Positions 1 to 64,000 of a DNA stretch of 64,000 bases are shown one piece after another. Source of the stretch: Desulfuromonadales bacterium (GTDB taxonomy: Bacteria > Desulfobacterota > Desulfuromonadia > Desulfuromonadales > Geopsychrobacteraceae); contig JAHYIY010000002.1 in assembly GCA_019429255.1 (NCBI GenBank), positions 62,001 to 126,000 of the forward strand. The letters are read 5' to 3'. Position 1 is the first letter of the stretch; every line of letters begins with the position of its first letter. A program made the position numbers and the translations under genes. The notes under the pieces were generated by a model, which had not been told where the DNA came from, made no database searches, and saw nothing but the letters and a program-made list of their open reading frames with translations.

Positions 1-123
1 TGCCAGTGAGTCGACCTGCGGCAAGGTTGCGGAAATATAAAAGTAGGCACCGAGCAGTACCGCAATGACCAGCAGGGGTGTGGCGAGAACAACGAAAAAA
101 AGGTATGTTAGCAGACGCTTCAT
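1..123 (-). CDS. penicillin-binding protein 1A-like, N-terminal fragment
   Basis: Only the first 41 codons are inside the window; the gene runs off the left edge. Reading the complement from the ATG at 123 gives MKRLLTYLFFVVLATPLLVI, a short basic start followed by one hydrophobic membrane anchor, then YFYISATLPQVDSLA. An anchor followed by a 'LPxVDSL'-type segment is typical of class A penicillin-binding proteins (PBP1A, glycosyltransferase/transpeptidase), which polymerise peptidoglycan at the outer face of the inner membrane. No catalytic motif is visible, so the call rests on the N-terminus alone. It is divergent from pyk across about 210 bp. Confidence 0.55.
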   Translation of the reverse strand, partial: MKRLLTYLFFVVLATPLLVIAVLLGAYFYISATLPQVDSLA

Positions 124-336
124 GTTATTGTTATAGACTTGTATGCAAAAAATTGGTTTTGTTGGCCGGCACCTATGTGACCACCGAAAGATCAATGCGA
201 ATATATACCATGGGTGTCTGGGGGGAGCAACAGGATCCGGCAGGTTAGTATCCGGCGGTTATCAGGGATTCCAGGTTGCAGCCACTGCGATTTTTTGCAA
301 TAGACATAATATTAGTACTTTGTGTTGGAGGAACAG
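124..336. other. intergenic region between divergent PBP-like gene and pyk
   Basis: About 210 bp carrying the upstream signals of both divergent genes. I see the pyk Shine-Dalgarno (GGAGGA just before 337) and a loose CATAAT-type -10 near 306, but no convincing -35. A short ATCCGGC direct repeat lies around 234-257. ORFs in this region on the track look spurious. Confidence 0.4.
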
Positions 337-1809
337 ATGTATCGACATACCAAAATTGTTGCCACGGTAGGGCCGTCCTGTGGTGAGCGTGAGCAGCTCG
401 AAAACCTGCTCAAAGCCGGGGTAGATGTGTTCCGGTTGAATTTTTCCCACGGTGAACTGGAGCAGAAAAGTGTCTGGATTGATCAGATTCGTGAACTTTC
501 GATATTACACCGCAAGGCAGTATCGATCCTTGGTGATCTTCAGGGGCCGAAAATTCGTACCGGCATGATGCGCGGCGGTGCCCAGACCCTGACTCGTGGC
601 CAGGAGGTGATCGTCACCACTGTTGACGTTGAAGGGAGTGACGGCATCATCCCGACCAACTATCAGGATCTGCCCGGTGACGTCAAGACCGGTGATCGGA
701 TTTTGCTGGATGACGGACAGCTGGAACTCGAAGTGGTGCGCAGCAATGGTGTAGAGGTTCATTGTGTGGTAAAGCAGGGGGGGCAACTAAAAGACCGCAA
801 AGGGATCAACCTGCCCGGCGTCAAGGTCTCGACCCCGGCTCTGACCGCCAAAGATTACGTTGATCTTGAGTTTGCCATCGCCCAGGAACTCGACTGGGTG
901 GCCCTGTCCTTTGTGCGCACGGCGGAAGAGATCTGTCAGCTCAAACAGATTATTTTTGATCACCATTCCCCGATTCGGGTGATTGCCAAAATTGAAAAAC
1001 CGGAAGCGGTAGCCAACTTCAGCGACATTCTCGCGGCTACCGACGGAGTGATGGTAGCGCGCGGTGATCTCGGGGTTGAACTGCCTTCAGAGCAGGTGCC
1101 GTTGATCCAAAAGGGGATTATCCGCCAGTGCAATGAAGCCGGCAAGCCGGTGATTACCGCTACCCAGATGCTCGAAAGCATGATCGGCAATCCGCGTCCG
1201 ACCCGCGCCGAAACCTCCGATGTTGCCAATGCCATTCTCGATGGAACCGATGCGGTGATGCTGTCGGGGGAAACTGCAGCCGGTCTGTTTCCGGTGGCCG
1301 CGGTTGAGGTGATGAACCGCATCGCCCATGATGTCGAAGCCGACCAGAACCTGAATCCACGACGCTCCTTCAAGCTCGAGCATGCGACGGTTCACCAGAA
1401 TATCCCTGATGTCATTGGTCAGGGGGCCTGCCAGGCGGCGGAGCATGTGGGCGCAGCGGCAATCCTCGCCTTTACCCAGACCGGCAGTACCGCGACCCTG
1501 GTGGCCAAGTACCGCCCTTCCCTGCCGATTTATGCGGTGACGCCGACCCAACAGGTGCGTCGCCATCTCGCCTTGTATCGCGGCGTCAGCTCCCTGCGCG
1601 TAGATATTCAGGGGGATACGGAAGCGCAGATTGCCTCGGTTGAGAAAGTCGTACTTGAAAAAGGGCTGTTAAAGCCCGGCGATGTGGTGGTGATTACCAT
1701 GGGTAGCCCGGTGTCAGCCCCCGGAACTACCAATCTGCTGAAGATTCATCGCCTCGGTACGGGCAACTTTTATGAGGTGCATGGCGCACCTTATCGGGTG
1801 ACATCATGA
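337..1809 (+). CDS. pyk: pyruvate kinase
   Basis: Makes pyruvate and ATP from phosphoenolpyruvate and ADP in glycolysis (cytoplasm). The N-terminus ([14 protein letters not shown]) and FRLNFSHG are classic. The catalytic signature [11 protein letters not shown] and [12 protein letters not shown] lie in the TIM barrel, and [11 protein letters not shown] with [13 protein letters not shown] complete the active site. The C-terminal regulatory domain ends near [15 protein letters not shown]. At 490 residues the length is normal. The track starts at a GTG (322), but the ATG at 337 is placed correctly behind GGAGGA and begins at the conserved motif, so I use it. Its last four bases overlap queC (ATGA), suggesting cotranscription. 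Confidence 0.96.
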
Positions 1810-2480
1810 AAAAGGCCGTCGTCCTTTATAGTGGTGGCCTCGATTCAACCACCTGCATGGCCATCGCCAAAGAGCAGGGGTTTACTCCCTATGCCTTGAG
1901 CTTCAACTATGGTCAGCGTCATGCCGTTGAGCTGGAAAAGGCGCGCAAATATGCGCCGCTGATCGGTGCCGTCAAACATCTGGTGATTGATATCGATATG
2001 CGTCTGGTGGGGGGAAGCGCTTTGACGGCCGATATTGCCGTTCCCAAGGATGCCCCGGCGAAGGGTGGCATTCCGGTTACCTACGTGCCGGCGCGCAACA
2101 CCATTTTCCTTTCCTTTGCCCTGGGTTGGGCCGAGGTGTTGGGAGCTGGTGATATCTATATCGGGGTCAATTCCTTGGATTATTCCGGATATCCCGACTG
2201 CCGCCCGGAATTTATCTGCGCTTTTCAGGAACTGGCCAATCTGGCCACCAAGGCCGGGGTTGAGGGGCAAGGCTACCGCATTCAGGCACCGCTGATCGAT
2301 CTGACCAAGGGGGAGATTATTCGTTGTGGTCTTGACCTTGGTGTTGATTACCGCCTGACCCATTCCTGCTACGACCCGACCCCGGCGGGGCTGTCCTGCG
2401 GCCACTGTGATTCATGCCGATTACGCTTGAAAGGCTTCGCCGAAATCAACCAGGAGGATCCACTGACCTATGCATCCTGA
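1806..2480 (+). CDS. queC: 7-cyano-7-deazaguanine (preQ0) synthase QueC
   Basis: Converts 7-carboxy-7-deazaguanine to preQ0 with ATP and ammonia, for queuosine in tRNA. The N-terminal PP-loop motif is [12 protein letters not shown] and [13 protein letters not shown] is the usual central block. The C-terminal zinc site is HSCYDP...[14 protein letters not shown] (four cysteines). 224 residues, full length. It overlaps pyk by 4 nt and folE2 by 11 nt, so the three genes are probably translated from one message. Coupling with folE2 makes sense because dihydroneopterin triphosphate is the first intermediate of the same pathway. Confidence 0.95.
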
Positions 2481-3276
2481 TCACTCATTTCTCATGCGCC
2501 GGCAGATGCCCGATCTGCAGCAGAGCCCCGACGAGCGCCGAATTCCCATTGACAAGGTTGGTGTCAAGGATATTCGTTATCCAATTGTTGTTCAGGATAA
2601 ATATCGCGAGCGCCAGTACACAGTAGCGCGGGTCAATATGTATGTTGATTTGCCGGCGCACTTTAAAGGCACCCACATGAGCCGTTTTATTGAGGTACTT
2701 AACCTCTATCACGGCGAGATCAGTACTGATAATATTGAGACCATCCTGGTGGAGATGAAAAACCGCCTGGGCGCTGATCGTGCCCATCTGGAGCTCGACT
2801 TTCCCTATTTTATTGAAAAGCGCGCGCCGGTGTCAGGTGCCCGCGGGCTGCTCGAATACCAGTGTCGCATGATCGGCACCCTGGCGCAGGACTTTGATTT
2901 CATGCTTGAGGCGCGGGTCCCTGTGACCTCCCTGTGCCCCTGTTCCAAGGAAATCAGTGAGCGTGGAGCCCACAACCAGCGCAGCCTGGTGACGGTGCGC
3001 GTACGTTACCGGGAGCATATCTGGCTCGAGGATCTCATCCGCTGGGTCGAGGAATGTGCCAGTTGTGAGGTCTATGCTTTGCTCAAACGCGAAGATGAAA
3101 AGGCGGTGACCGAACGTGCTTACGACAACCCGATGTTTGTTGAGGACATGGTGCGGGCGGTGACCGAAAAGCTGGCCGCGGTGGAGCAGATTGGTTGGTT
3201 CAGTATCCAGTGTGAGAATTTTGAGTCGATTCACAACCATTCGGCCTATGCCATGGTTGAGCGCGCGGCACGGTGA
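2470..3276 (+). CDS. folE2: GTP cyclohydrolase I FolE2
   Basis: Zinc-independent type IB GTP cyclohydrolase, producing 7,8-dihydroneopterin triphosphate for folate and queuosine. Family features: [20 protein letters not shown] near the start, MSRFIEVL, the signature [20 protein letters not shown] with the active-site cysteine, and a C-terminal [13 protein letters not shown]. It should not be confused with QueF, which is smaller and lacks the PCSKEIS block. The ATG at 2470 lies 12 nt after AGGAGG inside queC; a second in-frame ATG precedes PDLQQ. 268 residues. Confidence 0.92.
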
Positions 3277-3278
3277 TC

Positions 3279-3308
3279 TGTGGATAAGCCTGTGGAAAAA
3301 GTGGATAA
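3279..3308 (+). promoter_or_regulatory. cluster of three DnaA-box-like nonamers
   Basis: Three same-orientation 9-mers lie within 30 bp: TGTGGATAA (3279-3287), TGTGGAAAA (3291-3299) and AGTGGATAA (3300-3308). The first is the exact complement of the consensus DnaA box TTATCCACA; the others differ at one position each. They lie between folE2 and the conserved part of the next gene. What they do here is inference. Confidence 0.45.
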
Positions 3309-3996
3309 GTGCCATTCCGACGCGACAAAAAAGCGGATTTTAGGGGTTTTTGCCAAGCAACCGATACCCGGCATGGTCAAGACCCGTCTTTGTCCACCCC
3401 TGACGCCTGAGCAGGCTGCGGACCTCTATCGGGTGTGCCTGCAGGAAACGGTAACGCGCATGCGCACACTGTCCAACTGCGAGCTGGCCATCTGCTACAG
3501 TGGCGAGGCAAGCTGGTTTGCCACAAATTTTCCCGGCATTACCCTGGTGCCCCAGCGCGGCTGCGATCTGGGCGCGCGCATGGCACAGTGTTTGTCAGAC
3601 TGGCTTAGCGCAGGTTATGCAGCAGCAGTGCTGATCGGCAGCGATGCCCCTGATCTGCCGTTGGAACGGATCGAACAGGCCTTCAGCGCCCTGGAGGGTG
3701 CCGATCTGGTTCATGGCCCGGCCCTCGATGGCGGTTTTTATCTGGTCGGTGAAACGACCCACCATGCGCAGCTGTTCCAGGAAATGACCTGGAGTACCGG
3801 TGAGGTTCTTGAACAAACCCTGGCCAAAGCAACTCAACTGGGGTTGCGTTCGATACTGCTCGAGCCATGGGATGATCTTGATGATCTGCCCGCCCTGTTG
3901 CGTCTGGTGACACGCACGCCCCACTCGTCAACAGCGATTCATATCAAAAAGGGGCTAAAACACAGTCCCGATACCGTCGTCGACAACTTGACTTGA
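3280..3996 (+). CDS. DUF2064 / TIGR04282-type glycosyltransferase
   Basis: 238 residues matching the GT-A-like DUF2064 family. Recognisable blocks are ILGVFAKQPIPGMVKTRLCPPL (nucleotide-sugar-binding style N-terminus), VPQRGCDLGARMAQ, VLIGSDAPDLP and DLVHGPALDGGFYLVG. Substrate unknown; some relatives sit in arsenosugar or lipid-glycosylation clusters, but nothing here points to those. The GTG start at 3280 adds about 20 residues before the conserved part; a GTG at 3301 is an equally plausible start. The proposed N-terminal codons coincide with the DnaA-box-like cluster, which favours the later start. Confidence 0.78.
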   Translation: MDKPVEKVDKCHSDATKKRILGVFAKQPIPGMVKTRLCPPLTPEQAADLYRVCLQETVTRMRTLSNCELAICYSGEASWFATNFPGITLVPQRGCDLGARMAQCLSDWLSAGYAAAVLIGSDAPDLPLERIEQAFSALEGADLVHGPALDGGFYLVGETTHHAQLFQEMTWSTGEVLEQTLAKATQLGLRSILLEPWDDLDDLPALLRLVTRTPHSSTAIHIKKGLKHSPDTVVDNLT

Positions 3997-4067
3997 AGAG
4001 ATGCGCTGCCGGATAATCCAGCGGCAAAAATCTGACAAACATCTACATAAAAACAGGAGAGTCTCCC

Positions 4068-4745
4068 TTGCTCGAACTCGTATTAAGTTCCGGACCGGTG
4101 GTTAAAAGTGTCCTGATTATTCTGGTATATTTTTCCCTGGTGTCCTGGGCGATCATTTTTTACAAACTGGCGGTTGTGCGTAAAGCCATGGCCGAGACCG
4201 ACCGCTTCCTCGATTTTTTCTGGAGCAAGAAGCGTTTTGATCTGATCGGCCAGGGGGTCAAGGAATTCAGCAATTCCCCTGTCGCCAGCCTCTTCCGTGA
4301 GGGGTATCATGAATTGCTGCAACTGAAAAAACGCCCGGCTGATGAAACAGCAGCAGAAGAATTCACCAGCCGCATGCCGAGTACCGACATCGTCGCCCGT
4401 GCCCTGCGCCGTGCGACGACCCAGGAAACCCAGCGGCTGGAAAAATACCTGACCTTTCTTGCCACCACCGGCTCCATTACCCCCTTTATCGGTCTGTTTG
4501 GTACGGTCTGGGGGATTATGGATGCCTTTCACGGCATCGGTCAGACCGGTAGCGCCTCCCTGGCGGTTGTCGCCCCGGGTATTTCTGAAGCTCTGGTCGC
4601 TACCGCCATTGGCCTGGCGGCGGCGATTCCGGCGGTTATCGGCTACAATCACTTCCTCAACAAGGTTAATGAACTGATTGGTGAAATGGACAATTTCAGC
4701 CAGGAATTTTTGAACATTCTCGAGCGCATGGAGCGGGGCAAATAG
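4068..4745 (+). CDS. tolQ: TolQ, proton-channel subunit of the Tol-Pal system
   Basis: Inner-membrane protein of the MotA/TolQ/ExbB family that, with TolR, uses proton motive force to energise TolA during outer-membrane constriction at division. 225 residues with three membrane segments: residues about 12-34, then the long cytoplasmic loop, then TFLATTGSITPFIGLFGTVWGIM and VATAIGLAAAIPAVIGYNHF. Start is TTG at 4068 behind AGGAGAG. First gene of the tolQRAB-pal-cpoB operon, two bases from tolR. Confidence 0.93.
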   Translation: MLELVLSSGPVVKSVLIILVYFSLVSWAIIFYKLAVVRKAMAETDRFLDFFWSKKRFDLIGQGVKEFSNSPVASLFREGYHELLQLKKRPADETAAEEFTSRMPSTDIVARALRRATTQETQRLEKYLTFLATTGSITPFIGLFGTVWGIMDAFHGIGQTGSASLAVVAPGISEALVATAIGLAAAIPAVIGYNHFLNKVNELIGEMDNFSQEFLNILERMERGK

Positions 4746-4746
4746 C

Positions 4747-5166
4747 ATGGATGTCAGACGTAGCGGTCCCCGCCGCAGCGCCATGGCGCATATCAACGTC
4801 ACCCCCTTTGTCGATGTCATGCTGGTGCTGCTGATTATCTTCATGGTCACCGCGCCGATGCTCGATCAGGGGCTCGAGATCGATCTGCCTCAGGTTCAGC
4901 AGACTCCCGGATTGCCGGCGGATATTGAGCCGATGGTGGTGGTGCTGCAGCGCAACGGCCAGATCAGTGTTGATCGGGCTGACGTTGAGGGGATCGGCAG
5001 TCTTGAGCGGGTTGTCCGCCAGGCGCTGCAGAATCGTCCCGATCTGCAGGTATTTCTCGAAGCGGATCAGACTGTTGCCTATGGACTGGTGGTGCAGGTA
5101 ATGGCAGCCATCAAACAGGCCGGGGTCGACAAGCTGGGGATGGTTACCCGTTTGCCGGAAGACTGA
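4747..5166 (+). CDS. tolR: TolR (ExbD/TolR family)
   Basis: Partner of TolQ. 139 residues: a short cytoplasmic tail, then NVTPFVDVMLVLLIIFMVTA, which holds the conserved proton-pathway aspartate (FVDVML), and a periplasmic domain ending MAAIKQAGVDKLGMVTRLPED. Start ATG follows the tolQ stop by one base. Its position between tolQ and tolA, and not next to tonB, supports TolR rather than ExbD. Confidence 0.93.
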   Translation: MDVRRSGPRRSAMAHINVTPFVDVMLVLLIIFMVTAPMLDQGLEIDLPQVQQTPGLPADIEPMVVVLQRNGQISVDRADVEGIGSLERVVRQALQNRPDLQVFLEADQTVAYGLVVQVMAAIKQAGVDKLGMVTRLPED

Positions 5167-5173
5167 ATCTGCC

Positions 5174-6145
5174 ATGACGCCTTTGCGTTCTAACCGAAAG
5201 TACAGCCGTCCGCCGCGACTGGAAACCGACTTTTTCAAAATGCTGGGTGTGTCGGTGTTGCTCCATCTGCTGCTGGTTGCTTTCTATATGACCCCTTTTT
5301 TTCAGCGTGCCCCGGTTGCTGCACCGCCGGTGTACCGGGTTAATCTGGTCAATGCACCGGTATTGGATCCGCAGGCCGGTCGCCCCGAAGCAGCACCGCA
5401 ACCACCGGCACCGGAACCGGCCCCTACTGCTGCGCTGCGGAAACCGGAGCCGATTCCTGAACCCGCGCCTGAACCCGAAGCGGAATTGATTCCCGGGCCG
5501 AACCCGGAAGAACTGGAACGAGAGCGCCTGGCTGCGGAGCAGCGCAAGCGCGATGAAGCTGAGAAGAAACGTCTGGCTGAAGAACAACGTAAGCGCGATG
5601 AAGCCCAGAAACGTCGACTTGCCGAGGAGCAACGCAAGCGTGAGGAAGCTGAACGTCAGCGCCTGGCCGAACAGCAGCGCCGGCTGGAAGATCGCGGGCG
5701 TGAGCAGCGGTTGGCGGAAATGGCGGCGCAACGCCAACGTGAAGAGGATGAGCGCGAGCGCCAGGCGCGTCTTGATGCGTTGCGGGCAGCTGCACGAGCG
5801 CAGGCTGAGGCACCCCAGTCTCCCATTGCCAACGCACCGGTCGGTATGCCCGACGGTCGCGGCAGTGAGGCCGGGGTCAGTGCCCCCGCCTATGTCCAGG
5901 AATTTATCCGTCAAAACTGGAACTTCCCACGCGGTCTGGCAGTCGGTAATCCGGAGGCGGTGGTTCGTGTCACCTACAATGCGGCCGGCACCCGAACCAG
6001 TTTCAGCTGGGTGAGTCGCTCCGGCCATGCCGCCTTTGATGAATCCCTGGTGCGTGCCCTGACCCGTTCCCAGCAACTGCCCCAGCCGTTGCCCCAGACC
6101 ATGGAGTTCACCATTACCTTCAATCTCAAGGAGATGCTGGATTGA
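5174..6145 (+). CDS. tolA: TolA, periplasm-spanning protein with TonB-like C-terminus
   Basis: 323 residues in the TolA order. Domain I is an N-terminal anchor (MLGVSVLLHLLLVAFYMTPFF, about residues 23-43). A Pro/Glu-rich segment follows (PAPEPAPTAALRKPEPIPEPAPEPE), then a highly charged helical domain II (about 113-220) with 15-residue repeats. The C-terminal TonB/TolA domain (YVQEFIRQNWNFP...VRVTYNAAGT...FDESLVRALTRS...FTITFNLKEML) would contact TolB and Pal. It links inner and outer membrane. Its stop overlaps the tolB start by one base. Confidence 0.92.
   Translation: MTPLRSNRKYSRPPRLETDFFKMLGVSVLLHLLLVAFYMTPFFQRAPVAAPPVYRVNLVNAPVLDPQAGRPEAAPQPPAPEPAPTAALRKPEPIPEPAPEPEAELIPGPNPEELERERLAAEQRKRDEAEKKRLAEEQRKRDEAQKRRLAEEQRKREEAERQRLAEQQRRLEDRGREQRLAEMAAQRQREEDERERQARLDALRAAARAQAEAPQSPIANAPVGMPDGRGSEAGVSAPAYVQEFIRQNWNFPRGLAVGNPEAVVRVTYNAAGTRTSFSWVSRSGHAAFDESLVRALTRSQQLPQPLPQTMEFTITFNLKEMLD
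5528..5662 (+). repeat. three 45-bp coding repeats in tolA domain II
   Basis: Three consecutive 15-codon units encode LAAEQRKRDEAEKKR, LAEEQRKRDEAQKRR and LAEEQRKREEAERQR, followed by a partly matching fourth (LAEQQRRLEDRGREQ). They build the long charged helix of domain II. Unit number could vary between strains. Confidence 0.8.
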
Positions 6146-7443
6146 TGAAGTTATTGTTGCGTCTGTTTATCGTTATTTTTCCAACCCTGATCTTTGCCGG
6201 TCCCGCTGTTGCCAGCCGTATCGAGATCAGTTCGCCCGGGCAGCAGGCGATTCCTCTGGCCCTGACCCGGATTCTGCCGATAACCACAGCCCATCCGGAG
6301 ATTGCCGCAGAGTTTGATCGCGTGCTGGAATACGACCTGGAATTTTCCGGGCTCTTTCGTTTTATTGACCCCGCTGCATTTTTAAGTGATGCCAGGCAGC
6401 TTGGCCTGCAACGCAGCGATGTCAATTTCCCCCAATGGCGTGTCCTTGGTAGCGAGTTGCTGATCAAGGGGGGCTACCAGCTCAGTGGCGAGCAGTTGAC
6501 TGTAGATATGCGCCTTTACGATGTTACCAGTCAGCGTCTGCTCACCGGTCGGCGCTATGTCGGTCAGCGCAACGATGTGCGCAAGATCGCTCATACCTTT
6601 GCCGATCAGGTGTTAGAGCAGTTAACCGGCGAAAGCGGGCCTTTTGCCACCAAAATTGCCTATGTTTCCGAACAGACCGGGAACAAGGAACTCTATCTGA
6701 TGGATGTTGACGGTCATGGTGCGGTGCGTTTGACCGATCATCGCTCGATCGTTTTGAATCCCGATTTTTCACCGACCCGCAAAGAGCTGACTTTTACTTC
6801 TTACCAGCAGGAAAACCCCGACCTGTTCCGCAAGGAAGTGTACACCGGCCAGGAATCGCGCCTGTCGTTCCAGCAGGGGCTGAATATCAGCGGCCGTTAC
6901 AGCCCGGATGGACGGCAGATTGCTTTGACCCTGTCAAAAGACGGCAATGCCGAGATCTATCTGATCGGTACCGATGGTACCCTGTTGCGGCGCCTGACCA
7001 ACCACTACGCCATTGATGTTGACCCTTCCTGGGGGCCGGACGGTAATCGTATCGCTTTTGTCTCGGATCGGCTTGGCAATCCCCACATTTTTATCGTTGA
7101 CATTCACACCCGCGAGGTACGGCGGTTGACCTATGACGGGCGCTACAATGCCACTCCGGCGTGGAATCCGAAGAGCGAGCGGATTGTCTTTTCACGTATG
7201 GAAAATGGGATCTTCAACCTCTTCACTATTAATCCTGACGGCAGTGACGAGCGGCAAGTCACCTTTGGTGGCGGTAGCAAGGAGCATCCACGCTGGAGCC
7301 CCGACGGACGCTTTCTGGTCTATTCCCATGATGATGGCCGCGGAAAATCGCTGTGGATGATGCGCGCCGATGGTAGTGGCGCCAGGCGCATTGCCGCTGC
7401 CGGTGACCGGGCGTCGCATCCAGCCTGGTCAGGGCGCTGGTAA
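6145..7443 (+). CDS. tolB: TolB, periplasmic beta-propeller of the Tol-Pal system
   Basis: 432 residues. A signal peptide (LLLRLFIVIFPTLIFAGPAVA) is followed by the N-terminal domain (IEISSPGQQAIPLALTRILP...FEFSGLFR-type) and a six-bladed propeller with repeated (S/N)PDG(R/K)-type blades: SPTRKELTFTS, SPDGRQIALTLS, GPDGNRIAFVSD, NPKSERIVFSR, SPDGRFLVYSHD. It shuttles between Pal and TolA. I place the start at the ATG at 6145, overlapping the tolA stop; the TTG one codon earlier is the track start. Confidence 0.93.
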   Translation: MKLLLRLFIVIFPTLIFAGPAVASRIEISSPGQQAIPLALTRILPITTAHPEIAAEFDRVLEYDLEFSGLFRFIDPAAFLSDARQLGLQRSDVNFPQWRVLGSELLIKGGYQLSGEQLTVDMRLYDVTSQRLLTGRRYVGQRNDVRKIAHTFADQVLEQLTGESGPFATKIAYVSEQTGNKELYLMDVDGHGAVRLTDHRSIVLNPDFSPTRKELTFTSYQQENPDLFRKEVYTGQESRLSFQQGLNISGRYSPDGRQIALTLSKDGNAEIYLIGTDGTLLRRLTNHYAIDVDPSWGPDGNRIAFVSDRLGNPHIFIVDIHTREVRRLTYDGRYNATPAWNPKSERIVFSRMENGIFNLFTINPDGSDERQVTFGGGSKEHPRWSPDGRFLVYSHDDGRGKSLWMMRADGSGARRIAAAGDRASHPAWSGRW

Positions 7444-7465
7444 TTTGCCGATCAAGCGATCATTG

Positions 7466-7493
7466 TTGTTTTTCTATAGCGTTATTGTATAAT
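7466..7493 (+). promoter_or_regulatory. candidate sigma-70 promoter for pal
   Basis: TTGTTT (7466-7471) and an exact TATAAT (7488-7493), 16 bp apart, in the 118-bp AT-rich gap between tolB and pal. An imperfect dyad around the -10 (TAGCGTTAT...ATAATGCTA) and the palindrome TCGCATATGCGA just before the pal Shine-Dalgarno suggest extra control. pal is often expressed above the tol genes, which such an internal promoter would allow (inference). Confidence 0.45.
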
Positions 7494-7561
7494 GCTATCT
7501 TTGATTAATTATAAAATAGCTTTATCATCATTTCTCGCATATGCGAAAGGAGCGGTTGGGT

Positions 7562-8119
7562 ATGAAATTTTTGTCTGTTGTTCGTTTGTTGGTTGTTGTT
7601 TCTGCTGTGATGTTTATTAGTGTCGGGTGTGCCAAGCAACCCGTTGTTGAGGAAACTGTTCCGGCACAGCCGACCCAGGTTGTTGTTGAGCAACCGGTAC
7701 GTGCGGTGCAGGAAACGCCCATTACTGATACCCGTGTGGCTTTGACTGCTGAAGAAGCCGCTGCCGAGGCGCGCCGCGCCGCCGCTGCCGGGTTGCAGCG
7801 CATTCACTTTGATTTCGACCGATCCGACCTGACCGAAGAGGCCAAGCAGATTCTGGTTAACAATGCCGGTCTGTTGCGTGCCGCTCCCCAGGTCAATGTG
7901 CTGATCGAAGGGCATACCGATGAGCGTGGCTCCGATGAATACAACCTGGCACTGGGTGAGCGTCGTGCCATTTCTGCCCGCAATTTCCTGGTTTCCCTCG
8001 GGGTTGGCGCAGATCGTCTGCGGATCATCTCCTACGGCGAGGAAATGCCCATCGCCTTGGAGCGCAACGAGGAAGGCTGGGCCAAGAATCGTCGGGCAGA
8101 ATTCAAGATTTCCCGCTAA
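7562..8119 (+). CDS. pal: Pal, peptidoglycan-associated outer-membrane lipoprotein
   Basis: 185 residues. Lipoprotein signal MKFLSVVRLLVVVSAVMFISVGC with lipobox SVGC, a flexible linker rich in V, E and Q, then an OmpA-like peptidoglycan-binding domain (IHFDFDRSDLTEEA...VNVLIEGHTDERGSDEYNLALGERRA...RRAEFKISR). It anchors the outer membrane to murein and binds TolB. Start is the ATG at 7562, 10 nt after AAGGAG; the longer track ORF would place residues before the signal peptide. Confidence 0.95.
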   Translation: MKFLSVVRLLVVVSAVMFISVGCAKQPVVEETVPAQPTQVVVEQPVRAVQETPITDTRVALTAEEAAAEARRAAAAGLQRIHFDFDRSDLTEEAKQILVNNAGLLRAAPQVNVLIEGHTDERGSDEYNLALGERRAISARNFLVSLGVGADRLRIISYGEEMPIALERNEEGWAKNRRAEFKISR

Positions 8120-8138
8120 TATGTCCATTTGACGGACC

Positions 8139-8172
8139 AAGGCCGCCCATTGTCATGATGAGCGGCCTTTTT
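8139..8172 (+). terminator. intrinsic terminator after pal
   Basis: AAGGCCGC (8139-8146) pairs perfectly with GCGGCCTT (8162-8169), followed by a short T-run. It lies between pal and cpoB, so cpoB is probably reached by partial read-through. Confidence 0.75.
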
Positions 8173-8192
8173 AGTTGCAGCAGGAGGAAAAA

Positions 8193-8990
8193 ATGCGTTT
8201 AGCCTTGGCTATAATGCTGATGTTATTGATAGGCGGCTGTGTCCCCCCGAGCCAGACCCAGCTGCGTATGGAAATGGACCTCGAACAGATGAAGCGACGG
8301 CTGGCGCAACTGGAAGTTCAGCAGTCTGAGACGGCGCAGGCAGAAGTAACAGATGGCACCGGCTTGCAGCGACAGGTGGCGGAAATGCAGGCAGGCCTCG
8401 ATAACATGCGCGTCGAGTTTCATTCGGTTAATGGCTTAATTGACGATCTGGGGCGACAGCAGCGCGATCTTGCCCAGGAGCTGCGCCTGATTCAGGATGA
8501 TTTGAACCTGCAGGTCGATTCCCTGACCAGTCGCATTGAGGAACTGGAGGCTGGGGGCGTAACGGCTGCTGCAGCAAGCGCCGCGCCGGTACAACCGCAA
8601 ATAGCGCAAATACCGCAGCAGACTCCGGAACAGCAGTATGAGCAAGCCTTGCGGCTGATCCTTGATGGTAGCGACTTTGTCCGTGGTCGCAATCAGATGG
8701 AGGCTTTTGCCCGGAATCATCCGCATCACGATCTCTATGTCAATGCCCTCTACTGGACGGGCGAAGCCATGTATGGTGACAAAAAATTTGAGCTGGCGAT
8801 CCTCCAGTTTCAGGATGTGATCAGCCGTTATCCGCGCCACAGTAAAACGCCGGATGCTCTGTACAAACAAGCGTTGGCCTTTAATGCCCTCGGCGACGGG
8901 CAGAACGCCAGGGCGACCATGCGCAAACTGATCGATAGCTACCCTGCCAGTGAGCAAGCCAAAGCTGCCGAGCGGTTTCTGCAGAATTGA
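8193..8990 (+). CDS. cpoB: CpoB/YbgF-like cell-division coordinator with lipoprotein signal
   Basis: 265 residues, last gene of the tol-pal operon. N-terminal signal with lipobox (MLMLLIGGC), then a coiled coil (MEMDLEQMKRRLAQLEVQQ...LQVDSLTSRIEELEAGG), an Ala/Pro/Gln linker, and a C-terminal TPR region (QYEQALRLILDGSDFVRG...NALYWTGEAMYGDKKFELAILQFQDVISRYP...DALYKQALAFNALGD). CpoB links Tol-driven constriction with murein synthesis in E. coli, where it is soluble in the periplasm; here the lipobox suggests membrane anchoring. Start at 8193 behind AGGAGGAA. Confidence 0.87.
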   Translation: MRLALAIMLMLLIGGCVPPSQTQLRMEMDLEQMKRRLAQLEVQQSETAQAEVTDGTGLQRQVAEMQAGLDNMRVEFHSVNGLIDDLGRQQRDLAQELRLIQDDLNLQVDSLTSRIEELEAGGVTAAAASAAPVQPQIAQIPQQTPEQQYEQALRLILDGSDFVRGRNQMEAFARNHPHHDLYVNALYWTGEAMYGDKKFELAILQFQDVISRYPRHSKTPDALYKQALAFNALGDGQNARATMRKLIDSYPASEQAKAAERFLQN

Positions 8991-9027
8991 AGATTGTTCT
9001 CACGGTTCAGTTAAATAACAGTGGAGC

Positions 9028-9058
9028 AGAAAAGGGCAGCCACAGGCTGCCCTTTTCT
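9028..9058 (+). terminator. strong terminator after cpoB
   Basis: A perfect 14-bp stem AGAAAAGGGCAGCC / GGCTGCCCTTTTCT with a 3-nt loop closes the tol-pal-cpoB operon. The A-rich and T-rich arms make it possibly bidirectional. It lies inside the over-extended track ORF starting at 9021, which argues that the next gene really starts at 9084. Confidence 0.85.
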
Positions 9059-9083
9059 GTCCCTTAACGCTGAGATTGGCTGC

Positions 9084-10775
9084 ATGTCCCAACTCTCCCA
9101 CACTGAGATCACCGCTCTGTTTCTGGCTCTTGGAGTGCTGCTTGCCTCTGCCCGATTATTGGGGGAATTGGCGCGCGCCAGTGGCCTGCCTGCCGTGCTC
9201 GGCGAAATAACGGCCGGTATATTGTGGGGGCCAACGGTATTCGGGACCTTGTTTCCGCACTGGAGTGCTTTTCTTTTTCCCCTGTCCGGCGGCGGTGCCC
9301 TGGCTTTTGACGGGCTGATTACCCTGGCGATTACCTTGTTTCTTCTGGTGGCAGGGATGGAGATTGACCTGTCAACGGTGTGGCGTCAGGGCAAGGTTGC
9401 GCTTTATGTCGCTTTGCTGGGGATGTTTTTCCCTTTCGCATTTGGTTTTATGGCAGGCTGGTGGGCACCGGGATTGCTCGGCTTCCAGCAGGGGGCTCAC
9501 CCTCTCGCTTTCGCCATGTTTATGGCAACAGTCCTCTCCATTTCAGCTTTGCCGATCATTGCCAAGATTCTCATGGATCTCAACATTTACCGCAGTGATC
9601 TGGGGGTTACGATCATTGCGGCCGCGGTTTTCAACGATCTGCTCGGTTGGCTGGTTTTTGCCGTGGTGCTGGGCATGCTCGGTGTCGGGCAGGTGATGCC
9701 CCTGGGTTATACTATCGGCATGACCCTGGTCTTTGTGCTGGTCATGATCATGGTGATGCCGCTACTGCTCAATCATCTTCTCCCCTGGGTTCAGGCCCAC
9801 AGCAGTTGGCCGGGCGGCATCCTCGGTTTTGCCCTTTCCTTCTGCTTGCTGGCTGCCGCTTTTACCGAATGGATCGGTATTCACGCCATTTTCGGGTCGT
9901 TTCTTGCGGGTGTCGCCCTGGGTGATTCAAAACATCTGAACGAACGTACCCGCACCACCATCGAACAGTTTGTCTCATTCATTTTTGCCCCGCTGTTTTT
10001 TGCCAGCATCGGATTAAGGGTCAACTTTGTCGACAACTTTAATCTGTGGTTGACGCTGGTGATCCTGTTGCTGGCCATGTCCGGCAAAATACTCGGAAGC
10101 ACCCTGGGGGCGCGTCTGGGCGGACTGCCAATGCGCGAATCCCTGGGCGTCAGTTTTGGCATGAGTGCGCAAGGCACCATGGGGATTATTCTGGGTGTGC
10201 TGGCCTTGCAATTGGAGTTGATTTCCCAGGAGGTGTTTGTCAGTCTGGTGGTGATGGCTCTGGTCACCTCGTTACTCAGCGGGCCACTGATGCAGCAGGT
10301 ACTGCGACTGAAAAAAGCCAGACGTTTTGTGAATTTTTTTCCACCGCAAGGCTTTATCCTCCGGCTCGATTCAAGCGACCGCTGGGCGGCCATTCATGAA
10401 CTCGCCAAACTGGCCGGTCCCTTGACAGATAAAAAGTCCGAAGAAATTACCCGGGCGGTGTATGCCCGGGAAAAAATGATGTCGACCGGTATTGGCCAGG
10501 GGGTCGCTGTTCCGCATGCCCGCCTGGCGGGGCTGAGCGAGCCGCTGGTTCTGGTTGGATTGTCACGCGCCGGCATCGATTTTGATGCGCCGGATGCGGT
10601 TCCCGCCAAGGTGATATTTCTGATTCTCGCCCCCCATGATGATGACGGCGTGCAGCTGGAAATCCTTGCTGATATCGCGGCAACCTTCAAGGTTGGCGAA
10701 ATCCGCGAAAAAGTTAGCGATGTCAACAATTATGTCGAGTTTCTCGCTCTGGTGCGTAGTGCGCGCGGGCAATGA
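9084..10775 (+). CDS. KefB/CPA2-type cation:proton antiporter fused to a PTS EIIA domain
   Basis: 563 residues. Residues 1 to about 405 form a CPA2 (Na+/H+ or K+/H+ exchanger) membrane domain of about 12 segments, with conserved stretches LGEITAGILWGPT, ATVLSISALPIIAKIL, VFNDLLGWLVFAVVLG and FGSFLAGVALGDSKH. The C-terminal about 140 residues are a PTS EIIA type-2 domain: TGIGQGVAVPHARL keeps the phospho-acceptor histidine, followed by VLVGLSRAGIDFDAPDAVPAKVIFLILAP. It probably exchanges monovalent cations for protons under control of PTS phosphorylation (inference). Start at 9084, after the terminator. Confidence 0.85.
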   Translation: MSQLSHTEITALFLALGVLLASARLLGELARASGLPAVLGEITAGILWGPTVFGTLFPHWSAFLFPLSGGGALAFDGLITLAITLFLLVAGMEIDLSTVWRQGKVALYVALLGMFFPFAFGFMAGWWAPGLLGFQQGAHPLAFAMFMATVLSISALPIIAKILMDLNIYRSDLGVTIIAAAVFNDLLGWLVFAVVLGMLGVGQVMPLGYTIGMTLVFVLVMIMVMPLLLNHLLPWVQAHSSWPGGILGFALSFCLLAAAFTEWIGIHAIFGSFLAGVALGDSKHLNERTRTTIEQFVSFIFAPLFFASIGLRVNFVDNFNLWLTLVILLLAMSGKILGSTLGARLGGLPMRESLGVSFGMSAQGTMGIILGVLALQLELISQEVFVSLVVMALVTSLLSGPLMQQVLRLKKARRFVNFFPPQGFILRLDSSDRWAAIHELAKLAGPLTDKKSEEITRAVYAREKMMSTGIGQGVAVPHARLAGLSEPLVLVGLSRAGIDFDAPDAVPAKVIFLILAPHDDDGVQLEILADIAATFKVGEIREKVSDVNNYVEFLALVRSARGQ

Positions 10776-10787
10776 ACGGATTCGTTG

Positions 10788-11546
10788 ATGACCAACGTCA
10801 CTCCCATTGAACTGATCGTCACCTGTGTCGGCAGCGGCGATGCCTTCCATTCCGGTGGTCGCTTGCACAGCTGCTATCATCTTACTTGGGGCGAAGCACA
10901 GTTTCTCCTCGACTGCGGCGCATCCAGCCCGGCCGGTTTTATGCGCTGCGGCATCCACGCCGACCAACTTGATGTGGTGATCGTCAGTCATCTTCACGGC
11001 GATCACTTTGGCGGCATCCCTTATCTGCTGCTGGCCGGTAAATATCTGCACCGCCGTACCCGTCCGCTGCTTTGCATTGGTCCGGAAGGTCTGCAGCAGC
11101 GGGTTGAACAGGTATTCAATGCCCTTTATCCGGGAGTCCTCGCAGATGGTCTCGGTTTTGCGGTCACTTACCGGGTTCTGGATTCTGCTGCGGCAGTTGC
11201 TGTTCAGGGTGCCCGCATCAGCTGCGTGCCGGTTGTCCACGGCGGTGGCGCGCAGGCGTTTGGGATCCGGGTTGAGATCGGCGGACGCAGCGTCAGTTAC
11301 AGCGGTGATACTGAATGGACCGAGCAGTTGCCGTTGCTGGCACAGGGCAGCGATCTGTTTGTCTGCGAATGTTTCAGTTATGACCAGCCGACTCCAGGTC
11401 ACCTCGATTATGTCACCCTGCTGCGTGAGAAAGAGCGTTTTTCCACCCAAAGGCTGGTGCTGAGCCATCTCGGACCGCAGTTGCTGGAGCGCGCCGATCA
11501 GCTGGAGCTGGAGTTGCTGTACGATGGTGCGCGGCTCTGGTTATGA
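10788..11546 (+). CDS. MBL-fold (RNase Z-like) metallohydrolase
   Basis: 252 residues of the metallo-beta-lactamase fold. The metal site SHLHGDHFGG follows LLDCGASSPAGFM; further ligands lie in VPVVHGG, YSGDTEWTE and the final LSHLGPQLL. It resembles the RNase Z/AtsA group but lacks the long exosite arm of true tRNase Z, so the substrate is unknown. ATG at 10788 follows the antiporter by 12 bp, and the 3' end overlaps the track ORF of the next gene only through that ORF's unlikely extended start. Confidence 0.8.
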   Translation: MTNVTPIELIVTCVGSGDAFHSGGRLHSCYHLTWGEAQFLLDCGASSPAGFMRCGIHADQLDVVIVSHLHGDHFGGIPYLLLAGKYLHRRTRPLLCIGPEGLQQRVEQVFNALYPGVLADGLGFAVTYRVLDSAAAVAVQGARISCVPVVHGGGAQAFGIRVEIGGRSVSYSGDTEWTEQLPLLAQGSDLFVCECFSYDQPTPGHLDYVTLLREKERFSTQRLVLSHLGPQLLERADQLELELLYDGARLWL

Positions 11547-11571
11547 GCGCGGTCAAGGAGGAACGGATAAG

Positions 11572-12093
11572 GTGAGCACTAAGCGGGATCGGACCTGGCT
11601 GACGCGCTATCGCAAGGAACGGCAGAAAAATGTTCTGGCGCAGCCCGGACCTCACGAATTTGTCCTGCTTCTTGACCAGCTCAAGGCCGGCTTCAATGTC
11701 CCCAAGATCTTCCGTAGTGCCGAGGCCTTCGGTGCTGCTGCCGTCCACCTGATCAATATCGGTCCCTTTGATCCGTCTCCAGCAAAAGGCTCCTTCCGCA
11801 AGGTGCCGGCTGTGTTTCATGAGGATTTTACTGCCTGTTACCAGCTGCTCAGCAATCAGGGTTACCGTTTTTTTCAACTCCGGGCAGACGCCGAAACCCC
11901 CTTGTACGAGGTTGATTTTCCTGCCAGAAGCGCTTTTATTTTCGGCCATGAGGAGTTCGGTTTCAGCTTCGGTCAGGACTCTTATGCAGACATTGAACCT
12001 CTGGCGATTCCCCAGTTCGGCTCGATCCATTGTTTGAATGTCAGTAACGCTGCGACCATTGCCATGTATGAATATGTCAGGCAGTTCAACTAG
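11572..12093 (+). CDS. SPOUT (TrmH/SpoU) family RNA methyltransferase
   Basis: 173 residues. The catalytic SPOUT core is recognisable: LLDQLKAGFNVPKIFRSAEAFGAAAVHLI near the start (motif 1), AFIFGHEEFGFS (motif 2) and GSIHCLNVSNAATIAMYEYVRQ (motif 3, with the knot and dimer residues). It 2'-O-methylates an RNA nucleotide; whether tRNA or rRNA cannot be told. I use GTG at 11572, behind AAGGAGG, instead of the track start at 11524. Confidence 0.85.
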   Translation: MSTKRDRTWLTRYRKERQKNVLAQPGPHEFVLLLDQLKAGFNVPKIFRSAEAFGAAAVHLINIGPFDPSPAKGSFRKVPAVFHEDFTACYQLLSNQGYRFFQLRADAETPLYEVDFPARSAFIFGHEEFGFSFGQDSYADIEPLAIPQFGSIHCLNVSNAATIAMYEYVRQFN

Positions 12094-12260
12094 TTTCTGT
12101 ACGGGAACACCCCTTTTCCGCAAACTTCGCGTCAATCTTCGACGTTGCTTGTGCGGCGCAAAGCACTCCGCCTCCGTACAAATCCTTGATTTCCTTGACC
12201 TTGCGAAAAACTGCTCGTTTCCGGATCAGAAACTTACCAATTAGCCCCCTGCGCTTCCCA
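12094..12260. other. intergenic region between convergent genes
   Basis: 167 bp between the converging SPOUT and PEBP genes. GTACGG (about 12099) and CCGTAC (about 12173) form a distant 6-bp inverted repeat. I see no canonical terminator with a T-run and no convincing coding sequence. Confidence 0.35.
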
Positions 12261-12740
12261 TTACCCTCGTTTATAGGTTCCGATCAGTCGGTTCATGCCG
12301 ATAATATGTGGCTCAAGTTCTTCCAGCAATTGCCACATATTCAACCCTTCGGGCAACTCTGTCGTTTTATCCAGCGCAAGGATCCAGAAATAATACTGAT
12401 GGGTACCGTGGCCTTCCGGTGGCATGGGACCGCCATAACCTGCGTTGCCGAAATTGTTCTGCCCCTGAGTGTATGTCGATGCCCCTTCTTCCAGGCTGTG
12501 CACGTTGGCCGGGATGTTATACAACACCCAGTGAACAAAGCCATAGGTGCCATTGGGGGAGACCAGCGGTGCATCCGGGTCATGGCAGATGACAGCGAAG
12601 CCCTTGGTGCCGGCAGGCACATCAGTCCAGGCCAAAGGGGGTGAAACATCTACTCCTTCACCGGTGTACTTGGTTGGAATGTCACCAGAGTTCTTAAATG
12701 CACTACTTGTTAATTGCATAGCTGAGGGTGCGAATCCCAT
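12261..12740 (-). CDS. YbhB/YbcL family PEBP-like protein
   Basis: 159 residues of the phosphatidylethanolamine-binding protein (Raf-kinase-inhibitor-like) fold. Family motifs: MQLTSSAFKNSGDIPTKYTGEG, VSPPLAWTDVP, FAVICHDPDAP (the DPDxP ligand site), FVHWVLYNIPA and a C-terminal HQYYFWILALDK. Cytoplasmic, as there is no signal peptide. Bacterial members have no settled function. Transcribed apart from its neighbours. Confidence 0.88.
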   Translation of the reverse strand: MGFAPSAMQLTSSAFKNSGDIPTKYTGEGVDVSPPLAWTDVPAGTKGFAVICHDPDAPLVSPNGTYGFVHWVLYNIPANVHSLEEGASTYTQGQNNFGNAGYGGPMPPEGHGTHQYYFWILALDKTTELPEGLNMWQLLEELEPHIIGMNRLIGTYKRG

Positions 12741-12929
12741 GGTCCAGGCCTCCTTTACGATCGGTTGTTAACAGATACGTGTAACGATCAGGTATGGTGC
12801 CAAAGAGGCATACACATACCACCAAGACGGCTTTTGTTGCACCAGGCTGTTCCTTGTGCGAACCTGCGTCGAAAATTTAAACTACAGGTGATAAGGCGAC
12901 GGCAACCATCACCCTTATGCCGGGATGGT

Positions 12930-13445
12930 TCAGACGTCAGTGTCGCGACCGAAATTGCGGAACTCCTCAAGATTGCTGAATTCTCCCCACGCGAGGTACT
13001 CATTGGGTGCGTTGATGAAGTCATACAGGTTTTCAATGATGTTGTAATGCTTTTGCTCCTCTTCAATGACGCGCTGGAGCAGTTTTTTCACCTCGAGGTT
13101 GGTTTCATGGGTCAAGGCTTCTTCATAGACCCGTGCCGCTTGGGCCTCCATTTTCATGGCATGTTGATAGGCCTCGAGATTGTGCTGAAGATCGCTCACT
13201 GTGGGTTTGGCGTGCAGTAGTTTTTCAAAGATATTTCTGGCGTTGTTCAACGCCTCGCTGTCCCTCATGGCAGCGATATCAGCGCGTTCCTTCATGGATT
13301 TGAAAATCTCAAAGTGTTTTTTTTCGTCAGCAGCCAGATCCAGGAAAATATTCCTGATGCCTTCTATGTCGGTCTGCTGCGCCAGCTTCTGGTAATAGGC
13401 TTCGGCATCTGTTTCCATCTTTATTGCAAAATCAAAAACATCCAT
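12930..13445 (-). CDS. ferritin-like di-iron protein (rubrerythrin domain without rubredoxin)
   Basis: 171 residues of mostly helical sequence with the two E-x(n)-ExxH repeats of ferritin-like proteins: KMETDAEAYYQKLA...ADEKKHFEIFKSM and KMEAQAARVYEEALT...EEEQKHYNIIENLYDFI. These give the paired Glu/His ligands of a di-iron centre, as in rubrerythrin; the C-terminal rubredoxin Cys4 domain is absent. A peroxide- or oxygen-protective role is likely by family (inference), fitting an anaerobe. Confidence 0.85.
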   Translation of the reverse strand: MDVFDFAIKMETDAEAYYQKLAQQTDIEGIRNIFLDLAADEKKHFEIFKSMKERADIAAMRDSEALNNARNIFEKLLHAKPTVSDLQHNLEAYQHAMKMEAQAARVYEEALTHETNLEVKKLLQRVIEEEQKHYNIIENLYDFINAPNEYLAWGEFSNLEEFRNFGRDTDV

Positions 13446-13655
13446 GGTTTCCCCTTTCTTGTTGTAGATTCTGTATTGAGGCTTTAACGTCCGACAATAA
13501 TAGCAGGGTTGCTGTCAATATTGGTTGGAAAATTTCTTGATTGAGTTGCAGCAGTAAAATTCAACATGGGCAAACAAACAGGATAATTGTGAGCCCGGCA
13601 CCTTTCTGCTAGACTCCCGAAGTTCGGATAGCGCTTTGCTGTAGCGGGGGTTCAA
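13446..13655. other. divergent intergenic region, ferritin-like gene / SLC12-like transporter
   Basis: 210 bp holding both promoters. A loose plus-strand candidate is TTGTGA with TAGACT near 13587-13614. On the minus strand TTGACA is followed by TATTAT with only 10 bp between, so it is not a standard pair. Nothing else is recognised. Confidence 0.3.
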
Positions 13656-15920
13656 TTGTCACTATTTCGTTTTCTTGTTTTAACCACAGGAAAAAACGGC
13701 CACAAGCTCGGAACCTTTCTCGGCGTTTATACCCCGACGATACTGACCATCCTCGGCGTTATCATGTATTTGCGCTTCGGTTGGGTGGTCGGCAACCTCG
13801 GGCTGCTGAAAACCCTGCTGGTCGTTCTCCTCGCTAACCTCATCACTTTGGTAACCGCCATCTCTCTTTCCGCTGTAGCCACCAATACCCGCGTCGGTGT
13901 TGGTGGTGCCTACTACATAATTTCGCGCAGTCTGGGCCTGGAAATCGGTGCCGCCATCGGTCTGCCCCTGTTTTTATGTCAGGCTCTCTCCATCACACTC
14001 TATGCCTACGGTTTTGCCGAATCCCTGCGCATTCTGTGGCCGGGGATTCCGGTTCCTTTGGTCGCTTTTATCGTTATTCTGCTGGTTGGCGTTTTGACTT
14101 CGCGTGGACCCGAGTTCTCCCTCAGGGCACAAGTACCGGTGATGGCATTGATCGCCCTGTCGCTGGTCGCCTTGATCTTCGGGGTGGCTTTGGGCAAAGG
14201 TAGTGACGTTGCGGTTGCCACCGCCCTGGAGCCTGTTGAACTGGCCGGTTTCTGGATGATCTTTGCAATCTTTTTCCCGGCGGTTACCGGCATTATGGCT
14301 GGCCTTGGTTTGTCCGGTGATCTGCGCGATCCGAAAAAATCCATTCCCTTAGGTACCCTGGCAGCGGTACTGACCGGCTTTGTGATCTATCTGACGGTGC
14401 CGCTGGTGCTCTATTTTGGCGCCGATGCCGAGGCCCTGCGCAGTGATGCGCTGATCTGGACGAAACTGGCCGTGCTCGGGCCCTGGTTGATTCTGCCGGG
14501 GCTGTGGGGGGCCATCTTTTCATCGGCGGTCGGTTCGGCATTGGCGGGTCCGCGAACCTTGCAGGCCCTGGCCATTGACCGTCTGGCGCCACGCTGGTTG
14601 GCGGCCGGAAAAAACGGCAGCGGTCCGCACAATGCCCTTACAGTCACCATTGCCATTGCTCTGGCGGCCGTACTGCTCGGCAATCTCAATGCCGTTGCTA
14701 TCGTCGTGACCATGTTTTTCCTCACCGTCTATGGCACCATCAATCTGGTAGCGGCCCTTGAAGGGTTGTCCGGCAATCCCTCCTGGCGTCCGACAATTCG
14801 CCTGCACTGGTCCCTGCCCTTGCTCGGCGCCCTGGGGTGTTTTGCCGCCATGATGCTGATTCAACCCCTGGCGGGGGTCATTGCCCTGGTGGTGGAATTG
14901 GGCCTGTGGTTTTTTCTGGCGCGGCGCGAGCGCAAGGCGGATTGGGGTGATGTCCGCCGTGATATTTACGAAGCACTGATCCGTTGGGCACTGATCCGCC
15001 TGACCCGTCACCCGATGACGGCACGCAACTGGCGCCCGCATCTGCTGGTGTTTGTCGGACGCATTGAACGCCGTCTCGATCTGGTGCGCTATGGGAGCTG
15101 GTTTGGTCAGGATCGTGGTGTTCTGACAGTTTGCGAGCTGGTTCCCGGCAGTCTCCTCGATCTTGATCTGGATCCCCAGCAGCGCCAACAGGAAATGGAA
15201 GATATCTTGCGGAGCGAAGGTCTTATTGCCTTTGCCCAGGTCGGGGTGGTGGAAAATGTCGAGAACGGCATCGTTGCCCTGGCGCAGGCCAACGGTATTG
15301 CCGGTATTGAAAGCAACACAGTTCTGCTTGGCTGGCCCGATGAATCTCAGCGCCTGATTGTTTTTCTGCGCAACATTCGTAAATTCCAGCGGCTTCATCA
15401 GTCGTTTATTCTCGCTCGCATCAAATGCTTGCCAAAGGGCAGAGAGGGCCATCGTCTGTCGGTCCACGTCTGGTGGGGCGGCCTGCAGCAGAATGGCGAT
15501 CTGATGCTCCTGCTCGCCTACCTGTTGACCCGTAACCCGGAATGGCGCGGTTCGCGCATCCGGATTCTAAGTCTGGCTTCCAATCCGTTGGCCAAAGCAC
15601 AGACGGAACGGTTATTACGGCAACTGATACCGGAAATTCGCATTGAGGCGGATATTGATGTGAAGATCAAAGAAGCCGGGGTCAGTGTGCGCGAGGCAAT
15701 TCACGCTGAAAGTGCCGGCGCCGATGTGGTGATCCTGGGGCTGGCCACCCCGGCCGCCGGTGAAGAGGAACGCTATGCCCAGCGCCTGACCGAACTCGCT
15801 GATGGACTGCCGACCTGTTTTTTTGTCAACAATGGCAGCCTGTTTATCGGCGAACTGGTTACCGCCGCCGATGAACAGCCATTGTCACCACTGGGACAGA
15901 TTGAAGAAGCGAGAAGCTGA
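13656..15920 (+). CDS. SLC12-like (Na-K-Cl cotransporter type) APC-superfamily permease
   Basis: 754 residues. The first about 430 form about 12 membrane segments of the APC fold, opening with KLGTFLGVYTPTILTILGVIMYLRFGWVVGNLG, the hallmark of the SLC12 cation-chloride cotransporter branch, then VGGAYYIISRSLGLEIG and FFPAVTGIMAGLGLSGDL. The C-terminal about 300 residues are a soluble cytoplasmic domain as in SLC12 proteins. Substrate (amino acid or cation/chloride) is not clear. The TTG start at 13656 is preceded by GGGGG; a start a few codons later is possible. Confidence 0.8.
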   Translation: MSLFRFLVLTTGKNGHKLGTFLGVYTPTILTILGVIMYLRFGWVVGNLGLLKTLLVVLLANLITLVTAISLSAVATNTRVGVGGAYYIISRSLGLEIGAAIGLPLFLCQALSITLYAYGFAESLRILWPGIPVPLVAFIVILLVGVLTSRGPEFSLRAQVPVMALIALSLVALIFGVALGKGSDVAVATALEPVELAGFWMIFAIFFPAVTGIMAGLGLSGDLRDPKKSIPLGTLAAVLTGFVIYLTVPLVLYFGADAEALRSDALIWTKLAVLGPWLILPGLWGAIFSSAVGSALAGPRTLQALAIDRLAPRWLAAGKNGSGPHNALTVTIAIALAAVLLGNLNAVAIVVTMFFLTVYGTINLVAALEGLSGNPSWRPTIRLHWSLPLLGALGCFAAMMLIQPLAGVIALVVELGLWFFLARRERKADWGDVRRDIYEALIRWALIRLTRHPMTARNWRPHLLVFVGRIERRLDLVRYGSWFGQDRGVLTVCELVPGSLLDLDLDPQQRQQEMEDILRSEGLIAFAQVGVVENVENGIVALAQANGIAGIESNTVLLGWPDESQRLIVFLRNIRKFQRLHQSFILARIKCLPKGREGHRLSVHVWWGGLQQNGDLMLLLAYLLTRNPEWRGSRIRILSLASNPLAKAQTERLLRQLIPEIRIEADIDVKIKEAGVSVREAIHAESAGADVVILGLATPAAGEEERYAQRLTELADGLPTCFFVNNGSLFIGELVTAADEQPLSPLGQIEEARS

Positions 15921-15922
15921 TA

Positions 15923-16340
15923 GATATATTCATCAAGATAATTGGCAGTGGGTCATGTGTCCGGACATCATGGCAGAAGTATCGGGGTTGTATCGGCCTG
16001 TTGCTGCTGCGATCCTCTGTGGTTACCGGCGGTTGCGGGTCAAAGGCGAGGATTATCCAGCCCTTGTGCCGGATGCGGCGGGGGTTGTGCCAGGAGTCTC
16101 TACCGAGATATTCCGGAGACAGCCTGGACCCTGCTGGACCGCTTTGAAGGCGAAATGTACGCGCGTGGTCAGGTGCAGGTTGAGCTCATCGATGGCTCCT
16201 CGATTGCTGTGGAAACCTATATTGTCAACAGCCGCTTTATTGATTGTCTGGAAGAGGTCGAGTGGGATTTTACCGATTTTCTTGGCAACGGCAAAGACAG
16301 GTTCCGCATGTCGTACAAGGGGTACCTGGAACTGATGTGA
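15923..16340 (+). pseudogene. frameshifted gamma-glutamylcyclotransferase-like (GGCT/AIG2) gene
   Basis: One GGCT-like protein is spread over three frames. Frame A carries DIFIKIIGS, a decayed version of the family's (F/I)xYGSLM start. After GGCAGTGG the reading continues in another frame as VMCPDIMAEVSGLYRPV...YPALVPDAAGVVPGV. Around 16098 it jumps again to LYRDIPETAWTLLDRFEGEMY...DRFRMSYKGYLELM, ending at 16340. The C-terminal FEGEMY and WDFTDFL blocks fit the family. Two indels and no good start codon argue for a pseudogene, though sequencing error is possible. The two track ORFs here (15802, 15942) are each half real. Confidence 0.75.
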
Positions 16341-16372
16341 CATCAGCGCAGCGCCCGTCCGCCTTAAGTTCC

Positions 16373-17503
16373 TCAGCCCGTTAGCCGCCACAGGGATGTC
16401 ACTTCCGCCGAACGCGCCAGGTGGAGAGGGTCGCTGGGGTCGAAGGCTTTGCGATGGGCCGGGCGCGCATCGATCCGGTCCACGACCTTCAGCCCCCCTT
16501 CTTCGAAGGCCGCGAGGAGTTCGGCTCGCGATCTCAGACCCAGATGTTCGGCAAGATCGGACAGAATGAGCCAGCCCTCGCCGCCCGGTTCCAGATGAGC
16601 ACCAAGTCCCTGGAGAAAGCCGCGCAGCATGCGACTGTCGGGATCGTATACCGCCTGGTCCAGGGAGGAACTCGGCCGGGCCGGAATCCAGGGTGGATTG
16701 CAGACTACGAGAGGCGCCCGCCCGGTGGGGAAGAGATCTGCCTGGAAGACGTCTACTCGTTCGGCGAGTCCCAGCCGCGCGATGTTGTCGCGGGCGCAGG
16801 CCAGCGCCCTGGGGTCCAGATCGGTCGCCAACACTCTCTTTAGCCCGCGGCGGGCGAGGACCGCCGCCAGAACACCGGTTCCCGTGCCGATATCGAAGGC
16901 CCGTTCCAGGGATGGCAGCGGCGCCTGGGCTAGAAGATCAACATACTCGCCGCGAACTGGAGAAAAAACTCCATAGTGTGGGTGAATTCGATCGCCAAGG
17001 GCGGGGATCTCCACCCCTTTTTTGCGCCATTCGTGGGCACCGATCGCCCCGAGTAAATCACGCAGGGAGGCAATGTATGGGCCGTCGGCCGGACCGAAGG
17101 CCTCCAGGCAGGGCTGTTGAACGTCGGGAGCCCGGCTCAGCGGAATGCTGTGATCCGCTTCGAATGGCAGCACAAGCATCCCCAGGGTCCGGGCACGCTG
17201 CGCCTGTGCCATGCGGTATAGATGGAACGCCTGGGCCGGAGCCATCTCCGCGGAGCTTGTTTGTTTCTTCGGTTTGCTCTTCACTCGCCGGGCCAACGCC
17301 GACAGCATCTGGCGGGCATTCTGGAAATCCCCGCGCCACAGGATTGTCGTCCCCTCGCAGGCGAGGCGGTAAGCGACATCGGCCTTCATGTCGTCCCTGC
17401 CGATCAGGATCCGCCTGGGAGGAGAGAAGCCGCTCTGCGAGCGCCAACGGGCGACGCGGCCCCCGCCGTTTTCGGTCCAGTGGATGGCGGGATCAGAACT
17501 CAT
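16373..17503 (-). CDS. class I SAM-dependent methyltransferase with NPPW motif
   Basis: 376 residues. The N-terminal about 150 (including a Lys/Arg-rich patch KSKPKKQ) are not recognised. The C-terminal half is a Rossmann methyltransferase: RAFDIGTGTGVLAAVLAR (motif I), VLATDLDPRALACARDNI, then PLVVCNPPWIPA, the NPPW signature of N6-adenine or glutamine N5 methylases (RsmC/PrmC group). Substrate unknown. It overlaps the upstream YkgJ gene by 11 nt. It is visibly more GC-rich than its neighbours. Confidence 0.78.
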   Translation of the reverse strand: MSSDPAIHWTENGGGRVARWRSQSGFSPPRRILIGRDDMKADVAYRLACEGTTILWRGDFQNARQMLSALARRVKSKPKKQTSSAEMAPAQAFHLYRMAQAQRARTLGMLVLPFEADHSIPLSRAPDVQQPCLEAFGPADGPYIASLRDLLGAIGAHEWRKKGVEIPALGDRIHPHYGVFSPVRGEYVDLLAQAPLPSLERAFDIGTGTGVLAAVLARRGLKRVLATDLDPRALACARDNIARLGLAERVDVFQADLFPTGRAPLVVCNPPWIPARPSSSLDQAVYDPDSRMLRGFLQGLGAHLEPGGEGWLILSDLAEHLGLRSRAELLAAFEEGGLKVVDRIDARPAHRKAFDPSDPLHLARSAEVTSLWRLTG

Positions 17504-18221
17504 GGTGATTCCTTTTCGTCACTTGCAGCAGATACGGATACCGCTCCTGCTGCTCCAACAACCACTCAATAACCCCTCTGTCCTGTCGCAGCAACCGCTC
17601 ACCAACCTGTGAATTCAATTCCAACCCGAGCAACCAGACCAGATTGCCACTGATTTTCACACCGTATTCGTTGGCGAATTCATCGCCCAGGGAAAGTTCC
17701 AGGGTCGCTGCCAGATCCAGCGGGCGCGCCAGGTAATGACTGGGGAAGGCCACGAGATCGGCATCAAGGCTGCTCAAAAAGGCCTGTTTTTCGTGGGGAT
17801 GGAGGGAGGCAAAGTCGACTCCGCACCAGGCGGCAGGGCGCGTGGACAGCAGTGCGCGACAGGACAAGGGGCGTTCAGCATAGAGGGAACAGCACTGTTG
17901 TTCATCGAGGAGAGGGCAACCACCGGCCTGCTGGCGATAGGACCGGAGAAATTCCTTGAGATGACTGGCGGCGGCGCACAGTTGGGCCAACAAGGGTAAG
18001 CGCTCAGTGACAGCATGGCGTTGCTCGGCCGACAGTTTCGGCGCCAGGATCATCGCTTCCGGAAAACTGCAGTTGACCGCCAGGGTGCAGCAGTTGCCAC
18101 ACCCTGGGCGACAATAGAGATCATTCCCCTGTCCCCCGCTGATTTGCCACAACTCCGCATTGGTGTCATCGAGTTGGCGGCGGGCGCTGGCAATCTGCTG
18201 CTCAAGCCTCGGATCAGTCAT
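17493..18221 (-). CDS. YkgJ-family cysteine-cluster protein
   Basis: 242 residues. The family signature is the N-terminal cluster CRPGCGNCCTLAVNCSFPEA, followed by GGCPLLDEQQCCSLYAERPLSCRA; the cysteines probably bind zinc or an iron-sulfur cluster. No biochemical role is established. The C-terminal about 110 residues are not recognised. It directly abuts the dehydrogenase gene upstream (shared base 18221), so these minus-strand genes likely form an operon. Confidence 0.8.
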   Translation of the reverse strand: MTDPRLEQQIASARRQLDDTNAELWQISGGQGNDLYCRPGCGNCCTLAVNCSFPEAMILAPKLSAEQRHAVTERLPLLAQLCAAASHLKEFLRSYRQQAGGCPLLDEQQCCSLYAERPLSCRALLSTRPAAWCGVDFASLHPHEKQAFLSSLDADLVAFPSHYLARPLDLAATLELSLGDEFANEYGVKISGNLVWLLGLELNSQVGERLLRQDRGVIEWLLEQQERYPYLLQVTKRNHHEF

Positions 18222-19177
18222 CAGGCCACCCGGTTGCGGGGTTCTCCCTGTAAAAAAGCGGCAATATTGGTGACGACCATGGCCAGCAGGCGGCTGCGCG
18301 CTTCTGTCGTGGCCCAGGCAATATGGGGAGTGATAATACAGTTTGGCGCACTAAGCAGCGGACTGTCAGCGCGCGGCGGTTCGCTGGACAGGACATCGGT
18401 AGCATAGCCGCCAAGATAGCCGTCTTCGAGGGCTTCAGCAACGGCCGCTTCATTCACCAGTTGGCCACGACCGGTGTTGATCAGCAGGGCGCCCTGTTTA
18501 ACCCGCGCCAGATGCGCGGTGTTGACCAGTTGATCGGTTTCCGGGGTCAGCGGGCAGTTCAGGCTGATGACATCACTATCGGTAAACAACCGGTCAACAT
18601 CGACGAAGGTGACCCCCTGCTCCTTCTGGTACTTTTCCGGGTGGGCGGTTTGGACCAGCACCTGCATGCCAAAAGCGCGGGCAATGGCCGCAACCCGCCG
18701 ACCGATCTCACCATAGCCGACGACCCCCATGGTTTTACCGGTCAGTTCCATTAGCGGGTGGTCGCGAAAGCTGAAATCCTCACAGTTGACCCAGGCCCCT
18801 TCTGCCACCCTCCGGGCATGATGACCAACCTGTTGCACCATTTCCAGTAACAGCGCAAATACCATCTGGGCGACGGAGTCAGTACTGTAGCCGGGAGCGT
18901 TAGTAACAACGATTCCGCGCTCTTTAGCAGCATCAAGGTCGATGATGTTGACACCGGTGGCGAGCACGCCGATGTAACGCAAGTTGGGCAGGGCGGCCAT
19001 GGTCGCGGCACTGATCGGCACCTTGTTGGTCAGAATGATAGCCGCATCCCGTGTCCTTTCGATAATCTGATCGGCGCCGGTACGCGGGTGAATAATGCAG
19101 GTTCCCAGGGCTTTAAGTGGTCCCCAGTCAAGATCGCCACTATTCAGGGTATGTCCATCGAGAACAACAATTTTCAT
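18221..19177 (-). CDS. D-2-hydroxyacid dehydrogenase (glycerate dehydrogenase-like)
   Basis: 318 residues of the NAD-dependent 2-hydroxyacid dehydrogenase family. NAD-binding motif GVVGYGEIGRRVA; catalytic Arg in LLINTGRGQLVNEAA; catalytic Glu/His region ending ITPHIAWATTEAR. The block GVLATGVNIIDLDAAKERGI is typical of the HprA/glycerate or hydroxypyruvate reductase subgroup. The exact acid reduced is unknown. I use the ATG at 19177, behind AAGGA; the track TTG lies two codons upstream. Only two bases separate it from the GGDEF gene. Confidence 0.88.
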   Translation of the reverse strand: MKIVVLDGHTLNSGDLDWGPLKALGTCIIHPRTGADQIIERTRDAAIILTNKVPISAATMAALPNLRYIGVLATGVNIIDLDAAKERGIVVTNAPGYSTDSVAQMVFALLLEMVQQVGHHARRVAEGAWVNCEDFSFRDHPLMELTGKTMGVVGYGEIGRRVAAIARAFGMQVLVQTAHPEKYQKEQGVTFVDVDRLFTDSDVISLNCPLTPETDQLVNTAHLARVKQGALLINTGRGQLVNEAAVAEALEDGYLGGYATDVLSSEPPRADSPLLSAPNCIITPHIAWATTEARSRLLAMVVTNIAAFLQGEPRNRVA

Positions 19178-19179
19178 AC

Positions 19180-19890
19180 TCAATCCTTTGCTTGTGCGTC
19201 GCGCCCGAACAGATGAGAGAGGGCCTGTTTCTCCTCATTGCTGATATCTTTTGCAAGGGGCACGTCGGTATGGCAGAGTCGGTTTCTACCGCTTTGTTTC
19301 GCTTCATAGAGGTAGTGATCTGCCTGTGAAATCAGCTCCGCTACGGAGCTCAATGAATAAGGTTGGTAGGTTGCCAGACCCAGGCTGGCGGTTAGTTTGA
19401 GTTGTAGCGCGCTGTGCTGCAGCGAGTTTTCGGCAAGAGCCAGGCGGATGCGTTCAGCCACGGGGATGGCGGCATAAAGGTCGGTTTCAGGGAACACAAC
19501 TGCGAATTCTTCGCCGCCGTAACGACAGACGACATCGAGCTTGCGAACCTGTCCACTGATCAGCTTGGCAACATGAACCAGTGCCTGATTGCCGATTTCA
19601 TGACCGTGGATATCGTTGACTTTTTTAAAGTGATCGATATCGATCATCAGCAGACTGGTGGGGCGCCCGTTACGGCGTGTGCGTTCTATCTCGAGCTCCA
19701 GTGTCGCCATGAAGGAGCGATAGTTGGCAACGCCGGTCAGGGCATCGCTACCTAGCTGAAGGTTGAGTTGCTCGATTTCCTCCTGTAGTGCCGCTATCCC
19801 GGATGGAAAGGGGCAAAAAATCACACCAACGGGGCAAGTGGCGAGGGGCGGTTCAGGGGCTGATGTCTGAGGAGGGTCGGTAGCGGTCAT
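19180..19890 (-). CDS. diguanylate cyclase (GGDEF domain)
   Basis: 236 residues. A short N-terminal part with no recognised sensor and a brief helix (ALQEEIEQLNLQLG) precedes a complete GGDEF domain: DALTGVANYRSF, LLMIDIDHFKKVNDIHGHEIGN, CRYGGEEFAVVFPE. The active site GGEEF is intact, so it should make c-di-GMP. RKLD lies exactly five residues before it, the RxxD inhibitory I-site. I take ATG at 19890; the track start (19935) would read through an inverted repeat. Confidence 0.9.
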   Translation of the reverse strand: MTATDPPQTSAPEPPLATCPVGVIFCPFPSGIAALQEEIEQLNLQLGSDALTGVANYRSFMATLELEIERTRRNGRPTSLLMIDIDHFKKVNDIHGHEIGNQALVHVAKLISGQVRKLDVVCRYGGEEFAVVFPETDLYAAIPVAERIRLALAENSLQHSALQLKLTASLGLATYQPYSLSSVAELISQADHYLYEAKQSGRNRLCHTDVPLAKDISNEEKQALSHLFGRDAQAKD

Positions 19891-19914
19891 GATACGTGTC
19901 ACCTGATGGGTGGA

Positions 19915-19941
19915 TGATGGGTGGACAATGTTCACCCATCA
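19915..19941 (-). repeat. intercistronic hairpin between DUF4019 and GGDEF genes
   Basis: TGATGGGTG (19915-19923) and CACCCATCA (19933-19941) form a perfect 9-bp stem that includes the DUF4019 stop codon; a further GATGGGTGG copy lies at 19904-19912. No T-run follows, so a processing or attenuation role is more likely than termination (inference). Confidence 0.5.
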
Positions 19942-20397
19942 CTCGATGAAATAGCCGGCGACACGCCAGGACGTACCGGCTTCAAAGTAGAGGGTGATGC
20001 GTTCGCGAGCAGTGCTGTAATTGTGAAAACGGCTGGCGTAGAAAAAAGACATGTATTCCCCTTCAGGAATCCCTTCAATTTGCTCTTTGGTGTAGTTAAA
20101 GTCGGTCTGACTGCGCTCAAGCAGCGACCCGGCCTGACCACGGATCTGATCGAGCTGTTCCAGCCAGGTTTTCAGCGGAATATCGCTGCGCATGTAAGTG
20201 GCACTCTGGCGCCAGGCCTCTTCAAAGTTGCCGTTATCGAGCAGATCGAGAAAAGCCACAGCCGCCGCAGAGGCTTGTTCGACCTTCTCCGGATCCGGCT
20301 TGTTGCTGAAATAGGGGTAAAAAATAATGATCAAGGCCACAACGGCCAGGGAAACGTGAATCATCGAACGGCGCTGCAACATCATCTCCTCCATCAA
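19939..20397 (-). CDS. DUF4019 family protein, membrane-anchored
   Basis: 152 residues. An N-terminal hydrophobic segment (MIHVSLAVVALIIIFYPYF) suggests export or anchoring, followed by a DUF4019 domain: AAAVAFLDLLDNGNFEEAWRQSA, LLERSQTDFNYTKEQIEG and a C-terminal ITLYFEAGTSWRVAGYFIE. The NTF2-like pattern 'DxGxFEEAW ... W+VxGYFI' is what identifies it. Function unknown. It precedes the GGDEF gene on the same strand. The start could also be a later Met in the run MMEEMMLQRRSM. Confidence 0.75.
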   Translation of the reverse strand: MMEEMMLQRRSMIHVSLAVVALIIIFYPYFSNKPDPEKVEQASAAAVAFLDLLDNGNFEEAWRQSATYMRSDIPLKTWLEQLDQIRGQAGSLLERSQTDFNYTKEQIEGIPEGEYMSFFYASRFHNYSTARERITLYFEAGTSWRVAGYFIE

Positions 20398-20478
20398 GAA
20401 ACTTTATCGGCTGGTACTATAGTCGGGTTTGGCCGTCAGGGCAATGGCGTTGTGCCGGGACCGCGGGTCTTGCTGTGG

Positions 20479-22848
20479 TTACTCAAGTCCGGTTTCGAAG
20501 TTGAATTTGCTGCATTGCGCCGGATCGCTGCCACGGCCTAAGGCTTCCAATACCTGTTTACCGCCGGTGCTGCCGGCACCGCAGTGTGATAGATCGACGA
20601 CAAAGCCGGAGCAACCGAGTTGTTCGAGTTCCCTGATGTTGCTGATAAAGGAAAAGGGGGTTTCACTGAACAACCAGGTCAACCCCTGGCGCTGATGAAC
20701 CCGGTAGGCATCGTCGCGGTCGGAAAGAACCGGGCCTTCGCTGCGCAGCTGGCGGACGCGGATGCGCGAGGTCAGCAGGGGAACCCTCCCATAGACCATG
20801 AGGCTGGTGGGCACCGGCAGTTGGCGTGAGAGGATGGCCGCGAGATTGTCGCGATCATCCTCGATATAGAGTTCAACATCAGCGATGTTCAGCGCGTTCC
20901 AGGCGGTGACCGCCTGGCTGTTAAGAGCAAAGAGGCGATAGCTGCTGTAGAGTTTGAGATCGGTGATCCCGTCAAACAGGGGGAAGTGGCCGAGGTTGCT
21001 CAGGCGAAACTGACGAAAGCCGGCCTGCACCAGGGTACGGATGGCCGCTTGATGGTCCTGCCAGTCCTGGTCAAAAAGGACGAAGGGAAGGTCCCAGATG
21101 ATCTGGTCGGCACGGCGACGTAGTTTGTCGGCCTGTTGCAAACTGTGGCTGTTGATCGGCAGCAGCAGGGCATCGATCAGCTCGTTATTGAGCAGATGCT
21201 GCTCGCGGGTATCGCCAAGTAGTGCCCGGAACTCTGACTTCCGGTGGGGCTTGCCGGCGGCCGGCAGCAGGGAAGCGACGGCGGCCTGGCGCTGATCGTG
21301 GCGCCGCCGCTGGATGTCCTGTTGGCGAGCCAGACGCAGATCGCGATAAAAGGTGCGGCGGATCTGTTTGAGCTGTTTTGGGGGGATGACAATCGCTGGC
21401 AGTTCGCCACAGGTTAAGGATCCAAGAACGAAAGGTTCATCAGCGACAGCAGCGAACACCTGCTCGAGTACCGCTATATCCAGAGGTTGACTGGTGGCGG
21501 CAAAGCTGGTGAGGGGATAGGTAAAATCCATGCACTGCCGCTTGATCGTTGCGCGGATGGCAATGTCGGCGGCGGTCACGCTGATGGCGAGGTCAACAAC
21601 CTCACCGGGCGGACGGCGATGTTCAAGTTTGCGGCGCGCGGCGGCATCGCTCAAGGTAAAGGCGTCGGCACTGGCCACCATAAAGACGCTGTCCCCCGGG
21701 GAAAAACGCTGGTCAAAGGGGGAGAGGACGGTCACCTGTGTAGCGCCGGGGGCTTTTTTTACCTGGCGCGTGCCGCTGAACAATTGGCGCAGGGTAAAGG
21801 CGCTGCCGCTTTTGTCGTTGGCCGGCTGAATCCGTAGACGGTCACCTAAATGCAGCGGCTGTGATGTGGTAAAACTAAGGCGACTACCCTGGACCTGGCG
21901 GATTTTACCGATAAAGCGCCCGGTTGCCCCTTTTTGTGAGGGAATGGCCATATCATCCGGCTGGCTGCCGGAAAGAAAACCACGGGTCGGCTGGCGGCCG
22001 AAACTTTCCTTGAGTTGTTGCTTGGCAGCCGTGAGGACCTGTTTGCGGTCTGTTTCAGAGGCGTCCATGACCCGCCGGTAAGCCCCCACGACCTTATGGA
22101 CGTATTCGGCGCTTTTCATCCTTCCCTCTATCTTGAAGCTGCAGATTCCGGCGTTTGTCAGTTGCGGCAGCAGGTCGATGGCGGAAAGATCATTGGGGGA
22201 GAAGAAAAACCCCTGCTGCTGGTGGTGGCGATAATTGCGGCGGCAGGGCTGGGTGCAGCGTCCACGGTTGCCGCTTTTGCCACCTAAAAACGATGAGAAG
22301 TAACACTGACCACTGAAGGAAAAACACAGGGCGCCGTGGATGAAATGCTCCAGTTCCATGCGCGTCTGGCTGCGAATAAAAGCGATTTCTGCCAGGGTCA
22401 GTTCCCGCGCCAGCACCGCACGGGTAAAACCGAGGCGCTCAAGCATCTTGACACCGGCGACATTGTGGATGGTCAGCTGTGTTGAAGAATGTACTTCCAG
22501 GCCGGGAAAGTGTTCCCTGACCAGTTTCCAGATGGTTAAATCCTGAATAATGACAGCATCAACCGCGAAGGATTCCAGCGCTGACAGGGTATCGATCAGG
22601 TGGGACAGCTCGTTTTCGCGGATCAGGGTGTTGAGGGTGACGTAGAGACGTTTGCCATCGGCATGCAGATAGCTGGTCATACGTTCAATGTCGGCGAGGC
22701 TGAAGTTTTTGGCTTTGGCGCGGGCGGAAAAATCCTTCAGTCCGGTATAAACAGCATCGGCACCGGCATCAACAGCGGCAAAAAAGGCTTCGAGACTGCC
22801 GGCCGGGGCCAGCAGTTCGGGCTTTTGGAGGGTCTTGGAGTGGGGCAT
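20479..22848 (-). CDS. peptidase U32 family protein (RlhA/TrhP-like), long form
   Basis: 789 residues from ATG 22848. The N-terminal half is a U32 domain: KPELLAPAGSLEAFFAAVDAGADAVYTGLK, EVHSSTQLTIHN, then ELEHFIHGALCFSFSGQCYFSSF with cysteines, GNRGRCTQPCRRNY and SFKIEGRMKSAEYV. These cysteines probably bind an iron-sulfur cluster. A C-terminal DUF3656-like and second barrel region follows. Characterised homologues hydroxylate 23S rRNA C2501 (RlhA) or tRNA uridine (TrhP) and need no proteolysis, so an RNA-modifying role is the better guess. Confidence 0.85.
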   Translation of the reverse strand: MPHSKTLQKPELLAPAGSLEAFFAAVDAGADAVYTGLKDFSARAKAKNFSLADIERMTSYLHADGKRLYVTLNTLIRENELSHLIDTLSALESFAVDAVIIQDLTIWKLVREHFPGLEVHSSTQLTIHNVAGVKMLERLGFTRAVLARELTLAEIAFIRSQTRMELEHFIHGALCFSFSGQCYFSSFLGGKSGNRGRCTQPCRRNYRHHQQQGFFFSPNDLSAIDLLPQLTNAGICSFKIEGRMKSAEYVHKVVGAYRRVMDASETDRKQVLTAAKQQLKESFGRQPTRGFLSGSQPDDMAIPSQKGATGRFIGKIRQVQGSRLSFTTSQPLHLGDRLRIQPANDKSGSAFTLRQLFSGTRQVKKAPGATQVTVLSPFDQRFSPGDSVFMVASADAFTLSDAAARRKLEHRRPPGEVVDLAISVTAADIAIRATIKRQCMDFTYPLTSFAATSQPLDIAVLEQVFAAVADEPFVLGSLTCGELPAIVIPPKQLKQIRRTFYRDLRLARQQDIQRRRHDQRQAAVASLLPAAGKPHRKSEFRALLGDTREQHLLNNELIDALLLPINSHSLQQADKLRRRADQIIWDLPFVLFDQDWQDHQAAIRTLVQAGFRQFRLSNLGHFPLFDGITDLKLYSSYRLFALNSQAVTAWNALNIADVELYIEDDRDNLAAILSRQLPVPTSLMVYGRVPLLTSRIRVRQLRSEGPVLSDRDDAYRVHQRQGLTWLFSETPFSFISNIRELEQLGCSGFVVDLSHCGAGSTGGKQVLEALGRGSDPAQCSKFNFETGLE

Positions 22849-23083
22849 GGGGGGGCTTATCTCCACAATGATAAGAGTCATGCTACCATTAACACAGAGG
22901 AGACGACAGATGCAGCTGTTTTTCAGCCGCCAGCTTATACCCGCCAGCACAATCCGCTCTGTCCGGAGCGCCGGAAAAGGGGTGTGGCCGCCACCGGTTT
23001 AGCGATCTAACTTATTGTTTTAAAGGCGAGATTGTGTTTTACTGTGCCATCCATGCCATACTGTTTTTTTAAGGAGAGAGATA

Positions 23084-24115
23084 ATGAGACAAAAGTTGAT
23101 GACAATTGGGTTGACAGCCTTGTTGCTGATCCCTGGTGCCGTTCTGGCGAACGATCCTCTGGCTGAGTGGCAGCCCCGGTTTGACCCGCGTGCAGCGGAG
23201 CATACCTATCTGCTCTCCTGTGTCGGTCATCCGGCAATTGAAGGTGTGCGTGTCGGTTTCCGCATCCGCGACCGGGTCTGGGAAGAGACCAATGGCCGCT
23301 TGTTTGTCGATTATCGCCCCATGTCCCAGCTGGGCGGCGAGATGGATGTCATCGGCAAACTGCGAATGGGTGCTGTTCATGGCATGATGAGTTCTTCCGT
23401 TGCCGCCCCGAATATCTCTCCGCGTTTGGGTCTGGTCAATCTGCCATTTCTCGTTGGCAGTTTCGATCAGTTGCAGCAGTTTCGTCAAGATGCCGAGCTG
23501 TTTGAAGAGTATGGCGCTGAGGCGCTGAAATCCGGCATCCGTGTTGCTGATTTCACCGCCTATGGTGGCTATGGCTGGGCAACCCGTACCCCGGTGACCA
23601 GTCTTGAGGAAGCGAAAAGCGTCATTTTCCGCATTGCTCAGGCACCGGTTAATATCGATATGTATCGTGCCTGGGGGCTGCAGTTCACCGTCATGCCCTG
23701 GCCCGATGTGCCCCAAGCCTTGCAGACCGGGGTTATTACCGGTCTTGATCATACCCCGACGGTTGTCAGCACCGGGAATTTTTTCAACACCGCCAAACAT
23801 TATACCCAGATCGACTATGCCCAGGGGCTTTACATCCACTTGATCAACGAGCGCTGGTTGCAGCGCTTACCGGCGGACTTGCGCGATACGCTGTTGCGCA
23901 TTATTGCTGAAGAAAGTGGGAAGGCGCGACTGGCCGGCCAGGAACAGGACCAGCGTGAAATGGCGAAGGCCCGGGCTGCCGGAGTGTCTTTCTCCCGCTT
24001 GCCGGAGCAGGATCTGGCAGCGATGAAACAGCAGGTTGAGCCGGTGATCAACCAGTGGCAGGATCGTATCGGGGCTGACTTTCTCCAGCGGGTGCAGGAG
24101 CGCCTGAATAACTGA
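23084..24115 (+). CDS. TRAP transporter solute-binding protein (DctP family), copy 1
   Basis: 343 residues. A signal peptide (MTIGLTALLLIPGAVLA) places the mature protein NDPLAEW... in the periplasm. The DctP fold is shown by GRLFVDYRPMSQLGGEMDVIGKLRMGAVHGM and the ligand-site block FRIAQAPVNIDMYRAWGLQFTVMPWPDVPQALQTGVITGLDHT; the ligand is unknown. ATG at 23084 is behind AAGGAGAG. It has its own terminator and is a close paralogue of the next gene. Confidence 0.9.
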   Translation: MRQKLMTIGLTALLLIPGAVLANDPLAEWQPRFDPRAAEHTYLLSCVGHPAIEGVRVGFRIRDRVWEETNGRLFVDYRPMSQLGGEMDVIGKLRMGAVHGMMSSSVAAPNISPRLGLVNLPFLVGSFDQLQQFRQDAELFEEYGAEALKSGIRVADFTAYGGYGWATRTPVTSLEEAKSVIFRIAQAPVNIDMYRAWGLQFTVMPWPDVPQALQTGVITGLDHTPTVVSTGNFFNTAKHYTQIDYAQGLYIHLINERWLQRLPADLRDTLLRIIAEESGKARLAGQEQDQREMAKARAAGVSFSRLPEQDLAAMKQQVEPVINQWQDRIGADFLQRVQERLNN

Positions 24116-24140
24116 TCGAGCAGGAGAGCATCCTGATTGA

Positions 24141-24175
24141 AAAAGCCGGGTTGGCCTCGCCTCCCGGCTTTTTTT
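24141..24175 (+). terminator. intrinsic terminator after TRAP binding protein 1
   Basis: AAAAGCCGGG pairs with CCCGGCTTTTTTT across a 12-nt loop: a canonical GC stem plus T-tract. It separates the first binding-protein gene from the rest of the TRAP locus. Confidence 0.85.
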
Positions 24176-24256
24176 GTTGACCTTAAAACACTGTAACAGG
24201 TATATATTGATCTGCTAACCTATTGAATTTACTCATGATTAACTTTTGTTTGTGTA

Positions 24257-24275
24257 GATCAAACCCTGTTTGATC
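24257..24275. promoter_or_regulatory. GATCAAA-N5-TTTGATC dyad, candidate operator
   Basis: A perfect 7-bp inverted repeat with a 5-bp spacer (GATCAAACCCTGTTTGATC) lies 29-47 bp before the GTG start of the second TRAP binding protein. Placement and symmetry suit a dimeric repressor or activator. It is not the FNR site TTGAT-N4-ATCAA, whose arms run the other way. Confidence 0.5.
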
Positions 24276-24303
24276 ATATCTTTTCTCTATGGGAGGTTTT
24301 GGT

Positions 24304-25335
24304 GTGAAAAAGATGATGTTTGTGGTTTTTCTTTTGTTGTTTGGTCTGGCCGCTCAGGGTGCGGCGAATGAGGATCCTCTGGCGAGCTGGCAACCCAAGT
24401 TTGACCCTAGTGGAGCCAAGTATACCTACATTCTTTCCAACATCTCGCATCCGGTTATCGAGGGAGTTGCTGCCGGCTATCGCATTCGCGATGTGGTCTG
24501 GGAGCGCACTAATGGTCAGATCTATGTCGACTATCGCCCCCTGGCACAATTGGGGGGAGAGCGTGACGTGATTAGCAAGCTGCGCCTTGGTGCTGTTCAC
24601 GGTATGCTCAGTTCTTCGGTGGCGGCGGCCAATGTGGCCGACATCCTGGGCATTGTTAATCTGCCCTATGTTGTTGATACCTTCGACAAACTCGATACGT
24701 TCAGAGCGGACCCGGAAATCTGGCAACCCTTTGCTGACAGTGCTTTATCCGGAGGCATTTATGTTGCCGATATTACCAATTACGGTCCTTATGGCTGGGC
24801 TACGACGGTGCCGGTAGACAGCCTTGAGGCTGCCAAAAGTGTTAATTTCCGCATTGCCGAAGCCCCGGTCAATACCGATTTTTATCGCGCCTGGGGATTG
24901 AAGTTCACCGTAATGCCCTGGCCCGATGTGCCTCAGGCGCTGCAGACCGGGGTGATCACCGGTCTTGATCACACCGCCATCGTTTGTAATATTACCAAAA
25001 AGTTTACCGTCGCCAAGCATTTCACCGAGTTGAATTACGCTCAGGGGCTGTTTGTTCATCTGGTTAACAAGCGCTGGCTCGATCGCCTACCGGAGGATCT
25101 GCGCGTCATCTTCCTTGAAGTTGTCGCTGAAGAAAGTGCCAAATCGCGTGAAGCCACCCGCCGTCAGCATGATGAGCAGCTCGCGGCTGCTCAGGCTGCG
25201 GGGGTACAGATTCACCAACTTTCGGAAGCCGATCTGAACGAGTTGAAAAAAATGTCTGAACCGGTTCTGCAACGCTGGAGTGAGCGTATCGGGGCGGAAT
25301 ATCTCGAGTTGGTACGGGCAAAGCTTGGCAGTTAA
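24304..25335 (+). CDS. TRAP transporter solute-binding protein (DctP family), copy 2
   Basis: 343 residues from GTG 24304, the same length as copy 1. Signal peptide MMFVVFLLLFGLAAQGAA, then ANEDPLASWQPKFDP. The ligand-site block FRIAEAPVNTDFYRAWGLKFTVMPWPDVPQALQTGVITGLDHT is nearly identical to copy 1, but other segments differ (VTNYGPYGWATTV, AIVCNITKKFTVAKHF), so the two may differ in ligand or affinity. GGGAGG (24291-24296) lies 7 nt before this GTG, so I reject the earlier ATG at 24289. Confidence 0.9.
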   Translation: MKKMMFVVFLLLFGLAAQGAANEDPLASWQPKFDPSGAKYTYILSNISHPVIEGVAAGYRIRDVVWERTNGQIYVDYRPLAQLGGERDVISKLRLGAVHGMLSSSVAAANVADILGIVNLPYVVDTFDKLDTFRADPEIWQPFADSALSGGIYVADITNYGPYGWATTVPVDSLEAAKSVNFRIAEAPVNTDFYRAWGLKFTVMPWPDVPQALQTGVITGLDHTAIVCNITKKFTVAKHFTELNYAQGLFVHLVNKRWLDRLPEDLRVIFLEVVAEESAKSREATRRQHDEQLAAAQAAGVQIHQLSEADLNELKKMSEPVLQRWSERIGAEYLELVRAKLGS

Positions 25336-25365
25336 AGATAATCTCTGTATAATCGCCCTCGCCAT

Positions 25366-25408
25366 GACGGGGCCGGAGAGGATCCCTCTTTGGCCCCGTC
25401 TTTCGTTT
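25366..25408 (+). terminator. intra-operon hairpin between binding protein 2 and dctQ
   Basis: GACGGGGCC (25366-25374) pairs with GGCCCCGTC (25392-25400), with an inner AGAGG-ATC-CCTCT stem, followed by TTTCGTTT. It is a partial terminator by form and would leave the binding protein more abundant than the permease subunits. Confidence 0.6.
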
Positions 25409-25498
25409 GACCTCACCAAAAAGCGTAGAGACGATCTACACCCCGATACCACCTTTCCCAGCCGATATGGCAAAAGTTAGCGGAGCCGGACACGGACA

Positions 25499-26008
25499 AT
25501 GCTGAAAAGAATCTTTAAAAAAATTGATCGTTCCTTGTTATTTGTTGAAGAATGGTCGCTGTTTATTGCGGTCAGTGCCGCCCTGCTGGCGGCCATGGCC
25601 AATGTCATCATGCGCAAGAGCGGGGGCGATATCAATATCTACTGGTCGGATGAGGTGGTGCGTAAGGTCATCTTTTTTTCTACCTATATCGGTGCGGTAA
25701 CGGCGATTCGCAGTCGTTCGCTGATCCGTATTGATGCCCTGCCGCAGATTTTTCCGGTGCTCAAGCGACCGCTGACCCTGATCTCGCACATTGCGGTGCT
25801 GTTTTTTGCCGGGGTGATGGTCAAGCTCGGGTGGACCATGACGGTCATGATGTATCATGACCCGTTCGCTCGCACCAGTACGCTGCAGATTCCCGAATGG
25901 TATTTTTACGCGGTACTGCCGATCATGGGAGTGATGATGTTTTTTCGCACCCTGGTGGTGATGGTTGAGGACTGGCGTGGTATCCAGGATATGACCGGGG
26001 AGAGATGA
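25499..26008 (+). CDS. TRAP transporter small permease (DctQ family)
   Basis: 169 residues with four membrane segments (WSLFIAVSAALLAAMANVIM; EVVRKVIFFSTYIGAVTAI; TLISHIAVLFFAGVMVKL; YFYAVLPIMGVMMFFRTLVVM). The arrangement and the position between binding protein and DctM identify DctQ. It pairs with DctM to form the membrane complex of the secondary, sodium- or proton-driven TRAP system. ATG at 25499; it ends one base before dctM. Confidence 0.9.
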   Translation: MLKRIFKKIDRSLLFVEEWSLFIAVSAALLAAMANVIMRKSGGDINIYWSDEVVRKVIFFSTYIGAVTAIRSRSLIRIDALPQIFPVLKRPLTLISHIAVLFFAGVMVKLGWTMTVMMYHDPFARTSTLQIPEWYFYAVLPIMGVMMFFRTLVVMVEDWRGIQDMTGER

Positions 26009-26009
26009 C

Positions 26010-27296
26010 ATGGAAATGAGCTACCTGTTGATTCTCGCCCTGTTGCTTGGCTGCCTGGCCGCTACCGTGCCGGTGTTTATGGCGCTGTTTTTTACCGGCA
26101 CCTTTGGACTGGTGTTTCTCCTCGATATCGATCCACGTATTGTTATCGAGGTGTTGTATCGCAGCATGGATAAATTTGCCCTGGTTGTTGTCATGTTTTT
26201 CGTCCTCTGCGGCAATATCATGACGACCGGCACCATTGTCAAAAAGCTCATTAATACCGCTAATGTGATGGTTGGATTTCTGCCCGGCGGCCTGGCGATG
26301 GCGGGGATTCTCGCCTGCGGCTTTTTCGGTGCCATCTCCGGTTCCACCGTCGCTACAGTGGTGGCTATCGGCGGCTTTATGATTCCGGCACTAATCAAAA
26401 ATAATTACGATGAAAAGTTTTCCGTCGGGGTGATGACCACGGCACCGATCCTTGGCGTGATCATCCCTCCGTCCATCGCCATGATTCTTTACGCCATGGT
26501 CAGTAATGATCCCTTAGAAGCTTTGTTTCTGACCGGCTTTATCCCCGGGCTGATCATTATGGCAGCGATGAGTCTCTACGCCTACATTGTCTGTAAGAAG
26601 CAGGGGCTGCAGACCACCGACCGACCGACCCTCAAGGAAGCTGGCAAGGTGATCCGTGAGAGCATCTGGGCCTTGCTGTTGCCGGTGCTGATTTTCGGTG
26701 GCATATATTCCGGTCTTTTTACCGCCAACGAAGCGGCGGTGGTCGCTTGTTTTTATGCCTTTTTTGTAGAAATTGTGATCCATCGTGATCTGAAACTGAG
26801 TGATGTCAAGCGCGTCGTTGTGTCTTCAGCGGTAACCTCAGCGACGTTATTAATCATCGTTGCCGGGGCATCGGTGTTTGGAGAATATCTCACCTTTGAG
26901 CAGATTCCTAACAAGATAGCCAATGCCGTGGTCAACAGTATCGATTCCCCCTGGGTGTTTTTGCTCGCCGTCAATATCCTGTTGCTGGTCATCGGCATGT
27001 TCATGGATATTATTTCAGCCACCCTGATCCTGACGCCGATCTTTCTGCCGTTATTGAGTCAGTTTGGTATCGACACCATGCACTTCGGTTTGCTGATGAC
27101 TATCAATCTGGGGATTGGTTACTGTACCCCGCCGTTGGGGGTAAGCCTCTATATTGCCGGGGCGACGGTCAACCGTGACCTGGTCTATGTGTCGAAAGCG
27201 GTCATGCCCTTTTTGCTGATTCAATTGGCGATTCTGCTGCTCTTGACCTTCTGGCCCGATCTGGTGCTGTTTCTGCCGCGCCTGGTGTACGGTTGA
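26010..27296 (+). CDS. TRAP transporter large permease (DctM family)
   Basis: 428 residues, about 11-12 membrane segments. DctM hallmarks: LLGCLAATVPVFMALFFTGTFGL, MVGFLPGGLAMAGILACGFFGAISGSTVATVVAIG, APILGVIIPPSIAMILYAMV, then MDIISATLILTPIFLPLLSQFGID and NLGIGYCTPPLGVSLYIAGA. It carries substrate through the membrane; one-base gap from dctQ means translational coupling. No frameshift seen. Confidence 0.93.
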   Translation: MEMSYLLILALLLGCLAATVPVFMALFFTGTFGLVFLLDIDPRIVIEVLYRSMDKFALVVVMFFVLCGNIMTTGTIVKKLINTANVMVGFLPGGLAMAGILACGFFGAISGSTVATVVAIGGFMIPALIKNNYDEKFSVGVMTTAPILGVIIPPSIAMILYAMVSNDPLEALFLTGFIPGLIIMAAMSLYAYIVCKKQGLQTTDRPTLKEAGKVIRESIWALLLPVLIFGGIYSGLFTANEAAVVACFYAFFVEIVIHRDLKLSDVKRVVVSSAVTSATLLIIVAGASVFGEYLTFEQIPNKIANAVVNSIDSPWVFLLAVNILLLVIGMFMDIISATLILTPIFLPLLSQFGIDTMHFGLLMTINLGIGYCTPPLGVSLYIAGATVNRDLVYVSKAVMPFLLIQLAILLLLTFWPDLVLFLPRLVYG

Positions 27297-27497
27297 TTGT
27301 GATAAGGTGCAAAAAGGGCGATTGATCAAGGTTTGAGCTAGGGAGTGGTGCTGATGACAGGAAAATACACGAAAGTCATGCCGATGCAGTTTTTGCCGCC
27401 CCCAAAGCCTCAACCATAAGAATGGCCGTGACACAGAGTGATATTTTATATTGGCGGCATAAGCAGATAAACCGTAGCAACGGCATAGGAGCGACTG
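27297..27497. other. intergenic region between dctM and usp, with a possible micro-ORF
   Basis: 201 bp without a standard gene or terminator. A 21-codon ORF at 27354-27419 (MTGKYTKVMPMQFLPPPKPQP) has GGGAG eight bases upstream; I cannot tell whether it is translated. Otherwise I see nothing definite. Confidence 0.25.
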
Positions 27498-27923
27498 ATG
27501 AAGCCTCGGATACTAGTTCCGATCAACGATTCTGCGACCACTCATAAAACTATCGATGACATCATCAGTAAGCGCGAGAGGTTTGGCGCGCGCCTGGTGC
27601 TGTTGCATGTGATCAACGATCAATTGGCCTATCGGATGATCCCCGACTTTCAGATTGAGATGGTGCGCGAAAATGCCATGCAGGCAGCAACCGAGCGGAT
27701 GGGGAAACTGATCGACAGGCTTCGCGCTGCCGGGCTGGATGTGGAACTGCGAATGGAATTCGGGATGCCGCGGCGGCTGATTCCGCAGATTGCTAATAAC
27801 GAAGATTTTCAACTGCTGGTGCTGGGGCGTCGTAGTGGCCGTGGCGAGATTCGTGATGTGTTGTTCGGCTCCGTTGCCAATTACGTGTTGCACAATGTGC
27901 GCTGTCCGGTGCTGCTGTTCTGA
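27498..27923 (+). CDS. universal stress protein (UspA family), TRAP-associated
   Basis: 141 residues of the Usp fold: RILVPINDSATTHKTID at the start, LVLLHVIND, and the nucleotide-loop region LVLGRRSGRGEIRDVLFGSVANYVLHNVRCPVLLF. The glycine spacing differs a little from the textbook G-2x-G-9x-GS motif, so ATP binding is likely but not assured. Universal stress proteins next to TRAP permeases (as TeaD with TeaABC) are known to tune transport, which is the best guess here. No overlap with dctM; a 200-bp gap. Confidence 0.88.
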   Translation: MKPRILVPINDSATTHKTIDDIISKRERFGARLVLLHVINDQLAYRMIPDFQIEMVRENAMQAATERMGKLIDRLRAAGLDVELRMEFGMPRRLIPQIANNEDFQLLVLGRRSGRGEIRDVLFGSVANYVLHNVRCPVLLF

Positions 27924-27931
27924 TCCCGCCA

Positions 27932-28609
27932 TTATTCAAACTGTGACTTGAACTCGTCAAACTGGTTGAGAATGCTGCTGGTTTCCTCCTGCAGGCGGGA
28001 AATCTCCTGCTCCAGCAGGGAAACTTTTCCCTCCAGGTGGGTGAGACGATCACTGCTCGAGACGTTTGCCTCTGTTTGTTCCGACATTGTCCCTTCAGTT
28101 ATCCCTACAGCTGTGGCCTCGGCGCGCAACAGATCAATATAGCGGCACTCCTTGCGCCCAGGCTGTCGGGGCAGTTGCACAACCAGGGGTGGTTCGGCAG
28201 TGCTCAGATCGCTCAGTACGGCTTCCACTTCGGCAAGGTCAGCAAAGGCCTGCATCCGTTCACAACGGCTGCGAATTTCGCCGATCGTCTGGGGTCCGCG
28301 CAACAGCAGGATCGCCAGCAGCGCCAGCGCGCTGCGATTTAAATGCAGCATTCCTTGAAGATGATGACAATAGCGCGGGGTGCGCACCCCTTCTGCAGAA
28401 CGATAAATCAGCTGTCGGCGCCGCAGATCGTCGAGTCCCTGGACGACCTCTTCTTCGGTCAGCGCCATGACCGGATCGCGATTCGATTTCTGGTTACAGG
28501 CATTGGTCAGGGCATTCAGACTTAAGGGGTAGTATTCCGGCGTTGCCAGCTCTTTTTCGATCAGAGCGCCGAGGATGCGGATTTCAACGGGGGAGAGTTG
28601 TTGATGCAT
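27932..28609 (-). CDS. DUF480 / YceH-family protein
   Basis: 225 residues. Matches YceH: LSPVEIRILGALIEKELATPEYYPLSLNALTNACNQKSNRDPVM, with two winged-helix units, then RSALALLAILLLRGPQTIGEIRSRCERM. The C-terminal tail (HLEGKVSLLEQEISRLQEETSS) is a coiled coil not in the basic domain. Function unknown; the winged helices suggest nucleic-acid binding. Its 3' end converges on the usp gene with 8 bp between them. Confidence 0.85.
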   Translation of the reverse strand: MHQQLSPVEIRILGALIEKELATPEYYPLSLNALTNACNQKSNRDPVMALTEEEVVQGLDDLRRRQLIYRSAEGVRTPRYCHHLQGMLHLNRSALALLAILLLRGPQTIGEIRSRCERMQAFADLAEVEAVLSDLSTAEPPLVVQLPRQPGRKECRYIDLLRAEATAVGITEGTMSEQTEANVSSSDRLTHLEGKVSLLEQEISRLQEETSSILNQFDEFKSQFE

Positions 28610-28713
28610 GGTTTTTCTTTCTTATCGGCAGACGAATTGATTAATTCAGGCAGGATTGATAACAGCATAAACTACCGGGCGTTGGCAACCGTTGAATGAC
28701 GTCTGAACAGTTA

Positions 28714-28759
28714 CAAAAAAACGACAGGCGATCACCATAATGGTACATCGCCTGTCGTT
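28714..28759 (-). terminator. terminator of the CpxP-like gene (minus strand)
   Basis: On the minus strand AACGACAGGCGAT pairs with ATCGCCTGTCGTT (perfect 13 bp), then a T-tract (TTTTTTG). It lies just downstream of the LTXXQ-motif gene. Confidence 0.85.
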
Positions 28760-28789
28760 GCATCCTCAGCTGAAGTTGCAGATCATTGC

Positions 28790-29350
28790 CTAGATGCGTT
28801 GATCTTGATCACCACGGCAACGTGATTTTTCAGCGCCGCCGCAATTGCTGGACTGCCCACGCTTGCCGCAGAAATTGTCGTCCTTGAGTTCGCGCAGTTG
28901 TTCAAACTTTAGCTGTTGCTCCGGGGTCAGTAGCGCAGCAATCTGCTGGCGGTGCTTGGCACCCTCCACCATCATCCGGGTTTTCAACTCGGCGTGTTCT
29001 TGCACTGCTGCACGGATACCGGCCTCATCAGTCTCATTAGCGCTGGCGACTTCACGCAGCTGCTCACGACTGGCCTGCATTTTGGTGCGCAGGACTTGCT
29101 GTTGTTGCCGGTGCTGTTCGCGCAGGTTCTGCAGTTGTTGTTGCTGTTCTTCGCTCAAATCGAGGATGATCGCCATTTTTTGTTGTTGTCCTTGCTGGCG
29201 TTCCTGGCGGTGTTCGTTCGACATACTCTGCGACGTCCGTTGGCCGTCTTGACAACCGCGCATTCCTGGACCACCGGACCAGCTAAAGGCATGAGTGCCG
29301 ACCAGTAGCAGACCAACAATAAGCAGACCGAATAAGATTGTTCGTTTCAT
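28790..29350 (-). CDS. CpxP/Spy-like LTXXQ periplasmic protein
   Basis: 186 residues. Signal peptide (TILFGLLIVGLLLVGTHAFS), then a very Gln- and Arg-rich helical protein with LDLSEEQQQQLQNLREQH and LLTPEQQLKFEQLREL, two versions of the LTxxQ motif of CpxP, Spy and ZraP. The C-terminus holds Cys residues (FCGKRGQSSNCGGAEKSRC) that could bind metal. CpxP-type proteins sense or buffer misfolded envelope proteins. It is divergent from cpxR/cpxA-like genes with CpxR boxes between, the classic layout. Confidence 0.82.
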   Translation of the reverse strand: MKRTILFGLLIVGLLLVGTHAFSWSGGPGMRGCQDGQRTSQSMSNEHRQERQQGQQQKMAIILDLSEEQQQQLQNLREQHRQQQQVLRTKMQASREQLREVASANETDEAGIRAAVQEHAELKTRMMVEGAKHRQQIAALLTPEQQLKFEQLRELKDDNFCGKRGQSSNCGGAEKSRCRGDQDQRI

Positions 29351-29423
29351 GATTTTCTCCTTTTTATCTGTGGGTTGGTTGAATCTGTTGTGCTTCTATG
29401 GCTAGACCATAATCAAAACCAGG

Positions 29424-29438
29424 GTAAATGTGGGTTAA
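29424..29438. promoter_or_regulatory. degenerate CpxR box
   Basis: GTAAA-N5-GTTAA, one mismatch from the CpxR consensus GTAAA-N5-GTAAA, on the cpxP side of the divergent intergenic region. Confidence 0.5.
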
Positions 29439-29454
29439 GAGCTGTGAGGTTTAT

Positions 29455-29469
29455 GTAAAGTTAGGTAAA
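29455..29469. promoter_or_regulatory. CpxR box, exact match
   Basis: GTAAA-GTTAG-GTAAA matches the CpxR consensus without mismatch and lies between the divergent CpxP-like and CpxR-like genes. Confidence 0.75.
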
Positions 29470-29488
29470 GCGGTTGTGCCCGAAGGTC

Positions 29489-29503
29489 TTTACATTTCTT
29501 TAC
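29489..29503. promoter_or_regulatory. CpxR box, exact match, inverted
   Basis: TTTAC-ATTTC-TTTAC is the consensus on the minus strand. A TATGAT -10 follows at 29526, so CpxR bound here could activate cpxRA. Autoregulation is inferred. Confidence 0.7.
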
Positions 29504-29578
29504 AGCACAGGCAATCGTCAGCAGGTATGATAAGAAGGCTATCGATAGGATTGTTGTCCAAGGCTTACAGGAGTCGCA

Positions 29579-30286
29579 ATGGAACGGATTCTGGTGATCG
29601 ATGATGACATGGAGTTGTGTGAACTGCTCCAGGATTATTTAGCAGGGGAAGGGTTTCAGGTAGCCGCAGTTCATCGTGGCGATGAGGGTGCCGAGGTGGC
29701 AACCGGACAGGCATATGATCTGGTGGTGCTGGATGTCATGCTGCCGGGGCTTAATGGTTTTGATGTCCTGCGCAGGATTCGTGAAATAAGCCGTATTCCG
29801 GTGATCATGCTGACGGCACGTGGCGAGGAGATCGACCGCATTGTCGGATTGGAACTGGGTGCTGACGATTACCTGCCCAAACCCTTTAACCCGCGCGAGC
29901 TGGTGGCGCGTATTCGTGCAATTCAGCGCCGGCTCGAGGGCTCTTTGCGGAGGGGTGGCACAAAACTTAAAGCGCAAGGGGAGTATCGGGTCGGTGATCT
30001 GGTTCTTAATACAACAAACCGCACCGTCAAGCAGAATGGTCAGGTGGTGGAATTGACCTCAGTGGAGTTCAGTCTGCTCGAAGCTCTGCTTGCCCATGCG
30101 GGTGAAGTTATCAGTCGTGAAGATCTGGTGTCACAGGTTTTGGGACGGCAGCTTTCAGCCTATGATCGCAGTATCGATGTCCATGTCAGTGCCCTGCGTA
30201 AAAAGCTCGGCCACAGCTACCAGCAGACCGAACGGATCCGCACTGTGCGGGGAATCGGCTACCTTTATTCCTTGACGGAGAACTGA
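29579..30286 (+). CDS. cpxR: OmpR-family response regulator, CpxR-like
   Basis: 235 residues. Receiver domain with acidic pocket (LVIDDDMELCELL), phospho-acceptor Asp52 in VVLDVMLPGLNGFDVL, Thr in VIMLTARGEE and Lys in DYLPKPFNPREL. The C-terminal winged helix contains VVELTSVEFSLLEALLAHAGEVISREDL and ends with IDVHVSALRKKL and RTVRGIGYLY. CpxR assignment relies on the divergent cpxP-like gene, adjacent CpxA-like kinase and exact CpxR boxes upstream. Start at ATG 29579, behind GGAG. Confidence 0.87.
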   Translation: MERILVIDDDMELCELLQDYLAGEGFQVAAVHRGDEGAEVATGQAYDLVVLDVMLPGLNGFDVLRRIREISRIPVIMLTARGEEIDRIVGLELGADDYLPKPFNPRELVARIRAIQRRLEGSLRRGGTKLKAQGEYRVGDLVLNTTNRTVKQNGQVVELTSVEFSLLEALLAHAGEVISREDLVSQVLGRQLSAYDRSIDVHVSALRKKLGHSYQQTERIRTVRGIGYLYSLTEN

Positions 30287-30292
30287 ATCTCG

Positions 30293-31666
30293 ATGCGCAG
30301 TTTGTTTTTGAAGATATTTCTCTATTTTCTCCTGATTATCGTGCTGGTTACCGCATCGGTGGTGATGCTGACCTATTTTCGCGATCAGGAGTTTCCACCC
30401 CTGGCCCATCAGAGTTTTTCCCGACGGGCGATCACCGAATACGGACGTGAAGCGATTCGCGCCTACGAGAGCGCCGGGATTCCGGCCGTGGATCAATATA
30501 CCGAACGATTATTGCGAGAATCACAAATCGAGCTGATTCTCTTTGATAACCAGCTGCAGCTGCTAAGTCAGCGCACTATTCACCGCCGGGTTCAACACAT
30601 GGCATCGCGCGCTCTGCGCAGTGGTGAGGTTGTGCTGCCGATGCAGGGGGCGCATAACGGCATTGCCGCGACGGTAAAAGGCGCCGGTGGCAACGACTAT
30701 ATCGTTGTTATCACCCTGCCGGAGCGACCGGCGCCGCGCGATTTGTTTAAGGTGATGACCCATGGTTTTCTGGGTGCCCAGCTGTTACTGCTGCTGGTTA
30801 TCACCGCAGTGGTCTGTTTTGTCCTGGCGCGTTCCCTGGCGGCACCGATCAGTCGTTTGCGCCACGCCACCCATCGTTTTGCTGCCGGTGATCTGGCCAC
30901 CCGTATTGGTGACCAGATAAAAGTCAAGAATGAGCTCGGGGGGCTGGCGCGGGATTTTGATGATATGGCAGCTAAAATTCAAACCCTGATCTCCAATCAA
31001 CAGCAACTGCTGCGTGATCTTTCTCACGAGTTGCGCTCCCCTCTGGCGCGTTTGACCGTGGCGCTGGAGCTGGCGCGCCAGCAGTCAAGTAACGCCGCCG
31101 GCGAAAAAGCCCTGGATCGTATCAGCCTTGAAGCACAGCGGATGAATGAAATGATCGGCCAGCTGTTGGGGTTAACGCGCATGACCAGCGGTATTAATGA
31201 ACAGCGTTTTGCCCCCCTTGATCTACAGGAGCTGCTGGCTAAGGTGGTGCAGGATGCGGATTTTGAGGCGGCGGCCCGTCAGTGCCGGGTTGAGCTTGAA
31301 TCATCAGGATCGGCAGCGATAAACGGTTCGGCTGAATTGCTGGCGCAAGCTTTGGAGAATGTCATCCGTAATGCGGTGAAATACACCACCGAAGCTGGAG
31401 AGGTTAGGGTTTCCCTGGCGCCGCAGGGGCGCTTCTGGGAGGTCAAGGTTTCCGACCAGGGGCATGGTGTCCCAACGGCTGCGCTGGAAAAGATCTTCGA
31501 TCCCTTTTACCGGGTTGCCGATGCCCGCGATCGCCAGAGTGGCGGCACCGGCATCGGTCTGGCTATTGCCAAAAGTGCCATTGCCCTGCACGGTGGCAGT
31601 ATCCGGGCGGAGAATCAGCAGCAAGGCGGTCTATTGGTCACAATCCTTATCCCAATGAACATATAA
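30293..31666 (+). CDS. cpxA: sensor histidine kinase, CpxA-like
   Basis: 457 residues. Two membrane segments (about 7-27 and 158-180) enclose a periplasmic domain of about 130 residues. A HAMP linker follows (LAAPISRLRHATHRFAAGDLATRI). The H-box is LLRDLSHELRSPLARL with the phospho-acceptor His245; then the N-box ENVIRNAVKYT and G-boxes VKVSDQGHGVP, GTGIGLAIAKS and the ATP lid. It should sense envelope stress and phosphorylate the CpxR-like protein 7 bp upstream. Confidence 0.87.
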   Translation: MRSLFLKIFLYFLLIIVLVTASVVMLTYFRDQEFPPLAHQSFSRRAITEYGREAIRAYESAGIPAVDQYTERLLRESQIELILFDNQLQLLSQRTIHRRVQHMASRALRSGEVVLPMQGAHNGIAATVKGAGGNDYIVVITLPERPAPRDLFKVMTHGFLGAQLLLLLVITAVVCFVLARSLAAPISRLRHATHRFAAGDLATRIGDQIKVKNELGGLARDFDDMAAKIQTLISNQQQLLRDLSHELRSPLARLTVALELARQQSSNAAGEKALDRISLEAQRMNEMIGQLLGLTRMTSGINEQRFAPLDLQELLAKVVQDADFEAAARQCRVELESSGSAAINGSAELLAQALENVIRNAVKYTTEAGEVRVSLAPQGRFWEVKVSDQGHGVPTAALEKIFDPFYRVADARDRQSGGTGIGLAIAKSAIALHGGSIRAENQQQGGLLVTILIPMNI

Positions 31667-31678
31667 ATATATGAATAT

Positions 31679-31707
31679 TTGACTTTGTATGAGGTTTCAT
31701 CTACAAT
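31679..31707 (+). promoter_or_regulatory. consensus sigma-70 promoter for the small-protein unit
   Basis: TTGACT (31679-31684) and TACAAT (31702-31707), 17 bp apart, 31 bp before the ATG of the small gene at 31738. Each box has one mismatch to consensus. Confidence 0.75.
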
Positions 31708-31737
31708 CATCCTAAATCCAAACAAAGGAGTAAAGAG

Positions 31738-31905
31738 ATGGAATGGGCACTTATTCTCGGTATCGTTGCCGTCTGGTTTATTTTGAACCGCTGGATTCTG
31801 CCGCGCTTAGGGATACAGACCTGAATGTCTGACAGTTGTCAGCTTCCGCGTGACGGAAGCAAGAAGACCGATTCAGCAGAAGGTAAAACCACCGACAGCA
31901 AATAG
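31738..31905 (+). CDS. candidate small selenoprotein with in-frame UGA (readthrough CDS)
   Basis: ATG 31738 behind AAGGAG opens 28 codons: MEWALILGIVAVWFILNRWI, one membrane helix, then LPRLGIQT. A TGA follows at 31822-31824, and reading continues in the same frame for 26 codons (MSDSCQLPRDGSKKT...) to TAG at 31903. Read as Sec, the junction is T-U-M-S-D-S-C, a possible redox pair U-x4-C. A hairpin after the UGA fits the bacterial SECIS model. The alternative is a 28-residue peptide plus a second tiny ORF (TGAATG). No homologue is asserted. Missing from the ORF track because of length. Confidence 0.6.
31842..31860 (+). promoter_or_regulatory. candidate bacterial SECIS hairpin
   Basis: GCTTCCG (31842-31848) pairs with CGGAAGC (31854-31860) around loop CGTGA. 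The loop starts 24 nt after the UGA and has G in position 2. The general bSECIS model asks for a loop 16-37 nt downstream with a G among the first two loop positions, so the geometry fits. A smaller hairpin CTGAC-AGTT-GTCAG lies just before it. Confidence 0.55.
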
Positions 31906-31961
31906 CAGGCTGTCCCCGCAATCGTGCAACAAAGACAGCAAGCACATTGAATAAATCACCT

Positions 31962-31998
31962 ACAGCCCAGAGGATGCTTATCCTGTGGGCTGTTTTTT
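31962..31998 (+). terminator. terminator of the small-protein unit
   Basis: ACAGCCCA / TGGGCTGT outer stem and AGGAT / ATCCT inner stem with a GCTT loop, followed by TTTTTT. It overlaps the 3' end of the minus-strand methyltransferase gene. Confidence 0.85.
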
Positions 31999-32652
31999 CT
32001 GTAACAGCAGAATGCGATCATCGTCGCAAGCGAGCAAGGTAAACCCGTAAACGCGGCAGATATGCTCGAAGGTGCGCCGATGATAGAAACTGACATGGGT
32101 TGGATCACACAGATAGCGCCAGGTAGGCAGATCGATGTTTTCATGCCAGAGTGAGGTCATGACAAACAGATAGCCATCTGGTTTCAGCAGTTGACGCAGC
32201 TGTTGCAGTTCCCTGGTAGGGGTATGAAAATGCTCGAAGCATTCGGTTGCAAAGATGAAGTCAAATGGTCCTGAAGGCAGCGCGGGGAAAAACAAGGGAT
32301 CATAATTGTCGCAACTAATGTCTTCACGTTTCAGCAAAACACTCAAGGTCGGTCCGGGACCACAGCCGAAATCGAGGCCGCGCATGGTTGGATTCAATAA
32401 CGGCAGAGTGGGGTCGATAATGCGCCGCAAAAAAGTCACATAGCCGTGGTGCTCGGGGCTGTTCTGGTGATGCTGGTAAATATCTTTTTCCCGTTGCAGC
32501 GTAGGTCGTCCTTGCGCATCAACAAAAATCAGATCGCAACCGTGACAGTGCCAAAACAACCGTCCTTTTCGCGTGCGATGGACAAGAGCTTTGTTTCCGT
32601 CACATGTACACAGGGGGCAGGGATAATGACCAGCTGTCTGCGCTTGTTGCAT
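31978..32652 (-). CDS. class I SAM methyltransferase with N-terminal zinc ribbon
   Basis: 224 residues. The N-terminus has a Cys4 knuckle pair (YPCPLCTCDG...FWHCHGCDLIFVD), then a methyltransferase_23-type core: MRGLDFGCGPGPTLSVLL (motif I), DFIFATECFEHFHTPTREL, LLKPDGYLFVMTSL. The 'ECFEH' block replaces the more usual 'D-EVLEH'. Substrate unknown. A TTG at 32670 is the track start; I take ATG 32652. Its 3' end is overlapped by the plus-strand terminator. Confidence 0.78.
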   Translation of the reverse strand: MQQAQTAGHYPCPLCTCDGNKALVHRTRKGRLFWHCHGCDLIFVDAQGRPTLQREKDIYQHHQNSPEHHGYVTFLRRIIDPTLPLLNPTMRGLDFGCGPGPTLSVLLKREDISCDNYDPLFFPALPSGPFDFIFATECFEHFHTPTRELQQLRQLLKPDGYLFVMTSLWHENIDLPTWRYLCDPTHVSFYHRRTFEHICRVYGFTLLACDDDRILLLQKKQPTG

Positions 32653-32686
32653 CACAGCTGTTGAGTACAATTGGTAACTTTTCCAG

Positions 32687-33157
32687 TCAATGTAGTACCT
32701 CCTTTTTACGCAGTGTGGTTCGCAACTCTTCTACTCGTCGGCGATTGGCACCAAAGTCGTAATAGCCCAAGCGTGCGGCGGAACGCATGGCGATGATCCC
32801 CTCTTCCGGGCGTAGATGCAGTTCGAGGTCATCAACAAAACCAAAAATAGCACTGCGGCATTCGACATGCAGATAAACATCACTGACAGCAATAATCCGG
32901 GTCCGGGGCAGAGCGGCTATCTGTTCACCAACTGCCTGCCAGGCTTGCCGGGCTGAGACGGCAAGGACAAAGGGCGGGACCTGGTGCTTGAGCGAATCAC
33001 AATCACTGCAGACACAGTTGGGTGACGCGGGACAGGGGGAGAGTCTGTCTGCAGTGACGCCGAGGTTTGTTGGCCGACTGCCGGCGCAGGAAAACAGGAA
33101 CAGGCTCAGGGACAGCAGCAGGGGCAGTGATTTGAACGGAATCGTCCGTCTGGCCAT
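32687..33157 (-). CDS. DUF1499 lipoprotein
   Basis: 156 residues. Signal with lipobox (LLLSLSLFLFSCAGS) predicts lipidation. DUF1499 is recognised by LSPCPASPNCVCSDC and the later blocks FVLAVSARQAWQAV, DVYLHVECRSAIFGFVDDLELHL and IAMRSAARLGYYDFGANRRRVEEL. Role unknown. Its start overlaps the end of the 4-OT gene, so the two are cotranscribed. I use ATG 33157; the track start adds seven residues before the signal. Confidence 0.82.
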   Translation of the reverse strand: MARRTIPFKSLPLLLSLSLFLFSCAGSRPTNLGVTADRLSPCPASPNCVCSDCDSLKHQVPPFVLAVSARQAWQAVGEQIAALPRTRIIAVSDVYLHVECRSAIFGFVDDLELHLRPEEGIIAMRSAARLGYYDFGANRRRVEELRTTLRKKEVLH

Positions 33158-33164
33158 GGGGTTA

Positions 33165-33347
33165 TCAGCGATCCGCAATCAGGGTGCCGCCGACAGCGAC
33201 CTGATCGGGAGCATTTTCGCGCAGCATGACAATGATGGTCGATTCCGGGAGTTGATAGGCCGCTGCAGCGAGGCTGCTCAGTTCAGCAACAAGGGTGCGT
33301 TTTGTTTCCAGGCTCAGCGGCGGGCCATCGAGGGTGATAATCGGCAT
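33165..33347 (-). CDS. 4-oxalocrotonate tautomerase family protein
   Basis: 60 residues, the usual length of the 4-OT superfamily. MPIITLDGPPLSLETKRTLV provides the catalytic Pro1 after Met removal, and the C-terminal half ends NAPDQVAVGGTLI. It would catalyse enol-keto tautomerisation; no catabolic partner genes are near, so the substrate is unknown. Shine-Dalgarno GTAGGAGATAAGG lies directly before the ATG. Confidence 0.85.
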   Translation of the reverse strand: MPIITLDGPPLSLETKRTLVAELSSLAAAAYQLPESTIIVMLRENAPDQVAVGGTLIADR

Positions 33348-33356
33348 CCTTATCTC

Positions 33357-34775
33357 CTACAGATAGGGGGAAAAAAGTTTGAAAAAAGAATCACGCAAGC
33401 GCGCAGCCAGGGGACGGCTGTCCACTTCCTGCAGGGTCACCTGGCGGGATCTCTCACGGGCCTGATCAAAGTGCTGACAGAGCTCGGCGACGGTGTGCTG
33501 GTCAAACACCTCAACGTTGAATTCAAAGTTCAGCCGTAAACTGCGCGGATCGATGTTAGCGGAGCCGATCAGGGCATATTTGTCGTCAATCAGCAACAAT
33601 TTACTGTGGACAAAAGGAGGAGGGTGAAAATAAACGCGGGCATCATGTTCCAGTACCTCAAACAGATAGGCGTTGGCGGCCCAGCCGACAAAGGGAAGAT
33701 TGTTCTGGGCGGGCAGGATGATGTCGACGCGTACGCCACGCAGGGCGGCGACGTTGACGGCAGCTAACTGTGCGCGCGATGGAATAAAATAGGGGGTTAT
33801 GATACGGATGTGGGACTTGGCGCACGACAGGGCTCCGATAATGATCCAGTTGAGCTTTTCGTGGGGTTCGTTGGGTCCGGCGCTGATGCCGCGACAACAG
33901 GCTGTCCCCATGACCGGTGGCCTGATCCATTCCCGCGGTGCGCGTTTTTCTTTGGTGGCATAGTGCCAGTCTTCCATGAAAGCATCGCGCAGTTGCTCAC
34001 AGATCGGACCCTGCAGGCGGAAATGGATGTCAATGACGCGGATGGAGTCCTGGGCTGCTTCGGTCAGATGGCGTTCGCGGATGTTGATGCCGCCGGTAAA
34101 GCCGATCAGGCTGTCAACGATCAGCAATTTGCGGTGATTGCGCAGGTTGAAATAAAAGCTGTGGAGCAGGCGCGGAGGCAAAAAGGTAATGACCTTGACT
34201 TTCGTACCGCGAAAATGGCGGCGCACTTTGTCATAGGAATAGAGTTCACCAAAGGCATCAATCAGAATGCGCACGTCGACACCACGATCGGCGGCAGCGG
34301 TTAACTCCCGGACAAATTGCATACCGAGGCTGTCAGGAGTAAAGATATAGCTGGAGAAAAATACCGATTCGTGGGCGTTGCGGATTGCGTCAAGCATGGC
34401 CGGGTAGGTCTGTTCACCGTTATGAAGAATGTCGACCTGATTGCCACTGACCAGTGGTCGGCGGGTGACGGCGTCGGACAGGGTAATCAATGTTCGGCTG
34501 GTGTCATCATTGGGATAGCCGGCAATGTCTTGCGCAGTGGGGGGGACATTGACATGGAGCCAGTGCATCCCCTCACCCTGCTCCTGCAGTTCGCGCGCTC
34601 GCGTGCGGATGCGGTTAACGCCGAGGAGCCAGTAGAACAGTGCACCCAGGCCGGGCACCGCAAGACAGGTGACAATCCAGCCGAGAGCGGCGCGTGGGTC
34701 GCGTTTGGTGAGCAGGGCATGTCCGGCAGACAAGATCGAAAGCGCCCAGAGGATAGCTACCAGCAATGTCAGCAT
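33357..34775 (-). CDS. cls: cardiolipin synthase (phospholipase D family)
   Basis: 472 residues. Two N-terminal membrane segments (LLVAILWALSILSAGHALL and LGWIVTCLAVPGLGALFYWLLG), then two phospholipase-D HKD motifs: LRNHRKLLIVD (His214) and FVHSKLLLID (His390), each HxKxxxxD. It condenses two phosphatidylglycerol molecules to cardiolipin in the inner membrane. Full length. Followed 9 bp later by the 4-OT gene on the same strand. Confidence 0.93.
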   Translation of the reverse strand: MLTLLVAILWALSILSAGHALLTKRDPRAALGWIVTCLAVPGLGALFYWLLGVNRIRTRARELQEQGEGMHWLHVNVPPTAQDIAGYPNDDTSRTLITLSDAVTRRPLVSGNQVDILHNGEQTYPAMLDAIRNAHESVFFSSYIFTPDSLGMQFVRELTAAADRGVDVRILIDAFGELYSYDKVRRHFRGTKVKVITFLPPRLLHSFYFNLRNHRKLLIVDSLIGFTGGINIRERHLTEAAQDSIRVIDIHFRLQGPICEQLRDAFMEDWHYATKEKRAPREWIRPPVMGTACCRGISAGPNEPHEKLNWIIIGALSCAKSHIRIITPYFIPSRAQLAAVNVAALRGVRVDIILPAQNNLPFVGWAANAYLFEVLEHDARVYFHPPPFVHSKLLLIDDKYALIGSANIDPRSLRLNFEFNVEVFDQHTVAELCQHFDQARERSRQVTLQEVDSRPLAARLRDSFFKLFSPYL

Positions 34776-34888
34776 TGACGCTCCGGCAGTGAAAGAGATA
34801 AATAGTTACGGAACGTTAGCAGTTTTCATTAAGGAAGTCCAGAACGCTGCTTGAATGGATTCGGACGAAAGCCCTGGCGATCACCAGA

Positions 34889-35233
34889 TTAACGCAGGGA
34901 GGTGCCGCAACGTGGACAGGTCAGTACGGTGTTGGTGGAGACCTTGTCGCCACAGGTGGGGCAATTGAACCAGTGGCGGCAGAAGCGGCATTGATGTTCA
35001 GAGAGTCCCTGTTTCTTTTTGCACTTGGGGCAGCGCCGGTACATTTTGCGTTGGGACAAATAATCTTCAAAGAACAGACCGCAGCGCCCACACTCCTGCG
35101 CCCCCGGTTTGACGGTTGCTTCACAGCCGGGGATCGGGCATTTAAATACGGCTTTACACTCTTTGCACCAGTAGCCGCCGGTCAACAGGGCACCACATTG
35201 ACTGCACTTTTTGTTGCCTGACTTGCTGATCAT
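34889..35233 (-). CDS. small protein of eight CxxC-type zinc knuckles
   Basis: 114 residues with 16 or more cysteines in CxxC-like pairs: CSQC, CKEC, CPIPGC, CGRC, CPKC, CRFC, CPTC, CPRC. This could fold as about four zinc ribbons, of the double-zinc-ribbon style. No catalytic domain. It follows uvrA's 3' end on the same strand after a 109-bp gap. A protein or nucleic-acid interaction role is plausible but unproven. Confidence 0.7.
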   Translation of the reverse strand: MISKSGNKKCSQCGALLTGGYWCKECKAVFKCPIPGCEATVKPGAQECGRCGLFFEDYLSQRKMYRRCPKCKKKQGLSEHQCRFCRHWFNCPTCGDKVSTNTVLTCPRCGTSLR

Positions 35234-35342
35234 TCTTTACTCCACAGGGGTCATCCAGGGCCGCCAAGGTTGTGATCCAGATGTCATCATAGTTGAGATT
35301 GACAGGAATGCCAAGGGAAAGAACCTCCCGCCGCTTTTGCCC

Positions 35343-38162
35343 TTAGTCGGCAGTCTTAAGGCTGTCACGCAGATAGCGCCCGGTATATGAAGCATCACAA
35401 GCGGCAACCTCTTCCGGGGTTCCCGCAACAATGATGCGTCCGCCACGGCTCCCCCCTTCCGGGCCGAGATCAATGACGTAATCGGCGGTTTTGATGACAT
35501 CGAGATTGTGTTCAATCACCACCACGGTGTTGCCGGTTTCGATCAGGCGATTGAGCACCTCCAGGAGTTTGTGGATGTCGGCAAAGTGCAGACCGGTGGT
35601 CGGTTCGTCGAGGATGTAGATGGTTTTTCCCGTGGCCCGCTTGCCCAGTTCGCGTGCCAGTTTGACCCGTTGTGCCTCGCCACCGGAGAGGGTGGTGGCG
35701 CTCTGCCCGAGCTTGATGTAACCAAGGCCGACATCCCTGACGGTCTGCAGCTTGCTGTGAATCCGCGGGATGTTTTCGAGAAACCGGCTGGCCTGGTTGA
35801 CGGTCATGGCCAGCACATCGGCAATACTCTTCCCCTTGTATTTGACTTCGAGGGTTTCGCGATTGTAGCGCGCTCCTTTGCAGACATCGCACTGGACGTA
35901 GACATCGGGAAGAAAATGCATCTCAATCTTGATGATGCCATCACCGCTGCAGGCTTCACAGCGCCCGCCCTTGACGTTGAAGGAAAAACGCCCCGGCTTG
36001 TAACCGCGAATTTTCGCTTCCGGGAGCTGGGCGAACAGGTCGCGGATGTCGGTAAAGACCCCGGTGTAGGTGGCGGGGTTGGAACGTGGCGTACGGCCGA
36101 TGGGGGATTGGTCGATATCGATGACCTTGTCGAGCTGTTCCAGACCATTAATCTCCTTGACCGGTCCGGCTTTATCGCGCGCCCGGTGCAGGCGCTGGGC
36201 CAGGGTTTTATAGAGGGTTTCGATAACCAAAGAGGATTTGCCGGAACCGGAGACACCGGTAAAACAGGTCAATACCCCCAGGGGGATGCGGGTATCGACA
36301 AACTGCAGATTGTTGGCACGGGCGCCTTTGATTTCGAGCCAGCGCTCACTGGTGCGCCGCTGCGTCGGTATCATGATCCGGCGCCGGCCGGACAGGTAGT
36401 CTGCAGTCAGGGATTCCGGGCAGGCCATCACCTGTTGCGGCGTTCCCTGGGCGACGACGCGGCCACCATTGACTCCGGCCGCCGGGCCCATATCAATGAC
36501 GTGGTCGGCGGCACAGATGGTCTCTTCATCATGTTCAACCACCAGCACTGTATTGCCAAGATCGCGCAGGCGCTTGAGGGTGGTTAGAAGACGCTTGTTA
36601 TCGCGCTGGTGCAGACCGATGGAGGGTTCATCAAGGATGTACAGAACCCCGGTCAGGGAGGAACCGATCTGGGTCGCCAGGCGGATCCGTTGTCCCTCCC
36701 CCCCGGACAGGGTGCCGGCACTGCGATCCAGGGTCAGATAATCCAGGCCGACATGGGAGAGGAAGGAGAGGCGTTCGCGAATCTCTTTAAGGATGCGGCG
36801 AGCAATCTCCATCTCTTTGGGGGGCAGGGTGAGATCCTGGAAAAAGACTTCGGCATCGGTAATCGACATGGCGGTGGCCTGCTGGATATTCTTGCCGCCG
36901 ATGGTAATGTGCAAAGCCTCGGGACGCAGGCGGGCGCCGTTGCAGGTCTGGCAGGGGATGACATTCATGAAACGTTCGAGGTTTTCCCTGACACCGTCGG
37001 AATCGGTTTCATGGTAGCGGCGTTCCAGGTTGGGGATGACACCTTCGAAGGGTTTTTCATAAAAATGGCGGTTTTCTCCCTGGTCGTAGAAAAAACGGAT
37101 GCTCTCGCCGCTGGAGCCGTAGAGGATTACCTGCTGCACGGTCTCGGTCAGTTGATTGAAGGGGGTGCGCATGTCGAACTGGTAATGCAGAGCAAGCGCC
37201 TCGAGCAGCGCCTGATAATAAAAGCCGGTGCGGCTGTCCCAGGGGACCACGGCGCCGTCACGCAGGGACAATTGCGGATTGGGAACCACCTGCTCGCGGT
37301 CAAAGAGCATGCGCGTGCCGAGCCCGCTGCAGTCGGGGCAGGCGCCATGAGGGTTGTTGAAGGAAAACATACGTGGGGTGATTTCCGGGTAGGACAGACC
37401 ACACTCGATACAGGCATGGCGTGCGGAGAAGAGCATACTGTTGCCTTCGGGAACCTCGACGCGTACCAGTCCGTCGGCTAGTTGCACCGCCGTTTCGATT
37501 GATTCAGCCAGACGGGATGAGATATCAGGTTTTACTACCAGCCGGTCGATAACGACCTCCAGTGTATGTTTTTTGTTCTTGTCGAGGGTAATGGGATCAC
37601 CCAGTTCGTACATCTCTCCATCAATACGTACGCGCACATAGCCGGCCGCCTGCAGCTGGGCCAGCTCTTTGCGGTATTCCCCTTTGCGCTCGCGGATGAT
37701 GGGGGCCATTACCATCAGGCGGGTCTGTTCCGGCAGCAGCATGATCTGGTCGACCATCTGCTCCACGGTTTGTGCCGCAATTTTATGACCGCAGCGATGG
37801 CACAGAATGTCGCCGACCCGGGCATAGAGAAGGCGCAGGTAGTCATAGATTTCGGTCACTGTACCGACGGTGGAGCGGGGGTTCTTCGAAGTGGTTTTCT
37901 GTTCGATGGAAATGGCCGGTGACAGGCCGTCGATCTGGTCGACATCGGGTTTTTCCATCTGCTCGAGAAATTGACGGGCATAGGCCGACAGGCTTTCTAC
38001 GTAGCGGCGCTGTCCTTCGGCATAGATGGTGTCGAATGCCAGGGTGCTTTTCCCTGAGCCGGAAACCCCGGTAATCACCACCAGTTGGTCACGCGGGATG
38101 TCGATATCGATATTTTTCAGGTTGTGCTCGCGGGCACCGCGGATACGGATATGGTCGATCAT
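35343..38162 (-). CDS. uvrA: excinuclease ABC subunit A
   Basis: 939 residues. DNA-damage recognition ATPase of nucleotide excision repair. Two ABC domains: Walker [25 protein letters not shown] (N-terminal) and [20 protein letters not shown] (C-terminal); signatures [13 protein letters not shown] and [13 protein letters not shown]. Zinc fingers: CIECGLSY...[10 protein letters not shown] and [10 protein letters not shown]...[12 protein letters not shown]. Length is normal. The ATG overlaps the pdxA stop by 4 nt. Confidence 0.97.
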
Positions 38163-39181
38163 GGTTTTCTGTCGGTTTCGTTAAAGGGTTGAGGGCTCAT
38201 CGTTGCCGCCATGCGCAGGGCGGCACAGAGGCTGGCGGTACTGGCGCTGCCGCTGCCGGCGCGGTCGTAGGCGGTGCCGTGATCGACGCTGGTGCGGATG
38301 ATCGGCAACCCCAGGGTAACGTTTACCGCATCGTCAAAGTGCAGCAGTTTCAGCGGAATCAACCCCTGATCATGGTACATGCAGATAACCGCATCGGCGC
38401 TATTTTCGTGTACGGCAAAATGGAACAGGGTATCGGCACTGTGCGGGCCGCTGGCGGCAATTCCTTCAGCGCATGCAGCTTCAATGGCAGGCACGATCAG
38501 GCGTTGTTCCTCATCACCAAAAAGCCCTTCTTCGCCGGCGTGGGGATTCAGGGCAAGAACCGCCAGGCGTGGCTGGAGCAAGGCAAACTGACGCTGTAAC
38601 GCCTTATGAGTGATGCGCAGGGTGGTGAGGATTGCCTCAGTTGTGAGCTGTTGTGCTACTGCTGCCAAGGGCAGATGGGTGGTCACCAGACAGACCTTGA
38701 GACGGGTGCCGGCGAGCATCATCACTACCTGTTGTACCCCGCAGCGCGCGGCGAGAAATTCCGTATGTCCAGGGAAGCGGAACCCGGCGGCGTTAATCGC
38801 TTTTTTGTTGATCGGACAAGTGACCATGGCGTGGGCACGCCGATCGAGACACTGTTGTGCTGCCATATCGATGTAGTTGGCCATGGCGAGGCCACAGGCG
38901 TGATCCGGTTGCCCGTAAGTCAGGCTGGCCGCGGTCAAGCGCGAACCGGCTTCAACCTCGAGCAGGTGGCCGTTGAAATCGAGGTGACACACGGGACCGC
39001 CCTTATCCAGATCCCTGGCTTCTATCCCGAAAATTCGCCCGGCCTGTTTAAGGGCAGCAACATCGCCGATCACCCGCACCGGTAGCGGCAGGGAGACCAG
39101 GTCGCCGGTGAGCAGGGTTTTGACAATCAACTCGGGACCGATCCCGGTCGGGTCGCCCATGGTGATCAAAAGTGGTGTCAT
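38159..39181 (-). CDS. pdxA: 4-hydroxythreonine-4-phosphate dehydrogenase
   Basis: 340 residues. Oxidises 4-hydroxythreonine 4-phosphate for pyridoxal phosphate synthesis (DXP-dependent route). Motifs: [18 protein letters not shown] at the start, [12 protein letters not shown] with a metal histidine, [14 protein letters not shown], and the C-terminal [39 protein letters not shown]. Close to surA-like genes as in many proteobacteria. Overlaps uvrA by 4 nt. Confidence 0.95.
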
Positions 39182-39290
39182 TTTGTGTTCCTTGAGTCAG
39201 ATCATTGCGCAATGAATCAATATAACGGAAGCACAAGGGAGGAAACAAGGAAGAAGGCAGAAAAGCCGGTTGATCTTTTTTGAGGGGTTT

Positions 39291-40130
39291 TTAGTGTCTT
39301 GGCTGCGACCGTTCAAGCTGGGTAATTGCGTGCTGCATCATGCTGTGGGAATTTTCCGGATCGGACGGGGTCGGATTGACTATCGCTGTCGTCCAGGGAA
39401 TCCTTTGCTCCGGGAAGCTGGCGCGCAGACTGGCGAGTATCCGTTCAAGCAGCTCGCCAGACCTTTCCCTCGGGGTTTCCGGCAACAGAATGGCAAAGCG
39501 CTGACGCTGGTAGCGGCAGAGCAGATCGGATGACCTGATCTGGCTTTTGATCACCCGGGTAACGCGCACCAGGAAGGGTTCCAGGAGCTGCTCATCGTTG
39601 CGCTGGCGTTGGGCCAGCTGCGGTTCAAGTAGCAGCAGACTGACCGGACGTCCGGTCAGTCTGCTGCGTGACAGTTCCTTGCCTAAAAAGGTGTCAAAGT
39701 AGAAGCGGCTGTAAACCTTGTGTTCTGCCGCAATCTGTTCGTTAATACCGCTAATGACTGGTGGTGGACTGAGCAGAGGCGATGCAAGCAGGGACTGCAC
39801 GACTTCAGTGAGGGTGTTTTTGTTGGCCTTGTCATCGACATAGCTGCTTCCCACTGGCAAGCGCAGACGAATAATGGATTTGTCCGTGGTAAAACAGAGC
39901 ACCCGGCAGAATCCTTTGCGCACCAGATCAGCCCAGTGTGGCAACTCTGCGCCGGTGGTTTCCAGTTCACAGCAGATCAGATCGGCCGAGGTGTTTTTGA
40001 CCAGTCGGTTTAACTCCTTCGGGGTGGTACAGAAATAGAGTTGATCGAACAGCTGCAGATCACTGATCCGTTGCGCCAGGCGCTGGCGGCAGTTTTCTTG
40101 TGAAGCAAAAATAATCGTGGATGTTGGCAT
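39291..40130 (-). CDS. degenerate GGDEF-like protein with receiver-like N-terminus
   Basis: 279 residues. The N-terminal about 125 (STIIFASQENCRQRLAQRI...DLICCELETTGAELPHWADLVRK) resemble a receiver without the usual acidic pocket. The C-terminal half resembles a GGDEF domain (KELSRSRLTGRPVSLLLLEP...QIRSSDLLCRYQRQRFAILLPET), but RYQRQRF stands where GGDEF should be, so it cannot be catalytic by the known mechanism. It may bind a nucleotide or a protein partner. It lies between surA-like and pdxA genes. Medium confidence in the fold. Confidence 0.6.
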   Translation of the reverse strand: MPTSTIIFASQENCRQRLAQRISDLQLFDQLYFCTTPKELNRLVKNTSADLICCELETTGAELPHWADLVRKGFCRVLCFTTDKSIIRLRLPVGSSYVDDKANKNTLTEVVQSLLASPLLSPPPVISGINEQIAAEHKVYSRFYFDTFLGKELSRSRLTGRPVSLLLLEPQLAQRQRNDEQLLEPFLVRVTRVIKSQIRSSDLLCRYQRQRFAILLPETPRERSGELLERILASLRASFPEQRIPWTTAIVNPTPSDPENSHSMMQHAITQLERSQPRH

Positions 40131-40151
40131 CGTGAACCCGCTCCGGCAGTC

Positions 40152-41102
40152 TTATAGCCGGCGATCGATGTAGGCGTTACTGCGCAATTCTTTTTCCCAC
40201 TCAATAAGGCGTGCTTCGGACTTTTCCCGTCTGAGGCGTTCTTCGATGCTGCGTCTGGCGCGTTCGAACGCCAGCTCGGTCCCCGAGCGGCGATCGTTTA
40301 TGACAAACAGGTGAAGTTGCTGATTAAGCTCTGTCGGGACACTGACATCGCCTACTTGCAGATTCTGCAGGGCCTGCTGCAGCGCTGGCGCAAGGTCAGT
40401 CAACACCAGCTCCCCCATGATGCCGCCATCAACACTGTCTCCAGCTTCCGCAAGAACCGTATCGAATGACGTGCCGCCAAGCAGTTGCCGCCGGCTTTTG
40501 TTGGCCTGCTCTTCGATGCGAGCATTATCGGCACTACTGCGGTCCGCAGGTAGAGCAAAACTGATGCGGCTGACAAAGACCCGGGTCTGGGTGTCGAATT
40601 GATCAATATGTTCTTCAAAATAGCGACGAACTTCGCTACTGGTGACTTGAGCGCGGTAATTGACTTCCTGCGACATCAGCTTGTAGCGCAAGATCTCGTC
40701 ATGGATTTGTTGGCGATAGGATTCCAGGGTCATCCCTTCAGCGGCGAGGGCTATCTCCAGGGAGGCTGGGTCGAGATTATTACTGGTCATGACATCGTCA
40801 ATGGCGGCGTTAACTTCCTGGTCGCTGACGCGCAGGCCAAGCTCCTTGCTGCGCTGCTGGAGCAGACGATCGTTAATCAACTGCTCAAGAACCTCCTGAC
40901 GCAGTTCCTGCAGCTCCTGGTCGCTCGGGGTGCGAGAAAGATTTTGACGTGACAGCAGTATCTCAATGGCTCGTTCAAGCTGGTAGCTGGTAATGATGTC
41001 GGCGTTTACCACGGCGACAACGTTGGAAATGGTTTGCGCCGCCAGTGGGCCGGCGCTCGCTAACAGCAATATCAGCAGACACCCGAAAATATATTTTTTC
41101 AT
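40152..41102 (-). CDS. surA: SurA-like periplasmic chaperone / peptidyl-prolyl isomerase
   Basis: 316 residues from ATG 41102. Signal peptide (YIFGCLLILLLASAGPLAAQ), SurA N-terminal domain (ISNVVAVVNADIITSYQLERAIEILL...LEQLINDRLLQQRSKELGLRVSDQEVNAAI) and one parvulin-like region (RVFVSRISFALP...FDTVLAEAGDSVDGGIMGELVLTDLAPAL). E. coli SurA has two parvulin domains and is longer, so this is a short form. It should escort outer-membrane proteins. ATG behind GGAAGAAAG. Confidence 0.85.
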   Translation of the reverse strand: MKKYIFGCLLILLLASAGPLAAQTISNVVAVVNADIITSYQLERAIEILLSRQNLSRTPSDQELQELRQEVLEQLINDRLLQQRSKELGLRVSDQEVNAAIDDVMTSNNLDPASLEIALAAEGMTLESYRQQIHDEILRYKLMSQEVNYRAQVTSSEVRRYFEEHIDQFDTQTRVFVSRISFALPADRSSADNARIEEQANKSRRQLLGGTSFDTVLAEAGDSVDGGIMGELVLTDLAPALQQALQNLQVGDVSVPTELNQQLHLFVINDRRSGTELAFERARRSIEERLRREKSEARLIEWEKELRSNAYIDRRL

Positions 41103-41127
41103 CTTTCTTCCTTTAAAGCCTTCGGGG

Positions 41128-42126
41128 CTAATTCGGGAGGATTTGCTCCCAGTCAATGACGACTTCAGTATTCCGGCGTAAGCCTGTCAGCCATTGCTGC
41201 AGCAGTGCTTCCTCCTCACGATGGTAAAGCAGGTCTCTTATTTCTGCGGCGACAGCTGCGAAAGGGCGCTGTCCGGCGTTACGTTTCCGATCAACCAGCA
41301 GCAGGTGAAAGCCGTACGGACTTTCCACCGGGTCACTAACCTGGCGCAGCGGCAGAGAAAAAATGACCGCATCAAATTCCGGTGGCAGTGCCCCCGCAGA
41401 GAAATAACCCAGCAGACCACCCTCTTCGCTGTCGGGTGAAAGGGAGTGCTGTTTGGCAAGGGTGGCGAAATCTGCGCCATCCTGCAAGTGTTTTTTTATT
41501 TCCAGAGCTTCTTCGCGGCTTGCCAGCAGCATTTGATAAACGTGTACCTCGGCGGGGCGCTGAAAATCTTCGCGGTGGTCGCGATAGTAGGCCTCCATGG
41601 CGGTTTCAGAAATTTCGATGCGCGGACTTACCACCCGCTCTGTTATTTTGCTGACAAGCAGGCGAAAACGTAATGACTCGCGCCACAAATCGGGATTGAT
41701 GTCTGCGTCACGCAGATTCTGTTCGAAGTCCTCACGGCTGTGAGTGCCGCGGATGCCGGCCAGGGCCGCATCGAATTCGTCAGGAGACAGCCGCACATCG
41801 AGGCGAGCGGCCTCAGCAAGAATCAGTTCGCGGTCGATCAGTTGGGTTGCTGTTTGCTGCTGCAGAAGTAACTTTTCCTGCGCAGAAAGGCCATCAATAT
41901 CAGGATAGATCATCAGTAGCTGTCGGTTAAACTGTTCAAGGCTCACATTGCGTGAGCCAACCGTGATAAACGCTGCGGTGGTTGTTGACTGTTGCCGCGT
42001 AGAAGTTGCCGCAGGTTTTTCCTGGCAGGCCAGTAAATTAGCGGCGAGAATTAACAGGATCAGATAGCGGACAATGACGGACAGAGTGGTCCTCCATGGG
42101 GGTGATGTGCTCCCCGAAAGTAGCAT
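41128..42126 (-). CDS. PrsA/SurA-type peptidyl-prolyl isomerase lipoprotein
   Basis: 332 residues. A lipoprotein signal ends at a lipobox (LILLILAANLLAC). The N-terminal chaperone helices (VSLEQFNRQLLMIYPDIDGL...TQLIDRELILAEAARLDVRL) lead to a parvulin domain: VHVYQMLLASREEALEIKKHLQDGADFATLAKQHSLSPDSEEGGLLGYFSAGALPPEF, a good rotamase signature. The ATG at 42126 lacks a clear Shine-Dalgarno; GGAGG lies six bases before an in-frame CTG (42082-42084), which would give a typical 20-residue signal. Next to surA-like and mfd. Confidence 0.83.
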   Translation of the reverse strand: MLLSGSTSPPWRTTLSVIVRYLILLILAANLLACQEKPAATSTRQQSTTTAAFITVGSRNVSLEQFNRQLLMIYPDIDGLSAQEKLLLQQQTATQLIDRELILAEAARLDVRLSPDEFDAALAGIRGTHSREDFEQNLRDADINPDLWRESLRFRLLVSKITERVVSPRIEISETAMEAYYRDHREDFQRPAEVHVYQMLLASREEALEIKKHLQDGADFATLAKQHSLSPDSEEGGLLGYFSAGALPPEFDAVIFSLPLRQVSDPVESPYGFHLLLVDRKRNAGQRPFAAVAAEIRDLLYHREEEALLQQWLTGLRRNTEVVIDWEQILPN

Positions 42127-42190
42127 GAAAGTGTTCTGAAAATCAGCATTTTTTGTCAATAGCTGCAGCACCTGTCCGAAAGCTGTTCCG

Positions 42191-45100
42191 TTAACCGAGT
42201 AATTGTCGCAGTTCCTTGCGCGTCTGGATCAGTAATTCGCCAGGATTATGGCGACCGATCTCAATAGTGAGGCGATAATCGTTGCCGAGTCGAAAGCGGT
42301 CCGCCTGTTCGGTGACCAGCCGGCGAATCTGCCCGGGGGAAACCGGCGTGGTGGCGTGAAACATCAGGCTGAGGCGTCTGCCGTCGTATTCCAGCAGTTC
42401 AATCCACAAGCTTTTAAGCAGGATGCGGATACGCATGGAACCAATCAAGGTTTCGGCAGCAACAGGGAGCTCACCAAAGCGGTCACGCAGTTCGTCGACC
42501 AGATCGAATAGCTGCTCCTCCTCGTCGGCTGCTGCCATGCGCTGGTAGAGCTGCAAACGCTGATTGGGATCGGGCACGTAGGATTCCGGCAGGAAGGCAG
42601 AGAGGCCGAGGCGGATTTCCGGGTCGATGCGCTCCTGGTGTTCGTTGCCGCGTAACCGGTCAATGGTCTCTTCAAGCAGCTCGCTGTACATTTCAAAACC
42701 GATGGCAGCGATTGGTCCTGACTGCTTGCCGCCGAGCAGGTCACCGGCGCCACGCAGTTCAAGATCGTGGCTGGCAATCCGGAAGCCGGCACCAAGTTCG
42801 GTCAATTCCTGCAGAATTCGCAACCGTTCGCGCGCTTCCCGGGTCAAAGCGGCTTCGCCGGGAATCAGCAGATAGGCGTAGGCGCGGCGATCACTGCGGC
42901 CGACCCGGCCGCGCAACTGGTAGAGTTGGGAGAGCCCGAAATGGTCGGCGTGATTGATGATCATGGTGTTGGCACGGGGGATATCAAGGCCGTTTTCGAT
43001 GATGGTTGAGGCCAGCAGCAGATTGGTTTTGCCACTGACAAAATCGAGCATCACCTGTTCCAGTTCTTTCTCCGCCATCTGGCCGTGACCGACAGCAATA
43101 GCCGCTTCGGGAACAATCTGGCGCAACTGCTCAGCCATGGCGTCAATGCTCTGGACGCGATTATGAACAAAATAGACCTGTCCGCCGCGGCGCAACTCGC
43201 GCAGAATCGCCTGGCGGATCAACTCTTCGTCAAAGCGGGTCACATAGGTACGGATGGCGAGGCGATCGACCGGAGCTGTTTCGATGACCGACAGGTCACG
43301 CAGGCCACTCATACTCATGTGCAGGGTACGCGGAATCGGGGTGGCAGTGAGGGTGAGGATGTCGACTTCGGCGCGGAGCTGTTTGAGTTTCTCCTTGTGA
43401 GCGACACCAAAGCGTTGTTCTTCATCGACAATCAGCAAACCGAGGTCTTTGAAACGAACATCGCGCTGGAGCAGGCGATGGGTTCCGATAAGGATATCGA
43501 TCTTGCCGGCCGCCGCGGCTTCGAGGGTGACGCGATTCTCGGCGGTACTGCGGAAGCGTGAGATCATGCCGACGCGGATCGGAAAATCCTCCAGCCGCTG
43601 GCTGAAACTCTGCCAGTGCTGACGGGCCAGCACCGTGGTCGGCACCAGTACCGCCACCTGTTTATTATCCAGAACGGCCTTCACCGCAGCACGCATGGCG
43701 ACCTCGGTTTTGCCGTAGCCGACATCACCACAGATCAGGCGATCCATCGGTTTGGCAGACTGCATGTCCTCCAAGGTCTCATTGATCGCCTGGAGCTGGT
43801 CGCTGGTTTCCTCATGGGGGAAGGTTGCCTCAAATTCGCGAAACAGGTTGTCCGGTGGTGAAAAGGCAAATCCCTGACGCAGTTCGCGTCTGGCGTAGAT
43901 CTCCAGCAGCTGGCGCGCCAGCTCTTCGACCGCAGCGCGTGCCCTGATTTTGGCTTTTTCCCACCCCTGCCCGCCCATCTTGTCAAGCTTCGGGGTGTGC
44001 CCTTCGGCACTGACATACTTCTGGATTTTTTCGATGCGTTCAACCGGCAGATAGAGGGTGTCGCTGCCGGCGTACTGGAGATGGAGATAATCGCCTTCGA
44101 TAGCGCCGGTTTTTAAATGAGTGAGGCCACAGTAGCGAGCAACTCCGTGATCGGTGTGGACGATGTAATCATTTTCCTTGAGTTCAGCGAGGCTGCCCAG
44201 CAGTTGCCGGGCGCGGCGCGCCCCGCTCTGGCGGCGATGGCTGCGGCGACCGAAGATATCCTCTTCACTGATGACGGTGAGCTTGTCATCGGGCAGGCTG
44301 AAGCCGACACTGATAGTGCCGATGCCGAGGCACGTTTGACCGGGCAGCAGACCATTAAGTTGCTGATCGGCTTCAATGTCGAGGTGGATATCATGGCCGG
44401 CAAGGAGTTCCTGCAGGCGTTCGGCCTGGCTGTACTGACGACAGACCAACAGGCTGCGCCAGTTGTCGCGGCGCGTCTGTTGCAGGCGCGCCACCAGCGG
44501 TTCAAGGCCGTCCTGGCCACTGGCAGGTTTGGCCCGCAAGCTGTCGTTACCAAAGCAGTTGAAGAAAAAACGTTGGCGCTGATCTTCCAGTTGCAGCAGA
44601 TGCAGTCGCGATAATTCAACGCGGTCCGTCGTATTGAGTAACTGGCTGACTTCTGCCGGTTCGAGATAGAGAGACTGGCGACTGGCATGGGGCTGTCGTT
44701 CGCTCACCATGCGCTTTTCGCCGTGCCTGATGTCCTGGTTGAACTGATCCGCCTCACGTTCCAGTGCCGGGGGATCGATCAGCACCAGTCGGTGCTGGTC
44801 AAAGTAGGCAGCAAGAGAGTCCAGCTCAGGATAGTTCAAAGGCAGCAGGAAGGCGCGACCAGGTGACAGAATCCCTTCGCGCAACTCGGTCATAATGGCT
44901 TCGCGTTCAGCACGGGGAATGGAAAGCTGATCGCAACGCTCTTTGAGTTTGTGGGCCAGGGTTTCCAGAAAGGGACCGTGAAGGATCATTTCCCGGGCCG
45001 GGATAAGGGTGACCCCCTCCAGGGTAGACTTTTCCGAACGCTGGGTGGTGGGGTCGAAGGGACGGATTTTTTCGACATAATCACCGTAAAAATCGATGCG

Positions 45101-45679
45101 CAGAGGAGTTTTGCCGTCGGCCGGAAAAATATCGACCAGGTCGCCACGCACGGCAAAGGTGCCCCGATCCTCGACCAGGGAAACTGGCTGGTAGCCAAGC
45201 TGCAGCAAGGCGTCGAGCAGGTTCTGGCGCCGATATTCTTCGTTCACCAGCAGGGGTAATACCACCTGGTTGAGAACCTGACGCGGAATAACCCGCTGCA
45301 ACAGTGAGCGGATTGGCAGCACCAGGGCTTTTAAGCGGCTTGCCGCCAGCGCCGCCAGGGTCGCCAGGCGCATGGCCTCAAGTTCCGGATGGGGGGTCAG
45401 GGGATCGTAAGGATTCATCTCCCAATGAGGAAGAACTCCAATCTGCTCGGTGCCGGGATGAAAAAGACACAGATCGTTGGCCAGTTGACGCGCCTGTTCC
45501 TGGGTGGGACAGAGGATGACCGTTAGCCCCTGCTGTTCATTCAGCAGGCGCGCCAGCAACAGGGCTTCAGCGCCCTCCCGTAGACCAACAATATCGATGG
45601 TCTGCGTAGCTCCGCGAATGGCGTCAAGACAGGAGCGCAGGGTAGCGTTACGGATGTGGGTGGTTTCGGTCTGGCTCAT
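42191..45679 (-). CDS. mfd: transcription-repair coupling factor
   Basis: 1162 residues. Removes stalled RNA polymerase and recruits UvrA. UvrB-like N-terminal domains (LLLARLLNEQQGLTVILCPTQEQARQLANDL...VLPHWEMNPYDPLTPHPELEA), the RNA-polymerase-interacting segment after DYIVHTDHGVARYCGL, then the SF2 helicase/translocase: Walker A ICGDVGYGKTEVAMRA, LVPTTVLARQHW, DEEQRFGVAHKE, LTATPIPRTLHM, and the C-terminal TRCF domain. Full length. Probably cotranscribed with the isomerase genes. Confidence 0.97.
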   Translation of the reverse strand: MSQTETTHIRNATLRSCLDAIRGATQTIDIVGLREGAEALLLARLLNEQQGLTVILCPTQEQARQLANDLCLFHPGTEQIGVLPHWEMNPYDPLTPHPELEAMRLATLAALAASRLKALVLPIRSLLQRVIPRQVLNQVVLPLLVNEEYRRQNLLDALLQLGYQPVSLVEDRGTFAVRGDLVDIFPADGKTPLRIDFYGDYVEKIRPFDPTTQRSEKSTLEGVTLIPAREMILHGPFLETLAHKLKERCDQLSIPRAEREAIMTELREGILSPGRAFLLPLNYPELDSLAAYFDQHRLVLIDPPALEREADQFNQDIRHGEKRMVSERQPHASRQSLYLEPAEVSQLLNTTDRVELSRLHLLQLEDQRQRFFFNCFGNDSLRAKPASGQDGLEPLVARLQQTRRDNWRSLLVCRQYSQAERLQELLAGHDIHLDIEADQQLNGLLPGQTCLGIGTISVGFSLPDDKLTVISEEDIFGRRSHRRQSGARRARQLLGSLAELKENDYIVHTDHGVARYCGLTHLKTGAIEGDYLHLQYAGSDTLYLPVERIEKIQKYVSAEGHTPKLDKMGGQGWEKAKIRARAAVEELARQLLEIYARRELRQGFAFSPPDNLFREFEATFPHEETSDQLQAINETLEDMQSAKPMDRLICGDVGYGKTEVAMRAAVKAVLDNKQVAVLVPTTVLARQHWQSFSQRLEDFPIRVGMISRFRSTAENRVTLEAAAAGKIDILIGTHRLLQRDVRFKDLGLLIVDEEQRFGVAHKEKLKQLRAEVDILTLTATPIPRTLHMSMSGLRDLSVIETAPVDRLAIRTYVTRFDEELIRQAILRELRRGGQVYFVHNRVQSIDAMAEQLRQIVPEAAIAVGHGQMAEKELEQVMLDFVSGKTNLLLASTIIENGLDIPRANTMIINHADHFGLSQLYQLRGRVGRSDRRAYAYLLIPGEAALTREARERLRILQELTELGAGFRIASHDLELRGAGDLLGGKQSGPIAAIGFEMYSELLEETIDRLRGNEHQERIDPEIRLGLSAFLPESYVPDPNQRLQLYQRMAAADEEEQLFDLVDELRDRFGELPVAAETLIGSMRIRILLKSLWIELLEYDGRRLSLMFHATTPVSPGQIRRLVTEQADRFRLGNDYRLTIEIGRHNPGELLIQTRKELRQLLG

Positions 45680-45704
45680 GGGCTTGTCGTTTTCACAAAA
45701 GGAA

Positions 45705-45727
45705 CGGGCGTGTCAATGACACGCCCG
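45705..45727 (-). terminator. terminator after nadA (minus strand)
   Basis: A perfect 10-bp stem CGGGCGTGTC/GACACGCCCG with a 3-nt loop; on the minus strand it is followed by TTCCTTTTG. It lies between nadA and mfd, so nadA is transcribed separately. Confidence 0.65.
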
Positions 45728-45759
45728 ACAGGCTGAACGTTCCGGTCACATTGATCAAA

Positions 45760-46677
45760 TCAGTCGCGTGGGACTGCCAGCATTCTTTCCAGGGCTGTCA
45801 ACGCCCGTAAGCGCACCGGCTCAGGTACGGTAATGCGCGGCTCCAGGGTCTCCAGACTTTTAAGGATATCGTCCAGGCTGGTCAGTTTCATGTTAGGACA
45901 GATCAGCCCGCGGCTGGGAATGATAAATGTTTTGTCCGGGTTCTCCTTGCGTAAGCGCCAGAGTATCCCTTCTTCAGTGCCGACAATGAAGGTGGTTGCC
46001 GGATTGCTGCGGGCGAATTCGTACATGCCGCTGGTTGAACAGATATGATCGGCCAAATCGAGAATTTCCGGTCGGCATTCCGGGTGAGCCATAAATAGAG
46101 CACCAGGGTTGTCGGCTTTGGCTTTAACGATTTCTTCAGTTTTCAGCCGATCATGGGTCGGACAATAACCTTCCCAGAAGATGTAGTCTTTTTCCGGCAC
46201 CCGGCGGGCAATATAGCGGCCGAGGTTGCGATCGGGCACCATCAGCAGTTTTTTCGCCGGCAGCGAGCGGGCAACGCTGATGGCGTTGGAGCTGGTACAG
46301 CAGATGTCGCTCTCGGCTTTAACCGCAGCGCTGGAGTTGACGTAGGTAACCACCGTAGCATCGGGGTGCTGCGCTTTAAGTTCTTTGAGCCCTTCGGCGG
46401 TGACCATGTCGGCCATCGGACAGCCGGAATCGAGGCGCGGCAACAGTACGGTTTTATCCGGCGCTAGAATTGCAGCACTCTCGGCCATAAAATGGACGCC
46501 GCAGAAGACAATTACTTCACAGTCGGTTTTGGCGGCTTCCATCGACAAGGCGAGGGAATCGCCGGTGATTTCTGCCACCGCCTGGACTTCGTCACGTTGA
46601 TAGTTGTGGGCGATCAGCAGGGCGTTGCGCTCACGCGCCAACTGGCGGATCTGTTGTTGTATAGCCTCTTGATTCAT
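45760..46677 (-). CDS. nadA: quinolinate synthase A
   Basis: 305 residues. Condenses iminoaspartate and dihydroxyacetone phosphate to quinolinate for NAD. Family blocks: [60 protein letters not shown] and [17 protein letters not shown]. The conserved cysteines in CGVHF, CCTSSNA and CPNMK provide the three ligands of the catalytic [4Fe-4S] cluster. Single-gene unit with own promoter and terminator. Confidence 0.96.
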
Positions 46678-46717
46678 TGCCTTTTTACCTTTTGTGAAGG
46701 GTCGTAAAATGAGCCAA

Positions 46718-46746
46718 ATAATAGATCAAACCCCCTGATATGTCAA
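46718..46746 (-). promoter_or_regulatory. consensus sigma-70 promoter of nadA
   Basis: On the minus strand TTGACA (46746-46741), a 17-bp spacer, TATTAT (46723-46718). Exact -35, one mismatch in -10. Distance to the nadA ATG is about 40 bp. Confidence 0.8.
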
Positions 46747-46770
46747 TTGTTTCACCTTTTTGTTGGGCGC

Positions 46771-46799
46771 TTGACAGGTGGAGCGCAAGGGGATATTCT
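46771..46799 (+). promoter_or_regulatory. consensus sigma-70 promoter of the tat genes
   Basis: TTGACA (46771-46776), 17 bp, TATTCT (46794-46799). It is divergent from and only 24 bp away from the nadA -35, and leaves a leader of about 108 nt before tatB. Confidence 0.75.
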
Positions 46800-46913
46800 C
46801 GCCCCAGTGCAGCGAAGACAAGTGCTGACATGGGTGTCTTTCCCTGTGATAACAGTACCCTGCTCCGTTCTCATGGCGATCCATGACGGCGTAACGACGA
46901 AAGGTCGATAGAT

Positions 46914-47285
46914 ATGTTCGGAATCGGGATGACGGAAATGATTCTTATCGCCGCTCTGGCGCTGGTGATCCTGGGTCCGAAAAAGCTCCCTGACCTAGCG
47001 CGCTCCCTCGGCAAGGGGTTCGCCGAATTTAAACGCGCGACCAATGAGCTCAAGAGTGCCATGGACTTGGAAACCGAGAAGGAAGAAGAGCGTTACAAGG
47101 CCGAGTTAAGGGAAAAATATAAGGGAAAAGCGGCCAGACTGCAGGCCGAAAAAGCAGCAGAAGTAGTCGCTGCAGAGGAAGAGGTAAAAGCGGACGGAAT
47201 GTCTCCCGAAACACTTCCGGGGATGGATATGGCCGACAAGCAGCAGACGGATAGGGAAGATAAGGAGAACGCGCCTCATGCCTGA
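46914..47285 (+). CDS. tatB: Sec-independent translocase TatB/TatA-type subunit
   Basis: 123 residues. N-terminal [42 protein letters not shown] is the TatA/B membrane helix, hinge and amphipathic helix; the following charged helix ([31 protein letters not shown]) and length favour TatB over TatA. It forms the Tat receptor with TatC, overlapping its gene by 8 nt. A client, the SRRNFLKG-bearing molybdoenzyme, lies at 61.4 kb. Confidence 0.88.
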
Positions 47286-48045
47286 GGGAATGGCCATTAC
47301 TGATCATCTGTCAGAGCTGAGAAAGCGCCTGGTGTATGCTGCGATTTCCTGGCTGGTGGCATTTCTCGGTTGTTACGCATTTGGGGAGCGGATTTTCGAA
47401 GAGATTGCCCAGCCGGTACGCGCCGCCCTGCCGGAAGGGAGTTCGCTGGTGTTCATCAGCGCGACGGAACCCTTTTTCACTATTCTCAAGGTGTCCGCTT
47501 TGGCCGGACTGGTGGTGGCCTTCCCGGTCATTATCTGGCAGGTATGGATGTTTGTTGCGCCGGGACTCTACGGCCACGAAAAGCGTTTTGCTATCCCTTT
47601 TGTGATGATCAGCTCGTTGTGCTTCGGTACCGGCACCTATTTCGGTTTTTTCCTGGTGTTCCCGATGATCTTTTCCTTCCTGGTCAATTACGGTACTGCC
47701 GTCAGTGGCGTCGAGGCAATGCTCTCGATGGGAGCCTATCTGACCCTGGCAACACGTCTGCTGATCGCTTTTGGACTGGTGTTTGAGTTGCCCATTGTTA
47801 TTTTCTTTCTGGCGCGTATGGGGATCGTCGACCATATCTGGCTGGCAAAAAACCGTAAATATGCACTCCTGGTGGCGTTTATTGTTGGTGCCACCCTGAC
47901 CCCTCCCGATCTGATTTCCCAGGTTTCCATCGCTGTTCCCTTTGTTATTCTGTACGAGGTCGGGATTCTCGTTGCCCGGCTGTTCGGTAAGAAAAAAGAG
48001 GTCGATGAAGCGCTCGATGATGAAGTGGCAGCGGAATCTGATTAG
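47278..48045 (+). CDS. tatC: Sec-independent protein translocase TatC
   Basis: 255 residues, six membrane segments. TatC signature: [23 protein letters not shown] at the start, [39 protein letters not shown] and the later [16 protein letters not shown]. The 'F-T-x-K' loop and the E in HLSELRKR are the twin-arginine recognition region. The C-terminus is short and acidic ([18 protein letters not shown]). Confidence 0.95.
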
Positions 48046-48277
48046 TTCCGTCATCATAAAAGTCAATTTTCCACCAAGACTCCAAGTACTCCAAGAAAAG
48101 CTGAAACTTGAGTTGTTAAAGGCAAAAGACTTCATTTTATTAAATCAGAATTGCCTCTTTTGACGCTCTTGGTGTCTGGTGATTTTCGCATAATCTGTTC
48201 AAGTCAGTCATCATCTTTCCAAGGACACTCAGGCTGGTAGCGATGTTCATTAATCTGTTACAGGTGGATAATCCGCA
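48046..48277. repeat. intergenic region with spaced inverted repeat
   Basis: 232 bp. CACCAAGA (48072-48079) and TCTTGGTG (48167-48174) are perfect inverted arms 87 bp apart; between them lie CCAAG direct repeats and an AGGCAA/TTGCCT pair before CTTTT that could be a weak terminator of tatC. No gene seen. Confidence 0.35.
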
Positions 48278-49756
48278 ATGCGTCTGACCATCAAAATCAC
48301 CCTGGCGATTCTGCTTGGTGTTGTGCTGATCTTTTCCGTTTACAGCTACCTGTCGATCCAGCGCGAACGTGAACAGCTCAAGCGTAACCTCAGTCGCGAA
48401 GCCCGTCATATTGGTGAAAGTTTGCGTGTTATCGTGACCGAGCTGTGGCAACAGCGCGGCGAGGACGAGGCTCTGGGTTTTCTGCTGCGCGCCAATCAGG
48501 GGTATTCCGAAACTCTGGTACGCTGGGTCTGGATCAGGGAGAATAGCCCCCTGTCTCATCAGCCCCGTGTTCCCCTTGCCCACCTTGATCGTCTGCGTTT
48601 TGAGGAAACTGTGACCCTGATGGCGGCCTCGGATGAAGGGTACGATTTTCTCTTAACCTATCTGCCGGTACTTATTCCTGGGGAGGATATGGGAGCCATC
48701 GAATTGACGGAATCGATGGAAGAAATGCACGACTACATCCAGGAGAGTTTACGCCGCTCGGCAATTGTGGTGGCGGCCCTGGTAGTATCGGGTCTGTTGT
48801 TGATGACCGTGCTTGGCAGTATCTGGGTTGGCAGACCGATGCGCAAGTTGCGCGCCCAGGCTGAGCGCATTGGCACGGGGGATTTTACTACCAGCGTCAA
48901 TCTTTCCGGCAGTGATGAACTGGCCGAGTTGTCTAGTACCATTGAGCGGATGCGCGGGCAACTGGCCCAGGCGCGTGATGCCGAACAGGCAGCCCAAGCG
49001 GCAAAATTTGAGGCGCTGGAAAAATTACGCCACACCGAACGGCTGGCGACCCTTGGTCAATTGTCAGCGGGGATGGCCCATGAACTGGGAACCCCCCTTA
49101 ACGTCATTGCCGGCCGCGCCAAGCTGATTGCCCGTGAAGGGTTGCCGGCCGAGGATATTACCCGCTCGGCAAATATTATCCATGAGCAGGCACAGCGGAT
49201 GACGGGCATTATGCGTCAGTTGCTGAGTTTTGCCCGGCGCGGCGAAGCACGTAAACAGCCCGTTGATATCAACCTGGTGATACATGCCGTGCTGCCATTA
49301 CTCGAACCGACTCTCAATAAACAGCAGGTCGAATTCTGTGTCGAAGATACCCCGTCGGAACTGTTGGTATACGCCGATGCAGCACAATTGCAGCAAGTGT
49401 TGCTGAACTTGATTCTCAACGGTATCCACGCCATGCCTGCAGGGGGCAAGATCACCTTGTCGTGTTTTGCTGCTACGACTGTCACTGTCCCCGACAGTGT
49501 CGCAAACCCTGATCAATCATGGGCCTGCCTGCAGGTCACCGATGAAGGGAGCGGCATCGATCCCGAGGTTCAACAGCGCATGTTCGACCCCTTCTTTACT
49601 ACCAAGGATGTGGGTGAGGGTACCGGGCTGGGATTGTCGATTGCTTACGGTATCATCCAGGAACATGGTGGCTGGATCGCAGTTGACAGTGTTCCAGGTA
49701 ACGGAAGCAGTTTCCGTGTTTATCTGCCACTGGCCTGCCGGGGCGGAGCGGCATGA
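48278..49756 (+). CDS. membrane sensor histidine kinase, NtrB-type partner
   Basis: 492 residues. Membrane segments about 5-25 and 163-183 enclose a periplasmic domain of about 135 residues; a HAMP (VGRPMRKLRAQAERIGTGDFTT) and coiled coil lead to the H-box LATLGQLSAGMAHELGTPLNVIAG (phospho-acceptor His268), typical of kinases that serve sigma-54 activators. N-box LLNLILNGIHAMPAGGKI; G-boxes VTDEGSGIDPEV and GLGLSIAYGIIQEHGG. It overlaps its regulator by 4 nt. The signal is unknown, perhaps envelope state. Confidence 0.9.
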   Translation: MRLTIKITLAILLGVVLIFSVYSYLSIQREREQLKRNLSREARHIGESLRVIVTELWQQRGEDEALGFLLRANQGYSETLVRWVWIRENSPLSHQPRVPLAHLDRLRFEETVTLMAASDEGYDFLLTYLPVLIPGEDMGAIELTESMEEMHDYIQESLRRSAIVVAALVVSGLLLMTVLGSIWVGRPMRKLRAQAERIGTGDFTTSVNLSGSDELAELSSTIERMRGQLAQARDAEQAAQAAKFEALEKLRHTERLATLGQLSAGMAHELGTPLNVIAGRAKLIAREGLPAEDITRSANIIHEQAQRMTGIMRQLLSFARRGEARKQPVDINLVIHAVLPLLEPTLNKQQVEFCVEDTPSELLVYADAAQLQQVLLNLILNGIHAMPAGGKITLSCFAATTVTVPDSVANPDQSWACLQVTDEGSGIDPEVQQRMFDPFFTTKDVGEGTGLGLSIAYGIIQEHGGWIAVDSVPGNGSSFRVYLPLACRGGAA

Positions 49757-51120
49757 GCGAGACAAGTTTGCCGGGGCGCATCCTGGTTATTGATGATGAT
49801 CGAGCGCTGTGTGATCTGCTGAATGAGGATCTGCAGCAGCGCGGTCATCAGGTGTGGACAGCGCTGAAGGTGGCCCAGGCGCGTGAGGTGTTGAGCCTGC
49901 ACCCGATCGATATTGTTCTGACCGACCTGAACATGCCGGAAATCAATGGCATCGACTTCTGTGCCGAACTGCACCAGCGCCGTCCCGATTTGCCGGTCAT
50001 TATCATGACGGCCTTCGGCAGCCTTGAAACGGCGATTGCCGCGTTGCGGGCAGGAGCATACGATTTTGTCACCAAACCGGTCGATCTGGATCTGCTCAGC
50101 ATTTCCCTCGATCGTGGTTTACAACATCGCCATTTGCAGGAAACGGTGCGCCGCTTGCAAGATCAGGTACGCCGCCAGCAACCGAAGGACGACCTGTTCG
50201 GCGAGAGCCCGCCGATGATCAAGCTCAAACAGCAGATTGCCCAGATCGCCGGTCTGGATACCTCGGTGCTGCTGGCGGGGGAAAGCGGCACCGGCAAGGA
50301 GCTGGTTGCGCGTTCTTTGCACCACCAGAGTCAGCGCGGCAGTGGCCCTTTTGTTGCTGTCAACTGTGCGGCGCTGCCGGAAAATTTGCTGGAAAGTGAG
50401 CTCTTCGGGCATGTTCGCGGTGCTTTTACCGATGCTCGCGAAGCACGCAAGGGTCTGTTCGTTGAGGCTGCAGGCGGCACTCTGCTGCTTGACGAGATTG
50501 CTGAACTGCCGTTGGCGCTGCAGCCGAAACTGTTGCGGGTGCTTGAAGACCACCGCGTCCGGCCGTTGGGCGGCAGTGGCGAAATCGCCTGTGATGTCCG
50601 GATTATCGCCGCCAGTCACCGTGATCTGGGTCAGGCCGTGGCGGCCGGACATTTTCGCAGCGACCTTTTCTATCGTCTGAATGTGATCCAGCTCGAACTG
50701 CCCCCTTTGCGCCGGCGCGGAGATGATATTCTGCTACTGGCGATGAAGTTTATCCAACAGATCAGTAAGCGTTTTGGCAAATCGGTGCTCGGTCTGGCGC
50801 AACCAGCGGCGGCTTGCCTGCTGGCCTATTCCTGGCCCGGCAACGTGCGTGAGCTGCGCAACACGATTGAGCGGGCTGTTGCCCTGACCCTCCACGACAC
50901 CATTACCGTTGATGATCTTCCCGATGTCGTCCGTCATTCTGCCGGCAGCGCGCCGCTACCGGCCAGCCTGCATAACGGGCAGACGATTATTCCTCTGGAA
51001 GAGATGGAGCAGCGTTACATTCAGCAGGTACTTGATCGGCTGGATGGCAACCGTACTCTGGCTGCTCGCCTGCTTGGTGTTGACCGCAAAACCCTCTATC
51101 GCAAGCTTAAGGACAACTGA
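49753..51120 (+). CDS. sigma-54-dependent response regulator (NtrC family)
   Basis: 455 residues. Receiver (ILVIDDDRALCDLL; Asp58 in VLTDLNMPEINGIDF), AAA+ domain with Walker A LLAGESGTGKELVARSLHHQS, the loop GAFTDA (a variant of GAFTGA), Walker B GGTLLLDEIAELP, and a C-terminal Fis-like helix-turn-helix (QVLDRLDGNRTLAARLLGVDRKTLYRKLK). It should activate sigma-54 promoters; a strong one lies about 100 bp downstream, before the receiver-degP genes. Confidence 0.93.
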   Translation: MSETSLPGRILVIDDDRALCDLLNEDLQQRGHQVWTALKVAQAREVLSLHPIDIVLTDLNMPEINGIDFCAELHQRRPDLPVIIMTAFGSLETAIAALRAGAYDFVTKPVDLDLLSISLDRGLQHRHLQETVRRLQDQVRRQQPKDDLFGESPPMIKLKQQIAQIAGLDTSVLLAGESGTGKELVARSLHHQSQRGSGPFVAVNCAALPENLLESELFGHVRGAFTDAREARKGLFVEAAGGTLLLDEIAELPLALQPKLLRVLEDHRVRPLGGSGEIACDVRIIAASHRDLGQAVAAGHFRSDLFYRLNVIQLELPPLRRRGDDILLLAMKFIQQISKRFGKSVLGLAQPAAACLLAYSWPGNVRELRNTIERAVALTLHDTITVDDLPDVVRHSAGSAPLPASLHNGQTIIPLEEMEQRYIQQVLDRLDGNRTLAARLLGVDRKTLYRKLKDN

Positions 51121-51147
51121 TCCCTCCCCAAATTTTCTTAGTAGTTC

Positions 51148-51162
51148 GGGGCAATATGCCCC
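51148..51162. promoter_or_regulatory. GGGGCA-N3-TGCCCC dyad, candidate activator-binding site
   Basis: Perfect inverted repeat GGGGCAATATGCCCC about 75 bp upstream of the -24 element, with an extra half site TGCCCC at 51175-51180. Location suits an upstream activating sequence for the NtrC-type regulator. There is no T-run, so a terminator is less likely. Confidence 0.5.
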
Positions 51163-51223
51163 ATCGAGTCATTCTGCCCCACCCTGTCACAGGTTAACCG
51201 CCTGAAACATCAGTGATTCCCTT

Positions 51224-51239
51224 TGGCACAGCCTTTGCT
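51224..51239 (+). promoter_or_regulatory. sigma-54 (-24/-12) promoter
   Basis: TTGGCACAGCCTTTGCT contains TGGCAC-N5-TTGCT, i.e. GG-N10-GC with all conserved bases. It lies about 94 bp before the receiver-protein gene and downstream of the sigma-54 activator gene. Confidence 0.8.
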
Positions 51240-51264
51240 CATAGAAGTATACGCCTATAAAAGG

Positions 51265-51291
51265 GATAGAGCTATGTTAGCTGGCTCTATC
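51265..51291 (+). other. leader hairpin before the receiver gene
   Basis: GATAGAGC (51265-51272) pairs with GCTCTATC (51284-51291) in the untranslated leader after the sigma-54 promoter. A start-stop pair ATGTAA occurs at 51320-51325, after GGAG. Function unknown. Confidence 0.4.
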
Positions 51292-51332
51292 AGATATGTC
51301 ACTTTGTTACCGGAGATAAATGTAAAGCGCCC

Positions 51333-51731
51333 ATGGAAGCTGTTTGCCTTGATCTGACCCCGCGTGTACTTCTCGCCGAAGATGATAAAGAGTTGCGTGA
51401 GCTGCTCGCTCTGGTGCTGGAAAATGCCAGCTACGAGGTGTGTCAGTGCAGTAACGGAGAACAGCTCTTGGCCAGGCTTACAGAGCAGCGATCTTTCAAT
51501 CTGGTGATCAGTGATATCCGCATGCCTGGATTAGACGGCCTCGAAGTTCTGGCCCGACGCAGTGGTAAGATGCAGGAGATCCCCTTTATCTGCATGACCG
51601 CCTTCGGTGATGAGCGTATCCACCGCAGGGCGCGGGATCTGGGTGCAGCGGCTATCATTGATAAACCTTTTGATCTGGACGAGATGATGGAACTGGTCGC
51701 GCATGTTTGTCTCCGCAGCGAGCGCAATTAA
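51333..51731 (+). CDS. single-domain response regulator
   Basis: 132 residues forming only a CheY-like receiver: VLLAEDDKELRELLALVLE, phospho-acceptor Asp61 in FNLVISDIRMPGLDGLEVL, Thr in FICMTAFGDE and Lys in AIIDKPFDLDE. No output domain, so it probably acts by protein contact. It is the first gene after the sigma-54 promoter and is followed 11 bp later by degP, so it may tie DegP expression to a phosphorelay. Start codon not certain: the Shine-Dalgarno is far (17 nt). Confidence 0.8.
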   Translation: MEAVCLDLTPRVLLAEDDKELRELLALVLENASYEVCQCSNGEQLLARLTEQRSFNLVISDIRMPGLDGLEVLARRSGKMQEIPFICMTAFGDERIHRRARDLGAAAIIDKPFDLDEMMELVAHVCLRSERN

Positions 51732-51742
51732 AGGAGTCGATC

Positions 51743-53206
51743 ATGGCAAAAAATAAATATATTGGAATTTTAGCGTTGTTGCTGACCCTGCTGGTTAGTG
51801 GATTCTCTCCTCTGTCGGCACAAGACAGCGGTCTTGACAGCTTGCGTGAAACGGGTAAAGCCTTTCGCAGTGTTGCCCGGGATGTTTCGCCGGCGGTTGT
51901 CTACATCCAGGTGGAAAAGGAAGTCCAGGTGCGCAGCCGTGATCCTTGGACTAACCCCTTTGAGGGCAGCCCCTTTGGTGAAGAGTTTTTTCGCCGCTTT
52001 TTTGGCGAGCCACCGCGGGGAGAAGCTCCGGATCGCCCTCAGCGCCGAACGACAGGTCAGGGCTCGGGCTTTTTAATCTCTGCTGATGGCTACATCATGA
52101 CCAACAATCATGTTGTCGGGGATGCTGACAAAATCACCGTGCAATTTCAGGATGGCCGGGAATTTGAGGCCGAGCTGGTAGGTGCCGACCCTCCCACAGA
52201 TGTCGCCCTGATCAGAATCGATGCGAAAGAAGAACTTCCTTACATCAAGTTGGGTGATTCAGATCATCTTGAAGTTGGTGATTGGGTGCTGGCCTTTGGC
52301 AATCCCTTTGGTCTGTCTCATACCATGACCGCCGGGATTGTCAGCGCCAAAGGGCGCAGTGGCATCGGTCTGACCGATTACGAAAATTTCATCCAGACCG
52401 ATGCCGCCATCAATCCGGGTAATTCCGGCGGACCACTGGTCAATCTGGACGGTGAGGCGATTGGCATGAACACAGCGATCTTCAGTCGCAGTGGCGGTTA
52501 CATGGGCATTGGCTTCGCTATTCCCATCAATATGGCCAAAAATATTTATCTGCAGCTGGCTGAACACGGCAAGGTTACCCGCGGCCGTATTGGCGTCTAC
52601 ATTCAGGACCTGACCCGCGAACTGGCGGAATCCTTTGATATCGATCAGCGCCAGGGGATACTGGTATCGCAGGTGATGGAAGGTTCTGCAGCAGAAAAGG
52701 GTGGACTTAAACAGGGGGATGTCATCATCAAATTAAACGGCGCTGAGGTTGAAAATGTTGCTGCGTTTCGCAACCAGGTGGCTTTGACCCGTCCCGGTAC
52801 CACCATTGAACTGGAAATTTTGCGTAAGGGTAAAGTGCGCAAACACAAGATCGTTGTTGATACCATGGAAGTCGAAATCGCCGCAGGGGAAGGAGCGCCG
52901 GCTGCTGAAGCCGGCACGGATGCCTTGCCCCAGATCGGTTTGCGGTTGCAGAAGTTGACCGCGGAGTTGGCCGAGCAGTTCGGCTATCAGCAAAATCGTG
53001 GGGTGTTAGTGGCGGCGGTTGAACCTGGATCGGTAGCCGCGCGCGCTGGTATCGAGGCCGGTGCCCTGATTGAAGAGGTTAACCGGGCCGATGTTAATGA
53101 TCCTAAGGAGGTTGTTTCTCTGATCGAAAAGAGTAAAAGGGATACGGTTCTGTTGCTGGTCCGGCAAGGCAGTGGCAGCCGCTATATTGCTTTGCGCTAC
53201 AGATAG
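51743..53206 (+). CDS. degP: periplasmic serine protease DegP/HtrA (Do family)
   Basis: 487 residues. Signal peptide (YIGILALLLTLLVSGFSPLSAQ). Trypsin-like catalytic triad His123 (MTNNHVVGDAD), Asp153 (TDVALIRI) and Ser228 (NPGNSGGPLV). Two PDZ domains follow: about 290-380 (GILVSQVMEGSAAEKGGLKQGDVIIKLNG) and about 400-487 (GVLVAAVEPGSVAARAGIEAGALIEEVN). Degrades and chaperones misfolded envelope proteins. ATG 51743 is behind AAGGAG; the track start is too early. Confidence 0.95.
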   Translation: MAKNKYIGILALLLTLLVSGFSPLSAQDSGLDSLRETGKAFRSVARDVSPAVVYIQVEKEVQVRSRDPWTNPFEGSPFGEEFFRRFFGEPPRGEAPDRPQRRTTGQGSGFLISADGYIMTNNHVVGDADKITVQFQDGREFEAELVGADPPTDVALIRIDAKEELPYIKLGDSDHLEVGDWVLAFGNPFGLSHTMTAGIVSAKGRSGIGLTDYENFIQTDAAINPGNSGGPLVNLDGEAIGMNTAIFSRSGGYMGIGFAIPINMAKNIYLQLAEHGKVTRGRIGVYIQDLTRELAESFDIDQRQGILVSQVMEGSAAEKGGLKQGDVIIKLNGAEVENVAAFRNQVALTRPGTTIELEILRKGKVRKHKIVVDTMEVEIAAGEGAPAAEAGTDALPQIGLRLQKLTAELAEQFGYQQNRGVLVAAVEPGSVAARAGIEAGALIEEVNRADVNDPKEVVSLIEKSKRDTVLLLVRQGSGSRYIALRYR

Positions 53207-53288
53207 GAACATAGGTCAACCGGGGCTCTGCTCAGCGTCGGAAGGCCATCACATACTTTTATTGAACGTTACCTCCTACGTTCATTTT

Positions 53289-53317
53289 GGGGAATCAGCA
53301 GGGTTCCCCTTTTTTTT
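53289..53317 (+). terminator. intrinsic terminator after degP
   Basis: GGGGAA (53289-53294) pairs with TTCCCC (53304-53309), followed by eight T. A second inverted repeat, TGAACG/CGTTCA, lies just upstream. Confidence 0.8.
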
Positions 53318-53402
53318 ATCCAAAATCTGCGTTAAAAGCAGTTAGACTTAATTCTTGTCGGAATCATGTGGCGTGCGGTTCGGAAATGACAGGAGCCTAT
53401 TA

Positions 53403-53780
53403 ATGAAATTCAAGCTTATTGTGTTCACAGTGTTGCTGGCTGTGGTTCTGGCTTTTGTATACCAGAACAGTGTCCCGGTGGCGGTGCGTTTTTTCAATGG
53501 GGAGTATGTGCTGCCTTTTGCCTTGTTGCTGATGGTGGTTCTTGCTGTCGGGGTGCTGCTGGGAATGCTGCTGGTATTAAGGCGCCAGTCCTATAACAGA
53601 AAGAAAAAGACTGCCAAAGAAGCCCAGCAAAAGGTGGCGGCTGCTACAGCTGCCAGTGATGCCGGCCATGCCGGTCAAGATTCAGTGACCGAACCGCTGG
53701 CGCAGGAAACAACCGTTGTAACAGGAGAAGATCATGAGTCAAACAATACTGATCACCGGGGCAACAGCAGGGTTTGGTAG
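53403..53780 (+). CDS. lapA: LapA-domain (DUF1049) inner-membrane protein
   Basis: 125 residues. Two membrane segments (IVFTVLLAVVLAFVYQNSVPVAVRFF and LPFALLLMVVLAVGVLLGMLLVL), the LapA_dom pattern of E. coli YciS, which helps regulate lipopolysaccharide assembly. A charged cytoplasmic tail (KKKTAKEAQQ...) follows. The last 47 bp overlap the SDR gene, unusually long, in another frame. ATG 53403 is behind AGGAG. Confidence 0.82.
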   Translation: MKFKLIVFTVLLAVVLAFVYQNSVPVAVRFFNGEYVLPFALLLMVVLAVGVLLGMLLVLRRQSYNRKKKTAKEAQQKVAAATAASDAGHAGQDSVTEPLAQETTVVTGEDHESNNTDHRGNSRVW

Positions 53781-54516
53781 CGCTTGTGCCCGTCTGTTTG
53801 CCCATCATGGCTGGCAACTGATCCTTGCTGGCCGCCGCGCCGAACGCCTGCAGGCGTTACAGCAGGAACTCGGAGACGCGGTCAGCGCTATCTTGACCCT
53901 TGATGTGCGTGATCGAGGGGCGGTGTTCACCCAGCTTGGCGATCTGTCTGCTGTCGATGTGTTGCTCAATAATGCCGGTTTGGCCCTGGGGCTGGAACCC
54001 GCCTGGGATGTTGATATTGATGACTGGGATACCATGATCGACACCAATATCAAGGGACTGACTTACTGTACCCGGGCGCTGTTGCCACAGATGGTCAAGC
54101 GCAACAGCGGTCATGTCGTCAATATCGGGTCCACCGCCGGTAGCTGGCCCTATCCGGGTGGTAATGTCTACGGTGCCACCAAGGCCTTTGTGGAGCAATT
54201 CAGCCGTAATCTGCGTGCTGATTTGCTTGGGAAGCGGGTGCGGGTTACCTATATTGCGCCGGGAATGGCCGAGAGTGAATTTTCCCAGGTGCGCTTCAAG
54301 GGGGATACGGACAAGGCCGCCCAGGTGTATCGGGGAGTTACCCCCTTGCGCCCTGAAGATATTGCCGCAACCGTCTACTGGGTGGTCACCCAGCCCTCCC
54401 ATGTCAATATTAATGCCATTGAATTGATGCCGGTTCAGCAGAGCTGGAATGCTCTGGCGGTTCAACGCGATGAAAACAAATCCCTAAAGGACAGGGCGGC
54501 TGCTGTCGACAGGTAG
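53734..54516 (+). CDS. YdfG-like short-chain dehydrogenase
   Basis: 260 residues. SDR fold: ILITGATAGFGSACARLF (TGxxxGxG NADP motif with Arg/Arg in AGRRAERL), NNAG in DVLLNNAGLALG, catalytic Ser/Tyr/Lys in NIGSTAGSWPYPGGNVYGATKAFVEQFSRNLR. The block matches YdfG, an NADP-dependent 3-hydroxyacid dehydrogenase acting on serine and 3-hydroxypropionate. Start ATG 53734 with GGAGAAG just upstream, inside lapA. Likely coupled to lapA. Confidence 0.88.
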   Translation: MSQTILITGATAGFGSACARLFAHHGWQLILAGRRAERLQALQQELGDAVSAILTLDVRDRGAVFTQLGDLSAVDVLLNNAGLALGLEPAWDVDIDDWDTMIDTNIKGLTYCTRALLPQMVKRNSGHVVNIGSTAGSWPYPGGNVYGATKAFVEQFSRNLRADLLGKRVRVTYIAPGMAESEFSQVRFKGDTDKAAQVYRGVTPLRPEDIAATVYWVVTQPSHVNINAIELMPVQQSWNALAVQRDENKSLKDRAAAVDR

Positions 54517-55305
54517 GTGGAAAGGTTGTTTTTTTGGTTTTTCAGCCGGTTGCTCAATGCCAGCGAGAGATGGAAGGCCATGGCCGACTTACGTGTCACC
54601 GATACCCAGGGTTATCTGCTCTACCGTGAAGTGGAGCCGGTCCAGCCCTATCCGCGCATCGACCCGCAGCAGCCCTATGATGAAAAACCCCGTACCCAGG
54701 ATCAGGCGCGGGAAAAAAAAGACACGCACCTGCGCCGGCGTTTTGTTGCCATGCGTCACTTGATTGACCGCTTAAAAGAGTTCGGACAGCTGGAACGGAT
54801 CAATTATTCGACGCTGGTGAATAACCTGGGAAACATCGGTGTTGCCCACGCCGACAAAGAGCTTTTTGAATTGCTGCAAGCCCACCAGGTGCCTGACTCT
54901 GGACTTAATCATCTGGCCGCCCAGATTCGCCCCTTGATCGTCGCCCCTGATATTGGCTTTGGCCCACCCCTCGAGGTCGAGCAAAATGTTCTCCCCTATT
55001 TCAGCAGGGGGTTATCGGCGGTGCAGCTCCGCTATCTTCATCTGGAATTGTTGCCGGGTCAGGAAGGGCCGGTGCTGGTCGATGCCATTGCCCGTGACGG
55101 ATCATTTCGTTGTGCCACCAGACGTTTACGGGTGGAATTTCACCCGCAAGTCAAAACGCAGTACGATTGCGCCCTTGTGATCGACATCCGCATTATTGTC
55201 GCTGTCGGCGAAATGGACGAGGACAAACGTCGTGCCATCCTTTTTGAACGCTTCCCCGGTGTTTTTGCACTCTATACTGACAAGCAGATCAGCCTGTCGA
55301 TATGA
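54517..55305 (+). CDS. protein of unknown function
   Basis: 262 residues. I do not recognise the family. A hydrophobic-aromatic N-terminus (LFFWFFSRLLNASERW) could be a membrane patch if the GTG start at 54517 is right; an ATG at 54580 (MADLRVTDTQGYLLYREVEP) is the alternative. The middle is charged (EKPRTQDQAREKKDTHLRRRF), then a folded alpha/beta-like region (LHLELLPGQEGPVLVDAIARDG...CALVIDIRIIVAVGEMDEDKR). It directly follows the SDR gene, so it may be in the same unit. Codon use looks ordinary. Confidence 0.6.
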   Translation: MERLFFWFFSRLLNASERWKAMADLRVTDTQGYLLYREVEPVQPYPRIDPQQPYDEKPRTQDQAREKKDTHLRRRFVAMRHLIDRLKEFGQLERINYSTLVNNLGNIGVAHADKELFELLQAHQVPDSGLNHLAAQIRPLIVAPDIGFGPPLEVEQNVLPYFSRGLSAVQLRYLHLELLPGQEGPVLVDAIARDGSFRCATRRLRVEFHPQVKTQYDCALVIDIRIIVAVGEMDEDKRRAILFERFPGVFALYTDKQISLSI

Positions 55306-55324
55306 CAGGGCGCTGTTAAGGGTT

Positions 55325-55361
55325 TTACAACATCCTGTCAGTTTCTGTCAGGATATTGTAA
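55325..55361. promoter_or_regulatory. long imperfect dyad before the isochorismatase gene
   Basis: TTACAAcATCCTG and CAGGATaTTGTAA form 13-bp inverted arms with one mismatch around an 11-bp centre with TGTCA direct repeats. No T-run, so an operator or regulatory hairpin rather than a terminator. Confidence 0.5.
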
Positions 55362-55438
55362 GGTATGCTGGTTAAACACCAGCAGGCTTTGGACTCAAAT
55401 CACATAGGAATGTCATAAAAGCAAAAAAGGAGCGAATC

Positions 55439-56017
55439 ATGGCAGAAATTAGAAATAAATTTTGGTTGGAGGCTTCACACACAGCGCTGCTGGTTGTCGA
55501 TGTCCAGGACAAATTGGTAGGGGCAATGGATCAGCAACTTTATCAGCAGTTGCTGCAGAATGTGCCATTGCTGATAGCAGGTTTTAAGACCCTTGGCTTG
55601 CCGATGATCGCTACCGAGCAGTATTCAAAAGGGCTCGGACACACGATTACCGAGTTGCAGAGTGCTACCGAGCAAAGCTGTATTGAAAAACTGACATTCA
55701 GTTGCTGCGGTGATGAAGGTTTTGTTTCGGCCTTGCGTGAAACCAATGCCCGACAGATCGTTGTGGTTGGTATGGAAACCCATGTCTGCGTATTGCAGAC
55801 AGTGATCGACCTACTTGATCAGGGGTATGGTGTCCACCTGGTACGCGATGCCGTCAGTTCGCGCTTCGCCAGTGATTATGCCACTGCCCTGGAACTGGCA
55901 GCTGCCGCCGGTGCAGTGATTACAACAACGGAAACGGTACTATTTCAGTTGATCAAGGTGGCCGGTAGTGATGATTTCAAGGCCATTTCCAGGCTGGTTC
56001 GACAGCGGATAAAGTAA
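55439..56017 (+). CDS. isochorismatase-family cysteine hydrolase
   Basis: 192 residues. Cysteine-hydrolase fold with Asp in ALLVVDVQDKL, Lys in IEKLTFSCC and the nucleophile Cys in GMETHVCVLQTVIDLL, the Asp-Lys-Cys triad of the isochorismatase/YcaC-like group. The substrate (ureido or amide compound) is not evident. ATG 55439 lies behind AAGGAG; its stop overlaps the DksA-like start by one base. Confidence 0.88.
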   Translation: MAEIRNKFWLEASHTALLVVDVQDKLVGAMDQQLYQQLLQNVPLLIAGFKTLGLPMIATEQYSKGLGHTITELQSATEQSCIEKLTFSCCGDEGFVSALRETNARQIVVVGMETHVCVLQTVIDLLDQGYGVHLVRDAVSSRFASDYATALELAAAAGAVITTTETVLFQLIKVAGSDDFKAISRLVRQRIK

Positions 56018-56367
56018 TGGAACTTAATGACGCAGAGCTGCAGCAGTTTGGCAAAAAGCTGCTGCAGTTGAAAACGGATATCGAGCAGTTGCTGACCGAC
56101 TCTATCGACAGTAGCCGCCCTGTTGATCTCGAATTATCCATTGGTCGTCTGTCCCGGGTTGATGCGATGCAGCAGCAGGCCATGGCTAAAGCCAATCGTG
56201 AAGGACATCAGCGTCGTCTGGTACTGATTGATGCTGCCTTGCGGGCATTGAAAGGTGGACGTTACGGATTGTGTCGCAGCTGTGAAGAGCCGATCAGCTT
56301 AAGGCGTCTTGAGGCACGACCCGAGACCCCTTTCTGTATTGAGTGTCAGACCGAACGCGAGGGGTAG
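56017..56367 (+). CDS. TraR/DksA-family C4 zinc-finger protein
   Basis: 116 residues. C-terminal zinc finger CRSCEEPISLRRLEARPETPFCIEC (C-x2-C-x18-C-x2-C type) after an N-terminal coiled coil. DksA binds RNA polymerase with a tip DxxDxA; here the tip reads LSRVDAMQQQAMAKA, so only one acidic residue of that motif remains. Likely to touch RNA polymerase but not as a full DksA. Overlaps the isochorismatase stop by one base. Confidence 0.85.
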   Translation: MELNDAELQQFGKKLLQLKTDIEQLLTDSIDSSRPVDLELSIGRLSRVDAMQQQAMAKANREGHQRRLVLIDAALRALKGGRYGLCRSCEEPISLRRLEARPETPFCIECQTEREG

Positions 56368-56370
56368 CAG

Positions 56371-56808
56371 ATGTCGAACCTGGTACTCATGCTGTTGATT
56401 GCCTGTGGTGGTGTAGCTGTTGCGATTCAGCCCTCGATTAATGCCCGGCTGGCGCAAAAGACCGGCTTTCTCGAAGCTGCCACTATCTCGTTTGCCGTCG
56501 GCACCCTGGTGTTGCTGCTGATTTCTCTGCTGTCCGGTCAAGGAAGCTTCCGGCGGGTTGTTGAGGTGCCCTGGTGGCAGCTCACCGGCGGGCTGTTTGG
56601 GGCTTTTTTTGTGACCATGACGATTATCGGGGTGCCGCGCATCGGCACCACAGCGGTGCTGGCTTTAACGATTGCCTCCCAACTGGCCGCCGGTCTGGTG
56701 ATGGATCATTATGGGGTTTTCGGCATGCGCGGAATCCCCGTTGACGGCAAGCGTATCCTTGGCATTGCGTTGCTGTTGATTGGTGTTTTCCTGGTGTGTA
56801 AGAGGTAG
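56371..56808 (+). CDS. DMT-superfamily / DUF606 (YdcZ-like) membrane protein
   Basis: 145 residues with five membrane segments: LVLMLLIACGGVAVAIQPSINARLAQ (PSINARLA is a DUF606 mark), ATISFAVGTLVLLLISLL, LTGGLFGAFFVTMTIIGVP, LALTIASQLAAGLVMDHYG and a C-terminal LGIALLLIGVFLVCKR. Half-size members of the drug/metabolite family function as homo- or heterodimers. Substrate unknown. Three bases after the DksA-like gene; the GGGAAGT array starts three bases after its stop codon. Confidence 0.85.
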   Translation: MSNLVLMLLIACGGVAVAIQPSINARLAQKTGFLEAATISFAVGTLVLLLISLLSGQGSFRRVVEVPWWQLTGGLFGAFFVTMTIIGVPRIGTTAVLALTIASQLAAGLVMDHYGVFGMRGIPVDGKRILGIALLLIGVFLVCKR

Positions 56809-56810
56809 AT

Positions 56811-56894
56811 GGGAAGTGGGAAGTGGGAAGTGGGAAGTGGGAAGTGGGAAGTGGGAAGTGGGAAGTGGGAAGTGGGAAGTGGGAAGTGGGAAGT
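56811..56894 (+). repeat. 12 perfect tandem copies of GGGAAGT
   Basis: 84 bp of the heptamer GGGAAGT, 12 exact copies, then GGGGAAAT. It lies between the converging DUF606 and DUF3024 genes. Every four units give G3N4G3N4G3N4G3, so three G-quadruplexes are possible on the plus strand. The minus-strand track ORFs with SHFPLPT repeats (56624, 56665) are translations of this array. Confidence 0.95.
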
Positions 56895-56909
56895 GGGGAA
56901 ATAGGCAAT

Positions 56910-57254
56910 TTAGTCGTGCCGGAAAAAGCGTAATGGATCCTGGTTGATGGCGGTGAGTAGTTTGTCCAGCTCCAGGGTCGGACCGACGCCCAGATAGAGC
57001 TGCCAGTGGGAACCGTTCTGGTGGTGCAGGCTCCACTGGTTGAGCTCCAGGTTGAAGCGCAGTTGGGCCATAGGTAGTTCGTGGGTTGTTGTCGTCTTGC
57101 CCGTTCCCTTTCTGACTTCAAATAGATGAACCTGTAAACCGGCAATGCGATAATTCAGCTGGCGCGGGTTTATCGGGCGTTGGCCTGCGCTTCGGCAAAA
57201 ATCATCAAGTTTGCGCAGCGCACTTTTATGTAAAAATTCCGGCAGTTCGCTCAT
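56910..57254 (-). CDS. DUF3024 family protein
   Basis: 114 residues from ATG 57254. Recognised by ALRKLDDFCRSAGQRPINPRQLNYRIAGLQVHLFEVR and the C-terminal LRFNLELNQWSLHHQNGSHWQLYL...LDKLLTAINQDPLRFF. It may bind nucleic acid but there is no proof. AAAGGG lies six bases before the start; the track version begins inside the ubiD gene. Converges on the GGGAAGT repeat. Confidence 0.75.
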   Translation of the reverse strand: MSELPEFLHKSALRKLDDFCRSAGQRPINPRQLNYRIAGLQVHLFEVRKGTGKTTTTHELPMAQLRFNLELNQWSLHHQNGSHWQLYLGVGPTLELDKLLTAINQDPLRFFRHD

Positions 57255-57267
57255 AGTGGACCCTTTG

Positions 57268-59109
57268 TCAAATAATGCCATGCAGTGGCCCCCCCGCAGC
57301 TCCAAGTTCGTCGACCTGCTTTTCGATATCAGGATCGTCAATCAAGGGCGGCGCATGGTGCGGCTTGATGCGCGCATCGATCACCACAGAGCCATCACAG
57401 CCCCAGTGCTTGTTGCGATTCCAGGCCGCAATACCGTACAGATCGGTAGCCGGATTGGAGCGGGTAAAGGTGACCCACAGCCAGTTGTTCAGGGTAGCAG
57501 AGCAGAAATCACTGTCGTTGACAACGATAATCAAAGGAAACCTGTTGATGGGATGATCGCTGGCGTAATAGCTGCACAGGCGCAGCAAATCTGGATCTCC
57601 TTCGCTGCTGTGGGCGCTGCAGGTTGGCCCGTTAATCAGTAGAATGCCGGCAGTAGCCAGGCGTGGAGCCGAAAAACCGACCGGTAGATCAAGCTCAGCT
57701 GGAATCTGTACAGGCAGCTCGCGGCGTTTTCCCCCCGTCGCGGCCATCACCACTTTTGATCCCTGGTTCAGCCCGTGGCCGCTGTAGTCGAGGGTGTCGA
57801 TGGTGGTCGCGGTATGAAAATGCAGGTCGCGGCGCCAGTCGATACGTTCAAGAAGGTGCTGGAAAAAGGCTGGAATATCGTGAATATCGAGGTCGGGATT
57901 GTCGTTAGCCGCGACCATCAGCAGATACTTGGCCAACGACAGTTGCCCCTGTCCGAGGATAGCGCAAGCCTGGGTCAGCAGTTCCTGGGGTCGATCGGTC
58001 TGGTCGAAGGGGGTGTAACGCTCGCTGCCGATTGCCAGCAGCAACGGATGAACACCGGCAGCGTCAACCGCATGGACCGCTTTAATGCCGGGGAGCACAT
58101 CAGGGATCAGCGCGCCGGTAAGTTCGTGGATAAAGGCGCCGAAGCTGGTGTCTTCCTGGGGAGGTCGGCCAACGGTGGTAAAGGGCCAGATGGCATCAGG
58201 CCGATGATAGACCCGTTCCACCTTGAGGACGGGAAAATTATGGGCCAGGCTGTAATAACCGAGGTGATCGCCGAAGGGCCCTTCCGGTTTTAGTTGCGCA
58301 GGATCAACGGTCCCGCAGATGACAAAGTCAGCCTCCGCCGGCATCGGCAGAAATCCTTCCGGTTGCACCATGGTAAGGCGCTGGCCGCCCAGCAGTCCGG
58401 CGAAGGACAGCTCCGGCATCCCCTCCGGCAAGGGCATGACCGCAGCGACCGTGAGGCTCGGCGGGCCGCCGACAAAAACATTGACCTTGAAGGGCAATCC
58501 CTTGTCAAGGGCCTCGCGCTGATGCACACCAATACCACGATGCAACTGATAATGGAGACCGGCTTCGCGATCCGCTTCATAGGCGTTACCGGAAATCTGC
58601 ACCCGATACATGCCCAGATTGGCATGACGCAGACCCGGCTTTTCGGCACTTTCGCTGTACACCTGGGGCAGGGTAATAAAGGCTCCGCCGTCGTCGGGCC
58701 AGCTCTTGATCTGCGGCAAGGCCCTCAACGTGGTTTGTCCGGCAAGGATCGGGCCGTTACTGATCTTGCGGGGCAAAAGATGCAAGGCTCCCAGCGGGGC
58801 ATTGAGGAGAGCCGCAGGAGAGCGCAGTAGATGTTTAGGGTCGAGCTTGAGTTTAACCAGGGTGTCGATGCGGCGCAGCGTGTCGCGAAACAGAAAGCGG
58901 GTACGTTCCAGGGTGCCGAAAAGATTCGCGACAGCGGCAAAGCGGCACCCCTTCAGATGGGTAAACAGCAACGTCGGACCCTGGTGTTGGTAAACCCGGC
59001 GTTGAATCGCTCCGGCCAGCAGATCGGCATCAATGGGACGGTTGATGCGGATCAGTTGTCCGGTTTGTTCAAGATCGTTGAGTGCTTGTCGCAGAGTTTT
59101 GTATCCCAT
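57268..59109 (-). CDS. UbiD-family (prenylated-FMN) decarboxylase
   Basis: 613 residues. Blocks of the UbiD family: YKTLRQALNDLEQTGQLIRINRPID, ADREAGLHYQLHRGIGVHQREAL, FVGGPPSLTVAAVMPLPEGMPELSFAGLLGG, FVICGTVDPAQLKPEGPFGDHLGYYSLAHNFPVLKVERVYHR and PFTTVGRPPQEDTSFG. It uses a prenylated FMN made by UbiX, not encoded here. Longer than E. coli UbiD (497 residues); substrate may be an aromatic or polyprenyl acid. ATG 59109. Confidence 0.87.
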   Translation of the reverse strand: MGYKTLRQALNDLEQTGQLIRINRPIDADLLAGAIQRRVYQHQGPTLLFTHLKGCRFAAVANLFGTLERTRFLFRDTLRRIDTLVKLKLDPKHLLRSPAALLNAPLGALHLLPRKISNGPILAGQTTLRALPQIKSWPDDGGAFITLPQVYSESAEKPGLRHANLGMYRVQISGNAYEADREAGLHYQLHRGIGVHQREALDKGLPFKVNVFVGGPPSLTVAAVMPLPEGMPELSFAGLLGGQRLTMVQPEGFLPMPAEADFVICGTVDPAQLKPEGPFGDHLGYYSLAHNFPVLKVERVYHRPDAIWPFTTVGRPPQEDTSFGAFIHELTGALIPDVLPGIKAVHAVDAAGVHPLLLAIGSERYTPFDQTDRPQELLTQACAILGQGQLSLAKYLLMVAANDNPDLDIHDIPAFFQHLLERIDWRRDLHFHTATTIDTLDYSGHGLNQGSKVVMAATGGKRRELPVQIPAELDLPVGFSAPRLATAGILLINGPTCSAHSSEGDPDLLRLCSYYASDHPINRFPLIIVVNDSDFCSATLNNWLWVTFTRSNPATDLYGIAAWNRNKHWGCDGSVVIDARIKPHHAPPLIDDPDIEKQVDELGAAGGPLHGII

Positions 59110-59359
59110 GAATAGTCTTTCTGCTAAGGGTAAAATTAACCGCTGCTCCAACTTCGGCGCCTGAAGTGACGGTGCTTAGCGAGCTCTTTTTCCTTCGTCC
59201 CTTGTTTATATGTCAGAAGCGCCTGAAAGGCAATCAGAGCACACTTTCCAGATATATGAATAATTAAATAAAAAAGAGAAAATGATGCTTGCCTGATTTT
59301 ATTGTTGCTTTTTAAAAAAAGAGAAAGAATAATCGTTCAAAATTTATGGAGTGTTTACA
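59110..59359. other. divergent intergenic region, ubiD-like / TetR regulator
   Basis: About 250 bp, AT-rich toward the regulator. It holds both divergent start regions and would contain an operator of the TetR-type protein. A repeated GAATAAT element occurs near 59257 and 59327. I see no clean palindrome. Confidence 0.35.
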
Positions 59360-59983
59360 ATGCAACATGTCAAGGCGCCGATAAGTCCCCCTGGCCGACT
59401 TAAAGTACGTACTATCGATCCGGAAAATAAGGCCCGCTGTGTTCTCGAGTCTGCCCGCCAGCTCTTTGTCCGGAAGGGCTACCATCGGGTTTCAGTACCG
59501 GATATTGTTCAGGATTCAGGTGTCAGTACCGGCGCCATCTATAATTTGTTTGGCAGCAAGGAAAATCTGGCGGCGACGGTGCAGGCGGAAACCATGAAGG
59601 ATTTTCACGCGATGTTTCTGGAACGACTGAGAGACCGTGAAAGTACTTACGATAAGCTGCACGCCTTTGCGGAAATAGTCTTTGAGGTGACAGAAAAAGA
59701 TCCCACCAGGATGGAGTATCTGTTGTTCATGCGCCACGCCGATTTTTTGGAGGACATGCCGCCGGTTTGTCTGACCGAACCCTTTCGCCTTGTTAGGCAA
59801 ATCGTAACCGAGGGGATGTCGCGCGGAGAGGTGAAACAAGGGGATTTTTTTGTCAGTGCAGTGAGTTTTACCGGAATTATTCTGCGCGCGGCGCAGCTTA
59901 ATTTGCAGTGTGTTCTGCCCAGGCCCTTGTCGGAGTTGAGCGCCGAGTTTATTCAGAACGCCTGGGATGCCATTAAAGCGTGA
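59360..59983 (+). CDS. TetR-family transcriptional regulator
   Basis: 207 residues. N-terminal helix-turn-helix: CVLESARQLFVRKGYHRVSVPDIVQDSGVSTGAIYNLFGSKENLAATV, a textbook TetR DNA-binding domain. The C-terminal ligand domain (about 75-207) is not specific. It lies divergent from the ubiD-like gene and upstream of the molybdoenzyme genes; either could be its target. ATG 59360 is behind TGGAG; the GTG at 59351 is less likely. Confidence 0.88.
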   Translation: MQHVKAPISPPGRLKVRTIDPENKARCVLESARQLFVRKGYHRVSVPDIVQDSGVSTGAIYNLFGSKENLAATVQAETMKDFHAMFLERLRDRESTYDKLHAFAEIVFEVTEKDPTRMEYLLFMRHADFLEDMPPVCLTEPFRLVRQIVTEGMSRGEVKQGDFFVSAVSFTGIILRAAQLNLQCVLPRPLSELSAEFIQNAWDAIKA

Positions 59984-60212
59984 GAAACAAGAACTGTGTA
60001 ATTGCGCAGTTTGTCAGTGCGCGTGACCACGGTTTTTGTTGACAGTTGAGGGTGAAGCAGTTACAGTTGCGTTAATGTTTTTTACAAACAGGTTTAATCA
60101 GCCCCAAGCGGGTATTTTTTATAATCAGCAATAAAAAAGAACATTCTTTCTATAACAGTGTTTGATTTTACCGCGATGGTACCATTTGACATTGTTATTT
60201 TGTATCTGTTCA
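59984..60212. other. gene-free region with a candidate promoter
   Basis: First part of a 429-bp gap. TTGACA (60039-60044) and TACAGT (60062-60067) with a 17-bp spacer could be a sigma-70 promoter. ATGGTACCAT is a 10-bp palindrome near 60175. The 60158-60343 ORF is part of the repeat described next and not a gene I support. Confidence 0.4.
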
Positions 60213-60335
60213 GCACCGGGCCTTTGGATCCTGCGGCAAGGGTTTTTGTCGCCATGGACGGCGACAAAAAGCGGTCATGGATGACCCGGCGGGAAACAAT
60301 CGCGTCCCTTGACATGGGATTCAAAGGCCCGGTGC
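60213..60335. repeat. long structured inverted repeat (MITE/REP-like)
   Basis: Outer arms GCACCGGGCCTTTGGATCC (60213-60231) and GGATTCAAAGGCCCGGTGC (60317-60335) pair throughout with one G-T wobble. Inside lies a second perfect hairpin, TTTTTGTCGCC/GGCGACAAAAA (60243-60270). AAGGG/CCCTT add a middle stem. It is upstream of the secreted-protein gene. A mobile non-autonomous repeat is suspected. Confidence 0.75.
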
Positions 60336-60412
60336 AAGGATAGAGCTGAATAGCAACGTTATTTTTGGCGCAAACTTTAGAACGAACAATCTGTCTAAAA
60401 AGGAGTCTCATC

Positions 60413-60748
60413 ATGAAGAAAGTATTGGTACTTATTGTTGCAGCAGCCTTGACCCTTCCAGCCGGTACAATGGCTTTTGATCTCAGCGGTTGGGAGAGTG
60501 CCAACAAGGATCGTGGTCAGTGGGCCTGGTTTACCGGTCAAGGGCAGAAATGTGATGAACAGATCCCTGTTCCCGGAGCGCACACCCGTGCCGAATGGCA
60601 ACAGCTGCTCACTACTGACAAAGACAAGCTTCCCTGTGGTGGCGCTGGCTTGACCCAGCGCGCTATCAATCACGTATTTTTGTTTCTTCACAGCCACGCT
60701 TCTGATTCCGATGATCCGATGAATCAGAAGCCTGAATCCTGCGGTTAA
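60413..60748 (+). CDS. small secreted protein, unknown
   Basis: 111 residues from ATG 60413 (behind AAGGAG). Signal peptide MKKVLVLIVAAALTLPAGTMA, then a mature part of about 90 residues with three cysteines (QKCDEQ, LPCGGAG, ESCG) and no CxxCH heme motif. Ends HVFLFLHSHASDSDDPMNQK. I do not recognise the family. It lies 9 bp upstream of the TorD-like gene, so it may belong to the molybdoenzyme system, for example as a periplasmic partner. Confidence 0.72.
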   Translation: MKKVLVLIVAAALTLPAGTMAFDLSGWESANKDRGQWAWFTGQGQKCDEQIPVPGAHTRAEWQQLLTTDKDKLPCGGAGLTQRAINHVFLFLHSHASDSDDPMNQKPESCG

Positions 60749-60757
60749 GTTGACTTT

Positions 60758-61261
60758 GTGACAACTCAAGATAAACAGCAGATTGGTCAACGCCTGCTTG
60801 AACTGGTCGCGTTGCTTGATTATCCAACGGCCGAGATCGCTGAGCTTTGTGGCTTCAGCTTTGAGAAGTTGGAAAACTGTTATGTACGTTTATTCATCAA
60901 CGATCTCGGCGGAGTTAGCGCTCCTCCTTTTGCCGGTTGCTATGTAGAAAAAGAAGATCGCCTCAATTTCATGTCGCGATTCAGTGGCTTTTGTAGAGAA
61001 GCGGGCATAGAGATTGATGCTTCTTTTCCGCCCGATTACATACCAATGATGGTGGAAGTGTTGGTGTTACTGTTGTCGGTAGAGGGCAGTGAGGCTGATG
61101 TCCGCTCCCTGGTATCCAGTTTTTACCAGCGTTGGCCCCGTCTTTTTGCCGAGACCCTGAAAGAACACGATAAGACGGGCCTCTATGCTGATGCAGGTAA
61201 AGAGCTTTGCCGGATAATAGAAGAGCTGCCTGACATTCTTATCTTTAATGCCGCGACTTGA
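60758..61261 (+). CDS. TorD/DmsD-family redox-enzyme chaperone
   Basis: 167 residues from GTG 60758. TorD-like helical protein: RLLELVALLDYPTAEIAELCGF, then CYVRLFINDLGGVSAPPFAGCYVEKEDRL, DYIPMMVEVLVLLLS. Such proteins bind the Tat signal of a molybdoenzyme and hold it until the cofactor is in. The client is the gene 95 bp downstream with SRRNFLKG. Cytoplasmic. Confidence 0.82.
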   Translation: MTTQDKQQIGQRLLELVALLDYPTAEIAELCGFSFEKLENCYVRLFINDLGGVSAPPFAGCYVEKEDRLNFMSRFSGFCREAGIEIDASFPPDYIPMMVEVLVLLLSVEGSEADVRSLVSSFYQRWPRLFAETLKEHDKTGLYADAGKELCRIIEELPDILIFNAAT

Positions 61262-61356
61262 AAATATTATTGCTTCGCGCCCTTGCGGGAACAGGAGGGG
61301 GAGGCAAGAACCGGGAAGTCCTGGGAATATTAAAAAATCAAGGAGATTGACTGAAA

Positions 61357-63552
61357 ATGAGCATATCTCGCAGGAATTTTCTTAAAGGCTCGGTTGCGGG
61401 GATCGGCTGCTTAGGCTTGGTCCCGGTGGCAGGGATGCGTTTTGCCGGCTGGGCGGAGGCTGGGAAACAGCCAAGTGGGGTTCTCAATTATGTTGCCTCG
61501 AGCTGTGCCATTTGTACCAATAAATGCGTTTTCCGCGGGCAGGTTGTCGATGGTGTCATCAGGCGTCTGGAGCCGGAGCCGGAGTTTACCAAAGCACGGG
61601 GGATGATGTGCGCGCGCGGTAATGCAGGCGCAGCGACCCCCTATGACCCGGACCGGGTAAAATATCCGCTGATCCGCACCGGTAAGCGCGGAGAGGGCAA
61701 GTGGAAAAAAGCCACCTGGGATGAAGCTTATGCTTATATTGCCGAAAAAACCAACAAGGTCGTTGCGGAAGAAGGGGGCCACCGTTCCTGCATTGGTTTT
61801 GTTTCTTCCGAAGGCACTTACCACGAACATTACTGGAACCAGTTTCGCGAAATTTTTGGTTCGCCCAACTCCTTGCGTCATCCAACCCTCTGTCTGAGCT
61901 CCAATATTCGCGGTAACATGTCGGTTTTTGGTACCTATCCCTGGGCAGATGTAAAAAATTCCCCCTATATCATTCTTGCCGGGGCAGATCGTGCCGAGTC
62001 CTTCTTTACTCCTGACACCATGGACATGTTCGGCGATCCCAGAAAAACGATCATCTGTCTTGACCCGCGTTTTACCAGGACGGCGGCTAAAGCCACCAGG
62101 TGGTATCCGATCAAGCCGGGTACCGACATGGCCTTTGCTCTGGCAATGATGCATGTGATCATTGGTGAAAATCGCTATGACAAAGAGTTTGTGAGTAACC
62201 ATTGTGTCGGCTTTGACGAGTTGGCGCAGCATGTCAGGCAATACACGCCACGTTGGGCCGAGCAGGAAACAGAGATTCCGGCGGCAGAAATTGAAAAAAT
62301 AGCCCGTGATTTTGCTTCGACTCCGGGCGCTGTCTACTATCCCGGCCGTCGTTCCGGTTGGCAGGGTGAAGATGTGCAGATGCGTCGGGCTGTCGCCATG
62401 GTCAATGCCATCTGTGGCAGCTTTGATCGCCCCGGTGGCCTGATTCCTAATGCGTCGATTCCGCTGCGGAACTATTTTTACGAGCCGGCCTGGTACGACT
62501 TGACCAGACCGCGACTTGAAGCGGATGACGTAACCTTCCTTAATCCCCGTGATGGCTCCTGGATTGCCTGGCGCGAGCGTGCCTTGAGGGCTGATCCGTA
62601 CGCTATCCGTGGATTGTTTATTTACAAACAGAATGTGGTTGACTCGGTTCCGGATCGTAGTAAGACACTAGAACTATTCGATAAACTCGATATTATCGTT
62701 TCTATAGATACCTACATGAGTGATACCGCCTGGCATGCCGATGTGGTATTGCCCGAGTCAAATTATCTGGAACGCTTTGATCCGCCCTACAGCCTGGCCG
62801 GCATCGTGCCTTATGTCGTGATTCGTCAGCCCCTCATCAAACCGCTTTACGACACCAAGCCCGGTTTTGACATCATCAAGGGACTGGCCGGGTATTTTGC
62901 CGATGAGGATGGTGACTTCCTGAATGAGTATTTTGAAGGGGACGTTGAAAGTCATGCCAGCAACTTCATGGCCGACTATCCCGGTGGTCTGGAAATGCTT
63001 AAGGAAAAGGGCTTTTTCACCGATGGCCGCAAAGCGGAAATCGGCGCCTATCGCAGCGGCAAAAGTGCCATCAACACACCGAGCGGAAAGGTGGAGTTTT
63101 ACAGTGAAGATTTTGCCGGCCGCGGTCTCGACCCGCTGCCGACCTATAAGCCAGTCGAAGAAATCCCCGAAAACCGCTTCCGCTTTTTAGTCGGGCGCCA
63201 TGCGATTCATACTCACTCAATGACAGCGGCCTTTCCGGAACTGAACTGGCACATGCCGGAAAACAGCGTCTGGATCAATACCCGGTCGGCTAAAAAACTT
63301 GGCATTAAATCCGGGGATACCGTGCAGATGAAAAACCGCACCGGTGGTGAAGTGAAGATTAAGGCGAGGGTGACCGAGGCCATTCGCCCTGACTGTGTGT
63401 TCTATGCTCATGGCTACGGCAGCCTTTCCAAGGCCAAGCGTCTGGTTCATGGCAAAGGAGCGGCCCAGGCAGCAATTCTTGAATCACATTTCGAGTCGAT
63501 TTCAGGTAATGCGCTGATGCATGAAACGATTGTAGAAATAAGGAGGGTTTAA
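61357..63552 (+). CDS. molybdopterin oxidoreductase catalytic subunit (Psr/Phs type)
   Basis: 731 residues. Tat signal SRRNFLKGSVAGIGCLGLV at residues 4-22. [4Fe-4S] ligands Cys50, Cys53, Cys57, Cys85 (CAICTNKC...MMCARG). Cys179 in RHPTLCLSSNIRG is a likely Mo ligand, as in polysulfide/thiosulfate reductases. Molybdopterin-binding segments include ILAGADRAESFF, DPRFTRTAAKATRWYPIKPGTDMAFALAMMH and the C-terminal cap ending GKGAAQAAILESHFESISGNALMHETIVEIRRV. Substrate may be polysulfide, thiosulfate, tetrathionate or arsenate; not fixed by sequence. Confidence 0.88.
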   Translation: MSISRRNFLKGSVAGIGCLGLVPVAGMRFAGWAEAGKQPSGVLNYVASSCAICTNKCVFRGQVVDGVIRRLEPEPEFTKARGMMCARGNAGAATPYDPDRVKYPLIRTGKRGEGKWKKATWDEAYAYIAEKTNKVVAEEGGHRSCIGFVSSEGTYHEHYWNQFREIFGSPNSLRHPTLCLSSNIRGNMSVFGTYPWADVKNSPYIILAGADRAESFFTPDTMDMFGDPRKTIICLDPRFTRTAAKATRWYPIKPGTDMAFALAMMHVIIGENRYDKEFVSNHCVGFDELAQHVRQYTPRWAEQETEIPAAEIEKIARDFASTPGAVYYPGRRSGWQGEDVQMRRAVAMVNAICGSFDRPGGLIPNASIPLRNYFYEPAWYDLTRPRLEADDVTFLNPRDGSWIAWRERALRADPYAIRGLFIYKQNVVDSVPDRSKTLELFDKLDIIVSIDTYMSDTAWHADVVLPESNYLERFDPPYSLAGIVPYVVIRQPLIKPLYDTKPGFDIIKGLAGYFADEDGDFLNEYFEGDVESHASNFMADYPGGLEMLKEKGFFTDGRKAEIGAYRSGKSAINTPSGKVEFYSEDFAGRGLDPLPTYKPVEEIPENRFRFLVGRHAIHTHSMTAAFPELNWHMPENSVWINTRSAKKLGIKSGDTVQMKNRTGGEVKIKARVTEAIRPDCVFYAHGYGSLSKAKRLVHGKGAAQAAILESHFESISGNALMHETIVEIRRV

Positions 63553-63555
63553 GCC

Positions 63556-64000
63556 ATGGCCGGAGCAAAAAACAAACACTGGGCGATGGTCATCGACTCA
63601 GCAAAATGTATCGACTGCAAGGCCTGTGACGTTGCCTGTAAGCGTGAAAATGGAATCGAAGCCAATGGGCGCCGCGAAGTGTACCGTAACTGGATTACCT
63701 CCAAGGGTGTTGAGGGGACTTACCCGAACCTGAAGCAGCGTTTCGAGCCAAGTCAGTGCCATCATTGCGCCAACACCCCGTGCTATAAGGTATGCCCGAC
63801 CAGCGCGACCTATAAAAATGACGATGGGCTGATCATGATGGATTATAAGCGCTGTATCGTCTGCTCAACCTGTATCGCAGCCTGTCCCTATGACGCCCGC
63901 TACGTATCCAAGCAGAAAAAAGCCATCGATAAATGTACCTTCTGTGCCCATCGTATCTACACCGGGAAATTACCGGCCTGTGTCGACACCTGTCCGACGA
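63556..64000 (+). CDS. 4Fe-4S ferredoxin electron-transfer subunit (PsrB/PhsB type), truncated by the window
   Basis: ATG 63556 behind AGGAGG, three bases after the molybdoenzyme stop; 148 codons are in the window. Cysteine groups show four clusters: CIDCKACDVACK, CHHCANTPCYKVCP, CIVCSTCIAACP and CTFCAHRI...CVDTCPT. This is the PsrB/PhsB/NrfC layout, passing electrons from the membrane quinol subunit to the catalytic subunit. Not on the ORF track because it runs off the right edge. Confidence 0.92.
   Translation, partial: MAGAKNKHWAMVIDSAKCIDCKACDVACKRENGIEANGRREVYRNWITSKGVEGTYPNLKQRFEPSQCHHCANTPCYKVCPTSATYKNDDGLIMMDYKRCIVCSTCIAACPYDARYVSKQKKAIDKCTFCAHRIYTGKLPACVDTCPT

Follow-up and report, generated by a model that had tools for sequence, protein, structure and literature searches.

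The eukaryotic selenoproteins K and S are small, span the membrane once, have an N-terminal helix and play redox-related roles at the membrane. Their selenocysteine (Sec) lies in the cytosolic, disordered C-terminal part, near the C-terminus, and the eukaryotic SECIS is located in the 3' UTR. On the prokaryotic side, a 2026 review catalogues 119 selenoprotein families (PMC13188914), among them TsoA (LULAXC, NF045695) and the other Tso selenoproteins of its Table 1, and lists the FmdB family also in a Sec-containing form. Current selenoprotein discovery largely leans on Cys homologues (PMC13188914, section 6; PMC12013277, homology module). Here, we examined a 64,000-nucleotide stretch of a contig from a Desulfuromonadales bacterium (hereafter the window), which carries a short gene interrupted by an in-frame UGA. 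Searches of Pfam, NCBIfam release 20.0 and Rfam 15 gave no match over a curated cut-off, and none of the 119 families of the review fits by name, motif or model. PF04602 (E 0.021) and NF041023 (E 0.01) scored well below cut-off, were probably matches to the hydrophobic helix, and were dismissed. Open-access literature searches on the motif and on membrane selenoproteins of small size yielded nothing; an earlier mention elsewhere is possible. We conclude that the gene represents an unannotated selenoprotein family, with no model in the libraries searched and no recognisable entry in the catalogue.

A 55-codon gene with an in-frame UGA

The gene extends on the forward strand from ATG 31738 to a TAG at 31903-31905, comprising 28 codons, a TGA at 31822-31824 and 26 further codons. 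With TGA translated as Sec, it encodes a 55-residue single-pass membrane protein, MEWALILGIVAVWFILNRWILPRLGIQTUMSDSCQLPRDGSKKTDSAEGKTTDSK, in which the UGA occupies position 29. A ribosome binding site, AAAGGAG (31724-31730, forward strand), lies 7 nt 5' of the start codon, and further upstream is a promoter-like TTGACT-N17-TACAAT (31679-31707, forward strand; 10/12 matches), which is weak when taken alone, with 0.6 such sites expected by chance. Downstream, an intrinsic terminator on the same strand (31962-31998) combines a 13-pair stem at 31962-31993 with a T run, and its folding energy (-22.8 kcal/mol, z -5.4) is beyond chance. The preliminary description, made from sequence alone, had proposed this ribosome binding site, start codon, TGA, codon counts, TAG and downstream hairpin, all of which held. 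It had also bounded the unit by the promoter and the terminator; both are present, the terminator being significant and the promoter by itself near chance level. The gene is more than a chance reading of the window, because several phyla contain homologues that share this in-frame UGA and have a hairpin that covaries.

Full-length homologues with TGA inside the match were recovered by sequence search in 34 of the 44 genomes of the same GTDB family, and a contig scan found 17 loci, including Pelovirga terrestris, Desulfuromonas, Syntrophobacteraceae, Calditrichaceae, Verrucomicrobia and SAR324. The homologue in the genome record of Pelovirga terrestris M08fum (L041) is 87% identical. A search profile built from 22 family members, with Cys placed at the UGA position, matched 171 of the 395 sampled genomes of the window's phylum (>40%; a few of the weakest matches are spurious), 27/52 genomes of SAR324 (a few of them weakly) and 3/40 of Calditrichota, while Verrucomicrobiota provided one clear match among 241 genomes plus one weak TGA-containing match. 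Weak profile matches at L110, L112, L182, L183 and L204 were rejected as spurious. No relatives were found in the viral contigs, plasmids and phages searched.

The family motif is W-x2-L-[NQ]-[RK]-W-[IV]-L-P-[RK]-[LMF]-G-[IV]-x-T-U-[ML]-x3-C. Of 145 collected loci, 144 have Pro seven residues before Sec (-7) and Gly at -4, 139 have Thr/Ser at -1 and 132 have Trp at -16. The motif used to gather the loci covers part of these positions, which partly predetermines the Pro, Gly and UGA counts. In the window, the conserved partner Cys is Cys34 (31837-31839, forward strand), five residues past Sec. This U-x4-C spacing to the first Cys is found in 94/145 members, a further 31 have it six residues past, and 12 lack any Cys before the next stop or UGA. 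The U-x4-C redox pair proposed in the preliminary description thus held only in part, and the 12 members without Cys show that a Sec/Cys pair is not universal in the family.

Two groups of atypical sequences were also noticed. In one lineage of the phylum (L100/L162, L101, L104 and L108), the gene has a pair of in-frame UGA codons (LPSUGAP...RPIPTUDGPSC), and behind each of them stands a separate SECIS-like hairpin whose loop is rich in G. Separately, a second weak match in genome G060 (L115, 1501-1572; E 0.0013 only) is a small membrane ORF, MEDVLIIILVIAFFVALFKWVVPRLKPPTSFGCPT, which may be a remote relative that carries Cys and ends at a UGA; the sister genomes G098, G134, G163 and G190 likewise show a second weak match.

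Evidence for selenocysteine at the UGA

All clear matches, including the most divergent, which were inspected individually, carry TGA at the Sec position. That the reading frame crosses the UGA is shown computationally. Among related pairs, differences at codon positions 1, 2 and 3 after the UGA number 397, 380 and 834, respectively, and this third-position excess indicates that the frame continues; residues beyond the UGA are likewise kept across homologues (T-U-[ML]-x3-C). No Cys form at the UGA position was found among the clear matches of the profile searches, which sampled only four phyla. Such a form would have scored well, because the search profile carried Cys at that position. The check suggested in the preliminary description, to look in relatives for Cys in place of the UGA, was the one on which an expectation failed. 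This absence counts against the assignment insofar as no classical Sec/Cys proof is available; it is also unusual for a selenoprotein, which raises the interest of the family.

The UGA is followed by a hairpin within the coding region (31842-31860, forward strand), formed by the stem GCTTCCG (31842-31848), the loop CGTGA (31849-31853) and CGGAAGC (31854-31860). It starts 17 nt past the UGA, its loop begins 24 nt past it with G at loop position 2, and by itself the hairpin has a folding energy of -11.4 kcal/mol (z -3.5 vs dinucleotide shuffles). The bacterial SECIS model (bSECIS) of PMC13188914 requires a loop of 3-9 nt, a stem of 4-16 bp, a G within the first two positions of the loop, a distance of 16-37 nt from the UGA and a minimum free energy of at most -7.5 kcal/mol, and the window hairpin satisfies these constraints (7 bp, CGTGA, 24 nt, -11.4 kcal/mol). 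Members with diverse stems (CUUCCG..CGGAAG, CUCCC..GGGAG, CCUCGG..CCGAGG, AUCGA..UCGAU and others) retain a hairpin with an early G in a small loop at a similar distance.

Covariation of the stem is shown in a gap-free class of 24 sequences, in which 93.9% of the cells of the seven-pair stem are paired and all seven pairs (7/7) have changes on both sides, with a covariation score of 0.843 against 0.269 when shuffled and at most 0.235 when slid. This class was picked for pairing at the given geometry, so the percentage paired is inflated, and one row is displaced. Of 116 non-redundant members, 77 form a strong hairpin whose first two loop positions include a G, as opposed to 6.2 (max 12) in shuffles. 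RNA structure beyond that expected from synonymous recoding was also detected (median z -1.28, p 5e-11; median z -0.19 for the membrane-helix control), and the synonymous-recoding control region was itself slightly deviant (p 0.015). We conclude that a bacterial SECIS follows the UGA, with a stem kept by compensatory changes at all seven pairs, and the SECIS-like hairpin of the preliminary description held on both the bSECIS constraints and the covariation in the family.

The Sec machinery is shown to be present in the same genome, with a tRNA-Sec (68.5 bits; ARAGORN anticodon tca), selB (E 2.5e-107) and selA (E 1e-178), such that the check for selA, selB and tRNA-Sec proposed earlier came out positive. 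Co-occurrence with selB (163/171 genomes with the selenogene vs 190/224 without; p 8e-4) is only weak evidence, because selB is near universal in these phyla.

Taken as a whole, the computational evidence makes it very likely that UGA 31822 encodes selenocysteine and that the gene is a real selenoprotein gene; no protein has been observed, and neither selenium labelling nor ribosome profiling is available. This supports the main inference of the preliminary description, Sec insertion, which was to be refuted by the absence of selB or selC from the genome or by a lack of conservation past the UGA and in the hairpin; on each of these points the outcome favoured Sec.

Gene neighbourhood and proposed function

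The neighbours of the selenogene vary overall among loci. A recurrent linkage to fmdB, trxA and trxB is nevertheless shown, these genes occurring within about 600 nt of the selenogene at 22, 12 and 5 loci, respectively, always on the same strand and never on the opposite one. At least one gene for FmdB, thioredoxin or thioredoxin reductase lies nearby at 38/145 loci, distributed over the window's phylum, SAR324 and Calditrichota, and flanks 4.7-fold larger hold eight such matches in all. The counts include related genomes and are not all independent events, and the identities of FmdB, TrxA and TrxB were confirmed by Pfam and NCBIfam on examples only. The remaining 107 loci, the window's own included, have no thioredoxin or FmdB neighbour nearby. 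In SAR324, the selenogene directly precedes trxB at L184, L186 and L210.

Several individual arrangements were observed. Candidate operons read ArsR - selenogene - FmdB - Trx at L130 and ArsR - selenogene - Trx - thioredoxin-like - TrxB-like at L106, and at two SAR324 loci (L187 and L190) an ETHE1-like persulfide dioxygenase gene lies directly upstream and a thioredoxin gene directly downstream of the selenogene. ArsR-family regulators adjoin the selenogene at some loci and match BigR, a sulfite-sensing repressor by NCBIfam naming, below its cut-off. A sensor kinase gene is the upstream neighbour at 25 loci. In the window, this gene (30293-31666, forward strand) encodes a CpxA-like envelope stress sensor kinase, whose best NCBIfam matches are CpxA, below the equivalog cut-off; together with CpxP/Spy-like (28790-29350, reverse strand) and CpxR/OmpR-like (29579-30286, forward strand) genes, it forms an envelope-stress system adjoining the selenogene. 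The CcdA/TlpA neighbours seen in three related genomes run in convergent orientation and were not counted as evidence, and GltX, present upstream at six loci, was taken for a chance neighbour retained through descent.

AlphaFold predicts one helix at residues 2-23 (31741-31806, forward strand), with pLDDT 85-89 over residues 1-20 and a mean pLDDT of 65, and gives no structure past the helix, where a low-confidence tail follows. Within the helix, Trp, Asn/Gln and Arg/Lys positions are conserved, as are the acidic residue 2 and the basic residues behind the helix. An orientation with the N-terminus out and the C-terminus in the cytoplasm is inferred, not shown, from the positive-inside rule, the acidic N-terminus and the basic residues after the helix.

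In the reading we prefer, SelB and tRNA-Sec very probably read UGA 31822 as selenocysteine under the guidance of the SECIS hairpin 17 nt downstream. The near-invariant WILPRLGxxT at the helix end would keep Sec at the inner membrane's cytoplasmic face, with Cys five residues on and then a charged, disordered tail. Sec and a Cys five or six residues on would form a selenenylsulfide, which would be reduced by thioredoxin, itself fed by thioredoxin reductase. The protein may then act as a membrane-anchored selenol/thiol redox relay, or else, at the membrane, as a reductase whose substrate is a small oxidised sulfur or peroxide species. The redox pair and the electron donor are inferred rather than shown, and the chemistry is untested at the bench. 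A thioredoxin-coupled redox role on a cytoplasm-facing membrane anchor is the most likely function, with about an even chance of being right. The substrate is likewise inferred. Reactive sulfur is a possible substrate area because of the persulfide dioxygenase at two loci, the BigR-like ArsR (below cut-off) and the sulfur metabolism of these lineages, which include many sulfur-metabolising bacteria.

A bolder version, possible but clearly less likely than not, is that the protein is an obligate-Sec minimal membrane selenopeptide without any Cys form, performing chemistry beyond the reach of Cys. As no Cys form exists under this reading, the family would not have arisen by Cys-to-Sec exchange; if true, it could point, e.g., to thioredoxin-driven persulfide or polysulfide reduction at the membrane of sulfur-metabolising bacteria. 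A second alternative, possible though less well supported, retains the selenoprotein but makes Sec a metal or metalloid ligand (e.g., in the handling of Hg, As or Se) that is not coupled to thioredoxin. It is favoured by the ArsR-family regulators beside the selenogene at some loci, by the zinc ribbons of the FmdB neighbours, and by the note in PMC13188914 that several transport-associated selenoproteins are possible metal ligands. Against it, genes for metal transport or metalloid resistance do not recur in the largest clusters of neighbours, BigR (again below its cut-off) is also matched by the ArsR proteins, and it is TrxA and TrxB that recur instead. Less probable still, the protein could be no free-standing one but a small membrane subunit, docked to a complex of respiration or sulfur redox chemistry for which it provides a selenol. 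Some lineages do have 4Fe-4S, NrfD-like polytopic membrane and triheme c7 cytochrome genes before the selenogene, and the conserved Trp, Asn/Gln and Arg/Lys of the helix suggest packing against a partner, but this context is limited to a few lineages and the neighbours differ in most genomes.

The weakest alternative, raised in the preliminary description, is that the UGA is a plain stop closing a 28-residue membrane peptide coupled to a second small ORF at TGAATG, which failed and is very unlikely: although the window does read TGAATG and ATG follows the UGA in 87/145 members, no ATG, GTG or TTG follows it in 57/145 (43 of which also lack CTG), excluding coupled ORFs as a general explanation, and in addition the post-UGA residue is Met, Leu, Ile, Val, Gly, Ala or Thr, as a protein position would show, no clear member was seen to have TAA or TAG where the UGA stands, and a covarying G-loop hairpin follows it.

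Comparison with known selenoproteins

The family could have been missed because discovery methods lean on Cys homologues, which are seemingly absent here, and it points to a selenoprotein class that Cys-dependent methods would miss. It also bears on a question left open in PMC13188914, namely why Sec persists although Cys mostly suffices, as Sec here looks irreplaceable. Being so small, the protein could be tested directly as a peptide, either synthetic or expressed, and the genes around it hint at the thioredoxin system as its partner.

The thioredoxin system (TrxA, TIGR01068; TrxB, TIGR01292), adjacent at 12 and 5 loci, is the likely electron donor by inference. The selenoprotein itself differs from it in having neither the thioredoxin fold nor a UxxC motif: a single helix with a low-confidence tail and U-x4-C take the place of that fold and of the UxxC/CxxU spacing. 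The FmdB zinc ribbon (TIGR02605), a frequent same-strand neighbour (22/145), is a different protein without sequence relation to the family. TsoA and the other Tso selenoproteins are likewise bacterial Sec proteins, and the TsoA system has an ArsR-type regulator, TsoR, which the ArsR neighbour of the selenogene matches only below cut-off. However, none of the 22 members matched NF045695 in NCBIfam, so that the family falls outside the LULAXC selenoproteins, and the motif spacing is U-x3-C in TsoA as opposed to U-x4-C in the new family. By analogy, and with no sequence similarity claimed, there may be a likeness to selenoproteins K and S, which are also small and single-pass, with an N-terminal helix and a cytosolic Sec; in contrast to these, the family described here carries Sec close to the membrane, in WILPRLGxxTU, and uses a bacterial SECIS.
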